Assembly: GCF_007858435.1 (NCBI RefSeq)
Contig: NZ_VIGW01000003.1
Span: forward strand, 310,001-374,000
Source of the DNA: Tsukamurella asaccharolytica
Lineage (GTDB): Bacteria; Actinomycetota; Actinomycetes; Mycobacteriales; Mycobacteriaceae
DNA: 64,000 nt
Direction: 5' to 3'
Shown piece after piece: positions 1-64,000 of the stretch. A program made the translations under genes and the position numbers. The notes under the pieces were generated by a model. It was given only the letters and a program-made list of their open reading frames with translations, was not told the origin of the DNA and did not search any database. Each line of letters begins with the position of its first letter. Position 1 is the stretch's first letter.

Positions 1-1
1 C

Positions 2-3000
2 GAACTGGACAGCCGCGAGAAGCGCGCGCTGGTGTTCACCGACAGCGTGCAGGACGCCGCCCACCGCGCGGGCTTCGTCCAGGCGCGCTCGCACGCGCTC
101 ACGCTGCGCACCCTGATCCGGCAGGCGCTCAACGACGGTCCCTCCGACCTCGACTCACTCACCCACCGCGTGCTCGCGCTGGCGGGCGACGATCAAGCGG
201 CACGATTCCGGCTCCTCCCACCCGAACTCGCCGAGCGGAGCGACTTCGCGAAGTTCTGGACCGCGAAGACCGCCGCAGGTGTTCCGCTCAAACTGCGCAA
301 TGCCATGGCGCGCCGGCTGGCCCTGGACACCGCACTCGAGTTCGGCCTGCGGTCCGGGGTCGGCCGCACGATGGAGCGCACCGGTACGGCTCTCGCCTAC
401 CTGGACGTGCCCACCTCGAAGCTGCTCGCCATCGGGCACGAGGTGGTTCGTTCCCCGGACGTGCAGACGTCTCTCGATGATCCCGAGGACGCGATCCTGC
501 TCCGTTGGATCCAAGGTGTCCTCCTGCACCTACGACAGCGGGGCGCGATCGCGCACCCGTGGTTCGAGCGATATCGCCAGGAGGACGGCAACCGGTGGTG
601 GATCACCGGCGGCCGCAAGCGGGGTGAGGGGATGCCCGGGTTCGGCCGCGGCTCCTCGGCGCCCGCCTACCCGATCACGGGCAAGAGCGGCGAGACAGAT
701 CTGGAGCCGATCGCCTCTCCGCGCGGTTGGTATGCGAAGTGGACCGCCAAGTCGTTGGGAATGACGGCGATCGAGGGTGGCACGCTGGCCCGCATCCTGT
801 TCGATCGCCTGCACCACCGGGACGTGGTGGAGCGCACCACCACCCAGTCCGGGGCCCAGACGTACGGCCTGCCTCCCACATCGGTGATCGCACGCACCGT
901 CACGGCACGGGAACTCGCCGACGATGCAGTGTCACTGATCTGCTCGACGTGCCGCGCGCCGCTGTACTCCGCTCCGGAGGTCGTACAGCAGATGCTGGGC
1001 GCCCCCTGCCTCGTCCAGCGCTGCGAGGGGACGTTGCAGCGCCATCACATCGACGACAACTTCTACCGGCACATGTACGCCTCCACGGACATTCGCCGTG
1101 TGGTGGCGCGCGAACACACCAGTCTGCTGCCCGACGAGAAGCGCCTCGAGTACGAGAACCGTTTCAAGATGACCGATCCCCCGCCGAACGCGCCGAACGT
1201 CCTCGTCGCCACACCCACCCTCGAGATGGGCATCGACATCGGCGATCTCTCGGCGGTCATGCTTTCGTCCCTGCCCCGCACCGTCGCGTCGTACCTGCAG
1301 CGCGTAGGCCGCGCCGGCCGACTCACCGGCAACGCCCTGGCCCTGGCGTACGTCACGGGACGCGGCGATCAGCTCCCGCGCTTCACCCGACCGGACGAGA
1401 CGATCAACGGCACTGTACGTCCGCCGGCTACGTATCTCGACGCCGAGGAGATCCTGCGGCGCCAGTTCACCGCGTCCGTCGCCGATATCCTGGCCCGCCG
1501 CCCCGACACACCCCACCCGCACACCACCCCGGATGCACTGAAATCGACGGGACCGCAGTCCTACCTGGGAGCGTTGATCGCCGAGGCTGAATCCCGGGCG
1601 GCGGACCTGGTCGACCAGTTCCTCGGGGCGTTTCCGCCCCTGGGCGACGATGTGACCGCACACCTGCGGCAGTTCCCGGATCCGGCGGACGGCCCCGGGA
1701 CGAGCCTCCTCGCGCAACGCTGCCAACGCGCCTCGTTCGAGTGGAACCGCCGCATCGAGACGTTGCAGCACCGACTGAAGGCGGTGCGCGCACTCATCCC
1801 CGAGCTGCGGACCAGAGCGACGTCCCCTGCCGCCACCTCCGATGACAAGGACGAGCTGCGCACCGCGGAGGCCACCGCGCGTCTCATCGACAGGCAACTG
1901 ACTAACCTCAACTCAACGTACTGGATCAGCGCGCTGGAGACCTTCGGGTTGTTCCCCAACTACACGCTGCTCGACGATTCTGTGACGCTCGCCGTCTCGG
2001 TCAACTGGCGCGATCCCGACACCGAGCAGTACGAGAGCGACGACTTCGAGATCAATCGCGGCTCCGCTCAGGCACTCCGGGATTTCGCCCCCGGCTCCAC
2101 CTTCTACGCCAACGGATTCGAGATCCATATCGACGCCGTCGACCTCGGGATCGACAGCGAGGAGGTCCACGAATGGGCCTGCTGCGCCCAGTGCGGCTAC
2201 GTCGAGGACCTGTCGCAGGACGCCGCCGCGAAGGCACCGTCGAAGTGCCCCCGCTGCGGGTCGAGCTCCCTCGCCGATACCGGCCAGCGGTTGCCCGTGG
2301 TCGAACTCAAAAACGTCTCTTCGGTGATCCGCCGCGATGAGGCTACGATCGACGACGCCCGGGACGAACGGGCCCGTCAGCTGTACCGGGTGGTCACCGC
2401 CGCGGACGTCGATCCCGCCGAGATCAATTCACGGTGGTTCGTCCAGGGCCTCGGCCTCGGCGTCACGCATGTGCGGCGTCTCAAGATCCGGTGGATCAAC
2501 ATGGGGACCGGCCTCAGCTCCGGGGCGTCGCGGATCGTCGCCGGTGTCGACGTGGAGGCGTCCCTGTTCCGGGTGTGCCGGGAGTGCGGAAAGCTGGATC
2601 GATCCGCGCGCACGAACCGGCCCGCGGAGCACCGTCCGTGGTGTCCGAAGCGCGCGGCTCTCGACGAGGACGCTGTGTCGGTCGCGCTCGCTCGCGCGAT
2701 GACCACGGAGGGCCTCGTGCTGCGCCTCCCGGTCACGATCACCCTCGGCGACACGTTCGCCGTGCCGTCCCTCGCGGCCGCGCTGCTCCTCGGCCTCCGG
2801 GAGAGAATCGGAGGCGCCCCCGACCACCTCCACGTGGCGAGCATCGCGGAACCGTCGGGCGACGACACCGTGCGCCCCTCGCTCCTACTGCACGACACCG
2901 TCCCGGGCGGCACCGGCTACCTCGCCGATCTCGCCCAGCCCGACGCCGTGTGGGATCTGCTGTACCGTGCCTGGGAAGTCGTGCACGCCTGCGAATGCCA

Positions 3001-4387
3001 GAACGAGGGCAAGCTCGCGTGTGACCGGTGCCTGCTGCCGTTCGCCTCCCTCGCGGACCTGCGGTACACCTCGCGCAGCCAGGCCGAGAAGCACCTCGTC
3101 AGCCTCCTTACGGGAGATACACACGGGTACGACGAGGACGTGGAGGTACCCACTAAACGTCCGTGGGAGGTGACAGCCGTCGAGCCGGAGACGCCGGACG
3201 ACGAGTCCGACCTCGAGAAGCGGTTCCGGGTGGCCTTCCGGAAACGACTGGAGACCCTCGGCGCCACGATCTCGGAGAAGCCGACCGACCGCGGCGTCGA
3301 GTGGAAGATCGCGCTCGGTTCGGCGAACCAGTGGACACTGCAGCCGCAGCAGAACCTGCTGGGCAGCAAGCCCGACTTCGTGCTCAGCTCCACCCGATCG
3401 GGCGTGCCGCCGACCGCCATCTTCACCGACGGGTGGCAGTACCACGCGAGTTCCGCGCACAACCGGCTTGCCGACGACGCGGAGAAGCGCCGCAACCTTC
3501 GCAGCGGCGGCTATCAAGTGATCGCGGTGACGCGTGATGACGTGGACGGAAAACCAATGACATCGTCGGTGTTCCACCCCAACGCAACGCCCCTCGTGTT
3601 GAAGGCAGCGGGAGACGGCCTCGCGAAGAGCGCCGTGGACCTGGTGTTCAAGAACGCCCTGGACCTGCTCGTCGCCTGGGTGCAGAATCCGTCGCACGAG
3701 TCACGCAAGCAGTTGGCGCACTGGGCGCCGATGCTGGCAGTGTTCAGTCTCGGCGCGCAGGGCACCCGCACCTCCGCAGACTCCCCGGTGGAGGCGGCAC
3801 TGGCCCGGCTCGACGGGATCGTTCCCGCGTCCGACGGTGACCTTTTCGTCGGACGGAAGGGTGACCTTGCGTTCTCGCTGCGGCTGCGCCCCCACGGCTC
3901 GGGCGCCGAGGTCAGCGATGTGGCCGTAGTGTACGACGATGCCGAGCACACCATTTCGATCGACGGCAAGCAGTCGTGGCGGGAATGGCTGCACTGGTCG
4001 AACCTGCTCAATTTCCGGGTACTCGGTTCGGACGTGACCACGCGCCGCCACGCGGCGGCGGTGCCGCCCTCCGCATCCGTGCCGGAGAGCGCACCGTCGA
4101 ACACGGCGACGGCGACCACCCTGACGGGCGCCTGGTTGGAGGCCTTCGAGTCCACCTCCGCGCCCGAGCTGATCGCGGCGATCGCCGCGGCAAGCCTGCC
4201 GCTCCCGACCGTCGGAGAGGAGGCCGCGGGCGGTATTCCGCTCGAGATCTCCTGGCCCGCCGTGAAGGTCGTGCTGGACATCGAACTCGCCGAGGACGAA
4301 CTCGCCCAGCTGACCTCCGCCGGCTGGGCCGTCTGCGCCCCCGATGTGGACATCCTCCGAAGCACCCTGAGCGAGAAAGGTCTCTGA
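2..4387 (+). CDS. Large DUF1998-type superfamily II helicase with C-terminal Vsr-like nuclease domain (5' end outside window)
   Basis: The reading frame is open to the window edge, so the Walker A and DEAD/DEAH motifs lie upstream; 1,461 residues are visible. Bases 940-1045 encode a CxxC...C zinc-ribbon insert. Bases 1200-1330 encode the C-terminal helicase motifs: a TPTLEMGIDIGDL stretch (motif V region) and QRVGRAGR (motif VI). Bases 2180-2265 (CxxCG...CPRCG), 2570-2655 and 2980-3045 (CECQ...CDRC) form the DUF1998/MrfA-like zinc-binding region, with the typical PGGTGYL segment before the last Cys cluster. Bases 3190-3550 encode a domain with KPDFVL, IFTDGWQYH and an aDAEKRRNL helix, which resembles Vsr/DUF559-type PD-(D/E)XK endonucleases. 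Such giant helicases include DruE of Druantia and DISARM-like proteins; which subfamily this belongs to cannot be decided without the N-terminus. The stop codon overlaps the next start by one base (TGATG), so the two are translationally coupled. Confidence 0.85.
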   Translation, partial: ELDSREKRALVFTDSVQDAAHRAGFVQARSHALTLRTLIRQALNDGPSDLDSLTHRVLALAGDDQAARFRLLPPELAERSDFAKFWTAKTAAGVPLKLRNAMARRLALDTALEFGLRSGVGRTMERTGTALAYLDVPTSKLLAIGHEVVRSPDVQTSLDDPEDAILLRWIQGVLLHLRQRGAIAHPWFERYRQEDGNRWWITGGRKRGEGMPGFGRGSSAPAYPITGKSGETDLEPIASPRGWYAKWTAKSLGMTAIEGGTLARILFDRLHHRDVVERTTTQSGAQTYGLPPTSVIARTVTARELADDAVSLICSTCRAPLYSAPEVVQQMLGAPCLVQRCEGTLQRHHIDDNFYRHMYASTDIRRVVAREHTSLLPDEKRLEYENRFKMTDPPPNAPNVLVATPTLEMGIDIGDLSAVMLSSLPRTVASYLQRVGRAGRLTGNALALAYVTGRGDQLPRFTRPDETINGTVRPPATYLDAEEILRRQFTASVADILARRPDTPHPHTTPDALKSTGPQSYLGALIAEAESRAADLVDQFLGAFPPLGDDVTAHLRQFPDPADGPGTSLLAQRCQRASFEWNRRIETLQHRLKAVRALIPELRTRATSPAATSDDKDELRTAEATARLIDRQLTNLNSTYWISALETFGLFPNYTLLDDSVTLAVSVNWRDPDTEQYESDDFEINRGSAQALRDFAPGSTFYANGFEIHIDAVDLGIDSEEVHEWACCAQCGYVEDLSQDAAAKAPSKCPRCGSSSLADTGQRLPVVELKNVSSVIRRDEATIDDARDERARQLYRVVTAADVDPAEINSRWFVQGLGLGVTHVRRLKIRWINMGTGLSSGASRIVAGVDVEASLFRVCRECGKLDRSARTNRPAEHRPWCPKRAALDEDAVSVALARAMTTEGLVLRLPVTITLGDTFAVPSLAAALLLGLRERIGGAPDHLHVASIAEPSGDDTVRPSLLLHDTVPGGTGYLADLAQPDAVWDLLYRAWEVVHACECQNEGKLACDRCLLPFASLADLRYTSRSQAEKHLVSLLTGDTHGYDEDVEVPTKRPWEVTAVEPETPDDESDLEKRFRVAFRKRLETLGATISEKPTDRGVEWKIALGSANQWTLQPQQNLLGSKPDFVLSSTRSGVPPTAIFTDGWQYHASSAHNRLADDAEKRRNLRSGGYQVIAVTRDDVDGKPMTSSVFHPNATPLVLKAAGDGLAKSAVDLVFKNALDLLVAWVQNPSHESRKQLAHWAPMLAVFSLGAQGTRTSADSPVEAALARLDGIVPASDGDLFVGRKGDLAFSLRLRPHGSGAEVSDVAVVYDDAEHTISIDGKQSWREWLHWSNLLNFRVLGSDVTTRRHAAAVPPSASVPESAPSNTATATTLTGAWLEAFESTSAPELIAAIAAASLPLPTVGEEAAGGIPLEISWPAVKVVLDIELAEDELAQLTSAGWAVCAPDVDILRSTLSEKGL

Positions 4388-6609
4388 TGCCGCAGATCGT
4401 CCTCGGGCCGGCGTTGCGCAAGATCGACGGCAGCCTCCAAAAGGCCACGTACCAGTTCCTGGCGAAGCTCGCGGAGAACGATTCGACTCCCGGCCTGCAC
4501 ATCGAGCCCATCAACAACTCCGTCGACTCCAGGGTGCGGACGGGCCGCGTGGACCTGAGCTACCGCGCGGTTCTGTTCAAGCTCCAGGGCAGCGGTGGCG
4601 ACGCCGCGTACGTCTTCGCGGGCACGTACCCCCACGACGAGGCGATCGCCGTCGCGCAGAAGTCGCGACTCAACATCAACCCCCGCAACGGCATCGCCGA
4701 GCTCATTCCGGTCGACGACGAACCCGCGCCGCCGATGCCGCCCCGGCCGGTCACGCCGCCACCGCCTCCCGCGACACCGGACACGCCGCGCACGCGATCG
4801 CTGCGCGACCGGGAGTACACCGTCGAGTACCTCGCCGAGCTCGGCTTCGACGCGGGCTTCGCCGCGGGTGCGCTGGCCCTCACGGACGCGAACGAGGTGC
4901 TTGAGTACGCGGAATCCGCACCCGCTACGTGGCAGGGCCACGCCCTGCTCGACCTGTTCACCGGGGAGAGCGTCAGCATCGTCGTGGAACGGTACGGACT
5001 CGATGGCGCCGCGCCCTCCGGCGATTCGGACGACGACGTGCTCACTGCACTGCAGCACCCCTCCGCGCAGATGGAGTTCGCCTTCATCGACGGCGACGAG
5101 GAGCTTCGGAAAGCGGTCGAGGACGCCGACTTCAACGCGTGGCGGGTGTTCCTGCATCCGGAGCAGCGGGCGCTCACGACCAAGTCCTTCCGCGGATCCG
5201 CCCGGATCACGGGTGGTGCGGGGACGGGAAAGACCGTGGTCCTCGTGCACCGGGCGCGCGAGTTCGCACGCCGCAATCCTGGTGCACGCATCGTGCTGAC
5301 CACGTTCAACCGCACCCTCGCCGATAGCCTCGTCGATCAGTTGCGACTGCTCGACGCAGGGCTGCCGCTCGCGGATTCGCTGGGCTCGCCCGGAATCCAC
5401 ATCGCCAGCGTCGACTCGATCGCGCACGCCGTGATCACGCGGGCGGCCGACCTCGGTGGACGCGACGGCGATCCCGGTCCCGTCGCCGAGGTTCTCGGCC
5501 CCAGGACCGCACAGATCCGTGCCACCAGGCCTGGCCGCTGGCAGGCCGCGGCCGATCAGGCCGGCGAAGGTCTCCCCCGCGACTTGACGACACCGGGCTT
5601 CCTCGAGGCCGAGTACGCGATGGTGGTGTTGCCCAACGCGATTACCACGGCCAACGAGTACCTGAGGGTGCGACGTCCCGGCCGCGGCGTCGCCTTGAAC
5701 CGCGCACGCCGCCAGGGGGTGTGGGACGTGATCGCCGCCTACCGTGCAGCCTCGGCGGCCGAGGGCACCGTCGACTACGAGGAGAAGGCCGCGATCGCGG
5801 CCCGGGCTCTCGCCGTTTCGAGCCCACTCGCCGATCACGTGCTGGTGGACGAAGCGCAGGACCTGAGCCCGTCGCGCTTCCAATTGTTGCGTGCCCTCGC
5901 TGCCCCAGGGCCCGACGACATCTTCATCGCCGAAGACGCGCACCAACGGATCTACGGACAGAAGCTGGTGCTGAGCCACTTCGGGATCAACGTGCGCGGC
6001 CGGGCCTCACGCCTGACGCTGAACTATCGCACCACGGAACAGAACCTGCGCTACGCCCTCGGCATCCTCGAGGGCCAGGACTTCACCGATCTCGAGGGCG
6101 AGTCGGATTCGATCTCCCAGTACCGGTCGGCCCGTCGGGGACCCACGCCCCAACAGATCGCGGTGGATTCACTCGCGGAGGAGTACCGGCGCGTCGCCGA
6201 GATCGTCCAGTCCTGGATCGATGATCCGACGGTGCCCGACGACTCGATCGGGCTACTTGTGGCGACGCGCAAGGAAGCGGAGAGCCTGGTCCGGGCGCTC
6301 GGCGAGCACCAGGTGCGCGCGACCTACGTGGACCGCGAATCACCCGGCCGCAGCGGCCTCCCCCAGGTGATGACCATGCACCGCAGCAAGGGCATGGAGT
6401 TCGCTTGCGCCATTCTCGTCGGGGTCGGCGCCGCGAACGTCCCGCGCAAGTACGTCATCGACGCGCTGCCCGACGGCGATCGTGAGGATGCCCTCCAGCG
6501 CGAACGCTCCCTGCTGTACGTGGCTGCCACCCGCGCCCGCGACCAACTCGTCGTGATTTGGACCGGCGTTCCCACCAAGCTTCTACCGAAACTTCAAGAA
6601 ATGGAGTGA
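4387..6609 (+). CDS. UvrD-like superfamily I helicase with N-terminal RelE-like domain
   Basis: 740 residues. The ATG overlaps the stop of the upstream helicase gene. Residues 1 to about 110 look like a RelE/ParE-type fold: LQKATYQFLAKLAENDSTPG, then a strand pair around RVRTGRVDLSYRAVLFK, then a PHDEAI segment and INPRNG, the pattern seen in RelE-like domains at the head of some helicases. A Pro-rich linker follows (about 112-135). The helicase core has Walker A GGAGTGKT (about 276-283), a VDEAQD Walker B motif (about 486-491), a LNYRTT motif, TMHRSKGMEF (about 660) and YVAATRARDQ (about 711), all diagnostic of UvrD/PcrA ATPases that unwind 3'-5'. Whether the RelE-like part is an active RNase or only a ribosome- or nucleic-acid-binding adaptor is unknown. 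Its place between the DUF1998 helicase and the EcsC gene implies a shared operon. Confidence 0.88.
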   Translation: MPQIVLGPALRKIDGSLQKATYQFLAKLAENDSTPGLHIEPINNSVDSRVRTGRVDLSYRAVLFKLQGSGGDAAYVFAGTYPHDEAIAVAQKSRLNINPRNGIAELIPVDDEPAPPMPPRPVTPPPPPATPDTPRTRSLRDREYTVEYLAELGFDAGFAAGALALTDANEVLEYAESAPATWQGHALLDLFTGESVSIVVERYGLDGAAPSGDSDDDVLTALQHPSAQMEFAFIDGDEELRKAVEDADFNAWRVFLHPEQRALTTKSFRGSARITGGAGTGKTVVLVHRAREFARRNPGARIVLTTFNRTLADSLVDQLRLLDAGLPLADSLGSPGIHIASVDSIAHAVITRAADLGGRDGDPGPVAEVLGPRTAQIRATRPGRWQAAADQAGEGLPRDLTTPGFLEAEYAMVVLPNAITTANEYLRVRRPGRGVALNRARRQGVWDVIAAYRAASAAEGTVDYEEKAAIAARALAVSSPLADHVLVDEAQDLSPSRFQLLRALAAPGPDDIFIAEDAHQRIYGQKLVLSHFGINVRGRASRLTLNYRTTEQNLRYALGILEGQDFTDLEGESDSISQYRSARRGPTPQQIAVDSLAEEYRRVAEIVQSWIDDPTVPDDSIGLLVATRKEAESLVRALGEHQVRATYVDRESPGRSGLPQVMTMHRSKGMEFACAILVGVGAANVPRKYVIDALPDGDREDALQRERSLLYVAATRARDQLVVIWTGVPTKLLPKLQEME

Positions 6610-6612
6610 CAG

Positions 6613-7302
6613 ATGTCAGACAGGTCCAAATCTGTTGATCAGGAAGATAGTTCGTCGCAAGCAATGGCCCTGGTGAACAAAATACTCACGTTCGCGGTGA
6701 CAGGCGGCGGACCGATCAAACCTGCCGCTGAGGTCGCCGAAGAAGCTTTGCGCACACATGGCGACCCCGAAGTCGCGATCGATCGACTATTGGGCACGCA
6801 TCGTCGTATCGTCACCGCAACCGGATTCGCCAGTGGGTTCGGTGGGCTACCCACAATGGCGGTCGCGATACCCACTGACATCACTGTCTTCTACATGAAC
6901 GCGGCACGCCTCTCCGCGGCGGTTGCGCACATCCGGGGGTATGACATCGAGTCCGAGGAGGTGCGGAGTGCGATCTTGATCTCGCTACTCGGTGCCAGTG
7001 CAGGTGGAATCCTCGGCAGTGCCGGCGCGCAGATCGGCAACAAGATCGCGGTCGCGCAACTCAAGAGGCTTCCTGGAACAGTCCTGACTCAGATCAACAA
7101 GGCCGTCGGGTTCCGGCTACTCACGAAGTTCGGGACGAAGGGCTCCATCAACCTCGTGAAGGTTGTCCCGGTGGTCGGCGGCGGAGTCGGGGCGGGATTC
7201 AACGCTATAACGATCACGCAGATTCACAAGTACTCGAAGAAGCTCTTTGTTCCGCTCGAGGAACAACGCGACGGCGATGAACACGGCGTCGGACAAGATT
7301 GA
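6613..7302 (+). CDS. EcsC family protein
   Basis: 229 residues, starting 3 bases after the UvrD-type gene, so very probably cotranscribed. The central part matches the EcsC family: a GTHRRIVTATGFASGFGGLP segment, a hydrophobic stretch MAVAIPTDITVFYMNAARL, an IRGYDIESEEVR segment, a glycine-rich hydrophobic segment near residues 125-145, and a C-terminal VVPVVGGGVGAGFN hydrophobic stretch. EcsC-family proteins are poorly understood and likely membrane-associated. Base composition differs from the neighbours: bases 6661-6720 are 57% G+C, well below the surrounding sequence, and codons such as AAA, ATA and TTG are common. This suggests recent transfer, or a separate origin within the island. A membrane protein at the end of a two-helicase operon could be an effector, but that is inference. 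Confidence 0.75.
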   Translation: MSDRSKSVDQEDSSSQAMALVNKILTFAVTGGGPIKPAAEVAEEALRTHGDPEVAIDRLLGTHRRIVTATGFASGFGGLPTMAVAIPTDITVFYMNAARLSAAVAHIRGYDIESEEVRSAILISLLGASAGGILGSAGAQIGNKIAVAQLKRLPGTVLTQINKAVGFRLLTKFGTKGSINLVKVVPVVGGGVGAGFNAITITQIHKYSKKLFVPLEEQRDGDEHGVGQD

Positions 7303-7454
7303 CCTGACCACGGTAGAGGCGCGATCGAATCGCACAGGATGGCAGCCGTCGCAGGCATGGGCTCTCCGCCCACCGGAAAAGGCTCCACCGAGGACCGATG
7401 CCTCTACTTCCCGGACGAGATCCGCTGGATCCTGGAACCCGGCAACATCGCAGA

Positions 7455-7774
7455 CTAGGCCACCGTCGGGTCCCGGAGCACTTCGGCGCCCACCACGTCC
7501 GCCATGATCGCGGGGTCGATCGTCCGGCCCGCGCGGATCACGCTGAGTGTCCCGCGGGACTCGAACACGACCGCGGCCACTTCGCCCATCTCGGTGACAC
7601 CAGCCTGCCGGAGGTGGGGCAGCAACTCCGCGTTCGACACATGGCAGCGACTCAGGGCGTCGTGCGCTGCCCCAAGACGCGCACCACGATCAACAGCGCC
7701 GCGTACATGCCGATCGTTGCGAAGACCACCGCCCACGCCTCGCTGCCAGCGATTCCCAACTCGTCGAGCACCAT
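7455..7774 (-). pseudogene. Remnant of a DUF421 (YetF-type) membrane protein with an internal deletion
   Basis: Two pieces of one protein family lie next to each other in different frames. From the ATG at 7774 (GGAG ribosome-binding site just upstream) 40 codons encode the family's first membrane helix and its R-[VL]-[LM]-G-[QK]-R-T-T signature (VVRVLGQRTT), ending at a TGA at 7654-7652. From about 7660 down to the TAG at 7455 another frame encodes the family's C-terminal domain (a NAELLPHLRQAGV helix, then EMGEVAAVVFES and GTLSVIR). The other membrane helices and the first part of the soluble domain are missing, so a deletion has removed the middle and broken the frame. The C-terminal frame is open but has no plausible start of its own. 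The remnant lies right beside the accessory island and may mark disturbance of this junction. Confidence 0.75.
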
Positions 7775-7830
7775 GAGCTCCAGTCTCCCCGCGCGGACAG
7801 GGAAACAGGCAGTCGGCGGGTCGCCGCTTG

Positions 7831-9162
7831 TCAGGTCAGGTAGCGGTACGCGGGCGAGCCCGGCTCGAGCCGCTCGCAGTGCAGCCGGGATTCGTCCATC
7901 CGGCCGAGCAGCGCGCCGAGGTCGTCGGCGCGCCCCAGCTCCACGCCCACCAACGCCTCACCGGTGTCGCGGTTGTTGCGCTTGACGTACTCGAACAGGG
8001 TGATGTCGTCGTCGGGGCCGAGGACGTCGTCCAGGAATCGACGGAGCGCACCGGGCTCCTGGGGGAAGGCGACGAGGAAGTAATGCTTGAGTCCCTGGTG
8101 CACCAGGGAACGCTCGATCACCTCGTTGTACCGCGAGACGTCGTTGTTGCCGCCCGAGAGCAGGCACACGACCGTCGCACCGGGCTCGAAACGCAACTGC
8201 GCGAGCGCGGCCACGGACAGCGCGCCCGCGGGCTCCGCGATCACGCCCTCGTTCTGATACAGGTCGAGCATGGCGGTGCAGATGGCGCCCTCGTCCACCT
8301 CCAGGACGCCCAGCTCCCCGGCCGCCACGTCGTGGACGGAGTGCGCGGGCCACACGACCGCCCCCTCGGACGATGCGACGTCGTAGCCGATGGAGCCGAT
8401 CCGCTTGACGGCCGCGCCGTCGACGAACGGGTCGATGGTCGGCAGGTCGATCGGCCCCCCGGCCTCGAGCGCCCGCGCGAGCGACGGCGCCCCCGCGGGC
8501 TCGGCGCCGACGATCGTGGCGGAGCCGGACTGTGACCGCAGGTACCGGGTGACGCCTGCGAAGCAGCCGGCGCCGCCGACGGGCATGACGGTCACGTCGG
8601 GCACCACGCCGCCGAGTTGCTCGACCAACTCGACGCCGATGGTGCCCTGCCCCGAGGTGGTGCGCGGATCGTCGAAGGCGTGCACCCAGGTGGCGCCAGT
8701 CGACGCGACGTCCTCCTGCGCGGCGGCGGCCGCGGCGTCGTAGGTCTCGCCGGTGGCGATCAGCTCGACGTACCGGCCGCCGTGGGCGCGGATGCGGTCC
8801 CGCTTCTGCTTCGGCGTGGTGGTCGGCACGTAGATCCGGCCGTGCACCTCCATGGCGCGGCACGCGAACGCGACGCCCTGCGCGTGGTTGCCGGCCGAGG
8901 CGGCCACGACGCCGGCGGCCTTCTCCTGCTCGGTGAGCTGCGCCATGAGGTTGTACGCGCCGCGAATCTTGTAGGAGCGGACCACCTGCAGGTCCTCACG
9001 CTTGAGGTAGACCTTAGCGCCGGTCAGCGCGGAGAGCCGGTCGCAGAGCTGCAGCGGACTCACCGCCACCACCCCGGCGAGCCGCGCGCGGGCCTCGATG
9101 ATCGAGTGCACCGTCAGGTCGGCGGCGGCACTGGACATCGATGAGGTAGACATGCGCGTCAT
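7831..9162 (-). CDS. ilvA: Threonine ammonia-lyase (threonine dehydratase), biosynthetic
   Basis: 443 residues from the ATG at 9162; another in-frame ATG at 9153 is equally possible. The PLP enzyme deaminates L-threonine to 2-oxobutanoate, the first step towards isoleucine. The PLP lysine is in SYKIRGAYN (about residue 63), and ASAGNHAQGVAF and the glycine-rich VGGAGCF loop bind substrate and phosphate. The last ~85 residues (FLVAFPQEPGALRRFLDDVL onward) form one ACT-like Thr_dehydrat_C domain, the short form common in actinobacteria. Short-form enzymes keep a single regulatory domain, so isoleucine feedback may differ from the E. coli enzyme. The gene stands alone, divergent from the sensor kinase gene; no leader or attenuator was recognised. 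Confidence 0.95.
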   Translation of the reverse strand: MTRMSTSSMSSAAADLTVHSIIEARARLAGVVAVSPLQLCDRLSALTGAKVYLKREDLQVVRSYKIRGAYNLMAQLTEQEKAAGVVAASAGNHAQGVAFACRAMEVHGRIYVPTTTPKQKRDRIRAHGGRYVELIATGETYDAAAAAAQEDVASTGATWVHAFDDPRTTSGQGTIGVELVEQLGGVVPDVTVMPVGGAGCFAGVTRYLRSQSGSATIVGAEPAGAPSLARALEAGGPIDLPTIDPFVDGAAVKRIGSIGYDVASSEGAVVWPAHSVHDVAAGELGVLEVDEGAICTAMLDLYQNEGVIAEPAGALSVAALAQLRFEPGATVVCLLSGGNNDVSRYNEVIERSLVHQGLKHYFLVAFPQEPGALRRFLDDVLGPDDDITLFEYVKRNNRDTGEALVGVELGRADDLGALLGRMDESRLHCERLEPGSPAYRYLT

Positions 9163-9279
9163 TTTCCCACTCGCTTCAGGATCGGCGTCACCCGCCCAGG
9201 TCAGATGCCACCGACCAGCACCATCGCGACGCGGACGCCGGCACTCTGCCATCATTGCCAGGTGTTCGACGGTGACCGC

Positions 9280-10350
9280 ATGCGCTTCGGGTTCGCCGCC
9301 TCGGTCATCGGCCTGGCCCTCGCGGCGTTCACGCTGCGCTGGGGCGAGGACCTTCCGCTCGCGCCGATCCTGTTCGCGGTGCAGTGCCTCGTGGTCGCGT
9401 CACGGACGCTCCCCGTGGCCCGACTCCCGGAACGCGGGTGGATCGCGGTGGAGGCGGTCGGCGCCATAGCGGGCGGAGTGCTCTTCGCGCTGCAACCGAA
9501 TCCGGGCACGGGTTTAGTGCTGTACATCTCCGCCGTCTACTACGGCGTCCGCGTTCCGCAGCAGGTCTCGATCCCCCTCAGTGCGCTCCTCGGCGGCACG
9601 GTGGCCCTCGGGCTCGGCCTGCAGCGTTCGGGGGACTTCTGGATCGGCCTCACCATCGCCATCACCGTCTGGGCGGGCATCGCCCGCCGGACCCGGCAGG
9701 AACGCACACGGGCGCTGGAACAGGTGGTGGAACAGACGAAGCTGACCGCGGACTCCGAGGCACGCAGCAGCGCCCTCGCCGAGCGCGCCCGCATCGCCCG
9801 CGATCTGCACGACGTGCTCGCCCACACCCTCTCGGGTGCCGGGATGCAGCTCGAGCTCGCCGACGCCCTCCTGGAGGCGGACAAACCCGACGACGCCCGC
9901 GCCGCCGTCCAGCGCGCCCGCCGCGCCATCGCGGACGGCGTCACGGAGGCCCGCGGGGCCGTGCACGCGCTGCGGGAGGACACCGTCGACCTGCCCACGG
10001 CCCTCGCGGCGCTCGCGGACGGGCCCGACGAGGCCGTGGAGGCGGAGCCGGTCGAACTGTCGGACGCCCAGGCCCGGGCGGTCCTGCGGGTCGCCCAGGA
10101 GGCGATCACGAACGCCCGGCGGTACGCCGCGGGCGCGCCCGTGACGGCGCGCGTCTCCCCCGTTCCCGACGGTGCCGAGCTCACCGTGGTGAACGGGCGC
10201 GGCACGGCGACGGGAGTGGCCGGCTCCGGCATGGGCCTCATCGGAATGCGTGAGCGCGCGGCCGAGGCCGGAGGCACGCTGCATGCGGGCCCGACCGCCG
10301 ACGGAGGATGGACCGTGCGACTGCACATCCCGACGAAGGAGCCCGCATGA
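9280..10350 (+). CDS. Two-component sensor histidine kinase, HisKA_3 (NarL-partner) type
   Basis: 356 residues from the ATG at 9280; an in-frame GTG at 9262 is an alternative start. The N-terminal ~140 residues hold four or five hydrophobic segments with short loops and no large extracellular sensor domain, so the signal is probably sensed within or at the membrane. The HisKA_3 dimerisation helix carries the phospho-acceptor in IARDLHDVLAHTLSG. The HATPase domain has VAQEAITNARRYA (N box) and GSGMGLIGMRERA (G box). The stop codon overlaps the response-regulator start (ATGA). The signal is unknown; the ABC transporter genes just downstream on the same strand are a possible target. Confidence 0.92.
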   Translation: MRFGFAASVIGLALAAFTLRWGEDLPLAPILFAVQCLVVASRTLPVARLPERGWIAVEAVGAIAGGVLFALQPNPGTGLVLYISAVYYGVRVPQQVSIPLSALLGGTVALGLGLQRSGDFWIGLTIAITVWAGIARRTRQERTRALEQVVEQTKLTADSEARSSALAERARIARDLHDVLAHTLSGAGMQLELADALLEADKPDDARAAVQRARRAIADGVTEARGAVHALREDTVDLPTALAALADGPDEAVEAEPVELSDAQARAVLRVAQEAITNARRYAAGAPVTARVSPVPDGAELTVVNGRGTATGVAGSGMGLIGMRERAAEAGGTLHAGPTADGGWTVRLHIPTKEPA

Positions 10351-11027
10351 ACGACATCCGTGTGGTCGTGGCCGACGACCAGGCGGCGGTGCGCGACGCG
10401 CTCGCCGCGATGCTCGACCTGGCGCCGGGGATCGCCGTCGTGGGCGCGGCCGCCGACGGCGTCGAAGCGGTGGCACTTGTGCGGGAACACCGCCCCGACG
10501 TGCTGCTCACCGACCTGCGGATGCCGAACCTCGACGGCGCCGGGGCCACCGAGCGCGTCCTCGCGGACGCTCCCGAGACGGCCGTCGTGCTGCTCACCAC
10601 CTTCGACGACGAGGAGTCGATCCTCCGCGGCCTGCAGGCGGGCGCCCGCGGCTACCTGACCAAGAACGCAGGACGCGCCGAGATCGCTGCGGCGATCACG
10701 GCGGCCGCGGCGGGCCAGTCGGTGCTCGATCCGCAGGTGCAACAGCGCCTCCTCGCCTCGGCGACCGGCCGCACCGGGGCCGGTCCGGCACCGTCGAACC
10801 CGCCCGCCGTGCCGCCCGCCGACCTGACGCCCCGCGAGACGGAGGTGCTGCGGCTCATCGCCGACGGCCTGACCAACCGCGACATCGCCGCGCACCTGTT
10901 CGTCAGCGAGTCGACGGTGAAGACCCATATCAACAATCTCTTCGCGAAGGCGCAGCTGCGGGACCGCGCGCACGCCGTCCGGTACGCCTTCGATTCCGGG
11001 ATCGCCGCATCCGGTCAGGGCGATTGA
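10347..11027 (+). CDS. LuxR/NarL-family response regulator
   Basis: 226 residues, start codon overlapping the kinase stop by four bases. The receiver domain shows the acidic pair VVADDQ, the phosphorylatable Asp in LLTDLRMPN (about residue 54), a conserved Thr in LLTTF and Lys in LTKNAG. A proline-rich linker (about 150-160) leads to the GerE-type helix-turn-helix (LTPRETEVLRLIADGLTNRD, then STVKTHINNLFAK). It forms a cognate pair with the upstream kinase. No target site was identified; the permease gene starts 42 bases downstream. Confidence 0.95.
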   Translation: MNDIRVVVADDQAAVRDALAAMLDLAPGIAVVGAAADGVEAVALVREHRPDVLLTDLRMPNLDGAGATERVLADAPETAVVLLTTFDDEESILRGLQAGARGYLTKNAGRAEIAAAITAAAAGQSVLDPQVQQRLLASATGRTGAGPAPSNPPAVPPADLTPRETEVLRLIADGLTNRDIAAHLFVSESTVKTHINNLFAKAQLRDRAHAVRYAFDSGIAASGQGD

Positions 11028-11069
11028 AAACCTTCTTCTCCGCGGGCCGGCGACTTACGGTCGGACCCC

Positions 11070-12044
11070 ATGGCGACGACGATCCTCTCCCCGTCCCGGG
11101 CGGCCCACGGCCCGCCGGCGGACACCTCGACGGCACCGGTGCACCTGGTGCCGCGCCGCCGCCCCGGGCGCTGGCTGGCCGTCGCCGTCGTGGCCGTCCT
11201 CGGCGCGATGCTGGTCAACACCCTGATCACCAATGAGCGGTTCGAGTGGCCCACGGTCGCCCACTACTTCACCCAGGAAGCGGTCCTCAAGGGCCTGTGG
11301 CTCACGCTGTGGCTCACCGCGGTCACCTTCGCCGCCGGCTTCGTGCTCGGGATCGGCCTCGCGGCGATGCGGCTGTGGGGCGGCCCGGTGCTGCAGACCG
11401 TGTCCTTCGTCTTCGTCTGGCTGGTGCGGTCGGTCCCGCCGCTGGTGCTGCTGCTCTTCTGGTTTCAGCTCGCCTCGCTGTACCCGCAGCTGTCGCTGGG
11501 TATCCCGTTCGGCCCCGAGTTCGTCACGTTCAACACCACGCATCTCATCAGCGGCCTCGTCGCGGCGTTCATCGCGCTGACGATCGACGTCGCCGCGTTC
11601 GCCGCCGAGATCGTGCGCGGCGGTCTGGTGTCGGTGGACCAGGGGCAGACGGAGGCCGCCCGGTCCCTGGGGCTGAGCCCGGCCCGGATCTTCCGCCGCA
11701 TCATCCTCCCGCAGGCGATGCCGGCGATCATCCCCTCGTCCGGCAATCTGCTGATCGGGCTGCTGAAGTCGACGTCGCTGGTCAGCGTCATCGCGGTGAC
11801 CGATCTCCTGTACTCGGTGCAGCTGGTCTACAACCAGAACTTCAAGGTGATGCCGCTGCTGCTGGTCGCGACCATCTGGTACATCGTGATCACCTCGGTG
11901 CTGGCCGTGGGCCAGTACTTCATCGAGCGCCGATTCAACCGGGGCCGACGGGACGCCCGCCCCTTCCGCGAGGTCCTCGCCGACGCGGCGCGCCTGCGTC
12001 CCCGGCTCCCCCGCACCGCCCGCACGGCGGGAGAGCGCACATGA
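11070..12044 (+). CDS. Polar amino-acid ABC transporter permease (HisM/GlnP type)
   Basis: 324 residues. The first ~35 residues are a cytoplasmic extension before the first membrane helix; the BPD_transp_1 domain follows, with [13 protein letters not shown] and the EAA loop ([23 protein letters not shown]) that docks to the ATPase. Family members import polar amino acids or cystine-like compounds. A TACGGT hexamer at 11056-11061, eight bases before the ATG, could be the -10 box of a nearly leaderless transcript. The stop overlaps the ATPase start (ATGA). Only one permease gene is present, so the channel is presumably a homodimer. Confidence 0.93.
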
Positions 12045-12811
12045 GCGCGATCGAGGTCCGCGGGCTCCGGAAGTCCTTCGGCGGCACCGAGGTGCTGCGC
12101 GGCGTCGACCTGGACGTCGAGCAGGGCGAGGTCGCGATCATCCTCGGACCCTCCGGGTCCGGGAAGTCGACGCTGCTGCGCTGCATCAACCACCTGGAAC
12201 GGCCCGACTCCGGCTACGTGCGGGTGAACGACGACCTGATCGGCTACCGCGCGGCCGGCCACCGCGGTGAGGCCGCCGTGCTCCGCGAGCTGCACCCGCG
12301 CGACGTGGCGCGCCAGCGCCGCCGTATCGGCATGGTCTTCCAGCAGTTCAACCTGTTCCCGCACTTCACCGTGCTGGAGAACCTCACCGAGGGACAGCTC
12401 GCCACCGGCGTGTCACCCACGGAGGCGGCCGACCGCGGACGCGAGCTCCTCGCCCGCGTCGGGCTGGCGGGGCGCGAGAAGGCGTACCCGTCGCAGCTTT
12501 CGGGCGGGCAGCAACAGCGCGTGGCGATCGCCCGCACCCTGGCCATGCGACCCGACGTCGTGCTCTTCGACGAGCCCACCTCGGCGCTGGACCCCGAGCT
12601 GGTCGGCGAGGTGCTGGCCGTCATCCGCGACCTCGCGGAGTCGGGCATGACCCTGGTCGTCGTGACCCACGAGATCGGCTTCGCCCGCGACGTCGCCGAC
12701 ACCGTGATCTTCATGGACGACGGCCGCATCGTCGAGACCGGCAAGCCCGAGACGATCTTCGCCGATGCCGAGCACCCCCGCACCCGCGAATTCCTCGCGG
12801 CCGTGCGCTGA
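12041..12811 (+). CDS. Amino-acid ABC transporter ATP-binding protein (GlnQ/HisP type)
   Basis: 256 residues. Walker [11 protein letters not shown]-loop FQQFNLF, signature [12 protein letters not shown], Walker [15 protein letters not shown] and the switch His in VVTHEIGF are all present, so the ATPase should be functional. About 15 extra residues lie between the first beta strands and the Q-loop ([15 protein letters not shown]), as in some actinobacterial members. It energises the permease encoded immediately upstream and is followed after 32 bases by the binding-protein gene. Confidence 0.95.
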
Positions 12812-12843
12812 TCCCCGTTAGATCCGAGTCCAAGGAGACCACC

Positions 12844-13760
12844 ATGCGCAGCCGCGCCCTGCTCGCTCTGCCCCTGATCGCCGCCGCGACCCTCCTCGCG
12901 GCGTGCGGTGGCTCGTCGGATCCGGCGGCCCAGAGTTCCAGCTACCCGATCCCGACGCAGGACGTGGTCTCGTCCGTCGCCGTCGACCCCGCCGCGCAGG
13001 CCCTCCTGCCCGCCGGCACCACCGAGCTGACGCTGGGGCTCACCCGGCAGCCCGGCGTCAACAACTGCCGCACGCCGGGGAGGTCCCCGATGGCAACCCC
13101 GTGGGTCTCGACGTGGACCTGCGCAACGCCGTCGCCAAGGCCCTCGGCGTGACGTGGAAGGAGGAGATCGGGACCTTCTCGACGATCATCCCGGGCGTCC
13201 AGAACGGCCGGTACCAGGTGGGGCAGGGCAATTTCGGCGTCACCAAGCCGCGCCTCGAGATCGTCGACTTCGCGACCTACCTCAACGACGGACAGGCCTT
13301 CGTCGGCTCGTCGAACTCCGGCCTCACGAACGTGAAGACGCTGGAGGACCTGTGCGGCAAGAAGATCGTCACCGGCTCGGGCACCACCTTCCAGCAGATC
13401 CTGGAGAGGGGCGTCGAGCAGTGCACGTCGAAGGGCAAGCCCGCATACACCGTGCAGTACCTCGACGAACAGGGCGCCATCATCCTCAGCCTCCAGAACA
13501 ACAGGGTGGACGCCTACTTCGGCCCCACGCTCTCCCTGCGGTACCTGGTGGACAAGGTGCCCGGCACGAAGTTCCTCGGCGAGTACTCCACCACCGTCGT
13601 CGGCTTCGTGACGGCGAAGGGCTCCCCCATCGCGCCCGCGATCTCCCAGGCGGTCAACACCCTCATCGCCCGCGGCGAGTACCAGAGGCTGTTCGAGAAG
13701 TGGAAGGTGCCGACCTCGGCGCTCCCGAAGTCCGAGATCAACCCGACCGCGGGATTCTGA
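12844..13760 (+). pseudogene. Amino-acid ABC transporter substrate-binding lipoprotein, frameshifted
   Basis: An AAGGAG ribosome-binding site precedes the ATG. The N-terminus is a lipoprotein signal peptide with lipobox LLAACGG. The reading frame runs well to about base 13065, then gives random sequence, while a second frame continues the family 3 solute-binding protein (VGLDVDLRNAVAKALGV, then a PRLEIVDFATYLNDGQ segment) to a stop at 13760. Adding one base at about 13065 (restoring AAC CTG CCG CAC, hence NNLPHAGEV) would give an uninterrupted protein of about 305 residues. So one C has been lost, either in the genome or as a sequencing error. The rest of the protein shows no decay, which favours a very recent mutation or an error. 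If real, the transporter lacks its binding protein. Confidence 0.85.
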
Positions 13761-13763
13761 CCG

Positions 13764-14774
13764 GTGGCGATCGAGTCGCTCGCCTTCCTCACCCCGGGCA
13801 ACTACCTCGACGAGGACCCCGCCGCGGGGCTCGAGGACACGCTGCGCCTCATCGCCTTCGGCGAGGGCCTGGGCTACCGCGGCGCATGGGTACGCCAGCG
13901 CCACCTGGAGCACGGCATCTCCTCCGCGGCGGTCTTCCTCGGGGCCGCCTCGCAGCGCACCACGACTATCGAGCTGGGCACCGCGGTCATCCCGATCGGC
14001 TACGAGAACCCGTTCCGGCTGGCCGAGGATCTCTCGCTCGCGGACGCCCTCTCCGGCGGGCGGATCCAGGCGGGCTTCTCCACCGGGATGCCGCACGCGG
14101 ACCTGCTCGCGGACCTGGTCTTCGACGGTGACTGGCGCACCTACGAGCTCGGCCACGCGCGGGTGGCGCGCACCGTCGAGCACCTGCGCGGCGCGTACCT
14201 CGGCGACGAGGACACGCGGATCGCGTCTCCCGGCAACGTGCAGCGGCCCCGCCTGCAGCCGCACACCCCGGGGCTCGCCGACCGCTCCTGGTACGGCGGA
14301 ACGTCGCTCGGGTCGTCGCGCTGGACCGGCGAAGCCGGCCTGCACCTGCTCACCGGCAACATCGTCTCGGCCGCGGGGATCGAATCCGACGACTTCGGCG
14401 CGGTCCAGGCGACTCTCATCGACGCCTTCCGCGCCGCCGGCGGCGACGGCAAGCGGGTCGCCGTCGGGCGGGTGATCGTGCCGACCGACAGCGCCGACCG
14501 GGCCACAGTGGCGCGCTACCGGGAGTACGCGCGGTCGCGCTACGACCGCACGCTCACGGCGCACGGCGACAAGCGCACGCTGTTCGCAGAGGACCTCGTG
14601 GGGCCGGTCGCCGAGATCGCCGAGCGGCTCGCCGCCGACCCGGCATTGTCCCCCGAATCCGGTGCGGTCACCGAGTTCCGCCTGGAACTGCCGTACGAGT
14701 TCGACGTCCGCGACTACGAGCAGATCCTCACCGACGCCCGAGGGCTGCTGCCCGCGCTCTCGTCGGCGGCCTGA
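13764..14774 (+). CDS. Luciferase-like (LLM class) flavin-dependent monooxygenase
   Basis: 336 residues, GTG start four bases after the binding-protein stop, so part of the transporter operon. It has the bacterial-luciferase TIM-barrel pattern: a GLGYRGAWVRQRH strand-helix, TTTIELGTAVIPIGYENP and LSGGRIQAGFSTG. Family members oxidise organic substrates with FMNH2 and O2. Coupling to an amino-acid type importer and three more LLM genes resembles the B. subtilis ytmI cluster (YtmO with the TcyJKLMN importer), which handles S-modified cysteines. A role in releasing sulfur or nitrogen from an imported compound is inferred from context; the substrate cannot be read from the sequence. Confidence 0.85.
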   Translation: MAIESLAFLTPGNYLDEDPAAGLEDTLRLIAFGEGLGYRGAWVRQRHLEHGISSAAVFLGAASQRTTTIELGTAVIPIGYENPFRLAEDLSLADALSGGRIQAGFSTGMPHADLLADLVFDGDWRTYELGHARVARTVEHLRGAYLGDEDTRIASPGNVQRPRLQPHTPGLADRSWYGGTSLGSSRWTGEAGLHLLTGNIVSAAGIESDDFGAVQATLIDAFRAAGGDGKRVAVGRVIVPTDSADRATVARYREYARSRYDRTLTAHGDKRTLFAEDLVGPVAEIAERLAADPALSPESGAVTEFRLELPYEFDVRDYEQILTDARGLLPALSSAA

Positions 14775-14848
14775 CGCGATCGGACGCTCGACGCTACTCG
14801 GTGGCAACGATCAATGTCAGGCACCGTGTCCCGCGAGTGCAGGGGCGG

Positions 14849-16201
14849 CTAACCGGCGCGCCGTGCTCCGCTCGTGGCCTCCGGGGCGGGCAGCCCCAGG
14901 TGCTCGCGGAGGGTGGTGCCCGCATACTCCGTGCGGAACGCTCCCCGCTCCTGCAGGAGCGGCACGACGCCATCGATGAAATCGTCGAGACCGGTGGGCG
15001 TGAGGTGCGGCACCAGGATGAAGCCGTCGGCGGCATCGGCCTGGATGTAGGTGTCGATCTCGTCGGCCACCTGCTGGGCGGTACCGACGAACTGGGGCCT
15101 GGTGTTGAGCTCGATGACGAGCTCGCGGATGGAGAGGCCGCCGGCCTCGGCTCGCGCCCGGTAGGTCGCGACGATCTCCCGCGGATCGCCGTGCTGCACA
15201 CGGCCCTGCACCGCCGGAGCGTCGTAGACCGGCTCCACGTCGGGTAGCGGACCGTCGGGGTCGAAGGACTGCAGCTCCCGGCCCCATACCTGCTCGAGGA
15301 AGTTGAGCGCGGTCTGCGGGCTCACCTGCCTGCGGCGGATGTCGCGGGCCTTCTCCTGCGCCTCGTCCGGCGTGTCACCGACGACGGCGGCGGCGCCGGG
15401 GAAGACCTTGAGGTGGTCGGGATTCCGGCCGCGATCGGCGGCGCGACGCTTGACGTCGGCGTAGAACGTCCGGCCGCTCTCGAGCGAGCCGTGGCGGGTG
15501 AAGATCGCGTCGGCCTGCGCCGCGGCGAAGTCCCGGCCCTCACCGGAGTCCCCGGCCTGCAGCAGGACGGGGTGCCCCTGCGGCGAGGGCGGCAGCGGCG
15601 CCGCTCCGCGCACGTCGAACTGCGTGCCGTGATGAACGACGTCGCCGCGGTCCCACCCGTCCCAGAACCTCCGCGCGACGGCCACGAACTCGTCGGCTCG
15701 GCGATAGCGGTCGGCGTGTGCGAGATAGCCCCCGCGGCGGAAGTTCTCGCCGGTGAAGGCGTCGGAACTGGTGACCATGTTCCAGGCGGCGCGGCCGCCG
15801 CTGAGGTGATCGAGCGTGGCGAACTGGCGCGCCACGTCGAAGGGCTCGTTGAAGGTCGTGTTGATGGTGCCCGCGAGGCCGATCCGGTCGGTGACGGCGG
15901 CCAGCGCCGCGAGCACCGTGAAGGTGTCGGGCCGGCCGACGACGTCGAGATCGTGGATGCGCCCGAGGTGCTCGCGCAGGCGCAAGCCCTCGGCGAGGAA
16001 GAAGAAGTCGAACGTGGCGCGCTCCGCGGCCCGGGCGAGGTACACGAAGGAGTCGAACTCCACCTGGCTCCGCGCCGCCGGGTCCGACCACACGGTGTTG
16101 TGGTTCACCCCTGGGAAGTGCGCCGCCAGGTGGATCTGCTTGCGGTGCTCGCCCTCCCGCACCGGGACGTCGGAACGGTCGATCGTCACAGGAGACCCCA
16201 T
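14849..16201 (-). CDS. NtaA/SnaA/DszA-family FMN-dependent monooxygenase
   Basis: 450 residues, the usual length for this family. Typical features are the N-terminal HLAAHFPGVNHNTVW segment, LSGGRAAWNMVTS, a RRADEFVAVARRFWDGW helix and the PVLLQAGDSGEGRDFAAAQAD motif. Known members cleave C-S or C-N bonds (dibenzothiophene sulfone, nitrilotriacetate, N-acetyl-S-alkylcysteines through YtnJ). A separate flavin reductase is needed and none is encoded nearby. The start overlaps the end of the upstream LLM gene by 16 bases, so the three minus-strand monooxygenases form one operon convergent with the transporter operon. Confidence 0.88.
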   Translation of the reverse strand: MGSPVTIDRSDVPVREGEHRKQIHLAAHFPGVNHNTVWSDPAARSQVEFDSFVYLARAAERATFDFFFLAEGLRLREHLGRIHDLDVVGRPDTFTVLAALAAVTDRIGLAGTINTTFNEPFDVARQFATLDHLSGGRAAWNMVTSSDAFTGENFRRGGYLAHADRYRRADEFVAVARRFWDGWDRGDVVHHGTQFDVRGAAPLPPSPQGHPVLLQAGDSGEGRDFAAAQADAIFTRHGSLESGRTFYADVKRRAADRGRNPDHLKVFPGAAAVVGDTPDEAQEKARDIRRRQVSPQTALNFLEQVWGRELQSFDPDGPLPDVEPVYDAPAVQGRVQHGDPREIVATYRARAEAGGLSIRELVIELNTRPQFVGTAQQVADEIDTYIQADAADGFILVPHLTPTGLDDFIDGVVPLLQERGAFRTEYAGTTLREHLGLPAPEATSGARRAG

Positions 16202-17217
16202 TCCTTGGCCAGGAGTTCATGGCTGCGGAGGCGCGCGGCGTGGTCGTGGGTGACCGAGGTGATCACGAGCTCGTCGGCACCCGTGCGCTCGGCGAGTGCC
16301 CGCAGACCGTCGGCGACGCGGCTGGGTTCGCCGACGAACTGAGTGTCGGTGCGGTCGGCGACTTTCGCTCGATCCTCATCGGTGAGCCCGGCGCTGTCGC
16401 GTGGGTAGGCGATCGCCCCGGTGCCGTACCTGATGGAGTGCACCCAGGCCGGGAAGCCGGCGGCGAGCTCCCGGGCCTGCGCCTCGGTGTCGCCGACGAC
16501 GACGTCGGCGCTCACCACCAGGTGCGGTGCGGCGAGGCGGTCGGAGGGCCGGAAGGCCTCCCGATAGGCCTGTGCCGCCTCGATGGTCGTAGAGGGGCTG
16601 ACGTGGTAGTTCGCGACGAAGGGCAGACCGCGGGCGCCCGCGAGCTGCGCGCTCTCCCCCGCGCTGCTGCCGAAGATCCACACGGGCGCGTCCCGTGCCG
16701 CCTCGGCGACGGGAGAGCGCAGCGCGTGCCCGTCGGCGGTGTACGTGCCGCCGACGAGAGCGAGCACGTCGTCGACCTGCTGCGTATAGGTCGGCGGCTC
16801 GGCTCTGGGGTGGTAGAGCTGCTCGTAACCGGCGACGATCGCCGGATTCGGGGCGGGCGCGCCGGCCGGTGGGGTCCGCAGGCGCTGCCCTGTCCGGCCG
16901 AGGCCGATGTCGACCCGTCCTGGATGCAGGGCGGCGAGCACGCCGAAGGCGTCGGCGACGGCGGGCGCCGTGCTGAAGCCGATGAGCACGGCCGCGGATC
17001 CGACGCGGATCCGACTCGTGCGGGCCAGGATCTCGCCGATGAGCACGGCGGGGGTGGTGCTCGCGACGTGCGCGAAGTGGTGTTCGGCGACCCAGTACCG
17101 GCCGTACCCCCAGTCCTCGGCGCGGCGCGCCAGGTCCAGGGTGTTGCGCAGTGCGTCCGACGGGGTGCCGCCGTCCGGGATGGGCGCGAGGTCGAGGACG
17201 TTCAGACCGAGGGACAT
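16186..17217 (-). CDS. Luciferase-like flavin monooxygenase (MsnO8/alkanal monooxygenase type)
   Basis: 343 residues. It begins LNVLDLAPIPDGGTPSDAL, the hallmark of the MsnO8-like group, followed by RYWVAEHHF, the SRIRVGSAAVLIGFSTA segment and VWIFGSSAGESAQLAGARG. These predict a TIM-barrel binding reduced FMN. The substrate is unknown. It lies in the middle of the three-gene monooxygenase operon; its start and the upstream stop share one base (TGATG). Confidence 0.85.
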   Translation of the reverse strand: MSLGLNVLDLAPIPDGGTPSDALRNTLDLARRAEDWGYGRYWVAEHHFAHVASTTPAVLIGEILARTSRIRVGSAAVLIGFSTAPAVADAFGVLAALHPGRVDIGLGRTGQRLRTPPAGAPAPNPAIVAGYEQLYHPRAEPPTYTQQVDDVLALVGGTYTADGHALRSPVAEAARDAPVWIFGSSAGESAQLAGARGLPFVANYHVSPSTTIEAAQAYREAFRPSDRLAAPHLVVSADVVVGDTEAQARELAAGFPAWVHSIRYGTGAIAYPRDSAGLTDEDRAKVADRTDTQFVGEPSRVADGLRALAERTGADELVITSVTHDHAARLRSHELLAKEWGLL

Positions 17218-18311
17218 CAGGCCCCCTTCACCGCGGCGAAGCGATTGACCGCGGGCGCGAGACCGAGGATCTCGCGCAGGGTCCCCTCGCGCGGGGCCCC
17301 AGGCAGGAGCGGCGCGAACGCGGCACGGAGGCGGGGCAGGTCGACGGCGTTGACGCCGGGACGCAGCCGGGCGCCGTCGAAGCCGAGGGACTGCCAGCCG
17401 GAGACCGTCCGCGCCAGGGCCTTCCCGGTCCCTGCGAAGACCTGCGTGTCGTCGTCCGCGGGCTCGCGGTGGTCCAACTTCTCGATGCGGCGCAGCGCGG
17501 TCCGCTCGGAGTCGGCGAGGTGGACGGTGACGTCGACGAGCACCAGCGGAACGCCGGCACCGCGGAGCCGCCGGGCCGTCTCGGCGAGTTCCTCGTCGGG
17601 CGCGGCGGGAACGATCGCGAGATCGGCCCCGACGGCCACGGACTCGCTCTCGGCGTCCGTGACCCGCACGAGAACGGGCGGCTGCCCCTGCGGGGGCCGG
17701 GGCGTGATCGACGGCCCCTTGACGGAGAAGTTCTCGCCCTGGAAGTCGATGTAGTGCAGGCGGTCCCGGTCGACGTAGCGGCCGGTGGCGACATCCTTGA
17801 CGATCGCCTCGTCCTCCCAGCTGTCCCAGAGGTCGCGGAGCACCTCGATGTACTCGCGGGCTTCGGCGGCACGGGACGCCGCGTCCTGCACCTCCTTGCG
17901 GCCGAAAAGGGCCGCATCGGCGGCGGCGCCAGTGGTCGCGGGAAGCACGCCGGCGCGGCCGCCGCTCACGTAGTCCAGCGTCGCTATCGCCTTCGAGGCG
18001 TGAAAGGGCTCGGTGTGGGTCGCGGTGACCGTGGGCACCAGGCCGATCCGCGGGACCGCCGGCGCCACGCGGGCCGCGAGCAGGGTCGCGTCGAACCGCC
18101 CCGAGAGGCGGTCACGCGCGGTGAGCGAGAACGAGTCCTCGAACGTCACGAAGTCGGCGGCGGCCGCCTCCGCGGAGCGGGCCAGCCCAACCCAATGCTC
18201 CGCGGAGGTGGCCTCCTGTGGGTCCGCGCCTACCTCCGCGAACGCTGCGGGGTGCCAGCCGAACGGCTCCAGGGCAAGCCCGAGGATAGGGCGTGAGGTC
18301 GGTGCGGTCAC
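17217..18311 (-). CDS. Luciferase-like FMN-dependent monooxygenase, first gene of the three-gene operon
   Basis: 364 residues. Family hallmarks include DFVTFEDSFSL near residue 55, a PRIGLVPTVTATHTEPFHASK stretch and YVSGGRAGVLPATT. The N-terminus (ILGLALEPFGWHPAAF) resembles the NtaA-like subgroup more than the MsnO8 subgroup. As first gene of the operon it is presumably preceded by the promoter in the 85 bases between 18311 and 18397; no clear box was recognised there. Product and substrate are inferred only at family level. Confidence 0.82.
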   Translation of the reverse strand: MTAPTSRPILGLALEPFGWHPAAFAEVGADPQEATSAEHWVGLARSAEAAAADFVTFEDSFSLTARDRLSGRFDATLLAARVAPAVPRIGLVPTVTATHTEPFHASKAIATLDYVSGGRAGVLPATTGAAADAALFGRKEVQDAASRAAEAREYIEVLRDLWDSWEDEAIVKDVATGRYVDRDRLHYIDFQGENFSVKGPSITPRPPQGQPPVLVRVTDAESESVAVGADLAIVPAAPDEELAETARRLRGAGVPLVLVDVTVHLADSERTALRRIEKLDHREPADDDTQVFAGTGKALARTVSGWQSLGFDGARLRPGVNAVDLPRLRAAFAPLLPGAPREGTLREILGLAPAVNRFAAVKGA

Positions 18312-18396
18312 GGAATCGACGGTAGGCCTCGCGGTGTCGTCTGTGACCCCTTGCGCTCACTGTGGATCCAAGGGAATCGCTCGTCAGCCGCCCTGA

Positions 18397-18816
18397 TCAT
18401 GCGGCGAATCCCGCGGCGAGCACGGCCGCGGCGATCATCGCGGGACCGTGGGGCACCGTGCGATCCCGTGCGCTGAGCGCCCACGCCAGGGTGAGCAGCT
18501 GCGCGCCGAGGATCGCGAGGAGCACCGACGGGACGCCACCCGCCGCGGCGACGACCGCGCCGAGTGTCGGCGCCAACTTCACATCACCCGCGCCCATGCC
18601 GCGGCCGAGGAACGCGGCGCCGTTCACCGCCGTCCAGAGGACGGCGCCGATCAGCGGGGCGAGGGCACCGTCGACCACGACCCAGAGCGCACCGGCGAGC
18701 GCGACCGACGCGGCGGGCAGGGTCAGGAGGTTCGGCAGCCGCCGCTCGCGCACGTCGAACCAGCACAGCGCGGCGCACCACGCCAGGAAGACACCCCCGA
18801 AGAGCCCCCACTCCAC
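18397..18816 (-). CDS. Prepilin peptidase (A24 family), short membrane form
   Basis: 139 residues, mostly hydrophobic helices. The two catalytic aspartates are visible: D21 in FDVRERRLPN and D78 in the GMGAGDVKL motif (GxGD). The protein lacks the N-terminal methylase domain of PilD, as is usual for the short actinobacterial enzymes (compare Rv2551c next to aroE). It probably processes type IV/Tad-like pilin precursors encoded elsewhere. It follows the thioesterase gene by 12 bases and closes the aroE operon. Confidence 0.88.
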   Translation of the reverse strand: MEWGLFGGVFLAWCAALCWFDVRERRLPNLLTLPAASVALAGALWVVVDGALAPLIGAVLWTAVNGAAFLGRGMGAGDVKLAPTLGAVVAAAGGVPSVLLAILGAQLLTLAWALSARDRTVPHGPAMIAAAVLAAGFAA

Positions 18817-18828
18817 GGACCCAGTGTG

Positions 18829-19239
18829 TCAGGACTGCAGGACCTCGCGCAGCGCATCGGGGATCGGGATGGAGCCCGATCCGTCGGCGGCGATCACGGC
18901 GTACACGATGCGTCCCGCGACCGCCTCGGTGGGCTCGTCGGCGTCGAGGTCGGTGACGAAGACGAAGTCGATGGTGAAGCTCTTGGTGCCAATCGCTCCG
19001 GCCCGAAGGACGAGCTCCGTGTCGCGCTCGTCGGTCAGGCCCGCGGCGTAGTCGAGCTCGACGTGCACGACCTGGCAGTCGTAGCCCGCGGCGAGCATCG
19101 CCTCGTAGTCGGTGCCGCGGTCGGCGTAGAAATCGCCCATCGCCGTGTCGACGTAGCCCAGGTACCACATGTTGAACAGGACGCCCTGGCGGTCGATCTC
19201 GTAGTACCGCGGCCGGAAGCGGTACCGGAAATCGGTCAT
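18829..19239 (-). CDS. Acyl-CoA thioesterase, 4HBT hotdog-fold family
   Basis: 136 residues. A single hotdog domain with the 4-hydroxybenzoyl-CoA-thioesterase signature YYEIDRQGVLFNMWYLGYVD (the first Asp of this motif is the usual catalytic residue) and a KSFTIDFVF strand. The ATG overlaps the aroE stop by four bases (TCAT on the plus strand), showing translational coupling. The acyl-CoA substrate is unknown. Confidence 0.88.
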   Translation of the reverse strand: MTDFRYRFRPRYYEIDRQGVLFNMWYLGYVDTAMGDFYADRGTDYEAMLAAGYDCQVVHVELDYAAGLTDERDTELVLRAGAIGTKSFTIDFVFVTDLDADEPTEAVAGRIVYAVIAADGSGSIPIPDALREVLQS

Positions 19240-20051
19240 CCCGCCGCCCTCGCCGCTGCCAGCGCCGCCGTCATCGCCGCGCGCGGCGCGGGCTCGCCGG
19301 TGAACCACTCGGCCTGCCGGAACGCCTGGTGCAGCAGCATCGTCAATCCGCCGGCGGTGCGCGCACCCTTGGACTCCGCGGCCGCAACGAGCAGGGTGGG
19401 CCACGGATCGTAGGCCACGTCGGCGACGGCGGGTGCCGCCGAAGACAGCGCGTCCATGAGCGCGAAGTCGTCCGACTGGGCGGGGCCGGGCAGCGTCGAG
19501 ACCACCACGTCGGTCGGCGGCACCGCGGCCGCGGTGAGCGGAGCCCACGACGCGGCGAGGCCGAACGCCTCGGCGCACGCCAGCGCATCCTGCGCTCGCT
19601 CTTCCGAGCGGGCGAGCACCGTCGTCCGGATGAAGCCCCGGCCGGCAAGGGCCGCGAACACCGGCCGGGCAGTGCCGCCCGCCCCCACGACGGCCGCGGA
19701 CTCCCCCGTCGCGCCGCACTCCTCGAGCAGGCCCTCGGCACCGTCGACGTCGGTGCAGTCGGCGAGCCAGCCCGCCTCCGTGCGAACCAGGGTGTTGGCG
19801 GAGCCGACGGTGACGGCACGCTCGGTGCGCTCGTCGGCGAACCTCAACGCCGCGAACTTCCCCGGCATCGTGACCGAGACGCCGACCCACTCGGGATCGA
19901 GGCCGCCGACGAGGCCGGGCAGCTCCGCCGCGTCGCACTCGATCCGCTCATAGGTCCAGTCCAGGCCCAACGCGGCGAACGCCGCGCTGTGCAGGACGGG
20001 TGAGAGCGAGTGCGCGATCGGCTTGCCGAGTACCGCGGCGCGCCGGGTCAC
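19236..20051 (-). CDS. aroE: Shikimate dehydrogenase
   Basis: 271 residues from a GTG start that overlaps the mltG stop (GTGA). It reduces 3-dehydroshikimate to shikimate with NADPH. Substrate-binding SLSPVLH, catalytic Lys in TMPGKFAALR, Asp in CTDVDGA and the nucleotide loop GAGGTARP are present; the loop motif GAGGTA has an alanine-rich context typical of actinobacterial AroE. It is the third gene of the ruvX-mltG-aroE run, an arrangement conserved in mycobacteria. Confidence 0.95.
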   Translation of the reverse strand: MTRRAAVLGKPIAHSLSPVLHSAAFAALGLDWTYERIECDAAELPGLVGGLDPEWVGVSVTMPGKFAALRFADERTERAVTVGSANTLVRTEAGWLADCTDVDGAEGLLEECGATGESAAVVGAGGTARPVFAALAGRGFIRTTVLARSEERAQDALACAEAFGLAASWAPLTAAAVPPTDVVVSTLPGPAQSDDFALMDALSSAAPAVADVAYDPWPTLLVAAAESKGARTAGGLTMLLHQAFRQAEWFTGEPAPRAAMTAALAAARAAG

Positions 20052-21304
20052 GGCCCGCAGCCCACCGTCAGGAACTTGGTGTCGCACGCCTTCTGCCGGT
20101 TCCGCTCGTGCTGCGCGAAGTCGTCGGTGAACAACGTGGTGCCCGCGCTGTCCACGGTGACGAAGTACAGCCACGGGCCGGGGGTCGGATTCTCGGTGGC
20201 GACGAGCGCATCGGTGCCGACGGCGCCGATCGGCGTCGCGGGCAGGCCCGTCTTGGCGTAGGTGTTCCACTCGGTCTTCTTGACCAGCTTCTCGCCCGCG
20301 ACGTCGATGCCGGTCACGGCCTCGCCGTAGTTGACCGTGGAGTCCATCTCCAGCTTCTGGTCCTTCGCGAGCCGGTTGAGGATCACGCGGGCGACCTTCG
20401 GGTAGTCATCGGCCTGGTTGACCTCGCGCTCGACGATCGACGCCGACACCAGCACCTGGTAGGGGGCCAACCTCGCCGCCGAGCTGCGGCTCGCAGTGAG
20501 CAGGCCCTGCGCCTCGTACTGCTTCGCCGACGCCGTGATGAGCTGCTTGAGGATCCCGATCGGGGTGCCCGACGGATCGATCTGATCCCAGACGCCCGGC
20601 GCGATGAGCCCCTCGATGCGGCGGTGATCGCCCTTGAGCCGCGTGACGGTGGCGGCCGCCCACTCCGGAACGCCCAGGTCGGCGATGCTCGCACTGGAGG
20701 CCACCCTGGCGAATTCGGCCTTCGGGGTCTGCTTCTTCACCCCGTCGACGGTGTGCGCGGTCGCCGCGGAGAGCTGACTGAGGATGCCCTGGGCGACCTT
20801 GTTGTCGTTGCTGCGCTTGTCGTCGAGGACCGCGCCGGCCGACACGTTGAGCATGCCCACCCGGTGCGAGCGCGCCGGGTCGACCAGCATGGTGACGACC
20901 TCCGACGCGGGCAGCGACTTGCGCAACTCGTAGTAGCCCGCCGAGATCGGCTTGTTGCCGGCGGCCTGGTTGAACGCGCCCACCGACTTCACCACGCCGG
21001 CATCGACGAGGTTCTGCGCGAAGTCGGAGTTGTTCTGGCCGACGATGTGGACCACCACCTCGGGGCCGGCCTGGCCGGAGGCGAAGTCGTCGGGCGAGGA
21101 CGCCCCGCCGAGCAGGGAGCCGCGCACCGTCCACAGCACGCCTCCGATGACGAGCGCGAAGACGACGATCAGCGACAGCAGCGCCACCCGGCGCCGGCGC
21201 TTGATCCGCGCCTGCTGCGCGGCGCGGCGGCGCTCCGAGCGGGTGGAGCGCTCGCCGCCGATCGCCACCGGATCGGCGCGCTCGTTGTTCCACCCGTCGC
21301 TCAC
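20048..21304 (-). CDS. mltG: Endolytic murein transglycosylase MltG (YceG-like)
   Basis: 418 residues from a GTG overlapping the ruvX stop. A 40-residue basic cytoplasmic tail precedes one membrane helix (about 40-60); the rest is extracytoplasmic. The YceG catalytic region is clear: [11 protein letters not shown] carries the catalytic Glu, followed by [12 protein letters not shown] and DSTVNYG, ending with [12 protein letters not shown]. The enzyme cleaves nascent glycan strands at the membrane surface. The N-terminal tail of charged residues is longer than in enterobacterial MltG, as is usual in actinobacteria. Confidence 0.94.
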
Positions 21305-21789
21305 TTGTCGACCTCCTCGGGACCGGACACCGGCCTCCGTTCGTCGAGCCATCCCTGCAGGATGGCCACTGCGGCGGCTTGATCGATCACCGCTCGCTGC
21401 TCCTTCGCCCGCACCCCGTTCTCGCGCAGCGCACGCTGCGCGGTGACGGTGGTGAAGCGCTCATCAAAAAAACATACCCGGGGTGGCGCTGCCCGTGTGG
21501 TACCCAGCACCCCGGCGAGCCGCCGCGCGAAGCCCTCGGCCATCTTCGCCGAGGCACCGTGCTCGCCGCGGAGGGTGCGTGGCAGGCCGATCACGATCTC
21601 CACGGGCTCGTAGTCGGCCACGAGTTGCGCGATGCGGCGCAGGTCGGATCCGTCCTTCGCCGCGCGGACCGTCTCGACCGGCGTCGCGAGGATCCCGTCG
21701 GGGTCGCAGACGGCGACTCCGATGCGGGCTTTGCCGACGTCGAGCGCCAGCCGCCGGCCGCGCTCCCAGGCGGGCTCCGCGCCGCTCAC
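21301..21789 (-). CDS. ruvX: RuvX/YqgF-type RNase H-fold nuclease
   Basis: 162 residues from a GTG two bases after the alaS stop. RNase H fold: [16 protein letters not shown] (first acidic residue), [22 protein letters not shown] and the C-terminal acidic [15 protein letters not shown]. Members act as Holliday-junction resolvase-like nucleases or in 16S rRNA 5' maturation; the latter role is well supported in E. coli. It is coupled upstream to alaS and downstream to mltG. Confidence 0.95.
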
Positions 21790-21791
21790 CG

Positions 21792-24464
21792 TCAGGCGCC
21801 GACCGTCCGCGCGACCTCGGTCCGCACCGCGGCCAGGGCCCCGTCGATCCCGGAGGCGTCCGAACCGGCGCCCTGCGCCAGATCGGCCTTGCCCCCGCCG
21901 CGGCCGCCGACGGAGGGAGCCGCGGCCTTGACCACGTCGCCCGCCTTGACGCCCAGATCCTGCGCGGCGTCGTTCGCGGCCACCACGAAGGGCACCTTCT
22001 CGCCGTCCACCGCGAACAGGGCGATGACGGCGGGCTCGGCGCCGAGGCGGCCCTTGAGCTGGGTGACCAGGCCGCGGAGCTCGCCCGCCGTGACGCCCTG
22101 TGGTGCCTTCGCGGCGACGAGGCGGACCGCGCCGACGCGCTCGGGTGACGAGGCGAGCTCGGCCAGCGCCGACAGGGCCGCCTGCGCACGCAGCTTCTCG
22201 AGCTCCTTCTCGGCGTCCTTGAGGCGGGTGACCAGCGACTCGACGCGGGCCGGGACCTCCTCTGAGGGCACCTTGAGGGAGCTGGACAACGCGGAGACGA
22301 GCGCGTGCTCCTTGGCGAGGTACTTCTGCGAGTCGAGGCCCACGTACGCCTCGACGCGCCGCACGCCGGAGCCGACGGAGCTCTCGCCGAGCACGGTGAC
22401 GGGCCCGACGAGGCCCGAACTGGCGACATGGGTGCCGCCGCACAGCTCCATCGAGAAGGGGCCGCCGATCTCGACGACCCGGACCTGGTCCCCGTAGTTC
22501 TCGCCGAACAGTGCCATCGCGCCGCGCTGCTTCGCGGTTTCCAGGTCGGTGACCTCGGTGTTCACGGCGTAGTCGGCCTGCACGGCCTCGTTGGTGACGC
22601 GCTCGATGTCGGTGCGCTGGTCATCGGTGAGGCCGCCCGACCAGCGGAAGTCGAAGCGGAGGTAGCCGGGCTTGTTCAGCGAGCCCGCCTGCACGGCGTT
22701 GGGCCCGAGCACCTGGCGCAGCGCGGCGTGCACGAGGTGGGTGCCGGAGTGGCCCTGCGTGCTGCCGTGGCGGTGTCCCGCGTCGACGGCGACGGTCACC
22801 GTGTCACCCTCGGAGACCTCACCGGCGGCGACGGTGCCCTGGTGCCGCCACAGCGTCTTGGCGACGCGTTGCACGTCGGTCACGACGATCTGGGCCCCGG
22901 CCGCCGTCGTGATGGTGCCGATGTCGGCGAGCTGGCCGCCGGCCTCCGCGTAGAGCGGGCTGCGGTCGAGCACGATCTCCACGTCGTCGCCCTGATGCAC
23001 GACGGGCACGCGGACGCCGTCCTTGATGAGGCCGAGCACCTGGGCATCGGAGACGAGTTCGTCGAAGCCGGTGAACTCGGTCGGCCCGCGGTCGAGGAAC
23101 TCGCGGAACACCGAGAGGTCGGCGAGCGCGGACTTGCGCGAGTTGGCGTCGTCCTTGGCGCGCTGGCGCTGCTCCGCCATGAGCGCGCGGAAGCCGTCCT
23201 CGTCGACGGTCAGCCCCGCCTCGGAAGCCATCTCCAGCGTCAGGTCGATCGGGAAGCCGTAGGTGTCGTGCAGCGTGAAGGCGTCGTCGCCCGAGAGCTC
23301 CGACTTCCCGGAGGACCTGGTGGAGTCGACCGCGTTGCCGAACAGCGTGGTGCCCTGCTCCAACGTCTTGAGGAAGGCCTGCTCCTCGCCGGTGGCGACG
23401 GTGCGGATGCGCTGCGCGTCGTCGGCCAGCTCGGGGTACGACGGCGACATCGTCGACACGACGGTGTCGACGAACTCGCCCATGGTCTCGCCGGTGGCGC
23501 CGAGGAGCCGGGCGGAGCGGACGACGCGGCGCAGCAGGCGCCGCAGTACGTAGCCGCGGCCGTCGTTGCCGGGGTTGACGCCGTCCTGGATGAGCATGAC
23601 GGCGGTGCGGGTGTGGTCGGCGATGACGCGGAAGAGCCGGTCGTGCTCGGCGTCGCCGGCGTTGTACCGCTGGCCGGTGAGCGCCTGCGCGCGGTCGATC
23701 ACGGGGCGCAGCAGGTCGGTGTCGTAGACGTTGTCGACGCCCTGCAGCAGGAAGGCAACGCGCTCGACGCCCATGCCGGTGTCGATGTTCTTCTTCGGCA
23801 GCTCGCCGAGGATCTCGAAGTTCTCCTTGCCACCGCCCTGGCCACGCTCGTTCTGCATGAAGACGAGGTTCCAGATCTCGATGTAGCGGTCCTCGTCGGC
23901 CTCGGGGCCGCCCGGGGCGCCGTACTCGGGGCCGCGGTCGTAGAAGATCTCCGAGCACGGGCCGGCCGGCCCGGGGATTCCCATCGACCAGTAGTTGTCC
24001 TTCATGCCGCGGCGCTGGATCCGCTCGGGCACCTGGCCGACCTCGAGCCACAGGTCGCGGGCCTCGTCGTCGTCGAGGTAGACCGTCGACCACAGGCGCT
24101 CGGGGTCCATCCCGAAACCGCCCTCATCGACCGGGTTCGTCAGCAGCGACCACGCGAGGCGGATGGCCTCGCGCTTGAAGTAGTCGCCGAAGCTGAAGTT
24201 GCCGGCCATCTGGAAGAAGGTGTTGTGCCGGGTGGTGATGCCGACCTCTTCGATGTCCAACGTGCGGACGCACTTCTGGATCGACGTGGCGCGGTCGTAC
24301 GGCGGGGTCTGCTGACCCAGGAAGAAGGGCACGAAGGGCACCATGCCCGCGATCACGAACAGCTGATTCGGGTCGTTCAGGACCAGCGACGCACTCGGCA
24401 CCTGGGCGTGTCCGGCCTTGACGAAGTGGTCCGTGAACCGCTTCCGAATCTCATGGGTCTGCAC
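21792..24464 (-). CDS. alaS: Alanyl-tRNA synthetase
   Basis: 890 residues, full length. The class II catalytic core is at the N-terminus ([20 protein letters not shown]). The editing domain holds the zinc-binding HxxxH (GHSGTHLVH, about residues 568-572) and the CGGTH motif (about 670). The C-terminal DHHA1 oligomerisation domain ends with a glycine-rich [15 protein letters not shown] segment. It is followed by ruvX after two bases and preceded by rarA, the order seen in mycobacteria. The 111 bases upstream hold no recognised T-box or attenuator. Confidence 0.98.
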
Positions 24465-24575
24465 AACGATCCTTCGTGTTCTGGTGTCTACGAGCGGTAC
24501 TGCGACCCGCCCACCTTACCGACGCGCCTCGTGCCCCCGCACCCACCTTCCTCGGCCGCGGTCACGCGGTGCCCG

Positions 24576-25946
24576 TTACTTCCGCCTGAGTATCCCGCGC
24601 AGGCGCGTGACCCGCGGGCCGATCTCGCGCTCGAAGCCGTGGTCGGTGGGGGTGTAGTAGTCGACGCCCACCAGGTCGTCCGGCGGGTACTGCTGCGCTG
24701 CGACACCGCCGGGTACGTGGTGCGGATAGACGTAGCCCTGCGCATTGCCCAGCTTCTCGGCGCCGGCGTAGTGGCCGTCGCGCAGATGCGGCGGCACCGC
24801 GCCGGCCTTGCCCGCGGCCACGTCGCCCATTGCGGCGCCGATCGCCGCGACGACCCCGTCGGACTTGGGCGCCGACGCCAGGTGGATGGTGGCCTGCGCC
24901 AGGGCCAGCCGCGCCTCCGGCATGCCGATGAGTTGGACAGCCTGCGCGGCGGCGGACGCGACGAGCAGGGCCTGCGGGTCGGCCATCCCGATGTCCTCCG
25001 AGGCGTGCACCACGAGCCGTCGCGCGATGAACCGAGGGTCCTCGCCCGCCGAGATCATCCGGGCCAGGTAATGGAGCGCGGCGTCGACGTCGGAACCGCG
25101 GATCGACTTGATGAAGGCGCTGATCACGTCGTAGTGCTGATCGCCCGCCCGGTCGTAGCGGACGGCGGCGGTGTCGATGCTGGACTCGACGGCCTCGAGG
25201 GTGATCTCGTCGTCCCCCTCCCCCAGCGTCACGTCGGCGGCGGCCTCGAGCGCCGTGAGCGAGCGCCGGGCGTCGCCGCCGGCGAGCCGGACCAGGTGCT
25301 CGCGGGCCTCGTCGGCGATGGTGAGCGCACCGTCGTAGCCCCGCGGGTCCGACAGCGCCCGGTCGATGAGCTCCGAGATGTGCGCCGGCTCGAGGGGCCG
25401 CAGCTGCAGGATGAGCGAACGGGAGAGCAGCGGCGAGACCACCGAGAAGCTGGGATTCTCCGTGGTCGCCGCGACGAGCAGCACCACCCGGTTCTCGACG
25501 GCCGCGAGCAGCGCGTCCTGCTGCGCCTTGGAGAACCGGTGCACCTCGTCGATGAAGAGCACCGTCTGCTCCTCGACGAGGAGGCGGCGGCGCGCCAGCT
25601 CGATGACGGCCCGCACGTCCTTCACGCCCGCCGAGAGGGCGGACAGTGCCTCGAACCGGCGTCCCGTCGCGCCGGAGATGAGCGAGGCGATCGTCGTCTT
25701 GCCGGTGCCGGGCGGGCCGTAGAGGATCACGCTGGCCGCGCCGGCGCCGTCGATGAGGCGGCGCAACGGCGTCCCGGGGCCGAGCAGGTGTTCCTGGCCG
25801 AGGACCTCGTCGAGATCGCGGGGACGCATGCGGACGGCGAGCGGGGTGCCCGCGTGGGTGGGGACGAACTCGACCGGCCCGCGGGACGGAGGTACTTCGG
25901 CCGGCGCTCCGAGGTCCCCGTCGTCGCCGAACAGGGACCCGGTCAC
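24576..25946 (-). CDS. rarA: Replication-associated recombination AAA+ ATPase RarA (MgsA)
   Basis: 456 residues from the GTG at 25946. Walker [10 protein letters not shown], Walker [12 protein letters not shown], sensor ATTENPSF and an arginine-finger region are followed by the MgsA C-terminal tetramerisation domain ([21 protein letters not shown] and [16 protein letters not shown]). RarA acts at stalled replication forks with SSB. A longer open frame upstream begins in a low-complexity stretch, so the GTG just before [10 protein letters not shown] is the likely start (mycobacterial homologues begin near SLFD). It lies upstream of alaS. Confidence 0.95.
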
Positions 25947-25971
25947 CGGGCGCGGACCTCCGCGGGGCGGG

Positions 25972-27081
25972 TCACAGTGCCCGGACCTCGGCCGCGGCCG
26001 CGACCGCGAAGTCGCGCACGCGCGGATCGGCGGCGGCCAGCCGATCCCAGCGGGTGGCAAGGTCGTCGTGGGACCAGGCCGGCAAGCTGTCGAGGTGGCC
26101 GGCATCGATGCGACTGGCCGAGTCGAGGCCGAGCGCCCAGTAGGTGGCGAGCGTGAGCCACGCCAGCTTCGCGGTGGTCACGTGGCGGCGCAGCGCCACG
26201 TCGTCGGCGAGCCGGGGCCACAGGCGCACGACCTCGGAGCGCCAGGCCTCCACGATCGCGACGTCCAAGTCGGGGTCGTGGCCGCCCTCGATGCATCCCG
26301 GGTAGGTCAGCAGCACGTAGGCCACGTCCAACGCGCCGTCGCGGAAGCCGGCCCACTCGTAGTCGAGGAAGCGGACCGCGCCGCCCACGACATGGGTGTT
26401 GTCGGGCCCGACGTCGGACGGGCTGAAGGCCCGGAACGGCCCCTCGGTGAACAGGGCGACCGCGGCGTCGAGCACGGCGCGGGCCGCCTCCCCGACACCT
26501 CCCACCGCGGCCGGCACGGCCTCGGCGGCGCGCGCCGCCTCCCCGGCGACGGGGTCGTTGCGGGAGTCGGTGTGCTCGAGGCGGGCGAGAACGGACAGGT
26601 CCCGCTCGCGGCCGTAGGTGCCGGCGTGCATGCGGCCCAGGGCCTGGGCCCACGCGGAGACGACGGTCGCGGCGCCGGACGAGGGGGTGCGCCGCAGCAG
26701 GTCCCCCATCGTCTCGCCCTCGCCGAGGTCCTGCAGCACGAGGATCCGCTGCTCCGCGTCGGACGCGAGGAGCTGCGGGCCGGGGCGCGCGTCGACGGGC
26801 AGCGAGGTGGCGAACTTGTAGGCCGCACCTTCGCGGGCGAAGGCCTCGGAGTGATCCTTGTCGGTGTGGTCGGCGGCGCGCAGCTGCTTGATGACGACGG
26901 ACCGGGGCAGCAGCGGGTTGTTGTGCAGCACCCGCACGCGCATCACGAGGGTGCGGCCGGAGCCACCCAGATCCTCGGGTTCGCCCAGTTCGACGGTGGC
27001 GCCGACCCGGCGGCCCAGCAGGCCCTCCACTGCGGTGAGAGCCGCCCTCGTCGTCTCGTACCCCAGCGCGGTGACCATCAC
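25972..27081 (-). CDS. Phosphotransferase of the aminoglycoside phosphotransferase/choline kinase fold
   Basis: 369 residues from the GTG at 27081, nine bases after a GAGGT; ATG at 27078 is the alternative. A nucleotide-binding Lys lies in [10 protein letters not shown]. The Brenner-type loop is [10 protein letters not shown] rather than the canonical HGDLxxxN, with the catalytic-position Asp and the following Asn retained, and the metal-binding motif is [12 protein letters not shown]. The His-to-Ser change does not necessarily abolish activity, but resistance function should not be assumed. Its substrate is unknown. It sits 12 bases downstream of the transglutaminase gene, at the end of that gene group. 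Confidence 0.8.
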
Positions 27082-27093
27082 GTCCAATCTACC

Positions 27094-28011
27094 TCAGTCG
27101 GGCAGGGGCGCGACGTCCACGGAGACATGGATCTTCGAACCCTTCGATTCGGTGTAGATGACGCCGCGCAGGGGCGGAACGTCCTCGTAATCGCGTCCCC
27201 ACGCGACGGTCACGTGCCGCTCGTCGACGAACTTGTTGTTCGTCGGATCGAAGGGCAGCCACGCATCGCCCGGCAGCCACACCGCGGCCCAGGCATGGGT
27301 CGCGCCGGCGCCGACGACCCGGTCCCGGCCGGGCGGCGGCTCGGTGGCGAGGTAGCCGGAGACGTACCGTGCGGCGAGGCCCTTGGACCGCAGGCAGGCG
27401 ATGGCGACGCGCGCGAAGTCCTGGCAGACGCCCTCGCGCCGCTCCATGACGGTGCCGACCCGGGTCGAGACGTTCGTCGCTCCCGACCGGTAGGCGAAGT
27501 CCGTGTAGATCCGGGTGGTCAGCTCCTCGACTGCCTCCACCAGCGGCTTCCCGGGGGTGAAGATCGCATCGGCGTAGGCGCGCACGGCGTCGTCGATCTC
27601 GGGCGGCCGCTGGTCGAGGCGGTACTGCACGGCCAGCGCTCCCGCCTCGCCGACGGGCCGGGCCAGCTCCCAGGGCGCGAGCGCCGGCCCCTCGTCGGTG
27701 ATCGCGCGGTCCAGCGGATCGACCTCGACGACGGACTCGCCGCGCACCAGGAGCCGGGTGTGGGGCGTGGTCACGTGGAAGTAGGTGTCCGTGTTGCCGT
27801 AGGCGTCGACGCCCTCGGAGCGGTCCGACGGCTCGGGCCCGACGGTGATGGCGTGCTCGTCGACCCGCTGGTCGGCGAGTTCGCGCGGCGTGAGGTAGCA
27901 GCGCCCGTAACTGGAGGTGACCTCAGCGTCGTAGGAATAGGTGGTCTCGTGCACCACGCGGTAGCGGCGCGACCGGGAGTCCTCGGTGCGCCGGGAGAAG
28001 CTCAGCCCCAC
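27094..28011 (-). CDS. Transglutaminase-like cysteine protease-fold protein with N-terminal beta domain
   Basis: 305 residues from a GTG that overlaps the ATP-grasp gene by 10 bases. The N-terminal Bact_transglu_N domain (RYRVVHETTYSYDAEVTSSY) is followed by the catalytic Cys (RREGVCQDFA), His (GATHAWAAVW) and Asp (PFDPTNN). With the ATP-grasp/alpha-E protein it forms a gene pair conserved across bacteria (Rv2569c and Rv2567 in M. tuberculosis) and predicted to make or modify a peptide or amide-linked product. The product is not known. Confidence 0.92.
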   Translation of the reverse strand: MGLSFSRRTEDSRSRRYRVVHETTYSYDAEVTSSYGRCYLTPRELADQRVDEHAITVGPEPSDRSEGVDAYGNTDTYFHVTTPHTRLLVRGESVVEVDPLDRAITDEGPALAPWELARPVGEAGALAVQYRLDQRPPEIDDAVRAYADAIFTPGKPLVEAVEELTTRIYTDFAYRSGATNVSTRVGTVMERREGVCQDFARVAIACLRSKGLAARYVSGYLATEPPPGRDRVVGAGATHAWAAVWLPGDAWLPFDPTNNKFVDERHVTVAWGRDYEDVPPLRGVIYTESKGSKIHVSVDVAPLPD

Positions 28012-30467
28012 GACTGCACCCCCACCCAGATCGGACGGGCGGTGGCGGGTGGCGCGAACCGCGTGCGTTCGAGCACGTCCGAGACCTCGCGCACCCCCTC
28101 GTCGACGGCGTCGAGCAGCCCCTCGATCTCGGACCGCCGCCCGTCGACGATCGTCTCGGCGTCGTCCAGATCGAACCGTCCCAACCGCGCCAGGACCTCG
28201 CCGACGGTGCGCTCGCACGTCGCGCTGCGCAACTCGTCGGGCAGGTGCGCCAGGTCGGCGGAGAGCGCCGTGAGCGCGGCGACGAGCGACCGGGGATTGG
28301 TGGCGTCGAGGAACATCAGGTCCACGACGGAGCCCACGCGCAGCACCGCGCGGTGTCGGCGTCGGTAGGTGACGGCGGACTCGCAGGTCACGAGGTAGGC
28401 GTCGAGCAGGCCGGCCTCGATCTCGGCAGGATTCTCCGGGACCACCATCGCCCGCGTCACCGCGGTGAGCTGCAGCGCCCGCTCGATGCGCCGGCCGGCG
28501 TCCATCATGAGCCAGGCCGGGTCCTGGACCAGCGATTCCCGGCCGAGGCCCGCGAACGCCAGCAGCGAGACCAGTACCTCGCCGAGGGTCTGATCGAGCT
28601 GCTCCCCCGCGTCGTCGGGGTCGGCGGCGAGCCGGCCGAGCGAGCGCTCTGCGCCGCCGATCACGAGCCACGTGTCGGTGGACATCTGGTCGCGGACGGC
28701 CCGCAGGCACGCCCGCAGTCGCACGCCCGAGTGCGCGACGCTGCCCGGCACGTCGACGTCGAGAGTGAGGCGGCGCAGCCGCGCGAGCACGTCGCTGTGC
28801 TCGGTGCCCTCCACGACGATCCGCCCCAACTGGTCGGTCACCGTGGCCGCGACCACCGCGTCGAGCAGCGGCTGCAGCACGTCGGCGCCGGCCTGCCACG
28901 GGCGGTGCCGGAACTCGCGACTCCGGTCGTGGGCCGTCGACAGCACCCGGACGGTGGCCTCGGCGCGCTCGGCGTACCGGCCGATCCAGAACTGGTCCGA
29001 GAGGACGCGCGGCGTCGCGACGGGTCCGCTGGCGGCGGCGCCGACCCGGCCCGACCGGGGTGCGGTCGCCACCCGGACGGGGGACCGCAGGTGCTCGGGC
29101 GTCGGCACCCACACGTCGCGGGCGGCCGACGAGTGCAGCAGTGCGCCGTCGGCACCGTCGACCAGCACCTGACCGAGCCCGCCCGGCAGCACGGTGTAAC
29201 CGGACTCCTGCGCGAGCGCGAAGGCGCGCAGCGCGAAACCGCGCGCGACGACGACGCCGCTGTCGACGGCCGGACGACCGGTGAAGGGCACGAGGGTCTT
29301 CACACACCAGACCGTCGGATCGGCGGCGATCCGCTGCCGCAGCTCGTCGGCCCGCGCAGCGGCGAGCTCCGCGCCGGCGAAGCGCTCACCGGTGGCGAAG
29401 TTCAGCACGAGCCGGTCGTCGAGCGGACCGTCGATCGCGGCGCGCCCGGCCGGCGTCGCGGCGTACAGCGTCGGTGTGGACGGCAGCAGCAGGTCCTCGT
29501 CGAGCAGGTCGCGGCACAGTCGCGGCAGGTAGGCGTGCAGGGCCGGGTTCTCGAGTACGCCCGAGCCGAGGGTGTTGACGACCGTGACCGCCCCGCGGGT
29601 CATCATCTCCACGAGGCCGACCACCCCGAGCTGGGAGTCGGTGCGCAGGTCGAGCGGGTCCGAGAACTCGGAATCGACGCGGCGCAGGATCACGTGGACG
29701 CGTTTCATCCGGCCGAGCGAGCGCATGAACACGCCCCCGTCGCGCACCGTGAGGTCGGGCGCCTCGACGAGTGGGAAGCCGAGCACGGACGCCAGATAGG
29801 CCTGGTCGAAGGCGGTTTCGGACAGGGAGCCGGGGCTGAGCACGACGACTGTCGGATCGTCGACCCCGGGCGGCGCGGCCTCGAGCAACTGGACGCGCAG
29901 CGCCGCCGCGAACGAGGCGACGGGCCGCGGCGTCTCCGAGCGGAGCTCGCGCGGCAGGGCGCGGGACGTCACCCGGCGGTCGGCGAGTGCATAGCCCACG
30001 CCCGACGGTGCCTGGGTGCGGTCCGCGACGGCGACGTACCCGGTGACCTCGTCGCCGGCGGCCTCGCCGAGGTCGACGCCGTGCAGGAACAGGGAGCGCG
30101 GTCCCGGCGGCGGGACGCCGACCGCCCGCCGGATGAAGCCGGGATGCGCGAACAGCAGCTCGGGCGGAACGGTCCCACTGCGCAGGGTGCGCTGGTCGCC
30201 GTAGAAGTCCTTGAGCACCGCGTCGAGCAGCAGCGAGCGCTGCGCGACGCCGCGCGCGAGCACATCCCATTCCTCCGCGCCGAAGAGCACCGGCAGGGGG
30301 TCGAGCCGCCACGGGCCCGGCTCGGCGGGGTCGACGGGATCGCGCGCCGGGGGGAGGGCGTCGAGCGCGTTGTACGTGATGCCCTCGTCGTCGATGAGGC
30401 CGCGCACCCGCGCGGTGAGGCGCCGCAGGCCTGCCGCGTCGAGGTCGTGGAGCGCGTCGATGCTCAC
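28002..30467 (-). CDS. Circularly permuted ATP-grasp / alpha-E domain fusion protein
   Basis: 821 residues from a GTG overlapping the DUF389 stop by four bases. The N-terminal two thirds (to about residue 480) is a circularly permuted ATP-grasp (DUF404/DUF407): FYGDQRTLRSG, PRSLFLHGVDLG, VDDPTVVVLSPGSLSETAFD and ENPALHAYLP. The C-terminal ~320 residues form the helical alpha-E (DUF403) domain beginning FWIGRYAERAEATVRVL. The ligase is predicted to form an amide or peptide bond and to work with the transglutaminase encoded next to it. Elsewhere the two domains are often separate genes; the fusion is the usual actinobacterial form. Confidence 0.92.
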   Translation of the reverse strand: MSIDALHDLDAAGLRRLTARVRGLIDDEGITYNALDALPPARDPVDPAEPGPWRLDPLPVLFGAEEWDVLARGVAQRSLLLDAVLKDFYGDQRTLRSGTVPPELLFAHPGFIRRAVGVPPPGPRSLFLHGVDLGEAAGDEVTGYVAVADRTQAPSGVGYALADRRVTSRALPRELRSETPRPVASFAAALRVQLLEAAPPGVDDPTVVVLSPGSLSETAFDQAYLASVLGFPLVEAPDLTVRDGGVFMRSLGRMKRVHVILRRVDSEFSDPLDLRTDSQLGVVGLVEMMTRGAVTVVNTLGSGVLENPALHAYLPRLCRDLLDEDLLLPSTPTLYAATPAGRAAIDGPLDDRLVLNFATGERFAGAELAAARADELRQRIAADPTVWCVKTLVPFTGRPAVDSGVVVARGFALRAFALAQESGYTVLPGGLGQVLVDGADGALLHSSAARDVWVPTPEHLRSPVRVATAPRSGRVGAAASGPVATPRVLSDQFWIGRYAERAEATVRVLSTAHDRSREFRHRPWQAGADVLQPLLDAVVAATVTDQLGRIVVEGTEHSDVLARLRRLTLDVDVPGSVAHSGVRLRACLRAVRDQMSTDTWLVIGGAERSLGRLAADPDDAGEQLDQTLGEVLVSLLAFAGLGRESLVQDPAWLMMDAGRRIERALQLTAVTRAMVVPENPAEIEAGLLDAYLVTCESAVTYRRRHRAVLRVGSVVDLMFLDATNPRSLVAALTALSADLAHLPDELRSATCERTVGEVLARLGRFDLDDAETIVDGRRSEIEGLLDAVDEGVREVSDVLERTRFAPPATARPIWVGVQSWG

Positions 30468-31396
30468 AGGCCCACCTGCTCGCGCAGGTCGCGCCACGCC
30501 GCGGGCCGCAGCACCAGCACCAGGACCCCCGCGATGACGATGCCGACGAGGTTGATCGCGAGCTGCCCCGTCGATTCGGCGGCGCGCTGCCACGCCCCGA
30601 CCGTCGCGGCGACCACGGCGTAGCCGGCGGCGGGCACCGTCGTCACCGAGATGAAGACGCCGACGAGCGCGGCCGATTTGGCGGTGACCAGCGAGATCAT
30701 GCCCGCGGCACCCGCGAGCAGCGCGACGATGAGCGAGAACGGGCCGACGCGGTAGATGAAGTCGACTTGGCCGGCGGAGTCGAGGACGTCGGCGGTGAAC
30801 AGGCCGGCGGCGAGCGCCGCCTCCGCTCCCAGCCAGGTGCACAGCATCGCCACGGGGAAGCCGACGGACAGCGCGATCACCGGGCGGACCGCGAAGCTCA
30901 GGCGACGGGTCGCCAGCGCCACCGCGATCGCGGCGAGCGGCCCGAACTCGGGGCCGACGACCATCGCTCCGACCACCGTGACCGGCGAGTTCGTCACCAC
31001 GCCGATGGCGGCCAGGAGCACCGCGAGCACCAGGAAGGCCAGGAAGGTCGCGTTGAGCGTCGACTCCTCGCGGGTCCGGGCGGTGAGCTCCTCCCAGACC
31101 ACGGCGTCCGACGGGTCGCCGGGCACCGCCTTCTCGGCCGCCTCCGCGGCGTCCGAGAGCACGGTGTCGACTGACGAGACCGTGACGGCGCCGGCGCCGG
31201 GTATGCGCAGCTCCTCCAGACCCTGCAGGACGCGGTGCGCGGCCTCGCGGGTCACGTCGGCGCCGACCACGTCGCCGGCCGGGACGATCGCGGACGCGGG
31301 CGCCAGCGTGATGTGCGTGACGCCCGGCCGCGACCGGAACAGCGCGAGCACCGCGTCGGTCCGGTCGGGAGGGCTGATCACCCGGATGTGGCGCAC
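30464..31396 (-). CDS. DUF389 family integral membrane protein
   Basis: 310 residues. A cytoplasmic N-terminal half (about 1-110) has an alternating strand/helix pattern (MRHIRVISPPDRTDAVLALF), followed by six or seven membrane helices. The family signature GAMVVGPEFGPLAAIAVAL is present around residue 140, and the last helix ends LVLVLRPAAWR. Function of the family is unknown. It overlaps the start of the ATP-grasp gene and follows aspS by three bases, so it may be read as part of an aspS-led transcript. Confidence 0.88.
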   Translation of the reverse strand: MRHIRVISPPDRTDAVLALFRSRPGVTHITLAPASAIVPAGDVVGADVTREAAHRVLQGLEELRIPGAGAVTVSSVDTVLSDAAEAAEKAVPGDPSDAVVWEELTARTREESTLNATFLAFLVLAVLLAAIGVVTNSPVTVVGAMVVGPEFGPLAAIAVALATRRLSFAVRPVIALSVGFPVAMLCTWLGAEAALAAGLFTADVLDSAGQVDFIYRVGPFSLIVALLAGAAGMISLVTAKSAALVGVFISVTTVPAAGYAVVAATVGAWQRAAESTGQLAINLVGIVIAGVLVLVLRPAAWRDLREQVGL

Positions 31397-31399
31397 GGG

Positions 31400-33199
31400 C
31401 TACTTCTGCTCGGCGCCCTGGTCGGCAGCCTTCTCGGGCCGCTTCGGCGTGGCGTCCATGCCCGACTCGCGGCGCTGCTGAACGGTGATGGCCGCGGGCG
31501 CGTCGGTGAGCGGGTCGACGCCGCCGCCGGACTTGGGAAAGGCGATGACCTCGCGGATCGACGGCGCGCCGGCGAGCAGGGAGACCACGCGGTCCCACCC
31601 GAAGGCGATGCCGCCGTGCGGCGGGGCGCCGTAGGCGAAGGCGTCGAGCAGGAAGCCGAACTTCTCGCGGGCCTGCTCCTCGTCGATGCCCATGATCGCG
31701 AAGACGCGCTCCTGGACGTCCTTGCGGTGGATACGGATCGAACCGCCGCCGATCTCATTGCCGTTGCACACGATGTCGTAGGCGTAGGCCAGGGCACTGC
31801 CCGGGTCGGTGTCGAAGGTGTCGATCGACTCCGGCTTGGGGCTGGTGAAGGCGTGGTGGACTGCGGTCCAGGCACCGTCGCCCACGGCCACGTCACCCGA
31901 GGCGGTGGCATCGTCGGCGGGCTCGAACAGCGGGGCGTCGACGACCCAGGTGAAGGCCCAGTCCCCCTCCTTGATCAGGCCCAGCTTGTCGGCGATCTCG
32001 CCGCGGGCCGCGCCGAGCAGGGCGCGCATCGTCTTGGTGGGGCCGGCGGCGAAGAAGACGCAGTCGCCGGGTTCCGCGTGCACGTGCGCGGCGAGGCCGG
32101 CGCGCTCGTCGTCCGAGAGGTTCTTGGCGACGGGGCCGGTCAGCTCGCCGTCCTCGCCGATCAGCACGTACGCGAGGCCGCGGGCGCCGCGCTGCTTGGC
32201 CCACTCCTGCCAGGCGTCGAGCTGGCGGCGCGGCTGGCTCGCCCCGCCGGGCATGACGACCGCGCCGACGTACGGCGCCTGGAAGACGCGGAACGGGGTG
32301 TCCTTGAAGTACTCGGTGCACTCGACCAGTTCGAGGCCGAACCGCAGGTCGGGCTTGTCCGAGCCGAAGCGGCGCATGGCCTCCGCGTAGGTCAGGCGCG
32401 GGATCGGCGTGGAGATCTCGTGACCGATCAGCGACCAGAGCGCCGTGACGATCTGCTCGCCGAGCGCGATCACGTCCTCCTGATCCACGAAGCTCATCTC
32501 GATGTCGAGCTGGGTGAACTCGGGCTGCCGGTCGGCACGGAAGTCCTCGTCCCGGTAGCAGCGCGCGATCTGGTAGTACCGCTCCAGGCCCGCGACCATG
32601 AGCAACTGCTTGAACAGCTGCGGGCTCTGCGGGAGCGCGTAGAAGGTGCCGGGGCGCAGGCGCGCGGGAACCAGGAAGTCGCGGGCGCCCTCCGGGGTGG
32701 AACGGGTGAGCGTCGGCGTCTCGATCTCGGTGAAGTCGTTCAACGCGAGGATGTTGCGCGCCACGGCGTTCGCCTGGCTCCGCAGTTTGATCGCGGCAGC
32801 TGGGCCCTCGCGGCGCAGGTCCAGGTAGCGGTACTTCAGTCGCGCCTCCTCGCCGGGCTCCTCGTCGAGCTGGAAGGGCAGCGGCGCCGACTCGTTGAGC
32901 ACGGTGAGCTCGGTGACGTTGACCTCGATCGCGCCGGAGGGCAGGTTCGGGTTCTCGCTGCCCTCGGGGCGCTTCTCGACGGTGCCGGTCACCAGCACGC
33001 AGTACTCGGAGCGAAGACGGTGCGCCGCCTCGGCGACGTCCGACTCGCGGAAGACGACCTGGGCGACGCCGGAGCTGTCGCGCAGGTCGATGAAGATCAC
33101 TCCGCCGTGGTCACGCCGCCGCGCTACCCAGCCCGCGAGGGTGACGACGGTGCCGGCATCCTCCGCACGCAACGATCCGGCCAGGTGGGTGCGCAGCAC
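31400..33199 (-). CDS. aspS: Aspartyl-tRNA synthetase (probably non-discriminating, actinobacterial type)
   Basis: 599 residues from a GTG ([10 protein letters not shown]), preceded at a good distance by AAAGGA. It has an anticodon-binding OB fold at the N-terminus, class II motif 2 in [20 protein letters not shown], the GAD insertion domain in the middle and motif 3 near [10 protein letters not shown]. It charges tRNA-Asp; in actinobacteria with GatCAB it usually also misacylates tRNA-Asn, which is inferred from phylogeny. A TAGCAT hexamer on the minus strand at 33240-33245 is a possible -10 box. It is divergent from the metallopeptidase gene, as in mycobacteria. Confidence 0.97.
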
Positions 33200-33295
33200 G
33201 TTCAGGTGTCCTTTCGACAGCGAAAACTCGACGCTGGACATGCTACGGGGAACTGTTGCCCCCACAGACACCCGTCTCATGGAATGCTGTTGCAC

Positions 33296-34192
33296 ATGAC
33301 CTTCCGGGACGACAGCTCCATCGACAACAGTTCGGCCAGCGCCGGTGGCGGCGGCGGCGGGATGGGGCGTGGCATGGTGATCGGCGGTGGTGGCATCGGC
33401 ACCGTCGTGATCGGTTTGATCATCTACTTCCTCACCGGCAGTACCGGCGGCGTGCCACAGCAGCCGAGCCAACAGGGTGCCGCGCAGGGTGCATCTGCAG
33501 GTCAGGAACAGGTGAACCGCGATATCGCCGCCTGCAGGACCGGTGCAGACGCGAACAAGAACACCACCTGCCGCATCGTCGCGACGTCCAACTCCCTGGA
33601 CAAGGTGTGGGCGACCCTGGTGCGCGGCTACAAGAAGCCGTCGGCGCTGAAGATCATGCCCACCGACGCGGCGGCCATCAACACCGGCTGCGGCGTCGCC
33701 GGCGCGGACACCGGTCCGTTCTACTGCCCGGCCGACAATGTCGCGGTCTTCCAGCTGGACTTCATGGACCGCGTCATCAAGAAGATGGGCGGGTCCAACG
33801 CGGCCTTCTCCCAGGAGTACATCGTCGCCCACGAGTGGGGCCACCACATCCAGACGCTGCTCGGCGACATCAGCAAGGCCCAGCAGGGCTCGGGCTCCCA
33901 GGGCGGCTCCGTGCGGGTCGAGCTGCAAGCGGATTGCTACGCCGGCGTGTGGGCCTCGAAGGCCGACAAGGGGGACGGGGCGATGCTCAAGCCGCTGACC
34001 CAGGACGACATCAACGGCGCCATTCAGTCGGCGCAGGCCATCGGCGACGACACGATCCAGCGCAACGCGGGGCGCAACGTCAACCCCGAGTCCTTCTCGC
34101 ACGGCACCTCGGCGCAGCGCGTCAAGTGGTTCTCGCAGGGCTACAAGACCGGCGACCCGCAGCAGTGCAACACCTTCACCGGCACCATCTGA
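33296..34192 (+). CDS. Neutral zinc metallopeptidase (YpfJ/KPN_02809 family)
   Basis: 298 residues. A glycine-rich cytoplasmic tail is followed by one membrane helix (about 26-48: [14 protein letters not shown]), so the peptidase is anchored with its domain outside. The zinc motif is AHEWGHHIQ, with a downstream [13 protein letters not shown] that supplies the third ligand. The ATG at 33296 was chosen because GGA lies 12 bases upstream; an ATG at 33284 is alternative. The homologue in M. tuberculosis (Rv2575) also lies beside aspS. Substrate unknown. Confidence 0.92.
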
Positions 34193-34196
34193 CCCC

Positions 34197-34673
34197 GTGC
34201 TAGAAACGCTGATCCGCTGGGGCGCCTACCTCGGCGGATGGCTGCTCGTCGCCGGACCTCTCGTGCAATCCCGCCTCGAATTGGAGCGCGAGGGTTCGCA
34301 CCTCGCGGAGGTTCGCGAGGCGGCCCACGCGACCCCACCGCCGCCGCGGCCGTCCGCGGTGTGGTGGCTGTTCCCTCCGCTCGCGCTGTACCTCACCCGC
34401 AGGCGGCAGTCCGCATATCTCGCGACCCTCACGACCGTGCTGACGCCGGAGCAATCGGCGAGCCTGGCGCGCTACTTCGCGGTCGCGCGCGCCTGGATGA
34501 TCGTGGCCTCGGGCGCCGCGCTCATCGCGCTCAAGGAGACCTTCGAGCTGTCGCACCACCTGCACTGGGGGACTCCGGGATTCTGGGCCCTCACGGTCCT
34601 GGCAATGATCTCCGTCGCCGCCCTGACCGCAGCCGCGTCGGCGTACTCCGATCGCCGCGACCGCCGGCGCTGA
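34197..34673 (+). CDS. Small membrane protein of unknown function
   Basis: 158 residues from a GTG four bases after the metallopeptidase stop, so cotranscribed with it. Hydrophobic segments lie near residues 7-22, 53-67, 96-112 and 128-148, separated by a charged loop with [17 protein letters not shown] and an RRRQ turn. No family is recognised. Location implies a membrane partner or a passenger of the metallopeptidase. Confidence 0.7.
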
Positions 34674-34716
34674 GCATCGAGCGGAACCTGATCCCCCTTC
34701 CGCGAACGTATTCCCT

Positions 34717-34722
34717 TAACCT
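34717..34722 (+). promoter_or_regulatory. Candidate -10 box of a leaderless transcript (DUF885 gene)
   Basis: TAACCT fits the actinobacterial TANNNT pattern and is followed by six bases and then the ATG at 34729. Transcription would begin at or next to the start codon, giving an mRNA without a Shine-Dalgarno sequence; none is seen upstream. No convincing -35 element was found. Confidence 0.5.
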
Positions 34723-34728
34723 CAGGGC

Positions 34729-36360
34729 ATGGCTGACAGCACTTCCCAGGCGACCCCGATCGACGCTCTGGCCGACCGCCTCGCCCTGCGGCTCGCCGAG
34801 GTCGATCCGATCGAGGCGACCGCGGTGGGGATCACCGACTTCGGCGACCGGCTCACCGACTACTCCCCCGCGGGCGTCGCCGCGCGGATCACGGTCGCGC
34901 GGGAGACGCTCGCGGAGCTCGCGACGCTGACGCCGGAGTCGGACGCCGACCGGGTCACCGCCGACGCACTGCGGGAGCGGCTCGGGGTCGAGATCGAGCT
35001 CGCGGACGCCGGGCGGATCGTCGGCGACCTCAACGTGATCGCCTCGCCGCTGCAGGCGATCCGCGACGTCTTCGACCTCATGCCCGACTACGACCCGCGC
35101 CTGGCGCCGCGCCTGGCGGCCGTGCCGCAGGCGATCGAGTCCGCGATCTCGGGACTGCGGGCCCGTCTCGCCGACGGGGCCTGGCCCTTCCCTGCGCTGC
35201 AGGTCGGCGAGGTGCTCGCGCAGGCCCGCGCGGCGGGCGAGCAGGTCGCTGCCAACGCCGCACGGGCAACGGACGTCGCGCCGGACCTCACGGACGAGAT
35301 CCGCGCGGCCTTCGAACGATTCGCGGTGGTCCTCGAGACGGAGATCGCACCGTCCGCGGTCCCCGTCGACCAGCCGGGCGGCCTCGGCGTGGGCCGCGCG
35401 GCCTACCCGCTCTCCTCGCGGCTGTTCCTGGGCACCACCGTCGATCTCGAAGAGACCTACGCCTGGGGGCAGGAACTGCTCGCATCGATCGTCGCCGAAC
35501 AGAACGAGGTGGCGGCTCGTCTGTACCCGGGCGCCACGGTCGCGGAGACCCTGGCGCGCCTCGACTCCGAACCGCGGTACGCACTGCAGGGGACAGATGC
35601 CCTGCGCGAGTGGATGCAGCGCACCTCGGACGAGTCGGTGGCCGCGCTCGCGGGCTCCCATTTCGACATCCCCGCCGAGTTGCGTCACCTGGACTGCCGG
35701 ATCGCCCCGAGCAGCAGCGGCGGGATCTACTACACCGGCCCGTCCGCGGACCTGACGCGGCCGGGCACGATGTGGTGGTCCGTGCCGGCCGGCGTCACCG
35801 AGTTCCACACCTGGCAGGAGAAGACGACCGTCTACCACGAGGGCGTGCCCGGCCACCACCTGCAGATCGGCCAGGCCGTGATCGCGCCGCTGAACCGCTG
35901 GCGCAAGCTCTACTCGTTCACCTCCGGCCACGGCGAGGGCTGGGCGCTGCACGCGGAGCGCCTCATGCGCGACCTGGGCTTCCTCGACGACGACGGCGAC
36001 CTCATGGGCATGCTCGACTCCCAGCGCCTGCGCGCCGCCCGCGTGGTGCTCGACATCGGCGTGCACTGCGGCTTCGAGGCGCCCGCCGAGGTCGGCGGCG
36101 GGGAGTGGACCTACGACAAGGGCTGGGCCTTCCTCCGCTCGCACGTCGCCATGTCGGACGAGCAGCTGCGCTTCGAGTACCACCGCTACCTCGGGTGGCC
36201 GGGGCAGGCGCCGTCGTACTCGGTGGGCCAGCGCGTGTGGCAGCAGACCCGCGACGCCTACCTCGCCGCGCACCCGGGATCGACGGTCAAGGACTTCCAC
36301 CGCGACGCGCTCGCGCTCGGCGGCATGGGCCTGGACACCCTCCGCGAGGCGATTCTCTGA
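34729..36360 (+). CDS. DUF885 family zinc-dependent protein (putative peptidase)
   Basis: 543 residues. The HEGVPGHHLQ motif near base 35838 and the downstream GHGEGWALHAERL are the conserved, probably zinc-binding elements of DUF885, a gluzincin-like family of predicted cytoplasmic peptidases. The C-terminal DALALGGMGLDTLREAI is also typical. There is no signal peptide. Substrate unknown. It is convergent with the dagK-like gene; the 40 bases between them hold only a weak G+C-rich inverted repeat. Confidence 0.85.
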   Translation: MADSTSQATPIDALADRLALRLAEVDPIEATAVGITDFGDRLTDYSPAGVAARITVARETLAELATLTPESDADRVTADALRERLGVEIELADAGRIVGDLNVIASPLQAIRDVFDLMPDYDPRLAPRLAAVPQAIESAISGLRARLADGAWPFPALQVGEVLAQARAAGEQVAANAARATDVAPDLTDEIRAAFERFAVVLETEIAPSAVPVDQPGGLGVGRAAYPLSSRLFLGTTVDLEETYAWGQELLASIVAEQNEVAARLYPGATVAETLARLDSEPRYALQGTDALREWMQRTSDESVAALAGSHFDIPAELRHLDCRIAPSSSGGIYYTGPSADLTRPGTMWWSVPAGVTEFHTWQEKTTVYHEGVPGHHLQIGQAVIAPLNRWRKLYSFTSGHGEGWALHAERLMRDLGFLDDDGDLMGMLDSQRLRAARVVLDIGVHCGFEAPAEVGGGEWTYDKGWAFLRSHVAMSDEQLRFEYHRYLGWPGQAPSYSVGQRVWQQTRDAYLAAHPGSTVKDFHRDALALGGMGLDTLREAIL

Positions 36361-36400
36361 ACATCCCCGACTCACGCCGCCGGGACTCGGCCGCGCCCGG

Positions 36401-37279
36401 TCAGCGGGGCACGAGGACGGGGAGCACGGCCTTGCGGATCCCGACGGTGACGGGAAGCTCCTGCAGGTAGTCGCCGTCGGCGTGGACGGGAATCGGGCGG
36501 TCGGCGCTCACGCGCACCTCCTGGCCGCTGAAAGTCAGCACCTCCGCCCGCGCGACGTGGGCGCCCGTCTTCGCCTCCCCCATCGCGCTGATGAGCTTCA
36601 GCTTGTTCCCGGCGCCGTCGACGGCGAGCACATCGATGCGGCCGTTGTCCGACGCGGCGGCGGGGACCATGTGCAGGCCGCTGCCGTACCACCCGGAGTT
36701 GGCGATCACGACCATGTGCACCGGCCCCTCGTGGACGGCACCGTCGACCTCGATGCGGAATCCGGCGGGCTTCCACCGCAGCGCGGCGATCGCCGGGGCG
36801 AGCCGGTACGCGAGCGGCCCCATCCAGCGCAGCCTGTTGATGAGCTCGGTCGCGACGGAGTCGAGGCCGACGTAGACGTTGCCGACGGCGATCTCGCCGC
36901 CGACGGTGAGCACGTCGAGGTCGGTGCGCCGGCCGTCGGTGAGCACGTCGGCGAGGGCGGACGGGTCGTCGGGGATGCGGAGGTGCCGAGCCAGGTCGTT
37001 GCCGCGGCCCGCGGTGACGACGCCCATCGGTGCCCCGGGCACCCGGAGTACGCCGGTCGCGACCTCGCGGATCTGGCCGTCGCCACCGACGGCGACGGTC
37101 AGCGCACCCGACGCGGCGGCCTCCTCGGCGAGCCGCCGCGCGTCGGGACCGGAGGTGGACTCGGCGACCTCGGCGATGACGTCCCGACGGGCCAGCTCGT
37201 CGGCGACGGCCGCCCACCGCGTGCGTGCGACCCCGCCGCCGGAGATCGGGTTGAGGACGGCGATGACGTCGGCGGTCAC
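36401..37279 (-). CDS. Diacylglycerol kinase-family lipid kinase
   Basis: 292 residues from a GTG overlapping the flavoprotein stop (GTGA). DAGK catalytic motifs are present: VLNPISGGG, AVGGDGQIREV (the nucleotide loop, canonical GGDGT) and AGRGNDLARHL. The M. tuberculosis protein in the same context (Rv2252, beside flavoprotein Rv2251, TetR Rv2250c and glpD1 Rv2249c) phosphorylates diacylglycerol and is linked to phosphatidylinositol mannoside synthesis. The same role is inferred here from synteny. Confidence 0.9.
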   Translation of the reverse strand: MTADVIAVLNPISGGGVARTRWAAVADELARRDVIAEVAESTSGPDARRLAEEAAASGALTVAVGGDGQIREVATGVLRVPGAPMGVVTAGRGNDLARHLRIPDDPSALADVLTDGRRTDLDVLTVGGEIAVGNVYVGLDSVATELINRLRWMGPLAYRLAPAIAALRWKPAGFRIEVDGAVHEGPVHMVVIANSGWYGSGLHMVPAAASDNGRIDVLAVDGAGNKLKLISAMGEAKTGAHVARAEVLTFSGQEVRVSADRPIPVHADGDYLQELPVTVGIRKAVLPVLVPR

Positions 37280-38865
37280 GGGAGCAGGATCCCGGGGTTG
37301 AGCACGCCCTGCGGATCGAGGGCGTCCTTGACGGCGCGCAGGGCGGTCACCTGCACGTCGCCGATCTCCTCCAGATAGGTGGCGCGGTGGTCGGTGCCGA
37401 CGGCGTGGTGGTGCGTGATGGACGCGCCCGCGGCGCGGATCGCGGCATTCGCGGCGGACTTCGCGGCGCCCCACTGGGCCAACGGATCGGACAGCGCCTT
37501 CGCGATCACGGTGAAGTAGAGCGAAGCGCCCGTCGGGTAGACGTGCGAGATGTGGCACATGACCACCGCCGGGGTGCCCTGGTCGCCGAGCGCACCGGTG
37601 AGCGCCGCGGTCACGTCGGCCTTGAGCCGCTCGACGTTCGACCAGAAGGTGACCGTCTCCAGGGTCTCGACCAGCGCGCCCGCATCGAGCAGTGGATCAC
37701 GCAGGTACGGGCCGCGGAACCGGCCGACGCGCCAGGCCTCCCCCGGCTCCTCGCCGAGGAACTCGCCGCCCAGCTCGACCAAGCGGGCGGAGACGTAGCC
37801 GTCGCGGCAGTCGACGTCGGGCTCGTCGCCCTCGAAGCCGACGACCATCAGGCAGCCGCCGACGGCAGCCTGCCCCGCTGCGCCGGGGTTCGCGAGGTTG
37901 AGGCCGGTCTCCGCCTCGTCGGACAGGCGCAGCACCGTCGGGCGCACGGAGCTCTGGGCCAGCACGCGCATGGCGTTCGCGCCGGCCGCGAAGTCGGGGA
38001 AACGCCAGCCGTAGAACCGGCGGACCGTCGGGACCGGGTGCACCCGCACGCGCACGGCGGTGACCACACCGAACGCACCCTCGGAACCGAGGAAGAGCTG
38101 TCGCAGGTCGGGGCCGGCGGCGGACTTGGGGGCGGTGCCGATCTCGGCGACGCCCTGCGGCGTGGCGACGGTCAGCCCGACGACCATCTCGTCGAACCGG
38201 CCGTAGCCGATGGACGACTGCCCGGCGGAGCGCGTGACGGCGCAACCGCCGACGGTCGCGCCCTCGTACGACTGCGGGAAGTGGCCGAGCTCGTAGCCCT
38301 GCTCGGCGAGGAGCCGCTCGGCCTCGGGCAGCCGGGTGCCCGCGGCGAGCGTGGCGATCTGGGAGACGGCGTCGAGCGCGATCAGCCCGGTGAGGTCGCG
38401 CAGGTCGAGCGCGATGACGGGGCGGGTCCGCTCGGGCGCGAGGCCGCCGGTGACGGAGGTGCCGCCGGAGAAGGGGTTCAGCGTGAGGTCCTTCGCGGCA
38501 CACACGGCCAGCACCTCGGCGACCTGCTCGGCCGTCGACGGCGTCACGACCGCGTCCGGGGCGTCCGAGGTGTCGCCGGCGCGGTATTTGAGCAGGTCCG
38601 GGGTGGAATAGCCGCGCAGATGACCGAGGCGGGTGGCGTCGTCGGTGACGACCGCGGCACCGGTCTTCTGCAGGGCCGCGAGGGCTCGGCCGGAGATGCG
38701 GGAGGGCATGAGGAAGGGCCGTTCGGGCTCCCCCGGGCCGCCCTCGATGCCGAGCATGGTGAGGGCGCCGAGCACCGACTCGGACAGATGCATGGGATTC
38801 GCGGGATCACCCCAGCGGCCGGGCTCGAAGGCGACGACGGGAAGGACCACCTCAGACAATGTCAT
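37276..38865 (-). CDS. FAD-linked oxidase of the alkyldihydroxyacetonephosphate synthase (AGPS) type
   Basis: 529 residues from the ATG at 38865. The FAD-binding PCMH domain shows PSTAEQVAEVLAVCAAKDL, NPFSGGTSVTGG, GHFPQSYEGATVGG, RSAGQSSIGYGRFDEMV and GSEGAFGVVTAVRVRV. The C-terminal FAD_oxidase domain carries HISHVYPTGASLYF, a THHHAVGTDHR stretch (the His-rich active-site loop of AGPS) and DPQGVLNPG. AGPS exchanges an acyl for an alkyl chain on dihydroxyacetone phosphate; a role with glycerol-phosphate lipids fits the adjacent DAG kinase and glpD, but ether-lipid synthesis is not established for actinobacteria. No ribosome-binding site precedes the start. Confidence 0.88.
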   Translation of the reverse strand: MTLSEVVLPVVAFEPGRWGDPANPMHLSESVLGALTMLGIEGGPGEPERPFLMPSRISGRALAALQKTGAAVVTDDATRLGHLRGYSTPDLLKYRAGDTSDAPDAVVTPSTAEQVAEVLAVCAAKDLTLNPFSGGTSVTGGLAPERTRPVIALDLRDLTGLIALDAVSQIATLAAGTRLPEAERLLAEQGYELGHFPQSYEGATVGGCAVTRSAGQSSIGYGRFDEMVVGLTVATPQGVAEIGTAPKSAAGPDLRQLFLGSEGAFGVVTAVRVRVHPVPTVRRFYGWRFPDFAAGANAMRVLAQSSVRPTVLRLSDEAETGLNLANPGAAGQAAVGGCLMVVGFEGDEPDVDCRDGYVSARLVELGGEFLGEEPGEAWRVGRFRGPYLRDPLLDAGALVETLETVTFWSNVERLKADVTAALTGALGDQGTPAVVMCHISHVYPTGASLYFTVIAKALSDPLAQWGAAKSAANAAIRAAGASITHHHAVGTDHRATYLEEIGDVQVTALRAVKDALDPQGVLNPGILLP

Positions 38866-38880
38866 GATACATTTGTACAC
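38866..38880. promoter_or_regulatory. 15-base divergent promoter/operator between the AGPS-like gene and the TetR gene
   Basis: Only 15 bases separate two divergent ATGs. On the plus strand TACATT (38868-38873) is a TANNNT -10 box seven bases before the TetR ATG. On the minus strand TACAAA (38877-38872) lies six bases before the flavoprotein ATG. The TACA-TT-TGTA core is a perfect dyad, and TCATG/CATGA arms flank it. Both genes are therefore probably leaderless, and the dyad is a plausible site for the TetR repressor to shut off both. Confidence 0.55.
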
Positions 38881-39489
38881 ATGATGTCGCAGGATCTCAA
38901 TCACCGGGGGGCGTCACCCCGAGGCCCGGCCAACGCCGTCGACCATGAGCTGATCCTCGACGCCGCGCGGGACCTGATGTCCACCATCGGCATCCGCCGC
39001 ACGACGATGGCCGACGTCGCCCGCGCGGCACAGGTCTCCCGCGCCACCCTCTACCGCCGCTATCCGAACGTGCAGGCCCTCGCCGCCGCGGTCACCACCA
39101 GGGAGTTCGTCGCCGCCCTGAGCTCGATGGGGCTGTTCGACGGTGCGACCGGCCGGGAGACGATCACGCGGACCGTCGTGCACGTGACCGCCACGGCGCG
39201 CGCGCACCCGCTGCTGCGGCGCATCGTCGAGCTCGATCCCGAGTTCCTCATGCCCTACCTGCTACATCGCACCGGCCGCACCTCGCGCGCTCAGCTCGAG
39301 GCGATCACCCGGAGCATCGCCGCCGGCCAGGCCGACGGCAGCATCCGCGGCGGCGAGCCCGCCGAGCACGCCGCCGTCGTGCTGCAACTCGCCTGGTCGT
39401 CCGCCCTCACCGGGCCCGTCTTCACCGAATCCGCCGATCTGCTCGACGCCCAGTTGTTCGACCTCATCGATAGGTACCTCGCACCGTGA
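38881..39489 (+). CDS. TetR-family transcriptional regulator
   Basis: 202 residues. The DNA-binding domain is clear: ILDAARDLMSTIGIRRTTM, then the helix-turn-helix VARAAQVSRATLYRRYPN. The ligand domain is variable; the C-terminal helices carry EHAAVVLQLAWSSAL. ATG codons at 38881 and 38884 are both possible; there is no Shine-Dalgarno sequence. The stop overlaps the glpD start (GTGA), so regulator and dehydrogenase share one mRNA. It matches Rv2250c in position and likely controls its own operon and the divergent lipid genes; its ligand is unknown. Confidence 0.92.
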   Translation: MMSQDLNHRGASPRGPANAVDHELILDAARDLMSTIGIRRTTMADVARAAQVSRATLYRRYPNVQALAAAVTTREFVAALSSMGLFDGATGRETITRTVVHVTATARAHPLLRRIVELDPEFLMPYLLHRTGRTSRAQLEAITRSIAAGQADGSIRGGEPAEHAAVVLQLAWSSALTGPVFTESADLLDAQLFDLIDRYLAP

Positions 39490-41036
39490 CCGCCACGATA
39501 GAATCCATCGCTCCCGCCTCCCGCCTCTCGGCCGGCCGCCGCACCGCGGACCTCGCGGCGCTGGAGGCCGATCCCTCCGTCGATCTGCTGGTGATCGGCG
39601 GCGGCGTCACCGGCACCGGCGTCGCGCTCGACGCCGCGAGCCGCGGGCTGCGGGTCGCGCTGGTCGAGAAGCACGACCTCGGCTTCGGCACCAGCCGGTG
39701 GTCGTCGAAACTGGTGCACGGCGGGCTGCGTTACCTGGCCTCGGGTGCCGTGGGCATCGCCTTCGAGAGCGCCGTGGAGCGCGACGCTCTGATCCGCGTG
39801 ATCGCGCCCCACCTGACTCGCCCCCTACCGCAGGTCGTGCCGCTCCTCGGCGACGTCCGGCGCCGCGACGCCGCGCTCACCCGGGTCGGCTTCCTGGCGG
39901 GCGACGCGCTGCGGCTGGCCGCCCGCACCCCGTCGTCCGCGCTGGCCCGCTCGCGCCGCATCTCCGCGGGAGAGGTCATTGCGATGGCCCCCACCGTGCG
40001 CCGCGCGGGCCTGCGCGGCGGCCTCCTCAACTGGGACGGCCAGCTCACCGACGACGCCCGGCTCACCGTCGGCATCGCCCGCACCGCGGCGCGACACGGC
40101 GCGACGATCCTCACGCACTGCGCCGCGTCGGAGGTCACGGGCACCGCGGCGACCATCACCGACGAGCTGACCGGCCACTCGGTCACCGTCCGGGCGAAGG
40201 CGGTGATCAACGCGGCCGGCGTGTGGTCGGCCACCGTCGACCCGGCGATCTCGCTGCGTCCCAGCCGCGGCACGCATCTCGTCTTCCGACAGGAGACCTT
40301 CGGCGGCCTCACCGCGGGGCTGACGGTGCCCGTGCCCGGCTCCTTCGGCCGGTACGTCTTCGCGCTGCCGCAGCCGGACGGGCGGGTGTACGTGGGCCTC
40401 ACGGACGAGGAGGCCGACGGTCCGCTCCCCGACGTGCCGACGCCCTCGGAGGACGAGATCGACTTCCTGCTCGCGACGGTGAACCTCGCCCTCGGGACGC
40501 CGCTGACGCGCGACGACGTGGTCGGCACCTTCGCGGGCCTGCGCCCGCTCCTGGATTCGGGCAGCGGTGAGACCGCGGACGTCTCTCGCAAGCACGCCGT
40601 GCTCACCCGCGGCGACGGCCTGGTGACGGTCGTCGGCGGCAAGCTCACGACCTATCGGCGGATGGCGCAGGACGCGGTCGACGCCGCGCTCTCGGCATCC
40701 GGGCTGACGGCCGGCCCCTGCGTCACGCGGACCCTGCCCCTGGTGGGCGCCGCGCCACGGGACGCTCTGCCCCACATCGACGCCCCGGAGCGGCTGGTCC
40801 GCGCGTACGGCACCGAAGCGCCCATCGTCGCCGCGCTCGGCGCGGCCGATCCCGCCCTCGCGGCACCGGTCGCCCCGGGCACCGAGATCACCGGCGCGGA
40901 ACTGGTCTTCGGCGCGCTCGTCGAGGGCGCGATCACCGAGGCGGACCTGCTCGAGCGACGGACACGTCTGTCACTCATCCCGGAGGTCGCCGCCGCGGCC
41001 ACGGGGGCCGCTCGGGCCGCCCTCGCCGCTCAGTGA
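39486..41036 (+). CDS. glpD: FAD-dependent glycerol-3-phosphate dehydrogenase
   Basis: 516 residues. FAD-binding motif VDLLVIGGGVTGTGVALDAASRG, a GTSRWSSKLVHGGLRYL segment, INAAGVWS and VVGGKLTTYRRMA are diagnostic. The C-terminal ~100 residues form the DAO_C helical domain. It oxidises sn-glycerol 3-phosphate to dihydroxyacetone phosphate at the membrane and passes electrons to menaquinone. Dihydroxyacetone phosphate is also the precursor for AGPS-type chemistry, which links it to the divergent gene. Confidence 0.94.
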   Translation: MTATIESIAPASRLSAGRRTADLAALEADPSVDLLVIGGGVTGTGVALDAASRGLRVALVEKHDLGFGTSRWSSKLVHGGLRYLASGAVGIAFESAVERDALIRVIAPHLTRPLPQVVPLLGDVRRRDAALTRVGFLAGDALRLAARTPSSALARSRRISAGEVIAMAPTVRRAGLRGGLLNWDGQLTDDARLTVGIARTAARHGATILTHCAASEVTGTAATITDELTGHSVTVRAKAVINAAGVWSATVDPAISLRPSRGTHLVFRQETFGGLTAGLTVPVPGSFGRYVFALPQPDGRVYVGLTDEEADGPLPDVPTPSEDEIDFLLATVNLALGTPLTRDDVVGTFAGLRPLLDSGSGETADVSRKHAVLTRGDGLVTVVGGKLTTYRRMAQDAVDAALSASGLTAGPCVTRTLPLVGAAPRDALPHIDAPERLVRAYGTEAPIVAALGAADPALAAPVAPGTEITGAELVFGALVEGAITEADLLERRTRLSLIPEVAAAATGAARAALAAQ

Positions 41037-41150
41037 CGGTGCGCCCCGCGTTCCACGCCGGGGTCGTGGGGCGGCACCGTCGTCGTGGGTCGCTCGCGCG
41101 CTTCGACCGCCGGCCCGGGCCCGGCCGCGATGACGAGGGAGACGGCCCAG

Positions 41151-41636
41151 TCACCCGCCGTAGTGCGCTGACATCGCCGGAAAGTAGTCGCCGAAATCCG
41201 GCGCCTGAGATCCACTCTCGGCGGCGACGAGTGCGTCGAGGTAGTACTCCCAGCCCGGACCCACCTCTGCGACGTTGGCAGCGGCGTCGAGGTGGTGGAT
41301 GAAGGTCAGGCGAGTGCGGTCTCCGTCGCGCTCGACGAGCGCCTCGAGGTTCCACTCTCCGTACTCGTCCTTGGCGTGCACGCCGAGGCGGCGCGGCGGC
41401 TCGCACGCAGTGATGGTCATCGGCATGACCGGCGCACCCTCCTCGAAGCCCATCGTCACCTGCACGACGGAGCCGATGCCGGACACCCCCGTCCAGCCGC
41501 CGAACCACCGCGCGGTGCGGTCCGGCTCGGTGATCGAGGCCCAGACGTCATCGACACCGGCGTCGAAGTAGCGCTCGAGAATCAGGTCGCGTCCACCGTC
41601 GGTGGCCTCCACGCGTACTGTCGCCTGCTTGGTCAT
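41151..41636 (-). CDS. SRPBCC (AHSA1-type) domain protein
   Basis: 161 residues, GGGGAAC ribosome-binding site upstream of the ATG. It shows the START-like pattern: LERYFDAGVDDVWASITEPDRTARWF, then beta strands with GSVVQVTMGFEEG, and a C-terminal helix GPGWEYYLDALVA. Proteins of this kind bind hydrophobic ligands or act as Hsp90 cochaperone-like domains; the role here is unknown. It stands alone downstream of the radical SAM gene. Confidence 0.85.
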   Translation of the reverse strand: MTKQATVRVEATDGGRDLILERYFDAGVDDVWASITEPDRTARWFGGWTGVSGIGSVVQVTMGFEEGAPVMPMTITACEPPRRLGVHAKDEYGEWNLEALVERDGDRTRLTFIHHLDAAANVAEVGPGWEYYLDALVAAESGSQAPDFGDYFPAMSAHYGG

Positions 41637-41719
41637 GCTGTTCCCCGTTCGTGTGTTCTGTCGTTCTCCGCAGCGAAGACGCTCACCCGGGAAGCGTGAC
41701 GCATCAGTTGCGCACTCGT

Positions 41720-42760
41720 CTAGAAGAGCGACTCCTGCAGGTCCGGGGCGGCGGCACCGTCGACGCGCGGGGTCCGCGGAACGCGCTGCGGCGGGCTCGC
41801 GTACGGGTCCTCCAGACGCAGCAGGCCGAACTCTTCGAGCAGCGGGGCGACGCGGGCTCGCAGGTGCGTGCGATAGTCGGCCGAGACCCGCCCGGTGGAG
41901 CCGTACAGCTGGCGGTAGCGGCGCACCAGCATCGGGTGATTCTCCGACAGCCAGCCGAGGAACCAGTCCCGGTACCGCCCGGTGAGGTTCAGCGCCATGA
42001 CCGACGCACTCGCGGCCCCCGCGTCCGCGAGCGCGGCGATGAGCGCGCGCAGCGATGCCGTGTCGTCGGTGAGGTACGGCACGACCGGAGCGACCATGAC
42101 GTGACAATCGAAGCCCGCGTCCGCGATGGCGCGAATGAGGTCCAGCCGGGCCTCGGGCTTCGGCGCCCCGGGCTCGAGCGAGCGCTGCAGTTCCGGGTCG
42201 AGCAGCGCCAGCGACACCGACAGCTGCACCGGCACGCGCGTGGCGGCCGTCGTGAGCAGCGGGAGGTCGCGCCGCAGGAGCGTGCCCTTCGTGAGGATCG
42301 AGATCGGCGAGCCCGCCCCCGCCAGCGCGCCAATCACACCCGGCATGAGCCGGTACCGGCCCTCGGCGCGCTGGTACGGGTCGGTGTTGGTACCCAGCGC
42401 GACGGGCTCGCCCTTCCACGACGCGCGCCGCAGTTCCTTCTTCAGCACCGAGACGAGATTCGTCTTCACCACGATCTGCGAGTCGAAATCGCCGCCCGCG
42501 TCGAACTCGAGGTACTCGTGACTCGACCGCGCGAAGCAGTACGTGCACGCGTGCGTGCATCCGCGGTAGGGGTTGACGGTCCACGCGAAGGGCATGGCCG
42601 AGGACTCCGGCAGCTTGTTGAGCGCACTCTTGCAGAGGATCTCGTGGAAGGTGACGCCCTCGAACTCCGGCGTCGTGACCGTGCGCCCCACGCCCTCGAG
42701 GCCGGGCAGCGCACGCACGCCCGAACCGGCATCACTCAGCAGCTGACCGTCCCATCGCAC
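41720..42760 (-). CDS. Rv2578c-family radical SAM protein
   Basis: 346 residues from the GTG at 42760. The Cys cluster is GCTHACTYC (CxxxCxxC), preceded by WTVNPYRGC and followed by VALGTNTDPYQRAEGRYRLM, the SplB-like arrangement used to bind the 4Fe-4S cluster and SAM. The reaction is unknown. An upstream in-frame ATG at 42799 would place the regulatory repeats within the coding region; homologues begin with a short R-W segment, so the GTG is preferred. In M. tuberculosis the homologue lies near hisS as here. Confidence 0.85.
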   Translation of the reverse strand: MRWDGQLLSDAGSGVRALPGLEGVGRTVTTPEFEGVTFHEILCKSALNKLPESSAMPFAWTVNPYRGCTHACTYCFARSSHEYLEFDAGGDFDSQIVVKTNLVSVLKKELRRASWKGEPVALGTNTDPYQRAEGRYRLMPGVIGALAGAGSPISILTKGTLLRRDLPLLTTAATRVPVQLSVSLALLDPELQRSLEPGAPKPEARLDLIRAIADAGFDCHVMVAPVVPYLTDDTASLRALIAALADAGAASASVMALNLTGRYRDWFLGWLSENHPMLVRRYRQLYGSTGRVSADYRTHLRARVAPLLEEFGLLRLEDPYASPPQRVPRTPRVDGAAAPDLQESLF

Positions 42761-42766
42761 ACCGCC

Positions 42767-42806
42767 ATTCGAACATTTCGTTCGATGACAGTCAAGCATT
42801 CGAACA
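42767..42806. promoter_or_regulatory. TTCGAACA direct repeats and LexA-like dyad upstream of the radical SAM gene
   Basis: ATTCGAACA occurs twice, at 42767-42775 and 42798-42806, 31 bases apart (about three helical turns). The first copy is half of a dyad TCGAAC-ATTTC-GTTCGA (42769-42785), matching both arms of the mycobacterial SOS box but with a five-base instead of a four-base spacer. It lies nine bases before the likely start codon. A LexA-related or other repressor site is inferred. Confidence 0.4.
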
Positions 42807-42814
42807 CCGCGCGT

Positions 42815-43507
42815 CTACCAGGGCGGCCGCGCGATCTCGTCCACCTCGTCGGCCGTGAACACCAGCTCCTCCGTGCCGCCGACCTCGCGGGCGATCCCCG
42901 CCGCACGGAACAACGGGCGGTCCCGCATCGGCGTCGAGGAGGCCTGCGCCCGCGACTGTTCGGCGAGTACGCGCCCGATGTCGCGCACGTCGGCGTGGCG
43001 GTTGCGGTCCAAGGCCTCCGCGAGCCGCCGCGTGCCCAGCATCGGCAACTCGCGGCCCCGCACCCGCCCGCGCGCGGGGCCCTCGTACAGGGCGACCGGC
43101 AGGCGCACCGTCGTGCGTCCGTGCCGGATGCGCAGCGAGACCTGGGCGAGCCGCGCCACCTCGGCGACCAGGTCCACCTCGTCGGCGTCCATGAGATTCA
43201 CTCGCTGCGTGCGCAGGGTCCGCCGGGTGAGCACGCGGTGGTCGAGCACCACGCGCCGCCGCGCGACGCCCAGGTAGCCGCCCAGGCCCGGAGCAGCTCC
43301 CGCGATCAGCACCGCGATGCCCCACACCGGCCCGGCCACGACCGCCACGATCACCGCGACCACGACCGTCACCAGGAGCCCCACGGCCACCGCGCGGCGC
43401 ACCTTCGGCAGCACCACGCGCGGCGGGATCAGATCCACATCGACGGCGTCCTCCGCGCTCAGCTCCCGCGGGTCGCGGGCGCCGGGCTCGGCGGGACTGG
43501 ACGACAC
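42815..43507 (-). CDS. Membrane protein with a PH-like cytoplasmic domain, function unknown
   Basis: 230 residues. After ~35 mostly acidic residues come two adjacent hydrophobic segments (about 40-60 and 64-80), then a beta-rich RRRVVLDHRVLTRRTLRTQRV region like the PH-type domain of small membrane proteins, and a basic/acidic C-terminus. It ends 55 bases before the start of the radical SAM gene and starts 5 bases after the hisS stop, so it belongs to the hisS transcript. No named family was recognised. Confidence 0.7.
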   Translation of the reverse strand: MSSSPAEPGARDPRELSAEDAVDVDLIPPRVVLPKVRRAVAVGLLVTVVVAVIVAVVAGPVWGIAVLIAGAAPGLGGYLGVARRRVVLDHRVLTRRTLRTQRVNLMDADEVDLVAEVARLAQVSLRIRHGRTTVRLPVALYEGPARGRVRGRELPMLGTRRLAEALDRNRHADVRDIGRVLAEQSRAQASSTPMRDRPLFRAAGIAREVGGTEELVFTADEVDEIARPPW

Positions 43508-43512
43508 GCGGT

Positions 43513-44811
43513 CTACCCCGCGCTCTCGGAGCTCTCGGTCACGATCACGTCCACGACGGTATCGATCGGGAGGGCACGCTGCTCACCCTTCGACAGATCC
43601 TTGACCATCACGACGCCCTGCTCGAGCTCCGAATCCCCCAGGATCAGGGCGAACCGGGCACCCGAGCGATCCGCGGCCTTCATCGCGCCCTTCATGGCAC
43701 GGTTGCCGTAGGCCATGTCGGCGGCGACGCCCGCGTGCCGCAGGCGGCCCAGCAGCGGCACCATGGCGTCGCGCGCGGCGTCGCCGAGGGGCACTCCGAA
43801 CGCGGTGACGCGGGGCGCCGACGGGGCCTGCTTGCCCTCCGCGGCGAGAGCCAGGAGCGTGCGGTCGACGCCGAGGCCGAAGCCCACACCCGTGACGCCC
43901 TCGCGTCCGCCGAGTTGCTCGACGAGGCCGTCGTACCGACCGCCGCCGCCGATGCCCGACTGGGCGCCGAGGCCGTCGTGGACGAACTCGAAGCACGTCT
44001 TGGTGTAGTAGTCGAGGCCGCGCACCAGACGCGGGTTCACGACGTAGGGCACGCCGAGCGCGTCCAGATAGCCGAGAACCTTCTCGAAGTGCTCCTTCGG
44101 CTCCGGCGTCAGATTGTCGATCATCAGCGGCGCGTCGGCCGTCATCGCCTTCACCTCGGGCCGCTTGTCGTCGAGCACCCGCAGCGGGTTGATCTCGGCG
44201 CGCCGGCGCGTCTCCTCGTCGAGGTCGAGGGCGAACAGGAACTCCTGCAGCTTCGAGCGGTACTGCGGGCGGCACGTCTCGTCGCCGAGGCTCGAGACCT
44301 CCAACCGGAAGCCGTCGAGCCCGACACTGCGGTAGGCGCGGTCCGCCACGGCGATGACCTCGGCGTCCAGCGCGGGGTCGTCCACCCCGATGGCCTCTAC
44401 GCCCACCTGCTGCAGCTGGCGGTAGCGGCCCTCCTGCGGCCGCTCGTACCGGAAGAAGGGCCCGGCGTAGGCGGCCTTCACGGGTAGCTGGCCGCGGTCG
44501 AGCCCGTGCTGCAGCACCGCCCGGACCACGCCCGCGGTGCCCTCGGGCCGCAGCGTCACGGAGCGGTCACCCCGGTCGGCGAAGGTGTACATCTCCTTGG
44601 CCACCACGTCCGTCGATTCGCCCACCCCCCGGGCGAACAGCGTGGTGTCCTCGAAGATCGGCAGCTCGATGTAGCCGTACCCCGCCTCGGCGGTCGCCCG
44701 CAGCAGCGCGGTGCGCACGGCCAGGAAGTCCGCGGAGCTGTTCTTCTCCCCCGACGGCACCGGAATGTAGTCGGGAATGCCCTTCGGGGCCTGGAAGCTT
44801 CCGGCGCTCAC
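43513..44811 (-). CDS. hisS: Histidyl-tRNA synthetase
   Basis: 432 residues from a GTG overlapping the MBL gene stop. HisRS motifs are clear: [22 protein letters not shown] (motif 2 region), [32 protein letters not shown] (the HisA motif) and [17 protein letters not shown]. The anticodon-binding domain is complete. Its place between a glyoxalase II-like gene and the radical SAM region follows the mycobacterial order. Confidence 0.97.
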
Positions 44812-45545
44812 AGTCCGTATCGCCCTTTCCGCTCACCCGGCGCCTGGGTGCCGGTGAGTCCCTGCAGATACGGGTTCGACGCGCGCTCCCGCCCGATGGT
44901 GGTGGCCGGGCCGTGCCCGGGCAGGACGACGGTGTCGTCGCGCAGGGGCAGCAACGTCGCCGCGATCGAGTCCAGCAGCTGCTCGTGGCTGCCGCCCGGC
45001 AGGTCGGTCCGGCCGATGGAGCCCTGGAACAGCACGTCGCCGTCGAAGACCACGGTGACCGTCTCGCCCTCGACCGGGGCACCGGCGCCGTCGACCGCGG
45101 GGGCCTCGACTGTGAAGACGATCGAGCCCGCGGAGTGGCCCGGCGCGTGGTCCACGCCGAAGGTGATCCCGGCCAGGGTGACGGGCTCGCCGTCGACGAG
45201 GTCGATGACCTTCTGCGGCTCGACGAAGACCTGGTCGCCGATCATCGCCCCGAGCGCGGCGCCGATCCCGGCGGCGGGGTCCGCGAGCATCGGCCGGTCG
45301 CCCTCGTGGATGTGGACGGGGATGCCGTACTCGTCGGCGAAGGGCTGCGCCGTCCACGTGTGGTCGAGGTGTCCGTGCGTGAGCAGGACCGCGACCGGGT
45401 TGAGGCGGTGCTCGGCCAGGAGCTGCTTGAGGGGCCCGACGGCGTCCTGACCGGGGTCGATGACGACGGCGTCGGAGTCCGGGCCGGCCGCCACGACGTA
45501 GCAGTTGGTCTGGAACACCCCCGCGGGGAATCCGGTGATCAGCAT
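44808..45545 (-). CDS. MBL-fold hydrolase (glyoxalase II-like)
   Basis: 245 residues. The metal ligands are THGHLDHTW (HxHxDH), HAPGHSAGS (third His), [13 protein letters not shown] (bridging Asp) and LPGHGP (last His), the complete dinuclear zinc set. Family members hydrolyse hydroxyacyl-thiol esters; in actinobacteria the thiol is more likely mycothiol than glutathione, which is inference. Start ATG at 45545. It is divergent from ppiB. Confidence 0.9.
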
Positions 45546-45653
45546 CCGACCATTGTGGCACCAGACCCGGTGACGGCGTCTTTCAGGTTGAGCTGGCAGA
45601 CTTGGCAATCAGTTGTGCCCGCCGGATGTCGGTAATGAGGAGGTCGTCACACC

Positions 45654-46790
45654 GTGCCGAGCAATGAAGAGCGCCGCCAGGCAGCCCGCGAGAAGCTGGC
45701 GAAGCAGAACGAGCGGCGTGAGGCCGACGCGCGCAAGCGCAAGGTGAAGGCCATCGGGGCGGGTGTCGCCGTGGTCGCCGTGGCCGCCGTCGTGGCCGCC
45801 TACGTCTGGATCCCCGCGGGCCCCCGCGCCCCCCTGCGCGTGGCCGCGGAGAACAAGTACAACTCGCTGCACGTCACGTGCGACTTCCAGGATCGCGATC
45901 CCGCCGCCGACGCCCGCAAGAGCATCGACGCGCAGAAGAAGCAGATCGCGACCATGCGCACCCAGATCTCGGACGCGCAGAAGCGTCTGCCCACGATGCC
46001 GGCCGATCAACGGGCGACCTTCCAGCAGCAGATCGACGCCGCGATCGGGCAGACGGACAGCTCGGAAAAGTCGATCGCCGAGGCGGAGAAGCAGCTGCCG
46101 ACGCTGGACAAGCTCGCCGAGCGCAACAAGTCGCTGACCAAGCCCGAGGGCAAGGACATCCCGAACACCGGCACGATGACGGGCACCATCACCACCAATG
46201 CGGGCCCGATCGGCTTCGAACTCGATCGGTCGAAGGCGCCGTGCAACGTGGACACCTTCGTCGCCCTGATGCAGGCGAAGTACTTCGACGCCACCACCTG
46301 CCACCGCCTGACCGCCAGCGAGGCCGCCGACAAGAAGAGCGGCCTGTACGTGCTGCAGTGCGGCGACCCGTCGGCCACCGGCCTCGGCGGGCCCAGCTGG
46401 ACCTCGCCCGACGAGGCGCCGAAGTTCCTCAAGCCCGCGGCGACCGAGAGCAACCCCCTGCAGCAGACCGCGCCGAACGTCATCTACCCGGCCGGCACGA
46501 TCGCCGTCGCCAACGCGAACCAGCCGGCGAACCCGCAGACCGGCCAGGAGGGCACGTTCAACACGGGGTCGAGCCAGTTCTTCCTCGTCTACAAGGACAC
46601 CACGCTGCCGGCGAACTACTCCGTGATCGGCAAGACCGACGACGCCGGGCTGACCGTGCTGCAGCAGATCGCCGGGAAGGGCATCGTGCCCAAGCCGGGC
46701 GACCCCGCTCCCAGGCCGGGCACCCCTGTCACCGACGGCAAGCCCAGGGACGCGGTGAACATCACCACCATGGCGCTCGCCGCCCAGTAG
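45654..46790 (+). CDS. ppiB: Membrane-anchored cyclophilin-type peptidyl-prolyl isomerase
   Basis: 378 residues from a GTG, ten bases after GAGGAGG. A basic tail (EERRQAAREKLAKQNERREA) precedes one membrane helix (about 36-54), so the isomerase domain is extracytoplasmic. Between the helix and the cyclophilin domain lies a helical region (about 80-155) with heptad-like KSIDAQKKQIATMRTQISDA and AEKQL repeats, predicted coiled coil and absent from the shorter (about 310-residue) mycobacterial protein. The cyclophilin domain has FDATTCHRL, LQCGDPSATGLGGP and SSQFFLVYKD. It converges on relA across a strong terminator. Confidence 0.9.
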   Translation: MPSNEERRQAAREKLAKQNERREADARKRKVKAIGAGVAVVAVAAVVAAYVWIPAGPRAPLRVAAENKYNSLHVTCDFQDRDPAADARKSIDAQKKQIATMRTQISDAQKRLPTMPADQRATFQQQIDAAIGQTDSSEKSIAEAEKQLPTLDKLAERNKSLTKPEGKDIPNTGTMTGTITTNAGPIGFELDRSKAPCNVDTFVALMQAKYFDATTCHRLTASEAADKKSGLYVLQCGDPSATGLGGPSWTSPDEAPKFLKPAATESNPLQQTAPNVIYPAGTIAVANANQPANPQTGQEGTFNTGSSQFFLVYKDTTLPANYSVIGKTDDAGLTVLQQIAGKGIVPKPGDPAPRPGTPVTDGKPRDAVNITTMALAAQ

Positions 46791-46802
46791 TCGGACCCCG
46801 AG

Positions 46803-46830
46803 GAAGGCCCCCGCTCCGGCGGGGGCCTTC
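46803..46830. terminator. Bidirectional rho-independent-type hairpin between ppiB and relA
   Basis: A perfect 12-base-pair stem (46803-46814 pairs with 46819-46830) with a TCCG tetraloop, almost pure G+C with GAA/TTC ends. It lies 13 bases after the ppiB stop and 52 bases from the relA stop, so it can end both convergent transcripts. There is only a weak T-rich stretch after it, normal for high-G+C actinobacteria. Confidence 0.85.
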
Positions 46831-46881
46831 GTCGTTCCGCGGTCCCGGCGGCGCGACGCGGGGCGCCGCGACGGAGCACTG

Positions 46882-49224
46882 TTATTGCGCGGAGGTCACG
46901 CGGTAGACGTCGTAGACGCCTTCCACGTTGCGCACCACGTTGAGCACGTGCCCGAGGTGCTTAGGGTCGCCCATCTCGAAGGTGAACCGCGAGACCGCGA
47001 CCCGATCGCGCGAGGTGGTCACCGATGCCGAGAGGATGTTCACCTTCTCGTCGGCCAGCACCTTCGTCACGTCGGAGAGCAGGCGGTGCCGGTCGAGCGC
47101 CTCCACCTGGATCGCGACGAGGAACACCGACGACGCGGACGGCGCCCACTTCACGTCGAGGAAGCGCTCGGGCTCCTTGCGGAGCTCGGCGACGTTGGTG
47201 CAGTCGTTGCGGTGCACGCTCACGCCGCCGCCGCGGGTGACGAAGCCCACGATCTCGTCGCCCGGCACCGGCGTGCAGCACTTGGCGAGCTTGGCCAGCA
47301 CGCCCGGCTGTCCGGTGACGAGCACGCCCACGTCGGTCGTCGCCGTGGGGCCGGAGATGGTCGACGGGGTGCTGCGCTCGGCGAGCTCCTCCGTGGCCTC
47401 CTCGATCCCGCCGAGTTGCTCGAGCATCCGCTGCACGACCGTGTGCGCCGACACCTGGTGCTCGCCCACGGCCGTGTAGAGCGCGGAGACGTCCGCGTAG
47501 CGCAGCTCCTTGGCGATGCCCGCCATCGACTCCGCGTTCGTCAGGCGTTGCAGCGGGAGGCCGGAACGGCGCACCTCCTTGGCGATGGCGTCGCGGCCGT
47601 TCTCCAACGCCTCCTCGCGGCGCTCCTTGGCGAACCACTGCCGGATCTTGGCCTTGGCGCGCGGGGAGACCACGAAGCTCTGCCAGTCGCGCGACGGGCC
47701 GGCGTTCTCGGCCTTGCTGGTGAAGACCTCGACGACCTCGCCGTTCTCCAGCTTGCGTTCCAGGGCGACGAGCCGACCGTTCACGCGGGCGCCGATGCAC
47801 CGGTGGCCGACCTCGGTGTGCACCGCGTAGGCGAAATCCACCGGGGTGCTGCCCGCGGGCAACGTGATCACATCGCCCTTCGGCGTGAAGACGAAGATCT
47901 CCTTGACCGCGAGGTCGTAGCGGAGCGATTCGAGGAACTCCCCCGGGTCCGCCGCCTCCCGCTGCCAGTCGAGGAGCTGGCGCATCCACGCCATGTCGTC
48001 GACCTCGGCCAGGTCCGAGCCCTTGGCCCCGCCGCCCCCGCGGCCCTTGGTCTCCTTGTACCGCCAGTGCGCGGCGATCCCGAACTCCGCGGTGCGGTGC
48101 ATCTCACGGGTGCGGATCTGCACCTCGAGGGGCTTGCCCTCGGGCCCGATCACCGTGGTGTGCAGCGACTGGTAGACCCCGTACCTCGGCTGGGCGATGT
48201 AGTCCTTGAACCGGCCCGCCATCGGCTGCCACAGCGAGTGCACCACGCCGACGGCGGCGTAGCAGTCGCGCACCTCGTCGCACAGGATCCGCACACCGAC
48301 CAGGTCGTGGATGTCGTCGAAGTCCCGGCCCTTGACGATCATCTTCTGGTAGATCGACCAGTAGTGCTTGGGCCGGCCCTGGACGTCGGCGACGATCCGC
48401 TGGGCGGAGAGGGCTCCGTTGATCTCGGCGCGCACGGATGCCAGGTAGGTGTCCCGCGACGGGGCCCGGTCGGCCACGAGCCGGACGATCTCGTCGTACT
48501 TCTTCGGATGCAGGATGGCGAAGGCGAGGTCTTCCAGCTCCCACTTCACCGTCGCCATGCCCAGGCGGTGCGCGAGCGGCGCGATCACTTCGAGGGTTTC
48601 CCGGGCCTTGCGGGCCTGCTTCTCGGGCGGCAGGAAGCGCATGGTGCGCATGTTGTGCAAGCGGTCCGCGACCTTGATCACCAGCACCCGCGGGTCGCGG
48701 GCCATGGCGATGATCATCTTGCGAATGGTCTCCGCCTCGGCGGCGTTGCCGAGCGCGACCTTGTCGAGCTTGGTGACGCCGTCGACCAGGTGGGCCACCT
48801 CGGGCCCGAACTCGGCGGTGAGCTGCTCAAGGCTGTACCCGGTGTCCTCGACCGTGTCGTGCAGCAGCGCGGCGACGATGGTCGTGGTGTCCATGCCGAG
48901 CTCGGCGAGGATCGTCGCTACGGCGAGCGGATGCGTGATGTACGGGTCGCCCGACTTGCGCATCTGGTTGGCGTGCCGCTGCTCCGCGACGTCGTACGCC
49001 CGCTCGATCAGCGCGACGTCGGCCTTCGGGTACACCTCGCGGTGCAGCGCCACCAGCGGCTCGAGCACGGGCCGCACATGGTTGCGCGCGCCCGTCATCC
49101 GGCGGGCCAGGCGTGCGCGCACCCGCCGTGTCGTGGACCCCGTGATCTCCGCGGAGGGCGTGCCCTGCTGCCCCGGCTCGGCGGGGGTGCGCGCGGCGTC
49201 GGAACCCTGAGACTGCAGCGACAT
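46882..49224 (-). CDS. relA: Bifunctional (p)ppGpp synthetase/hydrolase
   Basis: 780 residues. The hydrolase HD domain has HDTVEDT (His-Asp at 122-123) and [10 protein letters not shown], so hydrolysis should be intact. The synthetase domain has [19 protein letters not shown], with the RXKD motif of bifunctional Rel proteins, and [23 protein letters not shown] domain ([20 protein letters not shown]), a helical/zinc-finger region ([13 protein letters not shown]) and a C-terminal ACT domain follow. It controls the stringent response. The start is supported by GGGGAGG six bases upstream, and a TAGGCT hexamer about 45 bases upstream is a possible -10 box. The apt gene lies upstream. Confidence 0.97.
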
Positions 49225-49263
49225 GGTGCCTCCCCGCCCGGACGACGTGATTGGACTAGGGAT

Positions 49264-49824
49264 TCAGCCTACCGAGATCGCCGCGACGGCGACGGCACCG
49301 CCGGGCGATTCCTGCAGTCGCGCGCGTCCGCCGAGCGCGTCGAGCTCGAGGACCACGGACACGCCCTCGACGATCGCGCCCGCGCTGCGCAGCAGCGCGA
49401 CGGCGGCCGACACCGTGCCTCCGGTGGCGAGGACGTCGTCGACGATGAGGATCCGCTTGCCCGCCAGCGCGATGCCCTCGGCGGGGATCTCCAGCGCCGC
49501 GGAGCCGTATTCGAGCTGATACTCCTCGCGCAGTACGGGCGGCGGCAGCTTGCCGGCCTTCCGCACCGCGAGGGTTCCGACTCCCAGGCGCAGCGCCACG
49601 CCGGAGCCCAGCAGGAAGCCGCGGGCGTCCAGCCCGGCCACCAGGTCGACCGCGGTGGCCCCGTCCGGGCCGCGCCCCGCCGCGGCGAGCCCGTCGATGA
49701 CCGCCGCGAGGGCGGCACCGTCGGCGAAGACGGGAGTGAGGTCGGCGAAGACGACCCCCGGCTCCGGGAATCCGGCGACGTACCGCGTGTGCGCGGCGAC
49801 GGCCGCGCGGGCCGTATCACTCAC
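49264..49824 (-). CDS. apt: Adenine phosphoribosyltransferase
   Basis: 186 residues from a GTG overlapping the secF end by eight bases. The PRPP-binding motif is [13 protein letters not shown]; the N-terminal [16 protein letters not shown] and [12 protein letters not shown] and the flexible loop [16 protein letters not shown] are typical. It converts adenine and PRPP to AMP. The secDF-apt-relA order is conserved in actinobacteria and links purine salvage with ppGpp metabolism by location. Confidence 0.95.
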
Positions 49825-50947
49825 GACGACGGCCGCGCTTGGTCTGCGGGCGGGCGGGGGCCTTGTCGAGCTGCACGGCGTCCGCCCCGGCCACGGCGTC
49901 CGCGGCCTCCCCGGCCTCGGCACGGGCGCGGCGGGCCAGCACCTTCTCGTTGTGCGCCTTGTACTGCGGGCGGCGTTCCTTGAGCGAGACCAGCAGCGGC
50001 GCGGCGAAGAACACCGACGAGTAGGTGCCGACCACGACGCCGACCAACTGGATCAGACCCAGGTCCATCAGCGTGCCGACCCCGAGCAGGCCGGCCGCGA
50101 CGACCATCAGCGCGATGATCGGCAGCGCCGAGATGACCGTGGTGTTGATCGAGCGCATGAGCGTCTGGTTGATCGCCAGGTTCGCCTGTTCGCCGTAAGT
50201 GCGCCGGCTGGTGTTGAGCACGCCGCGCACGTTCTCCTCGACCTTGTCGAAGACGACGACCGTGTCGTAGAGCGAGAAGCCCAAGATGGTGAGCAAGCCG
50301 ATGACGGTGGCGGGGCTGACCTCGAAGCCGGACCAGGCGTAGACGCCTGCAGTCACGACCACGTCGAAGATCAGCGACGCGAGCGCCGCGAGCGCCATGT
50401 CCCACTCGCGGAAGCGCAGCGCGATGTACGCCGTGACGAGCACGAGGAAGACCGCGAGCGCGAGGAGGCCGCGCTGGGTGATCTGATCGCCCCACGTCGA
50501 GCTGACGCCCGAGAAGCTGATCGTGTTCTCGGCGGATCTACCGTCCTGTGCCGGCGGACGGAAGGTCTCGAACAGGGCTTGCCGGGCCTGCGTGATCTGG
50601 TCGTTGTCGAGCTCGGACAGTGCCACCTGGTAGGTCTGCGCCGCGCCGGTGCCGGCGGTCTGCACCGCGGAGGGCTCGACGCCCGTCGCCGAGCGCACGG
50701 TTTCGCGGACCTTGGCGGTATCGACCTGGGCGTTCCCCACGGGGAAGGAGATCTGGGTGCCGCCCTCGAAGTCGATGCTGAACTTGAAGCCGGGGATGAG
50801 GATGCCCAGGATGGCGACCACGATGATGACGCCGGTCGCGATGTAGTACCGGTTGCGCTTGCCGACGATGTCGAACGCGCCCGTACCGGTGTAGAGCTTG
50901 GTGAAGAAGGACGCCTTCTTCTCGCTCTCGATGCTGGTGTCGGTCAT
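49817..50947 (-). CDS. secF: Protein translocase subunit SecF
   Basis: 376 residues. The first membrane helix (about 37-52) is followed by [11 protein letters not shown] (SecD/F P1-type signature), a periplasmic loop, and five more helices with [33 protein letters not shown] (conserved D4-type motif) and [16 protein letters not shown]. The C-terminal tail is long, Ala- and Arg-rich (about 340-376), cytoplasmic and not needed by the family. The start overlaps the secD stop by four bases. Confidence 0.97.
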
Positions 50948-52506
50948 GCGGACGCCTCCTCGATGGTCGCTGCGGCGCGCTTGCGCTCACGGCCGATCGC
51001 GGCCACGGCGCCGAGTCCGTTCATCGACGGCTTGGCGAAGAACTCGGTCTTCGACGCGAAGTACACCAGGGGGTGCGTCACGAGGAAGACGATGACGACG
51101 TCGAGGATGGTCGACAGGCCGAGCGTGAACGCGAAGCCCTGCACATCGCCCACGGCCAGCACGTACAGCACGACGGCCGAGAGGAGCGAGACCGCGTTGC
51201 CGGTCCAGATGGTGCGCCGGGCCCTGGCCCAGCCGCGCGGCACCGCGGAACGGAAACTTCGACCCTCGCGGATCTCGTCCTTGATCCGCTCGAAGTAGAC
51301 GACGAACGAGTCGGCGGTCATGCCGATGCCGATGATGATGCCGGCGATGCCCGCGAGGTCGAGCGAGTAGCCGATCCAGCGGCCGAGCAGCACCAGGAGC
51401 CCGTAGAGGAGCGCCACCGACAACGCCAGCGACAGCGCGACCAGCACGCCGAGCGCGCGGTAGTAGGCCAGCGCGTAGATCAGGACGAGGAACAGGCCGA
51501 TGGCGCCGGCGATGAGGCCGGCCCTGAGCGATTCGAAGCCGAGCGTCGCGCTCACGGTCTGCGCGGTGCCCGGCTTGAAGGACAGTGGCAGCGAGCCGTA
51601 CTTGAGCACGCCCGCCAGGTCGCCGGCGCTCTGCTGGTTGAAGTCGCCCGTGATCTGGGTCTGACCGCCGGTGATCGGGCCGTTGATGTTCGGGGCGGTG
51701 ATGACCTGCGAGTCGAGCACGAACGCCGCCTGCTTGCCGACGTTGTTCGCCGTGAAGTCCGCCCACACCCGCGAGGCCTCGCCGGTGAACTCGAGCGTCA
51801 CGACGTACTGGACCTGGTTCTGCGGGATGCCCGAGGAGGCGTTGCTGATCGACTGGCCGTCGATGATCGCGGGGCCCAGCGTGTAGACGGTGCCCGGCTG
51901 TCCCGCCTTGCGCTCGTCGGGGCGATCGCAGGTGATGAGGGGCTTGGTCGGGTCGTCATTGCCCGCCAGCGGGTCCGACGGGGCGTTGCAGTTGAGGGTC
52001 TCGATGGCCCGCTTCTGCACCGCGGGGTCGGTCGACTGGCGCGTGGCGCGCGCGTCGTTGATCGCCTTCGTCGCGGCTGCGGGATCGGCCAGGTCGGGCG
52101 CGGGAGTGTTCACCGCGGGAGCGGCCTGCGAGGCGAGCACCGGGCGCACCTTGAGCTGTGCGGTCTGGCCGAGGGTGCGTGCCTGGTCACCGTCGGAGCC
52201 GGGCACCGTGATGATCAGGTTGCGCCCGCTGATCTTGACCTCGGAGCCGGAGACGCCGAGACCGTTGACGCGCTTGTTGATGATGTCGCGCGCCTGCTCC
52301 ATCTTGTCCGAATCGGGGGCACTCCCGTCGGGCGTCACGGCCTGCAGCACGACGGAGGTGCCGCCCTGCAGGTCGATGCCGAGCTTGGGCGTGGGCTCCC
52401 GGTCACCGGTGAAGAACACCAGCCCGAAGACCACGAGCAAGATCAGCCCGAAGGCGATGAGGAGCCGCGACTCGGTGCGGTCGCTGCTCGATTTATTCCT
52501 GGCCAC
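50944..52506 (-). CDS. secD: Protein translocase subunit SecD
   Basis: 520 residues from a GTG. One N-terminal membrane helix, then PKLGIDLQGGTSVVL, a large extracytoplasmic P1 domain and five C-terminal helices with LAGIAGIIIGIGMTADSFVV and ERIKDEIREG. With SecF and YajC it forms the proton-driven complex that helps SecYEG pull proteins outward. A GAGGAG sequence lies 12 bases before the start, further than normal, and a strong hairpin lies just upstream, so translation or transcription may be tuned here. Confidence 0.97.
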   Translation of the reverse strand: MARNKSSSDRTESRLLIAFGLILLVVFGLVFFTGDREPTPKLGIDLQGGTSVVLQAVTPDGSAPDSDKMEQARDIINKRVNGLGVSGSEVKISGRNLIITVPGSDGDQARTLGQTAQLKVRPVLASQAAPAVNTPAPDLADPAAATKAINDARATRQSTDPAVQKRAIETLNCNAPSDPLAGNDDPTKPLITCDRPDERKAGQPGTVYTLGPAIIDGQSISNASSGIPQNQVQYVVTLEFTGEASRVWADFTANNVGKQAAFVLDSQVITAPNINGPITGGQTQITGDFNQQSAGDLAGVLKYGSLPLSFKPGTAQTVSATLGFESLRAGLIAGAIGLFLVLIYALAYYRALGVLVALSLALSVALLYGLLVLLGRWIGYSLDLAGIAGIIIGIGMTADSFVVYFERIKDEIREGRSFRSAVPRGWARARRTIWTGNAVSLLSAVVLYVLAVGDVQGFAFTLGLSTILDVVIVFLVTHPLVYFASKTEFFAKPSMNGLGAVAAIGRERKRAAATIEEASA

Positions 52507-52532
52507 GGGCGGTTACGACTCCTCGGCGTGGA

Positions 52533-52567
52533 GAACGTCTCCGGCGGACTTGAAGCCGGAGACGTTC
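52533..52567 (-). other. Strong hairpin in the yajC-secD intergenic region
   Basis: Bases 52533-52545 and 52555-52567 form a perfect 13-base-pair stem (GAACGTCTCCGGC and its complement) with a nine-base loop. It sits 26-61 bases upstream of the secD start and downstream of the yajC stop. No T-run follows on the transcribed strand, so it is either an inefficient terminator that lowers secD relative to yajC, an mRNA stabiliser or processing site, or part of a translational control element. Confidence 0.8.
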
Positions 52568-52592
52568 GCTGAAGTGGTGACGGTGAAGCGGG

Positions 52593-52931
52593 TCAGCGGT
52601 CCTCGGAGCGCTTGTCCAGGTCGATCGGGCCGTCGTCCTCGATGATGGTCTCGATCGACGGGGCGCCGAGCTCCTCAGGGGTCAGCACCTTCGCGATGGC
52701 GCGGCGCACCCAGGTGGTGGTGATGCCGGGGGCGATCTCCAGGTCGACCGTGTCGTCACCGAGCCCGACGACGGTGCCGTACAGGCCCGTGCTCGTCATG
52801 ACCTTCGTGCCCACGGTGAGGGTGGCCTGCATCTCCATCGTCTCGTTCATCTGCTTCTTCTGCTTCCGGAACTGGAAGAACAGGAAGACGAGCATGAGGA
52901 CGAGTAGCAGGGGCAGGATCAGGTTCGACAT
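52593..52931 (-). CDS. yajC: Preprotein translocase accessory subunit YajC
   Basis: 112 residues from the ATG at 52931 (NLILPLLLVLMLVFLFFQFRKQKKQM), with one N-terminal membrane helix and a cytoplasmic domain showing LTVGTKVMTSTGLYGTVVGLGDD, the YajC signature. The acidic tail (about 90-112) is longer than in E. coli. A longer open frame upstream was rejected because it is low complexity. It heads the secDF operon, with a hairpin before secD. Confidence 0.95.
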   Translation of the reverse strand: MSNLILPLLLVLMLVFLFFQFRKQKKQMNETMEMQATLTVGTKVMTSTGLYGTVVGLGDDTVDLEIAPGITTTWVRRAIAKVLTPEELGAPSIETIIEDDGPIDLDKRSEDR

Positions 52932-53027
52932 GGTTCTCCTCGGTGGTGCGGCCGCGGACGCTCCGCAGCCTCGCCGCCCGGGTCGTAGGCAGCACTCGAT
53001 GTTCCAGTGTTCCACATCTCGCCCGGT

Positions 53028-55136
<2,109 letters not shown>

Positions 55137-55317
55137 CGCTCGGACTCCCCTGATCGGTTGCACCCCGAGGCTAGACGGCTCCACCGACACGCACCCGGGA
55201 CCGCGGGCTCCAGATCCGAGCGCGGCAGCACACGCCGGCTCCTCGGCGGGATCGTTCCCAGCCACCCCACAGTCCGGCGGCAGGGACGGCGCAGCGGGAC
55301 GAACGAGGGTCGTCCCC

Positions 55318-56574
55318 ATGACAACCGAGATCGCCCCCGGCCCGATGGTCGCGGCACCACTGGACGGGCCTGAGCCGGCGGAAACCGCCCCCGTCCTCGA
55401 CATCGTGATCCCCGTCTACAACGAGGCCCACACGATCGCGCACTGCGTGGAAACGCTCCGCGCGTACCTCGACGCCTCCGTCGGCATCCCGGCGCGGATC
55501 ACCATCGCCGACAACGCCAGTACGGACGACACGCTGCGGGTGGCGCACGCGCTGGCCGCCGCGCTCGACGGCGTGCGCGTGGTGCACCTCGACGCGAAGG
55601 GCCGTGGCCGCGCCCTGCGCCGGGTGTGGGAGCAGTCCGACGCCCGAGTGCTGGTCTACATGGACGTCGACCTGTCGACCGATCTCAAGGCGCTGCACCC
55701 GCTGGTCGCCCCGCTGCTGTCGGGGCACAGCGACCTCGCGATCGGCACCCGCCTCGGGCGCGGCGCGAACGTGGTGCGCGGACCGAAGCGGGAGTTCATC
55801 TCCCGCGGCTACAACCTGCTGCTGCACACGGCCCTGCGCGTGCGCTTCTCCGACGCCCAGTGCGGCTTCAAGGCCATCCGCACCGACGTCGCGCGGCAAC
55901 TGCTCCCGCTGGTCGAGGACGGTGAATGGTTCTTCGACACCGAGCTGCTCGTGCTCGCCGAGCGGGCCGGCCTGCGCATCCACGAGGTCCCGGTGGACTG
56001 GACCGACGATCCGGACAGCCGCGTCGATATCGCCGATACCGTGCGGAAGGACCTCAGGGGGGTGCTCCGGGTGGGCCGCGCGCTCGGCCGGGGCGCCCTG
56101 CCGCTCGACGACGTGCGCCGGGCCCTCGGCCGGGGGGAACCGCAACTGGCGGGCGTGCCGCACAACATGGTGGGGCAGCTCGCGCGGTTCGCCGCCGTGG
56201 GAGTGGCGAGCACCGTCGCCTACGCGGCCCTCTACCTGGTGCTGCACCCGGCCATCGGGGCGCAGGGCGCGAACTTCGCGGCGCTGCTCATCACGGCGGT
56301 CGGCAACATCGCGGCCAATCGGTCGTTCACCTTCGGCGTCCGCGGGCGGGAGGGCGCCGCGCGCGACCACCTGCTGGGGTTGGTCGTCTTCCTCCTCACC
56401 TGGGCGCTGACGTCCTGCAGTCTGGCGGCCCTGGCCCACATCGCGCCGCACGCGAGCCGGGAGTTGCAACTGGCGGTGCTGGTGGTCGCGAATCTCGTCG
56501 CGACGATCACCCGGTTCCTCGGTATGCGCCTGATCTTCCGCTCCGCCGGCGCCCCGAAGGCGGGGCCGCAGTGA
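55318..56574 (+). CDS. GT2 glycosyltransferase fused to a GtrA-like membrane domain
   Basis: 418 residues from the ATG at 55318 (GAGGG upstream). The dolichol-phosphate mannosyltransferase-type GT-A domain has IVIPVYNEAHTIAHCVETL, NASTDDT, the DXD-type DVDLSTD and QCGFKAIR. From about residue 285 a GtrA domain of four membrane helices begins (QLARFAAVGVASTVAYAALY). It probably attaches a sugar to a polyprenyl phosphate and helps to flip it. The GT39-type gene overlapping its stop is the likely user of the lipid-linked sugar (compare B. subtilis YkcC/YkcB). Confidence 0.92.
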   Translation: MTTEIAPGPMVAAPLDGPEPAETAPVLDIVIPVYNEAHTIAHCVETLRAYLDASVGIPARITIADNASTDDTLRVAHALAAALDGVRVVHLDAKGRGRALRRVWEQSDARVLVYMDVDLSTDLKALHPLVAPLLSGHSDLAIGTRLGRGANVVRGPKREFISRGYNLLLHTALRVRFSDAQCGFKAIRTDVARQLLPLVEDGEWFFDTELLVLAERAGLRIHEVPVDWTDDPDSRVDIADTVRKDLRGVLRVGRALGRGALPLDDVRRALGRGEPQLAGVPHNMVGQLARFAAVGVASTVAYAALYLVLHPAIGAQGANFAALLITAVGNIAANRSFTFGVRGREGAARDHLLGLVVFLLTWALTSCSLAALAHIAPHASRELQLAVLVVANLVATITRFLGMRLIFRSAGAPKAGPQ

Positions 56575-58577
56575 CCAAGCCCCGCGAGCGCATCGCGGTC
56601 GCCGCCCTCCTCGGAGGGACGGCGATCGCCTACATCTGGGCCCTCGGGCGGGCGGGGTGGGCCAACGCCTTCTACGCCGCCGCCGTCCAGGCCGGCACCG
56701 TCAGCTGGAAGGCGATGTTCTTCGGCAGCTCGGACGGCGCGAACTCCATCACCGTCGACAAGCCGCCCGCCTCCCTGTGGGTGATGGAGGCGTCCACCCG
56801 CGTCTTCGGCGTGAACACCTGGGCGATGCTCGTCCCGCAGGCCCTCCTCGGGGTGGCCTCCGTCGCGCTCCTGTACGCGACGGTGCGCCGCCGCTTCGGC
56901 CCCGGAGCGGGGCTGCTCGCCGGCCTGCTCCTCGCCGTCACGCCGGTGGCGGCCATGATGTTCCGGTTCAACAACCCGGACGCACTGCTCGTGCTGCTGA
57001 TGATCGCCGCGACGTGGGCGCTGCTGCGCGCCGTCGAGGACGGTCGCTGGCGGTGGCTGATCGCCTGCGGCGCCTTCGTGGGCCTGGGGTTCCTCACCAA
57101 GCAGCTCGCCGTGATGCTCATCGTTCCCGGCCTGGCCCTGACCTATCTGATCGCGGGCCCGCCGAAGCTCGGCAGGCGCGTCGCGCAGCTGTTCGCCGCG
57201 GGCGCCGCGATGGTGATCGCGGCCGGCTGGTGGCTGCTGGCCGTCGAACTGTGGCCCGCCTCGTCGCGGCCGTGGATCGGTGGCTCGCAGAACAATTCGA
57301 TCCTGGAGCTGACGCTCGGGTACAACGGCCTCGGCCGCCTCAACGGCGACGAGAGGGGCAGCGTCGGCCCCGGCCGCGGCGGCATGGAGCCGCCCCCGGG
57401 GTTCGAGTTGCCGGCCGGGATGGAGCTGCCCGGCCATCGCGGCGGCGGGATGTTCGGGGAGCCGGGCGTGCTGCGCATGTTCGAGCCGGCGCAGGCCGGC
57501 CAGATCGCCTGGCTGTTGCCCGCGGCGTTGATCGCCCTCGTCCTGGTGCCGGTCCTGCGCCGGCGCGCCCCGCGCACGGACGGCGATCGCGCCGCCGTGA
57601 TCGCCTGGGGCGGCTGGCTGCTCGTCACCGCGATCACGTTCAGCTTCATGGCCGGCATCTTCCACGCCTACTACACGGTGGCCCTCGCGCCCGCGATCGC
57701 GGCACTGGTGGCGATCGGCGCGGCCGTCGGATGGCGCGAGCGGGATCGGCCGGGGGTCCGCGGGGTCGGGGCCCTCGCCGTCGCCGCGACGGGCGCGACC
57801 GCCTGGTACATCCTGGATCTGACGCCCGAGTGGAACCCGTGGCTGCGCTGGTCGATCGCCGCAGCCGCCGCCGTCGCGACGGTGGCGATCCTCGCAACGC
57901 TGGTTCCCACGGTCGGCCGCAGCCGGCGCATCGGCGGGGTGATCGCCGCGACGGCGCTGTTCGCCGCACTCGCCGGACAGGTGGCCTTCACGGCGGAGAC
58001 GGTCACGTCGCCGCGCCAGGGGGCCATCGTCTCCGCGGGCCCGTCGAGCGGGCACGGCTTCGGCCCGGGCGGCGGCATGGGCCGGATGGAGCGGCTCGGC
58101 GGCGGCTTCGGCCGTCCGGCCGGGGGCACGCGGCCCGACGGTGCCCGGGCGGGCGGGGCCGGCGGGGACGGGCGCGAGGCCGGCGGACCGTCGTTCCTGA
58201 TGGGCAGCACGGCCGGGCCCGAGGTGACCGCGCTCCTGCTCGCGGACGCGGACCGCTACACCTGGGTCGCCGCGACGGTCGGGGCCAACGCCGCCGCCGG
58301 CTATCAACTCGCGACGGGCAAGCCCGTGATGCCGATCGGCGGCTTCAACGGAACCGACCCCTCCCCCACGCTCGCCCGGTTCCAGCAGTACGTGCGGGAC
58401 GGCCGGATCCACTACTTCCTCGCCGAATCGGGCGGCCGTTTCGGCGGATTCGGAGGCTCCGGCACAGCGTCGGAGATCCGGGCGTGGGTGGAGAAGACGT
58501 TCTCGTCGCGCACCGTCGACGGGGTCACGGTGTACGACCTCACCGCGCCGACCGGGCGATCGGCCGCACCGCGCTAG
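56571..58577 (+). CDS. GT39/ArnT-like polytopic glycosyltransferase with glycine-rich insertions
   Basis: 668 residues, GTG start overlapping the GT2 stop (GTGA). About eleven membrane helices; the first loop keeps the SSDGANSITVDKPPASLW motif, and the FNNPDALLVLLM helix is typical. The signature loop after helix 7 holds a Gly/Pro/Met-rich stretch (bases 57355-57470), and a second Gly-rich run precedes the C-terminal soluble domain (bases 58040-58190). It presumably transfers sugars from a polyprenol carrier to an acceptor outside the membrane; acceptor and sugar are unknown. Confidence 0.88.
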   Translation: MTKPRERIAVAALLGGTAIAYIWALGRAGWANAFYAAAVQAGTVSWKAMFFGSSDGANSITVDKPPASLWVMEASTRVFGVNTWAMLVPQALLGVASVALLYATVRRRFGPGAGLLAGLLLAVTPVAAMMFRFNNPDALLVLLMIAATWALLRAVEDGRWRWLIACGAFVGLGFLTKQLAVMLIVPGLALTYLIAGPPKLGRRVAQLFAAGAAMVIAAGWWLLAVELWPASSRPWIGGSQNNSILELTLGYNGLGRLNGDERGSVGPGRGGMEPPPGFELPAGMELPGHRGGGMFGEPGVLRMFEPAQAGQIAWLLPAALIALVLVPVLRRRAPRTDGDRAAVIAWGGWLLVTAITFSFMAGIFHAYYTVALAPAIAALVAIGAAVGWRERDRPGVRGVGALAVAATGATAWYILDLTPEWNPWLRWSIAAAAAVATVAILATLVPTVGRSRRIGGVIAATALFAALAGQVAFTAETVTSPRQGAIVSAGPSSGHGFGPGGGMGRMERLGGGFGRPAGGTRPDGARAGGAGGDGREAGGPSFLMGSTAGPEVTALLLADADRYTWVAATVGANAAAGYQLATGKPVMPIGGFNGTDPSPTLARFQQYVRDGRIHYFLAESGGRFGGFGGSGTASEIRAWVEKTFSSRTVDGVTVYDLTAPTGRSAAPR

Positions 58578-58589
58578 AACATCGCCGCG

Positions 58590-59699
58590 TTAGAACAGCC
58601 GGTCGTCGGGATCGACGTCGGCGCGGACCTCGATCCCGGCGGCCAGCGCACCGGCGGGTGGTTCGAGTCCCAGGTGGTGCCACGCCGCCATCGTGGCGAC
58701 GCGGCCCCGCGGGGTGCGGGCCAGCATGCCGGCGCGCACGAGGAAGGGCTCGCAGACCTCCTCGACGGTGCCGGGCTCCTCACCGACGGCCACGGCCAGT
58801 GTGGACACACCCACGGGGCCACCGCCGAAGCTGCGGATCAGGGCGCCGAGCACGGCCCGGTCGAGCCGGTCGAGGCCCAGCTCGTCGACGTCGTAGACCT
58901 TGAGCGCCCCACGCGCGACGTCGACGGTGACGGTCCCGTCGGCGCGGACATCGGCGAAGTCGCGGACCCGGCGCAGCAGCCGGTTGGCGATGCGGGGCGT
59001 GCCGCGGCTGCGGCTGCCGATCTCCGCGGCGGCCTCCCGCTCGATCGAGATACCGAGGATCGTGGCACTGCGCTCGATGACCCGCACCAGATCAGCGGTC
59101 TCGTAGAAGTCCATGTGTGCGGTGAAGCCGAACCGGTCGCGCAGCGGGCCGGTGAGCGCGCCGGACCGGGTGGTGGCCCCCACCAGCGTGAACGGCGCCA
59201 CGTCGAGCGGGATGGAGGTGGCGCCGGGCCCCTTGCCCACGACGACGTCGACCCGGAAGTCCTCCATCGCGAGGTAGAGCATCTCCTCGGCGGGACGGGC
59301 CATGCGGTGGATCTCGTCGATGAACAGCACGTCGCCCTCCACGAGGTTCGACAGCATCGCGGCGAGGTCTCCGGCGCGCTCCAGTGCGGGGCCGGAGGTG
59401 ACGCGCAGCGCCGTGCCCAACTCGCCCGCGATGATCATCGCGAGGCTGGTCTTCCCCAGGCCCGGCGGCCCGGAGAGCAGGATGTGATCGGGCGTGCCGC
59501 CGCGGAGCTTCGCGCCGTGCAGCACCAGCTGCAGCTGCTCCCGGACCTTGGGCTGGCCGATGAACTCGTCGAGCGACTTCGGGCGCAGCGACTCGGTGTC
59601 GTCGCCGGTGAGGGCCGCGGGCCCCATGATCCCCTCGGCCTCCTCGAACTCACTGCCGAACTCGCCGTCCACCCCGTCGCCGTCGTGCACGTCAGCCAC
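58590..59699 (-). CDS. ruvB: Holliday junction branch migration ATPase RuvB
   Basis: 369 residues from a GTG overlapping the ruvA end by eight bases. Walker [10 protein letters not shown], Walker [10 protein letters not shown], sensor VGATTRSG and the arginine-finger LRDRFGF are present. The C-terminal winged-helix domain has LGLEPP. The ~25 N-terminal residues are acidic and more extended than in E. coli. RuvB hexamers drive branch migration with RuvA and position RuvC. It ends the ruvCAB operon, convergent with the GT39-type gene. Confidence 0.98.
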
Positions 59700-60291
59700 G
59701 GCCCAGGGACTTCAGGGCGTCGCGCAGGAGCTCTGACACCGACTTGCCGGCCCCGGCCTCGACGGCGGCCGCGACGGCGGGCTCGGCCTGCTTCGGGGTG
59801 AATCCGAGGCCCTCGAGGGCGTTCAGGAGCTGCTCGGAGACGCCGTCCGCCGGCACCGTCGACCCGGCGGACGCGGAGCCGTTCGACGACGCCGCGCTGA
59901 CCTTGTCCTTGAGCTCCACGTGGATCCGTTCGGCGACGCGCTTACCGACGCCGGGGATCAGGCACAGCGTCGTGATGTCGCCCGAGGCGATGGCGACCTG
60001 CATCTGCGCGGGCTCGAGCACCGCGATGGCGGCCATGGCCAGCCGCGGGCCGACGCCCTGCACCGTCTGGAGCAAGTGGAACAGGTCCTGCTGCGGACCG
60101 TCGGTGAAGCCGTACAGCGTCTGCGAGTCCTCCCGCACCACCATGGAGGTCAGCAGGAAGCCCTCGCTGCCGCGCGTCAGCGTGCCCGCGGTGTTCGGGG
60201 CGACGAGGACCCGGTAACCGACGCCGGCGCACTCGACCACCACGTGATCGAGCCCGATGTGCCGTACCTCGCCGCGCAGCGACGCGATCAT
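59692..60291 (-). CDS. ruvA: Holliday junction DNA-binding subunit RuvA
   Basis: 199 residues. The OB-fold starts [20 protein letters not shown]; the helix-hairpin-helix motifs are [13 protein letters not shown] and [12 protein letters not shown]; the C-terminal domain III ([20 protein letters not shown]) binds RuvB. The ATG overlaps the ruvC stop by four bases. It is the tetrameric clamp that flattens Holliday junctions. Confidence 0.98.
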
Positions 60292-60875
60292 CCCACTCCT
60301 CCTGTGACCCCGCGGCCGGCGCGACGCTGTGCCGCGAGCCGCTGCTCGAAGACCTTCTTCTGTTCCGCAGCACGACGTTCCGCCTCTGCCATCCGGGCGA
60401 TCATGGGCGCCCGCCAGCTGTGGCACACGGCCAGCGCGAGGGCGTCCGCCGCGTCCGCCGGTTCGGGCGCCTTCTGCAGCCCGAGGATCCGGGTGATCAT
60501 CGCCGTCACCTGCGCCTTGCCCGCGTTGCCGTTGCCCGTGACCGCCGCCTTGACCTCCGACGGGGTGTGGAAATGCACGTCGATGCCCCGGCGGGCGGCG
60601 GCCAGGGCCACCACGCCGCCGGCCTGCGCCGTGCCCATCGCCGTGGATACGTTGTGCTGCGCGAAGACCCGCTCGACGGCGATCACGTCGGGCTCGTGGG
60701 TGTCCATCCAGTACTCCGCGGCGGTCCACACCGCCAGCAGCCGCTCCGCCAGCGGCATCGTCGACGGCGTCCGCACCACGTCGACGTCGAGCGCCGTGAC
60801 CTTCCGGGCCGCGCCCGTCTCGACCACCGACAGGCCGCAGCGCGTGAGCCCGGGGTCCACCCCCATCACCCGCAT
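60288..60875 (-). CDS. ruvC: Holliday junction resolvase RuvC
   Basis: 195 residues from the ATG at 60875, preceded by a good GGAGGT. The catalytic acids are in [19 protein letters not shown] and [14 protein letters not shown]-terminal extension after about residue 165 is rich in Glu, Gln and Arg. RuvC cuts junctions symmetrically within the RuvAB complex. It is the first gene of the operon and has a LexA box overlapping its promoter. Confidence 0.98.
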
Positions 60876-60904
60876 CGCCGCACCTCCGCACACCGCCCGA
60901 ACAG

Positions 60905-60927
60905 TCAAACCTTTGTTCGAGAGCATA
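60905..60927 (-). promoter_or_regulatory. LexA SOS box overlapping the ruvCAB promoter
   Basis: On the minus strand TCGAAC-AAAG-GTTTGA (60920-60905) matches the mycobacterial SOS box TCGAAC-N4-GTTCGA at 11 of 12 arm positions. A TATGCT -10 box (60927-60922) lies just upstream, so the transcription start would fall inside the box and LexA would block initiation. DNA-damage induction of ruvC through LexA is known in M. tuberculosis. Confidence 0.85.
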
Positions 60928-60966
60928 CCCGCTCGGCGCCCCGCCGGGAGGCAGCGACGCGCCTGG

Positions 60967-62670
60967 CTACTCGCAGATGACGGTGGGAACCGGGTCGTAC
61001 TTGACGGTGCGCGTGTGCTGGGAGATGACGCTACCGGACTTGACATCGGTGATGGTGCGGGTGTTGCTGGTGGTGAAGCCGGGCTGCCCGGTGCTGGCGA
61101 CGCAGTGCGGACCCTTCGCGAGCCTGATGGTCGACGGCTGCGTCGGCAGGCTGCGCGCCCCGGTGCTGGACGTCACCTCGCGCGTCTTGGTGCTCCACAT
61201 CCGCACCGAGACCGACGATGCGCCCGCGCTGGACTCGATGACGATGCCGTACGGCGTGTCGTTGCGGAACCGCAGGTCGATCGCGCCTTCGAAGACGGTG
61301 GCCTCGCGCGCCTCGGGGTAGCGCGAGATGTAGTAGCTGTGCTCGGTGTGGCCCGCGTCCTCGAGACCGGCGAAGTAAGCGGCGTTGTAGAGCGTGGTGG
61401 CGAACTGCGAGATGCCGCCGCCGACGGCCTTGTCCGGCCGGCCGTTGTTGATGATGCCCGACTCGACGTAACCCTGCGCCGTGCCGCGCGGGCCGGTGTA
61501 GCCGTTGAGCGAGAAGGTCTCACCGGGCAGCACCACGGCGCCGTTGACCTGCTGCGCGACGCGGCGGATGTTCGCGCCCGAGGCGTCGGTGAACCCGCCT
61601 GTGGAGAACTCGCTGACCACCTCGCGCACGCCCAGCTCCTTGGCGCGGGCGGTGGTGATCTTGGGTTCGACCGACTTGAACTGCGCCGTCGCAGTGCGCC
61701 CCTGAGTGGAGCGCTCGGTGACGGCCTTGGTGACGGCGTCGATCGTCGGGTCCCAGACCACCTCGCGGCCGGGCACGGCTTCGGTGATCGTCGGCGCGCC
61801 CCCGGAGAGCACGAAGCCGGCGTCCTTGGGCTCGGCGACCGCGGATTCGAGGCGCGTGCCGAGGACCTTCCTCGCGGCCTCCCGGTCGACCTTGGGCGCG
61901 AGGTTGCCGGCCCCGTCGGGCTGGAAGGTGAGGAACGTGCCGATGTCGGCGCCCGAGACCCGGCCGACGGTGCCGGCGGCCGCCTGCCCGGAGGCATCGC
62001 GCCGCAGGACGACGTCGGACGCGACGGCCTGCGCGGCCGCCCCGGACGCCACGGCACGCACCACGTCGGCGGAGACGGTCGGCTTGACGACCTCGGTGGG
62101 CACGGTGATGTCGGTGGAGCCCGGCCAGGCCGCCGTGACGGCGTCGGCGGCCTTGGCGAGGTCGATCGTGTCACCGGCACGGGGTTCGACGGCCACCGGC
62201 CTGCCGCCGCGGTAGATCACGGCGCCGTCGCCGGCCTGCGATGTCAGGGCGCCGGTGGCCTTCGTGATCGCCGCGTCGAAGACCTGGCGGTTCAGCGTGA
62301 GCGCGGGGTCCACGTCCCGGTCGCGTACCAACCCGACCAGGTCGCGCAGCGGCGAACGCAGGTCGATCGCACGCTGCACGGTGCCCGGCACGTCCACGGC
62401 CAGGCCGAGCTGCGCGGGCTGGAGCCGTACCTCGCCCTTGGCGGTGCGGAGCGTGATGGGCTCCGCATCCACCCGCTTCGCGGCATCCTCGAGGCGGTGG
62501 ACGGCCTCGTCGCGGCCCATCGCCCCGAACTCGACCCCGACCGCGGTGGCCCCATGGACCGTCTCCGCGCGCCCCGCCTCCCAGACCGCGGCACCGCCCG
62601 CCCCGAAGAGCAGAGCCACCGCCAGAACCAGGGCCGGGGCACGGCGCAGCGCCGTTCGAGTGCGAGTCAC
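60967..62670 (-). CDS. VanW family protein with peptidoglycan-binding-like N-terminal repeats
   Basis: 567 residues from a GTG. An N-terminal membrane helix (about 10-30) anchors or exports it. Two YoaR-like putative peptidoglycan-binding repeats follow, then the VanW domain with [10 protein letters not shown], a [16 protein letters not shown] segment, [20 protein letters not shown] and [18 protein letters not shown]. The end ([14 protein letters not shown]) looks like a short G5-type tail. VanW proteins occur with vancomycin-resistance genes in some bacteria, but chromosomal ones are widespread and of unknown role; resistance is not implied. Confidence 0.9.
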
Positions 62671-62676
62671 AAACTG

Positions 62677-62682
62677 AGAATA
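62677..62682 (-). promoter_or_regulatory. Candidate -10 box of a leaderless VanW transcript
   Basis: On the minus strand TATTCT is followed by six bases (CAGTTT) and the GTG at 62670. This is the same TANNNT-N6-start layout as in front of the DUF885 gene and indicates an mRNA beginning at the start codon. No Shine-Dalgarno sequence is present. Confidence 0.55.
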
Positions 62683-62739
62683 TCCTGACGCGCTATTACC
62701 GCGCAGCAGGGGCGATGCGGTACCGCAATCTTAGGGCAT

Positions 62740-63495
62740 TTAGTCTTCGTCGAGCTGGGCCAGGACCTCGTCGGAGATGTCGACGTTGGTGTACACGTTC
62801 TGCACGTCGTCGCTGTCCTCCAGCGCGTCGACCAGCTTGAAGACCTTTCGCGCGCCGTCGGCGTCGACGGGGACCTCGACCGACGCTCGGAAGCCGGACT
62901 CGGCCGACTCGTAGTCGATGCCGGCCTCCTGCAGCGCGCTGCGCACCGCGACGAGATCGGTCGGCTCCGCGATGATCTCGAACTGATCACCCAGGTCGCT
63001 GATCTCCTCGGCGCCCGCGTCCAGCACGGCCATCAGCACGTCGTCCTCCGCCTGGCCGTTCTTGTCCAGGGTCACGATGCCCTTGCGGGTGAACAGGTAC
63101 GCGACCGAGCCCGGATCGGCCATGTTGCCGCCGTTGCGGGTCATCGCGACGCGGACCTCGCCCGCGGCGCGGTTGCGGTTATCGGTGAGGCACTCGATGA
63201 GGACCGCCACGCCGTTCGGGCCGTAACCCTCGTACATGATGGTCTGCCAGTCGGCGCCGCCGGCCTCCTCGCCGCCACCGCGCTTGCGGGCGCGCTCGAT
63301 GTTGTCGTTGGGGACCGAGGTCTTCTTCGCCTTCTGGATGGCGTCGTAGAGCGTCGGGTTGCCGTCGGGATCGCTACCACCGGTGCGCGCGGCGACCTCG
63401 ATGTTCTTGATCAGCTTGGCGAAGAGCTTGCCCCGCTTGGCGTCGATCGCCGCCTTCTTGTGCTTGGTGGTGGCCCATTTGGAATGACCGCTCAT
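62740..63495 (-). CDS. yebC: YebC/PmpR-type transcriptional regulator or ribosome-associated factor
   Basis: 251 residues, starting [17 protein letters not shown] after a GAGGGA ribosome-binding site. The family signatures [39 protein letters not shown] and [14 protein letters not shown] are all present. In several bacteria YebC proteins bind DNA as regulators; recent work ties some to relieving ribosome stalling. It lies upstream of ruvC in mycobacteria too. Confidence 0.96.
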
Positions 63496-63540
63496 CGATC
63501 CCTCGATTCCGTTCAGGTGCGCTGTCTCAACCCTGCGAGT

Positions 63541-64000
63541 TTACGTGAACGCCTTCTCCAGCTCGGTCAACGCGTCCTCGAGGTGGTGGACGAGGCGTTG
63601 CACGTGCGGGACCGACGTCCGGCACGCGGTGATGCCGAACTCCAGGTTCCGGTTGTTGGTGCAGATCGTGATGTTCGCCGCCTGCCCCTCCCACGGGATG
63701 GACGCCGGGTACACGCCGTCGAGGTGCGCGCCGTTCCAGTACATCGCCTCGCGCGGGCCCGGGACGTTCGAGATCACCAGGTTGAAGGGCGGGCGCGCGC
63801 CGCTCGGGTATCCGGGCAGCATGCCCGGGGCGAGGCCGGCGATGTTCGCGGCGCTGAGCGCCAGCACCTGCAGCGGCGACAGCTCCCCCATCACCCTGCG
63901 GGCCGCGCGCACCGAGTCCTGGATCGTCGTGACCCGGGCGACGGGGTCGGTCAGGTCGGTCGCCAAGGTGGCGATGACGGCGCCGACGGCGTTCGACGAG
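63541..64000 (-). CDS. Wax ester synthase/diacylglycerol acyltransferase (WS/DGAT), C-terminal part
   Basis: The frame is open to the window edge, so about 152 C-terminal residues are seen. They match the DUF1298 C-terminal domain of WS/DGAT: the SSNAVGAVIATLATDL segment, FNLVISNVPGPREAMYWNGAHL, then YPASIPWEGQAANITICTNN. These enzymes make triacylglycerol or wax esters from acyl-CoA and are common in storage-lipid-rich actinobacteria. The catalytic HHxxxDG motif would be outside the window. Confidence 0.9.
   Translation of the reverse strand, partial: SSNAVGAVIATLATDLTDPVARVTTIQDSVRAARRVMGELSPLQVLALSAANIAGLAPGMLPGYPSGARPPFNLVISNVPGPREAMYWNGAHLDGVYPASIPWEGQAANITICTNNRNLEFGITACRTSVPHVQRLVHHLEDALTELEKAFT

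Follow-up and report, generated by a model that had tools for sequence, protein, structure and literature searches.

An ARMADA type II operon with a putative accessory EcsC gene beside a Druantia III-like pair in Tsukamurella asaccharolytica

ARMADA type II, the described system closest to the locus considered here, was reported in 2025 to act against phages in Escherichia coli (Bell et al., PMC12458937). As described there, it is defined by a BrxHII/RapA-like SNF2 helicase, a PglX-like methyltransferase, and a YprA helicase in strict order; ArmC carries a C-terminal Vsr-type nuclease, and the fourth gene encodes a GajB-like helicase with an N-terminal RelE-like domain (PMC12458937). ARMADA is abundant in Actinomycetota (Bell et al., PMC12458937). 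In E. coli all four genes, ArmA to ArmD, are reported to be required, mutation of the motif residues has an effect that is only partial for some, infected cells remain viable, and ARMADA acts in synergy with Druantia (PMC12458937). For the type III Druantia of E. coli, DruH has been described as probably sensing phage structural proteins and DruE as engaging ssDNA-containing intermediates (PMC13192584). A type III Druantia described in Mycolicibacterium smegmatis in 2026 (MSMEG_1253-1254) consists of DruH and DruE of 1132 and 1667 aa encoded by overlapping genes, with DruE K119, and DruH alone is toxic and is neutralized by DruE (PMC13316683).

The window, meaning the whole stretch of 64,000 nucleotides that was analyzed, is C31:310001-374000 of the 4.12-Mb draft genome of Tsukamurella asaccharolytica, with window base 1 at C31:310001. 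The genes that concern us lie partly to its left and are, in order along the contig, as follows.

C31:291592-296520, minus strand, left of the window: druE-like gene, 1642 aa, intact frame
C31:296517-299900, minus strand, left of the window: druH-like gene, 1127 aa
C31:300419-303397, plus strand, left of the window: armA, 992-aa SNF2 helicase gene
C31:303400-308088, plus strand, left of the window: armB, 1562-aa methyltransferase gene
C31:308091-314387, plus strand: armC, whole gene, 2098 aa, its first 1910 bases left of the window
Window 2..4387, plus strand: armC, 3' part, YprA/DUF1998 helicase with a C-terminal Vsr-like region
Window 4387..6609, plus strand: armD, UvrD/GajB-like helicase, 740 aa, its N-terminal region being the one termed RelE-like by Bell et al. 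in ARMADA type II, Walker A K282, Walker B D488
Window 6613..7302, plus strand: ecsC, accessory EcsC-family gene, 229 aa, G+C 58.8%, PADLOC PDC-S29 (2e-73)
Window 7458..7736, minus strand: DUF421 (YetF C-terminal) gene fragment, PF04239, 7.8e-7
Window 7831..9255, minus strand: ilvA-like gene, conserved right neighbor of the hotspot

The original prediction had described three frames with a 1-base overlap and a 3-base gap at the left edge of the window, and these are present at 2-4387, 4387-6609, and 6613-7302: armD starts at base 4387, the last base of the armC stop (TGATG), and 3 bases separate armD from ecsC. The spacing agrees with the proposal that the three act as one unit, but the unit is the end of a five-gene operon with two whole genes and 636 codons of armC further left. 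The armC frame is open from window base 2 and continues past the left edge, and leftward extension, which was run as a check, recovered the whole 2098-aa helicase as well as armB and armA. Successive genes from armA to armC are separated by 2-base gaps, and all five genes lie on the plus strand within C31:300419-317302. By Pfam, the armC product has DEAD, Helicase_C, and MZB domains (the last being the DUF1998 region), the armD product has a UvrD domain, and the ecsC product has an EcsC domain (5.6e-8). The two helicases of the prediction are thereby upheld, but the Vsr-like and RelE-like domains assigned to them are weak: neither had a Pfam match in the window proteins, and among four scanned ArmD homologs a ParE_toxin match was found in one, below threshold (E 0.16). 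A PD...DG...H motif is located at 1761 in ArmC and at 1747 in E. coli ArmC. The third gene had been correctly placed in the EcsC family, and its G+C content is indeed lower than that of the window (58.8% versus 71.4%).

Extended leftward, the gene order is SNF2 helicase, Eco57I-type methyltransferase, YprA/DUF1998 helicase, and UvrD-type helicase, which is the published ArmA-B-C-D order of type II. Family searches with Pfam, PADLOC, and NCBIfam matched the products to SNF2/DrmD-like proteins, an Eco57I-type methyltransferase (PADLOC type IIG and DrmMI), a DruE-like protein with an MrfA zinc-binding domain, a GajB-like UvrD helicase, and EcsC/PDC-S29, respectively. No family named ARMADA was among the best 25 PADLOC matches per protein; the models matched instead were DruE, DrmD, REase_MTase_IIG, and GajB. 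Two E. coli copies, one on an IncY plasmid and one on the chromosome of strain KCTC 2571, served as yardsticks in place of the published ArmC representative WP_000937974.1. In KCTC 2571, which we take to be the same strain as ATCC 8739, the record names a Zorya II system, and the six genes after it were called DruH, DruE, and ArmA to ArmD by the ATCC 8739 order. BLASTP identities of ArmA, ArmB, ArmC, and ArmD to the KCTC 2571 counterparts were 34, 33, 29, and 31% over most of each protein (residues 9-733 for ArmD), and those to the plasmid copy were similar. In the E. coli plasmid proteins the published mutated residues have the same numbering as in the paper (ArmA K136 and D236, ArmB N971, ArmC K110 and D234, ArmD K266 and D454) and are matched here by ArmA K162 and D261, ArmB N939, ArmC K114 and D238, and ArmD K282 and D488, a comparison that covered seven of the eight such residues and left out ArmB G605. 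In a tree of 31 YprA proteins, window ArmC and E. coli ArmC were among 20 ArmC rows, with the 11 DruE rows apart and one branch of support 100 between the two sets. The tree was built with a quick method, carried E. coli DruE as a flagged long branch, and left out ARMADA type I and the ArmC proteins of G262, G151, G275, G216, G310, and the G172 remnant. Because gene order, near-full-length similarity to E. coli ArmA to ArmD, the seven motif residues, and the ArmC tree agree, we are highly confident that the cassette in the window forms the 3' part of an intact ARMADA type II operon plus one accessory EcsC gene, head-to-head with an actinobacterial Druantia III-like (DruH-DruE) pair in a single defense island. 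Judged by these sequence comparisons, the operon is an instance of ARMADA, already known, and not an undescribed system.

The island is about 26 kb long and adjoins the ilvA-like gene (the names ilvA, treZ, and LLM-type were assigned by reading the sequences, without a family search). As had been predicted, the cassette interrupts an otherwise conserved, housekeeping-like region. Its neighbors are conserved across the genus, and the site is empty in 12 of 15 other genomes, where no more than about 0.7 kb separates a 199-aa gene from the ilvA-like gene. The other three genomes are G301, which has ARMADA at the site, G298, with an insert of about 7 kb containing HsdM- and HsdR-type genes, and G307, with an insert of about 9 kb containing a YoeB-YefM pair and peptidase, DHDPS-type, and MFS genes. 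Since these three carry different inserts at the same site, it is an insertion hotspot and does not record a single event. ArmC occurs in 3 of the 16 genomes of the genus (our own, G301 at the same site with 77% identity, and G310 elsewhere with 38%). A stretch of 28,474 bp in G310 is 99.996% identical to a record of Tsukamurella tyrosinosolvens. DruE (E ≤ 1e-40) is confined to our own genome, with a partial 31% match in G306 as the one exception. The broken DUF421 gene that had been taken to mark the right edge is a real fragment, but short pieces of the gap that holds it have matches in G302 and G307 as well; the fragment is a relic at the hotspot and is not specific to this insertion. No tRNA gene that might serve as an integration site was found in C31:252001-322000. 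The right junction, of which 1.2 kb was read, contains two short direct-repeat families and one imperfect inverted pair.

The fifth gene of the operon sets this locus apart. Its product matches positions 1-216 of the 220-position PDC-S29 profile and is hydrophobic and rich in Gly/Ala around residues 116-139 and 178-202, where hydropathy reaches 1.66 in a 19-residue span; these two stretches would suit association with a membrane. The gene is likely coexpressed with the operon, as it starts 3 bases after armD. PDC-S29 (the EcsC family) has no more than candidate status as a defense family in PADLOC and is named in a table in PMC11514479; the word EcsC was not found among the matches listed for papers with defense terms, which does not prove its absence. 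There was no PDB sequence match at E 1. A search for close EcsC proteins gave one relative, at 33%, in GTDB genome contigs and none in viral contigs.

ArmB matches (E ≤ 1e-60) were found in 28 of 298 genomes sampled from the order, our own included. The survey of their downstream stretches covered 20 loci in 19 of the 27 other genomes, leaving out G004, G145, G163, G175, G205, G209, G219, and G272. ArmC and then ArmD followed in 17 of the 20 stretches, two had a partial ArmC with no ArmD in reach, and in G254 the contig ended before either gene. No EcsC tblastn match of at least 60 bits was present in any of the 20, although some were short (1.7 kb in G216, 3.5 kb in G248). Including G301 and G310, 19 other actinobacterial ARMADA loci could be followed past ArmD, and EcsC lay behind ArmD in none of them; EcsC as a core ARMADA component is ruled out by this lack of co-occurrence. 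Five of the 27 other ArmB genomes had any EcsC match at 1e-5 (G004, G015, G145, G151, and G215), and only in G151 was it near ARMADA, as a 31% match on the other strand between armB and armC. Closer relatives occur in G154 (63%) and G148 (59%), both without ArmB matches, and in G154 the gene is the last of a same-strand run encoding a helicase, an MzaB-like ATPase, and a weak PLD/DrmC-like protein. Within the genus, 12 of the other 15 genomes carry a distant paralog (at most 41 bits) and three lack it; our own genome carries the paralog as well. We infer that EcsC is probably an accessory, membrane-associated factor.

It is a serious possibility that EcsC is instead an unrelated passenger behind armD with no role in defense, an explanation that touches no other gene of the operon and leaves the ARMADA reading intact. 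The lower G+C content and the lack of co-occurrence with ARMADA are in keeping with a passenger, and EcsC-like genes are common (64 of the 298 genomes at 1e-5 and 205 plasmid records at 1e-10), several of them in contexts where no defense gene was seen. However, the gene shares the direction of the operon across a 3-base gap, its family is a defense candidate, and some other ARMADA loci have defense-type genes at the same spot. A same-strand gene starting within 10 bases of the armD stop was found in 5 of 23 other loci (6 of 24 with the window); in the other 18, none was called that close. The five are listed below.

G248: GmrSD/DUF262 and AlbA domains
G285: 1577-aa protein whose C-terminal two thirds is DruH, with DruE next
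G301: AAA_15 with a weak OLD-type TOPRIM match, PADLOC Old 2e-33, OLD/GajA-like
G310: second UvrD/GajB-like protein
E. coli plasmid: 104 aa, no PADLOC match

The survey rests on a small set and mechanical gene calls, and for those reasons the pattern is a lead rather than a demonstrated rule. As a speculation that we hold to be rather unlikely, the 3' end of ARMADA type II, above all in actinobacteria, could be a docking slot that couples other defense modules to armD: EcsC here, the OLD/GajA-like protein in G301, the second UvrD/GajB-like protein in G310, the GmrSD-type protein in G248, and the G285 DruH, which carries a long N-terminal extension and stands ahead of DruE to give an ARMADA-Druantia superoperon. 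EcsC would then be a membrane-acting backup, damaging the membrane when DNA-level defense fails. Accessory factors of ARMADA could be sought at this variable position behind armD. Such novelty as the locus may hold is modest and lies in the different tightly spaced genes after armD, one of them a DruH, and in the recurrence of Druantia III-like pairs beside ARMADA type II.

The original prediction had favored an undescribed three-gene defense system with EcsC as its dedicated membrane effector, and this now appears very improbable. The tight spacing, the match of EcsC to a PADLOC defense candidate, and the G154 run that ends in the 63% relative would fit such a system, but the operon has two more genes upstream, both helicases belong to ARMADA type II, as its ArmC and ArmD, and EcsC is specific to this locus. 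The conserved linkage of all three genes, which was checked, does not hold: EcsC is missing behind ArmD at 17 of 17 loci of the order and also in G301 and G310, and G301, at the same site and with a 77% ArmC, has another gene in its place. The E. coli cluster, moreover, is reported as protective with four genes and without EcsC (PMC12458937). The broader suggestion of a defense locus related to DISARM and Druantia and set into a conserved region has held up. To the idea that the operon is not ARMADA but a form of class 1 DISARM or of Druantia we give scarcely any credence. Its proteins do match DrmD, DrmMI, and DruE models in PADLOC and NCBIfam, but the NCBIfam matches listed are all under the curated cutoffs (324.5 versus 610 bits for DrmD), the tree places window ArmC on the side of E. 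coli ArmC, away from DruE, and DISARM class 1 is ruled out by these cutoffs and by gene content, the helicase and DUF1998 region being in one protein with no separate DrmA or DrmB and no PLD nuclease DrmC among the operon genes.

The two genes to the left of armA, on the opposite strand, overlap by 4 bases. The 1642-aa protein is a DruE by its best-scoring PADLOC profiles and by the YprA tree, where it stands with 10 other DruE rows; by Pfam it has DEAD, Helicase_C, and the DUF1998 region and no other domain. DruE (E ≤ 1e-60) was found in 10 of the 298 genomes of the order, including our own, and a homolog of the 1127-aa partner lies directly beside it in nine of them by significant match, with a weak tblastn match in the adjacent frame of the tenth (G201). 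The partner is less conserved (26-30% identity in near-full-length matches) than DruE (43-51%). Genus g2, to which G172 belongs, has it too, in 18 of 297 genomes and at 34-39% in 15 of them. None of 14 partner proteins scanned matched PADLOC or Pfam at the limits used, the one scanned against NCBIfam had no match there, a profile of the 14 found no convincing PDB chain, and no relatives were found on plasmids. Against proteobacterial DruH there was no significant similarity; hhalign of 31 actinobacterial partners with seven proteobacterial DruH sequences (one record without annotation and one with a truncated gene having been left out of eight further records) aligned the N-terminal parts weakly and at comparable positions (E 0.024, probability 2%), against E 0.71 for a reversed control. 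When the M. smegmatis DruH mutant positions, as published, were placed with one offset, the best of 18 rows agreed at 6 of 11 and our own partner at 3 of 11, and our own sequence shuffled 300 times reached 6 once. We take the pair as a putative actinobacterial Druantia III (DruH-DruE) that resembles the M. smegmatis pair, a likeness drawn from the published description.

Five of the 10 DruE-bearing genomes have ArmB matches, compared with 28 of 298 overall (hypergeometric 9e-4, or 5e-3 without our own genome, figures that ignore shared ancestry). ARMADA and the Druantia III-like pair are in contact in three arrangements: divergent here (G000), in one direction with overlapping genes in G285, and tail-to-tail in G012. 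In G172 the Druantia pair is codirectional beside a damaged ARMADA (ArmA, ArmD, and a piece of ArmC), and in G205 and G279 ARMADA and DruE are both present in separate places. In the tree, our own DruE groups with that of G285 and our own ArmC with that of G301, which has no DruE. These different closest partners suggest that Druantia III-like pairs and ARMADA type II have been joined repeatedly, and the several arrangements suggest that the synergy described for E. coli is no special feature of a single enterobacterial island.

By analogy with E. coli ARMADA, we propose that the window operon would protect against phages without abortive infection. ArmB, an adenine methyltransferase, would probably mark self DNA, and the SNF2-type translocase ArmA, together with ArmC and ArmD, would engage invading DNA, move along it, and degrade it by nuclease cutting or block it, the host not being killed. 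DruH-DruE may form a second, infection-triggered layer, as the M. smegmatis and E. coli systems would lead one to expect, and EcsC, probably at the membrane and likely coexpressed, could contribute as an accessory.

The locus shows how known defense systems are bundled, and a false lead toward a new system has been removed. With the E. coli ARMADA type II of NCTC 12900 and ATCC 8739 it shares the four genes, their order, and the seven motif residues, and the E. coli operon likewise adjoins Druantia III (PMC12458937). It differs in protein identity, at 29 to 34%, in the fifth gene after armD, in the lack of a Zorya operon among the island genes, and in the orientation of the Druantia-like pair, which is divergent from ARMADA here and codirectional in E. 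coli. ArmD is GajB-like, a feature in common with Gabija (GajA-GajB); no GajA-like gene lies behind armD in the window, whereas G301 has an OLD/GajA-like gene there. The pair itself, at 1127 and 1642 aa, is nearly equal in size to the M. smegmatis Druantia III as described and shares its overlapping genes, DruE K119, and a DruE made up of DEAD, Helicase_C, and the DUF1998 region, but unlike that pair it stands beside ARMADA (PMC13316683).

The following features are located by stretch:

L170:459-6246, damaged ARMADA II of genome G172
L149:1-20842, ARMADA locus of Tsukamurella tyrosinosolvens NZ_LR134452.1
L076:8865-13598, DruH with an N-terminal extension, genome G285
L112:8550-10289, OLD/GajA-like ATPase gene directly after armD, genus-mate G301

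In G172, armA and armD are present, armC is reduced to its end and a DruH-DruE pair adjoins. Two other genomes, G151 (L080) and G275 (L083), have roughly 14.5 kb between armB and armC, filled with other genes that mechanical gene calls place in many cases on the opposite strand; the intervening stretch of G151 includes a distant EcsC gene. The ArmC region of T. tyrosinosolvens comprises two annotated genes of 756 and 5,511 bases. Ahead of this locus stand a helicase gene and, as a gene of its own, DUF1998; behind it come IS21 genes and a second UvrD gene.

The DruH of G285 carries an additional ~400 to 450 residues at its N-terminal end, and its gene begins within a 4-base overlap with the stop of armD; a scan of the entire protein with Pfam and PADLOC returned no match. 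A homolog of the 1127-aa DruE partner lies between the treZ-like and ilvA-like genes, the interval that holds the island of the source genome, in two genomes of genus g6 (G270, L174; G246, L175), with DruE absent from the stretches read around it.

In G301, a GajB-like armD is followed by the OLD/GajA-like ATPase gene, a neighbor that gives this ARMADA locus a Gabija-like pairing.
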